A stretch of DNA of 8,467 nucleotides. It comes from Desulfobacterales bacterium (GTDB lineage: Bacteria > Desulfobacterota > Desulfobacteria > Desulfobacterales > Desulfobacteraceae). Position numbers and translations under genes: made by a program. Location: the NCBI GenBank assembly GCA_022361135.1, contig JAKSBM010000337.1:1-8467 (forward strand), given 5' to 3'. Positions 1 to 8,467 of the stretch are shown piece after piece (positions within the stretch are counted from its first letter, which is position 1; every line of letters starts with the position of its first letter). A model generated the notes under the pieces. The model saw only the letters and a program-made list of their open reading frames with translations, was not told where the DNA came from and made no database searches.

Positions 1-1
1 C

Positions 2-427
2 CACGAACTGCTGACCGAAGGACGCATCACCATCGGGGAAAAATTCACCAAAAAAGTGACCCTCCACGATCCCTGCAACGTCTCCCGCGGCCGGGGCCTC
101 CACGACAAGGCCCGGGAAGTGGTGAACATGTGCTGCGATGATTTTGTGGAAATGACCCCCAATCGGGAACACAACCTCTGCTGCGGTGCCGGCGGCGGCG
201 TGATCAATTGTGGCCCTCCCTATAAAAAGGAACGCATGGTCAACAACAAGGCCAAGGCCGAGCAGCTGGCTGCCACCGGTGCCGAGGTCCTGATTGCACC
301 CTGCCACAACTGCCACTCCGGCCTGGAAGACATTGTCCACCACTACGGTTTGAACATGGAAGTCAAATTCCTGGGGGACATCATTTTTGAAACCATGGAA
401 AAGAAGATCTATAAACCGGGAGAATAA
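2..427 (+). CDS. tmcB: TmcB-like (HdrD/DsrK-family) iron-sulfur oxidoreductase, C-terminal part
   Basis: This gene runs in from before the window; the frame is open from base 2 and ends with TAA at 425-427, leaving 141 C-terminal residues. They hold one complete CCG domain, the module that binds a non-cubane [4Fe-4S] cluster in heterodisulfide-reductase-type proteins: HDPCN (Cys25 of the visible part), LCCGAGGG (Cys60-Cys61) and APCHNC (Cys101, Cys104), with the usual spacing. HdrD, DsrK, TmcB and HmcF share this fold and act as cytoplasmic-side electron-transfer subunits of membrane complexes. I prefer TmcB because a TmcA-type cytochrome gene begins two bases after the stop codon. The GTG at 56 is an internal codon and not a start, since the homology begins upstream. 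As I recall, Desulfovibrio has the order tmcA-B-C-D, whereas here B precedes A. Family assignment is secure; the exact subunit name is less so. Confidence 0.8.
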   Translation, partial: HELLTEGRITIGEKFTKKVTLHDPCNVSRGRGLHDKAREVVNMCCDDFVEMTPNREHNLCCGAGGGVINCGPPYKKERMVNNKAKAEQLAATGAEVLIAPCHNCHSGLEDIVHHYGLNMEVKFLGDIIFETMEKKIYKPGE

Positions 428-429
428 GT

Positions 430-825
430 ATGAACTATCGAATTTGGACCTTGAGCCTCTTACTTTTGCTGACGGTGGGTGTGTTCAATGTATTCTCCAG
501 CGGGGATGCCGACGAGGTGGAACGCCTGGAAGTGGATGCCTATGAAACCCAGATGCGCCCCAGTGCGGTTTTTTCCCACGACGACCACAATGAAAAGGCC
601 GGGCTGGAAGATGATTGTGCCCTGTGCCACCACGTGTATGAAGATGGAAAACTGGTTCCCGACGAATCCAGTGAAGACAGCACCTGTGCCGAATGCCACG
701 GACTCCAGCCCACCAAGGAAAACCACGTGGCCCTGACCGAGGCCTTTCATGCCCGTTGTATTGAATGTCACTACGAGTCGGCAAGGGGGCCGGTTCTCTG
801 TGGCGAATGCCATGCGAAGAATTAA
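430..825 (+). CDS. tmcA: TmcA-like acidic tetraheme cytochrome c3, periplasmic
   Basis: The 131-residue product has a Sec signal/anchor segment (hydrophobic residues about 5-22, weakly charged N-terminus) and no clear AxA cleavage site, so it may be cleaved near residues 23-28 or stay anchored. Four CxxCH heme sites follow at Cys63, Cys86, Cys110 and Cys124. Extra histidines (His50, His53, His68, His99, His107) supply candidate axial ligands for bis-His hemes. The mature part is rich in Asp and Glu, as in the acidic type II cytochrome c3 (TmcA) that takes electrons from periplasmic hydrogenase or type I cytochrome c3 and passes them to the Tmc membrane complex. All four sites are CX2CH; many type I cytochromes c3 have CX4CH at two hemes. 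GGGAG at 418-422 lies 7 bases before the ATG, and the gene follows the TmcB-like gene by two bases, so the two are cotranscribed. Cytochrome c3 is very likely; the TmcA subtype rests on acidity and neighbourhood. Confidence 0.85.
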   Translation: MNYRIWTLSLLLLLTVGVFNVFSSGDADEVERLEVDAYETQMRPSAVFSHDDHNEKAGLEDDCALCHHVYEDGKLVPDESSEDSTCAECHGLQPTKENHVALTEAFHARCIECHYESARGPVLCGECHAKN

Positions 826-834
826 GGAGGAAGG

Positions 835-1188
835 ATGACCCAGAAGATTATGATCGTTGACGACGATCCCGCCATTACCATGTACCTGGAGGCCCTGTTC
901 ACGGACCATGGGTTTGAAACCTGTGTGGCCGACGACGGAAAGGCCGCCGTGGAGACCTTTGAAAACGAAAAGCCCGATCTCATTACCCTGGATCTGGAAA
1001 TGCCCGAAGAATGGGGCCCCCGTTTTTTCAGGAAGGTTTCCAAGACCAAAGGGTTCAACACCCCGGTGATTGTGATTTCCGGGTTGTCGGGTCGCCAGCA
1101 TTCCATCCCCAAGGCCCAGGGCTTCTTTGCCAAGCCCTTTGACCCCGAAGCGGTGATTGCCAAAGTGAAGGAATTGCTATCGGATTAA
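835..1188 (+). CDS. Stand-alone response regulator receiver protein (CheY-like)
   Basis: The product is 117 residues, only a receiver domain. Visible receiver residues are the acidic cluster Asp9-Asp10-Asp11, the phosphoacceptor Asp53 in LDLEMPE, the switch Ser82 in ISG, and Lys100 in AKPFD. No output domain follows, so it works as a phosphate carrier, a sink or a protein-interaction switch. It starts 9 bases after the tmcA-like stop codon with a strong AAGGAGG at 824-830, and it precedes the heme-bearing sensor kinase by 36 bases. That kinase is the obvious candidate partner. The stretch between switch Ser and Lys (18 residues) is a few residues shorter than in CheY. The tight link to the cytochrome gene suggests transcription with the electron-transfer genes. 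The receiver identity is certain; partner and role are inferred. Confidence 0.93.
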   Translation: MTQKIMIVDDDPAITMYLEALFTDHGFETCVADDGKAAVETFENEKPDLITLDLEMPEEWGPRFFRKVSKTKGFNTPVIVISGLSGRQHSIPKAQGFFAKPFDPEAVIAKVKELLSD

Positions 1189-1213
1189 CTTCCTGCCGGA
1201 CGCAGGCGTAGAA

Positions 1214-1218
1214 GGAGG
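1214..1218 (+). promoter_or_regulatory. Ribosome binding site supporting a TTG start
   Basis: GGAGG ends 6 bases before TTG at 1225, the normal spacing. The first downstream ATG (1237) would be 18 bases away, so the TTG is the better start for the heme-bearing kinase. Confidence 0.7.
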
Positions 1219-1224
1219 CGTTGG

Positions 1225-3594
1225 TTGAAAAAAAGAATGATACATGCCAGAGGGCTTTCGTTCAAGTTACTCATCCCGGTGGGTATCATTCTTTTTGCCG
1301 GCGTCTTCATCGCCTCCCATTTTTCCGGCAAATACCGCGAGCGGCAGCGCATTGCCTCGGCGGTTACCCAGGTGGACCGGTTCTGTAATTCCGTGCTCAA
1401 GCTCACCTGGTTTGCCATGCTCCACAGTCCCAGCGAGGACATGCATGAGATTCTCAACTCCATGTCCGACTACAACGACATTGAGCAGATTCGGATTTTC
1501 AATTGCCAGGGCCAGGTCCGCTTTTCCAACAATCCCAGGGAAGTGGACCTGTTCCGGGAAAAGACCGACACCGCCTGTGCCGCCTGTCACCGCCGGGATC
1601 CCCCCCGCATGGTTACGGAGATTGATGAACGGGTCCGGATCTTTGAATCCCCGGAAGGGGAATTAAAGCTGGGCCTGATCAATCCCGTGGTCAATGCCCC
1701 ATCCTGTTCCGCTTCGGACTGCCACTACCATCCGCCCCAACGCACCAAGCTGGGTTCCCTTGAAATCATTGTTTCCCTGGAGGACATCCGCCGGGAAATC
1801 GCCGCCAGCCAGACCGTTTCCTTCTACACCGCCCTTTCCCTTTTCGTTGGCCTGGGCCTCACCATCTCCGCCGTCATCGGCCTTTTGGTCACCCGACCCA
1901 TTTCTTCCCTCATCCAAAGAACCCGTTCCATTGCCGCCGGGGAATTCCATGGTTCCGAGCCGGAAACCCTCTGGGCCGACGAGCTCCACCAGTTGGACCG
2001 GGCCGTCAACGACATGGGGGAGAAGATCCGGGAAAAGCAGGAGGAACTCAACCTGCAAAAGGAAAAATTCCGCCACCTCTTTGACCAGGTGCCCTGTTCC
2101 ATCACCGTGCAGAACGACCAATATGAGCTGGTGGAGTTCAACCGGGAGTTTGCCCGGCGCTTTAATCCGGAATACGGGGATTTCTGCTTTGCCGCCTACA
2201 AGGATCTGGACCGGAAATGCGACAATTGCCCCGTGGAGAAAACCTTCCGGGACGGCAAATCCCATTTCAGTGAGGAGTCGGGTATTAATAAGGATGGCAG
2301 CATCTCCCATTGGTTTGTGAAAACAGCCCCCCTCATGGATGAAAGGGGCCGGGTCACGGCGGCCATGGAAATGAGCCTGGACATCAGTCGGTTAAAGCGG
2401 CTGGAAAAGGAAGTCCGGATTTCGGAAACCAAATACCAGGCCGTGTTCAAGCACATCCCCAATCCCATTTTCATCCTGGACCGCCAAAGTCTTTCCATCC
2501 TGGACATCAATGATGCGGCCACGGCCACCTACGGCTATTCCCGGACCCGGCTCCAGGATGAGAATTTTTCCATGCTCTTTCCCTCGCCCACGGAGTTCGA
2601 TCGGGTGCGCAAGAATCTATCCACCCCCTTCCACGAACGGCTGGTCCACATCAAGGCCAACGAGGATTACCTCTATGTGAACATCTGGATCCGGCCGGCG
2701 GAGTTTGTGGACCAGCAGGTCCTCATCGTGGCCGTGGTGGATATCACGGTATCCGTGGAGGCGGAGCAGCAGCTCATCCAGGCCGGGAAGATGGCCACCC
2801 TGGGCGAGATGGCCACGGGGGTGGCCCACGAATTGAACCAGCCCCTTTCCGTGATCAAGACCGCTTCCTCCTTCATTGCCCGGAAGATCAATTCCAATGA
2901 ACAGATTGACCGACCCATTTTGGAAACCCTGTCCCGGGAGATCGAATCCCATGTGGACCGGGCCTCGAAAATCACCAATCACATGCGCCTGTTCGGCCGG
3001 AAGTCCGTTTTCCAAAAGGAGGCCCTGGACGTCAATGAGGTCTTGAAGCGGGCCTTTGATATCTTCAGCCAGCAGCTCAAGCTCCGGGAGATCCAGGTGG
3101 TCTGGGATCTGGACGGGGAATTGCCCGCCCTCCATGCGGATCCGGTCCGGTTGGAGCAGGTTTTCATCAATTTGCTCATCAATGCCCGGGATGCCATTGT
3201 CAGCCGGGCCAAGGAAGCCGAAGAACCGGGATTTAAAAAGGAAATCCGGCTGGAAACCCGCTGGCATCCCCCGGAGAACGAGGGCCACTCCCCGGCCGGG
3301 GGCAATGAACTCATCGGCCGGGATGCCGGGGAGTTCATCCAGGTGAAAATCCGGGACACGGGCACGGGCATTGCCAAAACCGACCGGGATAAGTTGTTTG
3401 AACCCTTTTTCACCACCAAAAAGGTGGGGGAGGGCACCGGGCTGGGCTTGTCCATTTCCTACGGCATCATTAAGGAGAGCGGGGGCGAGATCAGTTTCCA
3501 CAACAATAAGGACGGCGGGGCCACCTTTATCCTGATCTTCGGGGTGGCGCCGGCCTCGGATAAACCGGCAATTGCCGGGGAGGAAAAACCATAG
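1225..3594 (+). CDS. Membrane sensor histidine kinase with periplasmic diheme sensor, HAMP and two PAS domains
   Basis: The 789-residue product begins with TTG. Order of parts: membrane helix about 12-32; periplasmic domain about 33-195; second helix about 199-223; HAMP about 222-275; PAS about 280-390; second PAS about 400-510; HisKA with phosphoacceptor His535 in VAHELNQPL; and an ATPase domain with N box (Asn653), DTGTGI (711-716), FEPFFTTK (725-732) and GTGLGL (737-742). The HELNQPL form is that of the FixL/NtrB/DctB-type kinases. The periplasmic domain has a CxxCH heme motif (Cys118, Cys121, His122) and a CX4CH motif (Cys161, Cys166, His167), so it probably carries two covalent hemes and senses redox state or a small ligand. 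The first PAS holds the cysteine set Cys321, Cys332, Cys335 followed by Pro-Val. No receiver is fused, so phosphate must go to separate receivers, several of which are encoded next door. The gene lies within a closely spaced + strand run. Kinase identity is certain; heme attachment follows from the motifs and the ligand is unknown. Confidence 0.93.
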   Translation: MKKRMIHARGLSFKLLIPVGIILFAGVFIASHFSGKYRERQRIASAVTQVDRFCNSVLKLTWFAMLHSPSEDMHEILNSMSDYNDIEQIRIFNCQGQVRFSNNPREVDLFREKTDTACAACHRRDPPRMVTEIDERVRIFESPEGELKLGLINPVVNAPSCSASDCHYHPPQRTKLGSLEIIVSLEDIRREIAASQTVSFYTALSLFVGLGLTISAVIGLLVTRPISSLIQRTRSIAAGEFHGSEPETLWADELHQLDRAVNDMGEKIREKQEELNLQKEKFRHLFDQVPCSITVQNDQYELVEFNREFARRFNPEYGDFCFAAYKDLDRKCDNCPVEKTFRDGKSHFSEESGINKDGSISHWFVKTAPLMDERGRVTAAMEMSLDISRLKRLEKEVRISETKYQAVFKHIPNPIFILDRQSLSILDINDAATATYGYSRTRLQDENFSMLFPSPTEFDRVRKNLSTPFHERLVHIKANEDYLYVNIWIRPAEFVDQQVLIVAVVDITVSVEAEQQLIQAGKMATLGEMATGVAHELNQPLSVIKTASSFIARKINSNEQIDRPILETLSREIESHVDRASKITNHMRLFGRKSVFQKEALDVNEVLKRAFDIFSQQLKLREIQVVWDLDGELPALHADPVRLEQVFINLLINARDAIVSRAKEAEEPGFKKEIRLETRWHPPENEGHSPAGGNELIGRDAGEFIQVKIRDTGTGIAKTDRDKLFEPFFTTKKVGEGTGLGLSISYGIIKESGGEISFHNNKDGGATFILIFGVAPASDKPAIAGEEKP
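3577..3583 (+). promoter_or_regulatory. Ribosome binding site at the kinase/receiver-kinase junction
   Basis: GGGGAGG lies inside the 3' end of the kinase gene, 12 bases before ATG at 3596. It supports that ATG over the in-frame TTG at 3572, which lies upstream of this site. Confidence 0.55.
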
Positions 3595-3595
3595 C

Positions 3596-4795
3596 ATGGA
3601 TTCCCAGGCCCATACCCTTTTATTGGTGGACGATGAAGAAGGCATCCGCAATGTGCTGGACATCACACTGAGCCATGCCGGTTACCAGGTGCTCACGGCC
3701 CCGGACGGGGAGACGGCCATGGGGATCTTCCAGGATGCCGAGCCGGAAATCGTGATTTCCGATATCAAGATGCCGGGCATCGACGGCATTGAACTGCTCC
3801 AGCGCATTAAATCCCGTGCCCCGGAAACCGAGGTGATCATGATCACCGGCCACGGGGACATGGAATTGGCCGTGAAAAGCCTCCAGCACGAGGCCACGGA
3901 TTTCATCACCAAACCCATCGACAGTCGGGAGCTGGAGCTTTCCGTGGAAAAGGCCGTGGACCGCATCACCATCAATCGACGCATCCGCCAATACATGGCC
4001 GAGTTGGAAGACACGGTGAAGGAGCAGGACCGGACCATTGATGAAACCCGGGCCCTGGGCACCATCGGCCAGACCGTGGCCGGCATGTCCCACGTGATCA
4101 AGAATATCGCCGGCGGCCTCAAGGGGTCGTCCTTTATCCTGGAGCAGGGCATTGAAAACGAAAACCGGGAATACCTGGTCAAGGGGTGGGAAATGATGAA
4201 GGGGAATATCGATAAGATCACCCGACTTTCCCTGGATCTGCTCAATTACGCCAAAACCGGACAATTGCGATTTGAGCCGGTTTCATTGCCCACCCTGGTC
4301 ACCGAGGCCGGTAATTTGCTGGCTCCCCGGTTCAAGGAGGCCGGCATCGAATTTATTTCAACCCTTGCATCGGGTGTGGGGCAAATTCAGGTGAATGGAG
4401 ACCGCGAAGCCCTTCTGGCCTGTTTGCTCAACCTTTTGGACAACGCCGTGGATGCCTTGGCACCCCGGGAGTTTGACGCCAAGGGGAATATGGAATCCAG
4501 GGCCCGGCAAATTGCCCTGGAGCTGGAAGGGCAGGGCGACGGCATCTGCCTTACGGTCCGGGATACCGGGGCCGGCATGCCCGGGGACATACAAAAACGA
4601 ATATTCAAGGAGTTTATCACCACCAAGGGGACGCGGGGCACGGGTTTCGGCCTCATGACCTCGTGGAAAATTATATCCGAACACCAGGGGGAATTGTCCT
4701 TTAGTTCAAAGGAGGGGGAGGGAACGCAGTTTCGCATTTTTCTTCCCAGGGACGCTGGAGGACAGGTCTCCCCGAAACATAAGGATGTGACATGA
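3596..4795 (+). CDS. Receiver-histidine kinase fusion with atypical phosphoacceptor region
   Basis: From ATG 3596 the product is 399 residues; a TTG at 3572 in the same frame would add eight unlikely residues. The start follows the kinase stop codon with one base between (TAG-C-ATG). Residues about 5-120 are a receiver: Asp12-Asp13, phosphoacceptor Asp56 in SDIKMPG, Thr84 in ITGHGD and Lys106 in TKPID. A helical linker rich in charged residues (about 120-155) leads to a dimerisation region with His166 in MSHVIKNIAGGLKG, then an ATPase domain with N box (Asn283 in LDNAVDAL), DTGAGM (323-328), and GTRGTGFGL. The His region lacks the usual H-E-x-x-x-P-L pattern. There is no membrane segment and no sensor domain, so the protein is cytosolic and its input is probably phosphorylation of its own receiver. 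It closely resembles the fusion at 6886-8376 but has no PAS domain. Architecture is certain; kinase activity and the exact His are inferred. Confidence 0.88.
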   Translation: MDSQAHTLLLVDDEEGIRNVLDITLSHAGYQVLTAPDGETAMGIFQDAEPEIVISDIKMPGIDGIELLQRIKSRAPETEVIMITGHGDMELAVKSLQHEATDFITKPIDSRELELSVEKAVDRITINRRIRQYMAELEDTVKEQDRTIDETRALGTIGQTVAGMSHVIKNIAGGLKGSSFILEQGIENENREYLVKGWEMMKGNIDKITRLSLDLLNYAKTGQLRFEPVSLPTLVTEAGNLLAPRFKEAGIEFISTLASGVGQIQVNGDREALLACLLNLLDNAVDALAPREFDAKGNMESRARQIALELEGQGDGICLTVRDTGAGMPGDIQKRIFKEFITTKGTRGTGFGLMTSWKIISEHQGELSFSSKEGEGTQFRIFLPRDAGGQVSPKHKDVT

Positions 4796-5328
4796 ACAGA
4801 TTAACCCTGACGGGCGACGGCAAAATCCGGTTCCGGGGGGAACCGGTGACACAGTCGGTCTATTCCCTTTTGTCCAGATCCATTGATCTGGCCGGGGATG
4901 TGACCCTGGCTTCATTTTTCAGGATGATTCGCAATTATCCGGATTTTCTGGTCCTGTCGGAAATGTTGCCGGCCCTGATGGAAATTTGTTCTACTTCCCA
5001 ACCCGGTTGGGAAAAAACCGAAGAGATAGACAGTCTGGTGTTTTACAAGACCATTACCATGAAAGGAGGCAAGGAACGCACCGGTCTTGAGATCTACACC
5101 AGTTTAGCGGGGGTAAAAGATGCAGGAAAGGTCCAATTAAAATTTTTCCAGCTGGAAAGCCTTTTGGGGCATTCCCTGGAATTGGGGCAATTGGAACACG
5201 TGATATTTGGGGACGGCCAGGATCTGTTTCAATACGACACGGTGTACACCCTGTTTGAGTTCATTGAAGGGATCTGCTGGGAACTGTCCTTTAATTTCAA
5301 TCCATTACAATGCACTTTAAGGAGGTAG
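4792..5328 (+). CDS. Conserved-looking protein of unknown function in a signalling operon
   Basis: I do not recognise this 178-residue protein. Its ATG overlaps the stop of the preceding receiver-kinase gene (ATGA, 4792-4795), with AAGGA at 4781-4785 before it, so translation is coupled. It has no signal peptide, no membrane segment, no heme motif and no clear metal-binding cluster (single cysteines at 66, 162 and 174). The composition suggests a soluble mixed alpha/beta protein: a basic start (KIRFRGEPV), a middle part with alternating hydrophobic strands (residues 80-120), and an aromatic-rich C-terminus (FEFIEGICWELSFNF). Codon use resembles the neighbours, so it is a real gene. The stop codon TAG at 5326-5328 directly abuts the ribosome binding site of the universal stress protein gene. 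Its place between a receiver-kinase and a universal stress protein suggests a role in the same signalling path. I recall a hypothetical gene next to the universal stress protein gene near tmcA in Desulfovibrio vulgaris, but cannot say whether it is homologous. Confidence 0.8.
   Translation: MNRLTLTGDGKIRFRGEPVTQSVYSLLSRSIDLAGDVTLASFFRMIRNYPDFLVLSEMLPALMEICSTSQPGWEKTEEIDSLVFYKTITMKGGKERTGLEIYTSLAGVKDAGKVQLKFFQLESLLGHSLELGQLEHVIFGDGQDLFQYDTVYTLFEFIEGICWELSFNFNPLQCTLRR
5319..5325 (+). promoter_or_regulatory. Strong ribosome binding site deciding the start of the universal stress protein gene
   Basis: AAGGAGG lies 5 bases before ATG 5331. An earlier in-frame ATG at 5310 would add seven residues, but it lies upstream of this site and inside the previous gene. 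The site runs directly into that gene's TAG stop at 5326-5328. Confidence 0.85.
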
Positions 5329-5330
5329 AA

Positions 5331-6245
5331 ATGTTTGAACGTATATTATTTGCCACCACAGCTTCTCCGGCGTGTGATGCAGCCGCAAAGATTGCATTTG
5401 AGCTGGCGGAGAAATATGATTCCCAATTTGAAGTCTTCCACGTCTTCGGTGAACCCTCCCGGGGAGCGGGACCCTTTGTCCGCTCCTATACCACGGGCAA
5501 GGAAAATACCGTGGGCCCGGAATATGTGGATTATGTGGTCAATGAAATGAAATACACCTACACCGACCTCATTGAAAAACACGGGGTGCCGGATTTTGAA
5601 GCCGTGGCCGGTATTCCTTCCACGGAGATCCTGCGCAAGGCCCGGGCCATGGATGCGGATTGCATCGTCATGGGCGCCCATTCCCGGCGGGATGATCCGG
5701 CCGCCGAGCGCTTCCGGGGCATTGTGGGCACCACCATGCAGAAGGTGGCCCAGCGGGCCAAATGTCCGGTGCTCATCATCTCCCGTCCCTGTGAAACCTG
5801 TTTCTGGTACTTTAACCAGATCATTTTTGGAACGGATTTTACCAAGGCCTCCATGGCGGCATTTCAGTTTGCTTATAAGATGGCCAGGCAGATCGGCTGT
5901 AAACTCCATCTCTTCCATGCCCTGGATGTTGAAGCCTCGGCAAGCGGCGGCCGTCCCGGACAGGTCTCCATTGAAGAACAGGTCCGCCTGGCCCGGGAAA
6001 AAATCCAGAACCGTTATGTCTCCCAGATGGAGGGATTTGACAACTATGACGTCACGGTGTGGGAAGGCATTCCCTATGTGGAGCTGTTGAAGTTCTCCCG
6101 GGAGGTGAGCGGCGATCTCATCGTCATGGCCCACCACACCCGTGAAATTGACCCGGATGAGGCCATGTTCGGCTCCACCGTGGAGCAGGTGGTCCTGCGC
6201 TCGGCCTGTCCCGTGGCCAGCGTGAACAGACCGGATAAACTCTGA
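5331..6245 (+). CDS. Universal stress protein with two tandem UspA domains
   Basis: From ATG 5331 the product is 304 residues. Two Usp domains lie in tandem: about 1-152, opening with FERILFATTAS and closing with CPVLIISRP, and about 160-300, opening with FNQIIFGTDFTKAS and closing with CPVASVNRP. The ATP-loop region of the first reads MGAHS (114-118) and then GIVGTT (130-135); that of the second reads MAHHT (266-270) and then FGSTVEQV (280-287). Both depart from the classical G-2x-G-9x-G(S/T), and in the second domain the first Gly is Ala, so nucleotide binding may be altered or lost there. A CETC pair (154-157) lies in the linker and could respond to thiol redox state. The protein is soluble and cytosolic. 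It is preceded by the unknown gene and overlaps the next receiver gene by one base (TGATG), so it belongs to the signalling operon. Family assignment is very sure; the specific role is not known. Confidence 0.94.
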   Translation: MFERILFATTASPACDAAAKIAFELAEKYDSQFEVFHVFGEPSRGAGPFVRSYTTGKENTVGPEYVDYVVNEMKYTYTDLIEKHGVPDFEAVAGIPSTEILRKARAMDADCIVMGAHSRRDDPAAERFRGIVGTTMQKVAQRAKCPVLIISRPCETCFWYFNQIIFGTDFTKASMAAFQFAYKMARQIGCKLHLFHALDVEASASGGRPGQVSIEEQVRLAREKIQNRYVSQMEGFDNYDVTVWEGIPYVELLKFSREVSGDLIVMAHHTREIDPDEAMFGSTVEQVVLRSACPVASVNRPDKL

Positions 6246-6673
6246 TGGCGGATAAGGCGCAGGTTCTCATCATGGAGGATGAGATGGACATGCGGTTCTA
6301 TCTCACGGCCCTGGTCAAATCCATGGAACTTGAACCTGTCATGACCCGGAACGGTATCCAGGGTCTTGGGATTCTGAAGCAGCAGCACCATGCCGTGGAT
6401 CTCATCATCCTGGATATCATGATGCCGGACAAGGGCGGCGCACTGGTCTATCGGGAGTTAAAGACCCTGCCGGAGTACAGGGATATTCCCCTGGTGATTT
6501 TCTCCGGCGTGGAGCAGGCCGCCTTTTGCCATTATATTCGCATGCTCAATGCCGAATCCGGCCTGGATATTCCCCAGCCGGAATACTATGTTGAAAAAAC
6601 AGCCGATCCAGAGTATTTAAAAACAATTATCAATCGGTGCTTAAATCGGACATCGACTTCACCTTCTGCCTGA
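6245..6673 (+). CDS. Stand-alone receiver protein with extended beta4-beta5 region
   Basis: The product is 142 residues, a single receiver domain. Visible residues are Glu11-Asp12 in MEDEMDM, phosphoacceptor Asp57 in ILDIMMPDKGG, Ser87 in FSGVE and Lys118 in VEKTAD. The stretch between the switch Ser and the Lys is about 31 residues, longer than the roughly 20 in CheY, and Thr replaces the common Pro after Lys. This part (AESGLDIPQPEYY, 104-116) may be a partner-binding surface. The start ATG overlaps the TGA of the universal stress protein gene (TGATG) and there is no good ribosome binding site, so translation is probably coupled. There is no output domain. It is the last gene before the 212-base gap, hence the probable end of the operon. 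The receiver identity is sure; the partner is unknown. Confidence 0.92.
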   Translation: MADKAQVLIMEDEMDMRFYLTALVKSMELEPVMTRNGIQGLGILKQQHHAVDLIILDIMMPDKGGALVYRELKTLPEYRDIPLVIFSGVEQAAFCHYIRMLNAESGLDIPQPEYYVEKTADPEYLKTIINRCLNRTSTSPSA

Positions 6674-6724
6674 CCTGGATTTTCCCTTCCTGCCCAGATG
6701 ATTCCAGGATGTCCCTTTGGCCGT

Positions 6725-6759
6725 TCCAGGCCCATGCCGTGAATATCGCCGGGCCTGGA
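6725..6759. repeat. Perfect 9-bp inverted repeat, possible terminator stem or operator
   Basis: TCCAGGCCC (6725-6733) and GGGCCTGGA (6751-6759) are perfectly complementary with a 17-base spacer. It lies 52 bases after the stop of the receiver gene. The stem is GC-rich, but no run of T follows, so a classic Rho-independent terminator is not supported. It could stabilise the 3' end of the message or be a protein binding site. Confidence 0.5.
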
Positions 6760-6797
6760 GACAGCGCTTTCGTAAAACCGTCTTAGCAGGGTTTTAT

Positions 6798-6818
6798 TTC
6801 CCACAAAATTGGTGGGAA
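6798..6818 (+). repeat. 7-bp stem with 7-base loop in the leader of the last gene
   Basis: TTCCCAC (6798-6804) pairs perfectly with GTGGGAA (6812-6818) around the loop AAAATTG. It lies 67 bases before the start at 6886 and is followed by GGTTCGAATC, which looks like a tRNA T-loop but lacks a T stem. A regulatory leader element is possible; no known riboswitch is recognised. Confidence 0.4.
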
Positions 6819-6875
6819 TAACCGGTTCGAATCTTACACGGAACCCATGGCCGTGGCATATTCGGGCCATGGAGC

Positions 6876-6881
6876 AGGGGG
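6876..6881 (+). promoter_or_regulatory. Ribosome binding site deciding the start of the last kinase gene
   Basis: AGGGGG lies 4 bases before ATG 6886. The earlier in-frame ATG at 6847 has only weak ACGGA upstream and would add 13 residues before the receiver's first strand, so 6886 is preferred. Confidence 0.6.
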
Positions 6882-6885
6882 CTCA

Positions 6886-8376
6886 ATGAAAGTATTGCTG
6901 GTGGATGACGAAGAGGGGATTCGCAACGTACTCTCCATTACCCTGGCCGATGCCGGGTATGAGGTCCACACCGCCGAAGACGGTGTCATTGCCTCGGGGA
7001 TGATTCCCCGGCTTCGCCCGGATCTGGTGCTCACGGACATTCGTATGCCCGGCCTGGACGGCATTGCCCTGCTCAAATTCATAAAAAAGAAATGGCCGGA
7101 CACCGAGGTGATCATGATCACGGGCCACGGTGATCTGGAGCTGGCCATTGAAAGTTTGAAGCTGGATGCCGTGGATTTCATCACCAAGCCCATCCACCCC
7201 GATATTTTGGACATTGCCCTGAACCGGGCCCAGGACAAGATCAATACCCGGAAAAAGCTGGCCCTTTACACACGGAATTTGGAAAGTCTGGTGGCGGAAA
7301 AGACCCGGAAGCTGGCGGTCTCCGAGCAACGGTACATGCGTTTGTTTAACCATTCTCCGGCCTTCATCACCATATTGGACCGAAACTTGAGGATTCTGGA
7401 ATCCAATGACCGGTTCAAGGAAACCTTTGGGGAGCCGGACCAGGGCCATTGTTACCAGGTTTTCAGGAACCGGGAGGACCCCTGCCGCAATTGCCCGGTG
7501 ATCCAGACCTTTGAAGACGGCCTTTCCCACACCGCGGAAATGGACATTCCCCTCAAGGATGGTGAGGTCCATAATTTTTTCATCCAGACCTCGGCCCTCA
7601 CCGATGACCAGGGAACCATCCACCAGGTCATGGAAATGGCCACCGATGTGACGGAATTCCGGGAACTCCAGGATCACTTGGCAGCCCTGGGTCTGCACAT
7701 TTCAACCATTTCCCACGGTATTAAAGGGATATTGACGGGCATGGACGGGGGCAATTATCTGATTTCATCGGGGCTGGACCGGGGGAACACGGACCAGGTT
7801 CGCATGGGATGGGACATTGTAAAGGAAAAGATCAACATCATCCGCAGCATGGTCCTGGGCATCCTTTACCATTCCAAAAACCGGGAATTGGAGCCCCGTG
7901 ATGTGGATCTCTTTGATTTCATACAAGAGCTGGTCACCACCCTGGCCCCCAAGATGAAAAGTCTGGATATTCAGCTGGCGCTGGATATCCCCCGGCCCGA
8001 TTCCGGGGTCACCGTGCCCATGGACAAGACCGTGATGTTTGCGGCCCTGCTGGCCATCCTTGAAAATGCCGTGGACGCCTGTGCCGCCATGGCGGGCAAG
8101 CGGGATCGTTTGATGATTTCCATCCATGCTGCCCGCAGCCGGGACCAGGCCGTTTTCAGCATCCGGGACAATGGCACCGGCCTGTCCCGGGCCTATGCCC
8201 GGGAGGTCTTTTCCCTTTTTTATTCCAACAAGGGACGCAAGGGGACCGGGCTGGGATTGTTCATCGCCCACCGCAGTGTCAAACAGCACAATGGGGAAAT
8301 TCGCATCAACTCCACCCCGGGGGAATTCACGGAATTCATCATCACCCTGCCCCTGGAATCCATAAATTCTTCCTGA
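6886..8376 (+). CDS. Receiver-PAS-histidine kinase fusion with atypical phosphoacceptor region
   Basis: From ATG 6886 the product is 496 residues. Residues 1-120 are a receiver with Asp7-Asp8, phosphoacceptor Asp51 in TDIRMPG, Thr79 in ITGHGD and Lys101 in TKPIH. A coiled-coil-like linker (about 120-146) joins it to a PAS domain (about 147-258) with the cysteine set Cys189, Cys200, Cys203 followed by Pro-Val. The dimerisation region has His277 in ISHGIKGILTG, and the ATPase domain has N box Asn394 in LENAVDA, DNGTGL (428-433) and GTGLGL (453-458). There is no membrane segment. It resembles the fusion at 3596-4795 in receiver and kinase parts, with the PAS domain as the main difference, so the two are probably paralogs. 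It follows a 212-base gap, so it may have its own promoter, and a hairpin with a short T-run follows its stop. A soluble signal integrator is likely; what the PAS domain senses is unknown. Confidence 0.9.
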   Translation: MKVLLVDDEEGIRNVLSITLADAGYEVHTAEDGVIASGMIPRLRPDLVLTDIRMPGLDGIALLKFIKKKWPDTEVIMITGHGDLELAIESLKLDAVDFITKPIHPDILDIALNRAQDKINTRKKLALYTRNLESLVAEKTRKLAVSEQRYMRLFNHSPAFITILDRNLRILESNDRFKETFGEPDQGHCYQVFRNREDPCRNCPVIQTFEDGLSHTAEMDIPLKDGEVHNFFIQTSALTDDQGTIHQVMEMATDVTEFRELQDHLAALGLHISTISHGIKGILTGMDGGNYLISSGLDRGNTDQVRMGWDIVKEKINIIRSMVLGILYHSKNRELEPRDVDLFDFIQELVTTLAPKMKSLDIQLALDIPRPDSGVTVPMDKTVMFAALLAILENAVDACAAMAGKRDRLMISIHAARSRDQAVFSIRDNGTGLSRAYAREVFSLFYSNKGRKGTGLGLFIAHRSVKQHNGEIRINSTPGEFTEFIITLPLESINSS

Positions 8377-8381
8377 AATTA

Positions 8382-8400
8382 AAGTCCCTTGTTGGGATTT
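8382..8400 (+). terminator. Weak terminator-like hairpin after the last kinase gene
   Basis: AAGTCCC (8382-8388) pairs with GGGATTT (8394-8400) around a TTGTT loop, with one G-T pair. Only a short T run is available, within the 3' arm. It lies 5 bases after the stop codon and just before a promoter, where a terminator is expected, but the stem is weak. Confidence 0.35.
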
Positions 8401-8415
8401 CCGCCTATCCTGGAT

Positions 8416-8443
8416 TTGACAAGATCAATTCCCGTGTTATGAT
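8416..8443 (+). promoter_or_regulatory. Sigma70-type promoter reading out of the window
   Basis: TTGACA (8416-8421) matches the -35 consensus exactly. After a 16-base spacer comes TATGAT (8438-8443), five of six matches to the -10 consensus. The surrounding sequence is AT-rich, unlike the GC-rich genes. Transcription would start near 8450 and serve a gene beyond the window; AGGGGGA at the window's end could be the start of its leader or ribosome binding site. Confidence 0.7.
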
Positions 8444-8467
8444 TTTAGAATTGAAAATTCAGGGGGA

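Follow-up and report, generated by a model that had tools for sequence, protein, structure and literature searches.

Two genes of the transmembrane electron-transfer complex Tmc are followed, on a contig of a Desulfobacterales bacterium, by a set of signalling genes that we read, with a probability of about 0.6, as a redox-sensing multi-step phosphorelay serving Tmc/Hmc complexes; the output step is put forward as a proposal only. Within this module a protein of 178 residues (U178), a universal stress protein (Usp) and a receiver (RR2) form, judged by sequence comparison, a near-invariant block that stands by Tmc and/or Hmc genes in most relatives. New here are the survey of this linkage, the frequent link with Hmc, the invariant two-motif sensor and a U178 family for which no Pfam, NCBIfam or PDB match was found. 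The matter bears on the route that sulfate reducers give to electrons crossing between periplasm and cytoplasm by way of Tmc and Hmc, and a module travelling with either complex offers named targets for deletion: the sensor with its heme motifs, receivers lacking any DNA-binding domain, a CXXC-bearing Usp and U178.

Gene layout and transcription signals

The window, that is, the whole stretch of DNA analysed (8,467 nucleotides), contains the following genes.

2..427, + strand: TmcB, C-terminal part with CCG domain, gene cut by the window edge (PF02754, 43.8 bits; NF045724, 236 bits for the C-terminal 141 aa over profile positions 297–430, 134 of 430)
430..825, + strand: TmcA, acidic tetraheme cytochrome c3 (NF045722, 146.7 bits, above the curated cut-off of 114; four CXXCH; computed pI 4.6 for residues 25–131)
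835..1188, + strand: RR1, stand-alone receiver of the DVU0259 family (NF045717 'DVU0259_DivK', 169.5 bits, above the curated cut-off of 160; D53, K100)
1225..3594, + strand: HK1, membrane histidine kinase (Pfam; TTG start, alternative ATG at 1237)
3596..4795, + strand: RRHK, receiver and kinase without a Pfam HisKA match (PF00072, PF02518; D55, H165)
4792..5328, + strand: U178, 178-aa protein, function unknown (relatives; structure model)
5331..6245, + strand: tandem Usp with RPCxTC between its two Usp domains (PF00582, two stretches)
6245..6673, + strand: RR2, second stand-alone receiver (PF00072, 46.9 bits; D57, K118)
6886..8376, + strand: RRHK2, receiver-PAS-kinase, last gene of the set, open reading frame from 6847 (PF00072, PF08448, PF02518; D64, H290)

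All genes placed on this DNA by a preliminary description have their open reading frames in the window; HK1, RRHK, Usp and RR2 were identified by Pfam matches. The TmcB fragment cannot reach the 735-bit cut-off of NF045724, because the gene is truncated by the window edge. The window shares with the Tmc complex (TmcABCD) a TmcA above the NCBIfam cut-off and the C-terminus of TmcB; any TmcC and TmcD would be encoded beyond it.

The spacings of 2, 9, 36 and 1 bases given for the first genes are correct with starts at 430, 835, 1225 (TTG) and 3596. The overlaps assigned to the genes after 3596 stand for U178 and the preceding gene (4 bases) and for RR2 and Usp (1 base), but Usp begins 2 bases after U178, its start being better placed at 5331, with AAGGAGG immediately before it, than at 5310. 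The gene set had been drawn as 2–6673; its identities and tight spacing hold, but it is one gene short, RRHK2 also belonging to it. Gene order was counted at 80 related loci, with labels for the window's proteins only, and a relative of RRHK2 lies directly after RR2 in 43 of them.

A consensus scan showed nothing promoter-like on the + strand over 430–8376, and both the gap separating tmcA from RR1 (start 835) and the interval 6674–6885 are free of terminator-like sites. The scan listed seven + strand terminator-like sites, all intragenic, and 16 such sites in total (11.6 expected, sd 3.7). We infer that the tmc and signalling genes may form a single transcript.

Relation to described systems

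The hmc-rrf1-rrf2 operon of Desulfovibrio vulgaris encodes regulators beside a transmembrane redox complex; the window is similar in that regulator genes adjoin such a complex, and differs in that the partners are U178, a Usp and phosphorelay proteins, an Rrf2 gene being absent. The association of tmc with signalling genes cannot be claimed as novel: it is in print for Desulfococcus multivorans, with D. vulgaris cited, in the cluster section of PMC5109826, and the D. vulgaris parallel drawn in the preliminary description agrees with that text. As described there, D. multivorans DSM 2059 and D. vulgaris Hildenborough have tmc near receivers, Usp and histidine kinases, as does the window. The D. 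multivorans cluster includes Hmc genes, whereas the window has none; its regulators and Usp are termed 'DNA-binding' (PMC5109826), whereas no DNA-binding domain was found by Pfam in the window's proteins. Neither the two-motif sensor nor U178 is mentioned in that section.

No other account of the association was found in the passages covered, all from texts outside the subscription literature; it is unmentioned in the relevant passages of PMC4215793, PMC3333781, PMC10920352, PMC10102598, PMC8401546, PMC2702500, PMC11887813 and PMC6491731. In its passage on the subject, PMC4215793 describes the cytoplasmic partner of Tmc and Hmc as not known. Within the same scope, no paper was found on DVU0259, and for DVU0258 and DVU0260–0263 one proteomics paper was found, containing DVU0263 only.

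Heme-motif sensor, and a proposed relay and output

HK1 consists of a predicted periplasmic Cache-like sensor with CXXCH and, about 43 residues further on, CX4CH, followed by HAMP (scoring below the Pfam cut-off), two PAS domains, HisKA and HATPase. Its earlier designation as a heme-bearing kinase agrees with these two c-heme motifs, from which heme binding is predicted; both are kept in 42/42 HK1 relatives. The predicted structure of the sensor has a Cache fold of WalK type and is moderately confident (pLDDT 75.3, with values near the second heme motif dropping below 50). The sensor segment of the window itself matched no Pfam family; among 30 sensor members, PF21563 (Mcp40H-20 sensor) was matched by 25 at E <= 1 (best 5.3e-7) and PF11845 (Tll0287-like, sCache_heme) by three, the best E being 0.039.

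Sensors of the c-type heme Cache/PAS-like class, as presented in parts of PMC8396549 and PMC12889525, include Geobacter GSU0582/GSU0935, DcrA and sCache_heme. They share with HK1 a predicted periplasmic Cache-type domain and a CX2-4CH motif, then a signalling output; HK1 differs in its additional CXXCH and in feeding a kinase beside tmc. The heme region of GSU0935 (PDB 3b42) aligns weakly with the CX4CH region of HK1, in a profile match of E 4e-4 overall in which neither stretch is significant alone. Two motifs are not unique to HK1, since two such Geobacter signal transducers are listed in PMC8396549. As a Tmc-specific marker the heme sensor was rejected, the domain being present in 109/395 genomes at E <= 1e-25; at E <= 1e-65 it is matched in 11 genomes, eight of them TmcA-positive.

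By sequence, the phospho-Asp and His residues are kept in four receiver domains and three kinases: D53 and K100 of RR1 in 41/41 aligned rows, D55 and H165 of RRHK in 52/52, D57 and K118 of RR2 in 85/85 (75 loci plus the window), and D64 and H290 of RRHK2 in 58/58. In the reading preferred here, HK1 would bind hemes that exchange electrons, or reach equilibrium, with the pool of periplasmic cytochrome c3; their reduction or oxidation would alter the kinase activity of HK1; phosphate would be handed on to both RR1 and RR2 and to the receiver domains of RRHK and RRHK2; and output would occur by protein contact through U178 and/or Usp, the CXXC being a possible thiol switch, and would adjust how much of the complex is present or how active it is. 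In this way the module may control transmembrane electron flow, as the preliminary description had implied.

The readings compared here are not mutually exclusive. A possible, though unlikely, alternative is that tmc/hmc expression is set by a DNA-binding regulator at the end of the phosphorelay, a sigma-54 activator or an Rrf2 protein encoded nearby or at an unlinked site, with U178 and Usp as accessories. Recurrent clusters of open reading frames among the 80 neighbourhoods point this way (sigma-54 activator type at 22 loci, Rrf2 type at 18, one representative of each identified), as does an Rrf2-like gene adjoining tmcA at one locus; both regulators are, however, absent from the window by Pfam, and the sigma-54 cluster may mix paralogs, the gene-order count having labelled the window's proteins only. 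Rather doubtful, too, is a direct form of output at the protein level, in which a relay without DNA-binding output would gate Tmc and Hmc directly, the two-heme Cache kinase reading the cytochrome c3 pool and U178 and the CXXC Usp acting on the complex.

U178 has no Pfam or NCBIfam match and no PDB match at E <= 0.001; its structure model has a pLDDT of 87.6 and a pTM of 0.84. The RPCxTC motif of Usp is present in 77/77 high-scoring relatives; of 11 lower-scoring Usp reading frames from the same loci, two have it (incomplete copies of module genes) and nine do not, a weak control in that some of the nine are fragments of broken module genes. GxxG-x9-G(S/T) is the motif of an ATP-binding Usp subgroup, and the translated Usp gene (5331–6245) has no match to it.

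Occurrence of the module beside Tmc and Hmc

Among 7998 candidates scored, 858 relatives of U178 were found at E <= 0.001. Of the 38 U178 loci with full flanks (at least 8 kb on each side), 32 hold Tmc and/or Hmc genes, and the association expected in distant relatives recurs; an absence of signalling homologs near tmc elsewhere, which would have spoken against it, was not what the neighbourhood survey found. At the other six neither complex is near, four of these genomes having TmcA above the cut-off elsewhere and two lacking it.

In a class sample of 149 genomes, tmcA is matched on the U178 contig in all 32 genomes with U178, at a distance of 110 bases or less in 21, of 3.6–8.7 kb in 10 and of 24 kb in one. 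In a sample of 395 genomes, a TmcA match occurs in 23, which include all seven genomes with U178 (hypergeometric 8.7e-10, a value that ignores genome relatedness). A DVU0259 receiver above the cut-off occurs in 15 genomes, 12 of them TmcA-positive, and such a receiver lies on the tmcA contig in 12/12 of these, 0.05–12 kb away; at one locus with this receiver, nothing convincingly Tmc- or Hmc-like lies within 19.9 kb.

The dedicated link to Tmc that had been proposed holds as to recurrence but is neither specific nor obligatory. HmcF directly precedes U178 in 28/80 loci, and exclusive linkage to Tmc was rejected. Universal occurrence with Tmc was likewise rejected: of the 91 genomes of the class sample that are TmcA-positive, 59 have no U178 match, and the module appears dispensable for Tmc, because 18/18 of the tmc loci inspected in such genomes lack module genes (no U178, Usp or receiver match above 29 bits). 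Of 20 TmcA regions in the phylum sample, seven contain no gene of the module within the stretch. A single origin for linkage to Tmc as against Hmc was tried on the tree of U178, where the label changes 24 times over 79 rows (shuffled mean 40.6), 25 forks are open and the bootstrap is not settled; no history is claimed.

The position of HmcF, and of tmcA within 110 bases of U178, would also fit U178 as a subunit with a structural or assembly role in Tmc/Hmc, the remainder only being signalling genes; this is improbable given those 59 genomes, and U178 travels with the signalling genes, because it is followed by Usp in 77/80 loci and Usp by RR2 in 73/80. Least probable is a general energy/redox stress circuit sharing the operon through common expression conditions, with Tmc not its target, for which Usp proteins being general stress proteins, some Desulfobacula loci with the module and no tmc or hmc nearby, and the many tmc operons without it can be cited, but which is opposed by co-occurrence far above chance and by adjacency to Tmc or Hmc, which are related but distinct.

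A homolog of Pseudodesulfovibrio U178 is encoded in Pseudodesulfovibrio piezophilus (P0185, 67% identity), a cultured species, and tests in culture therefore look practical.

Gene content and transcription signals

The window carries nine plus-strand genes, all complete except the first (ORF listing; Pfam and NCBIfam).

2-427, plus strand, C-terminal part of TmcB (gene truncated)
430-825, plus strand, TmcA, above the NCBIfam TmcA cut-off
835-1188, plus strand, RR1, receiver, above the NCBIfam DVU0259-family cut-off
1225-3594, plus strand, HK1, kinase
3596-4795, plus strand, RRHK, receiver-kinase
4792-5328, plus strand, U178, protein of 178 residues
5331-6245, plus strand, tandem universal stress protein (Usp)
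6245-6673, plus strand, RR2, receiver
6886-8376, plus strand, RRHK2, receiver-PAS-kinase

AAGGAGG is found upstream of the RR1, HK1 and Usp starts. Between 430 and 8376 consensus scans gave no plus-strand promoter-like site, and they placed no terminator-like site in either the tmcA-RR1 or the RR2-RRHK2 gap; the seven plus-strand terminator-like sites are all intragenic, in an overall count of such sites not much above that of shuffles. Co-transcription of the set is plausible. The RR2-RRHK2 gap (6674-6885, 212 bases) contains a perfect 7-bp hairpin (TTCCCAC...GTGGGAA) lacking a T run. A strong, 11-of-12 promoter-like site just 3' of RRHK2 (8416-8443; TTGACA, 16, TATGAT; same scan) could possibly drive a gene beyond the window. 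Neither tRNA nor Rfam matches were found in the window.

Recurrence beside Tmc and Hmc genes

The juxtaposition of tmc and signalling genes noticed in the preliminary description is real and recurrent, as judged from the ORFs and families of the window and from neighbourhood and genome surveys. Its reading as a dedicated control or sensing system for transmembrane electron flow is sensible, but the arrangement is already known, can be missing where Tmc is present and also occurs with Hmc; the window adds a further member. The association is already in print, being described for Desulfococcus multivorans with reference to D. vulgaris in PMC5109826; the regulators and the Usp of the D. multivorans cluster are called 'DNA-binding' there, whereas no DNA-binding domain was detected by Pfam in the window's proteins. 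PMC4215793 reports that Tmc matters for the use of hydrogen and describes its cytoplasmic partner as not known; no statement on what these signalling genes do was found in the papers examined. The survey, the Cache-like kinase with two c-heme motifs (HK1) and the U178 family are the novel elements.

A search with a 26-member U178 alignment gave 91 matches on named genome contigs; the best 80 of these were retained, and all 80 were mapped using the window's proteins as queries. Tmc and/or Hmc genes were assigned at 57 of these 80 loci and neither at 23, by labels that rest on the window queries together with rules on size and score, and individual labels may therefore be wrong; TmcC, TmcD, HmcA, HmcB, HmcC and HmcF were each confirmed in one example above the NCBIfam cut-off. 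In 17 of the 23, one or both flanks are shorter than 8 kb, and one of the 23 (L034) in fact carries HmcC above its cut-off. Where at least 8 kb was available on both sides (n = 38), 32 loci had Tmc and/or Hmc and 6 neither; elsewhere in the genomes of these six, TmcA scores above cut-off in four and below it in two. The steadiest block among the best 80 of 91 is U178-Usp (adjoining in 77/80) and Usp-RR2 (73/80); HK1-RRHK are adjacent in 55/80, HmcF stands immediately 5' of U178 in 28/80, and TmcA-RR1 are adjacent in 27 of the 31 TmcA-labelled loci.

Genomes were also sampled evenly from the phylum (n = 395) and from the class of a Pseudodesulfovibrio genome, G001 (n = 149).

Co-occurrence with TmcA in the genome samples; hypergeometric values are optimistic because the genomes are related.
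Phylum, TmcA: 20 genomes above cut-off, 23 at E <= 1e-30
Phylum, U178: 7 genomes, 7/7 TmcA-positive; 8.7e-10
Phylum, DVU0259 receiver above cut-off: 15 genomes, 12/15 TmcA-positive; 2.1e-15
Class, TmcA: 90 genomes above cut-off, 91 at E <= 1e-30
Class, U178: 32 genomes, 32/32 with a TmcA match on the same contig; 1.0e-8

U178-TmcA gaps in the class sample are 20-109 bases in 21/32, 3.6-8.7 kb in 10/32 and 24 kb in 1/32, TmcA of the last being slightly under cut-off. In two of the seven phylum-sample U178 genomes (G010, G266) U178 follows HmcF on a contig different from that of tmcA. The receiver lies on tmcA's contig in 12/12 TmcA-positive receiver genomes. Twenty phylum-sample TmcA regions were fetched: module genes occur in 12 and none within the stretch in 7; in G146 the receiver lies ~2 kb beyond it.

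As a control, 18 U178-negative TmcA loci (stretches of 14-18 kb) were hand-picked from high-scoring rows of 59 such genomes; they gave no U178 or Usp match, best receiver matches of 19-29 bits and, in a few, other kinases some kb away (<=137 bits to HK1). Two U178-positive loci fetched alongside read tmcDCBA-U178-Usp-RR2-RR1-RRHK2 (L156) and tmcDCBA-U178-Usp-RR1-RRHK2, plus RRHK and HK1 (L157); the former is presumably also the gene order of D. vulgaris from DVU0266 down to DVU0258.

G324 (L134), a receiver genome that is not TmcA-positive, has TmcD/TmcC/TmcB-like followed by HmcA/HmcB/HmcC-like genes, and the same mixed cluster occurs in G114 (L136) and G342 (L137), where the receiver is near cut-off. 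In all three, the cluster also holds a DVU0259-like receiver and a kinase, and it resembles a hybrid of Tmc and Hmc with comparable signalling partners. In the other two receiver genomes that are not TmcA-positive, no convincing complex gene was seen at the DVU0259-receiver locus of G095 (L133), and none on the 6.7-kb contig of G147 (L135).

Protein features

Phospho-accepting Asp/His residues are invariant in RR1, RR2, RRHK, RRHK2 and HK1 (41-85 aligned rows, picked by score and length). Usp has RPCxTC between its two domains in 77/77 high-scoring relatives; an ATP-binding pattern was searched for in the window Usp and is absent. C174 and H136 are invariant in the 26 U178 members, and the predicted fold is confident (pLDDT 87.6, pTM 0.84). 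No PDB match to U178 was found. Foldseek returned two viral proteins whose predicted folds resemble that of U178, namely A0A6J5SUI5 (E 2e-9, TMq 0.78) and A0A248SJN1 (E 5e-7); tblastn of one family member gave no phage record.

The PAS domain of HK1 contains Cys-x10-Cys-x2-Cys (residues 321-336; window 2185-2232), invariant in 44/44 HK1 rows, a possible metal or redox site; a resembling stretch is visible in the RRHK2 PAS domain. The HK1-type sensor domain often occurs in two copies within ~10 kb, in frames of ~530-610 and ~270-360 residues (G037, G075, G165, G256, G299).
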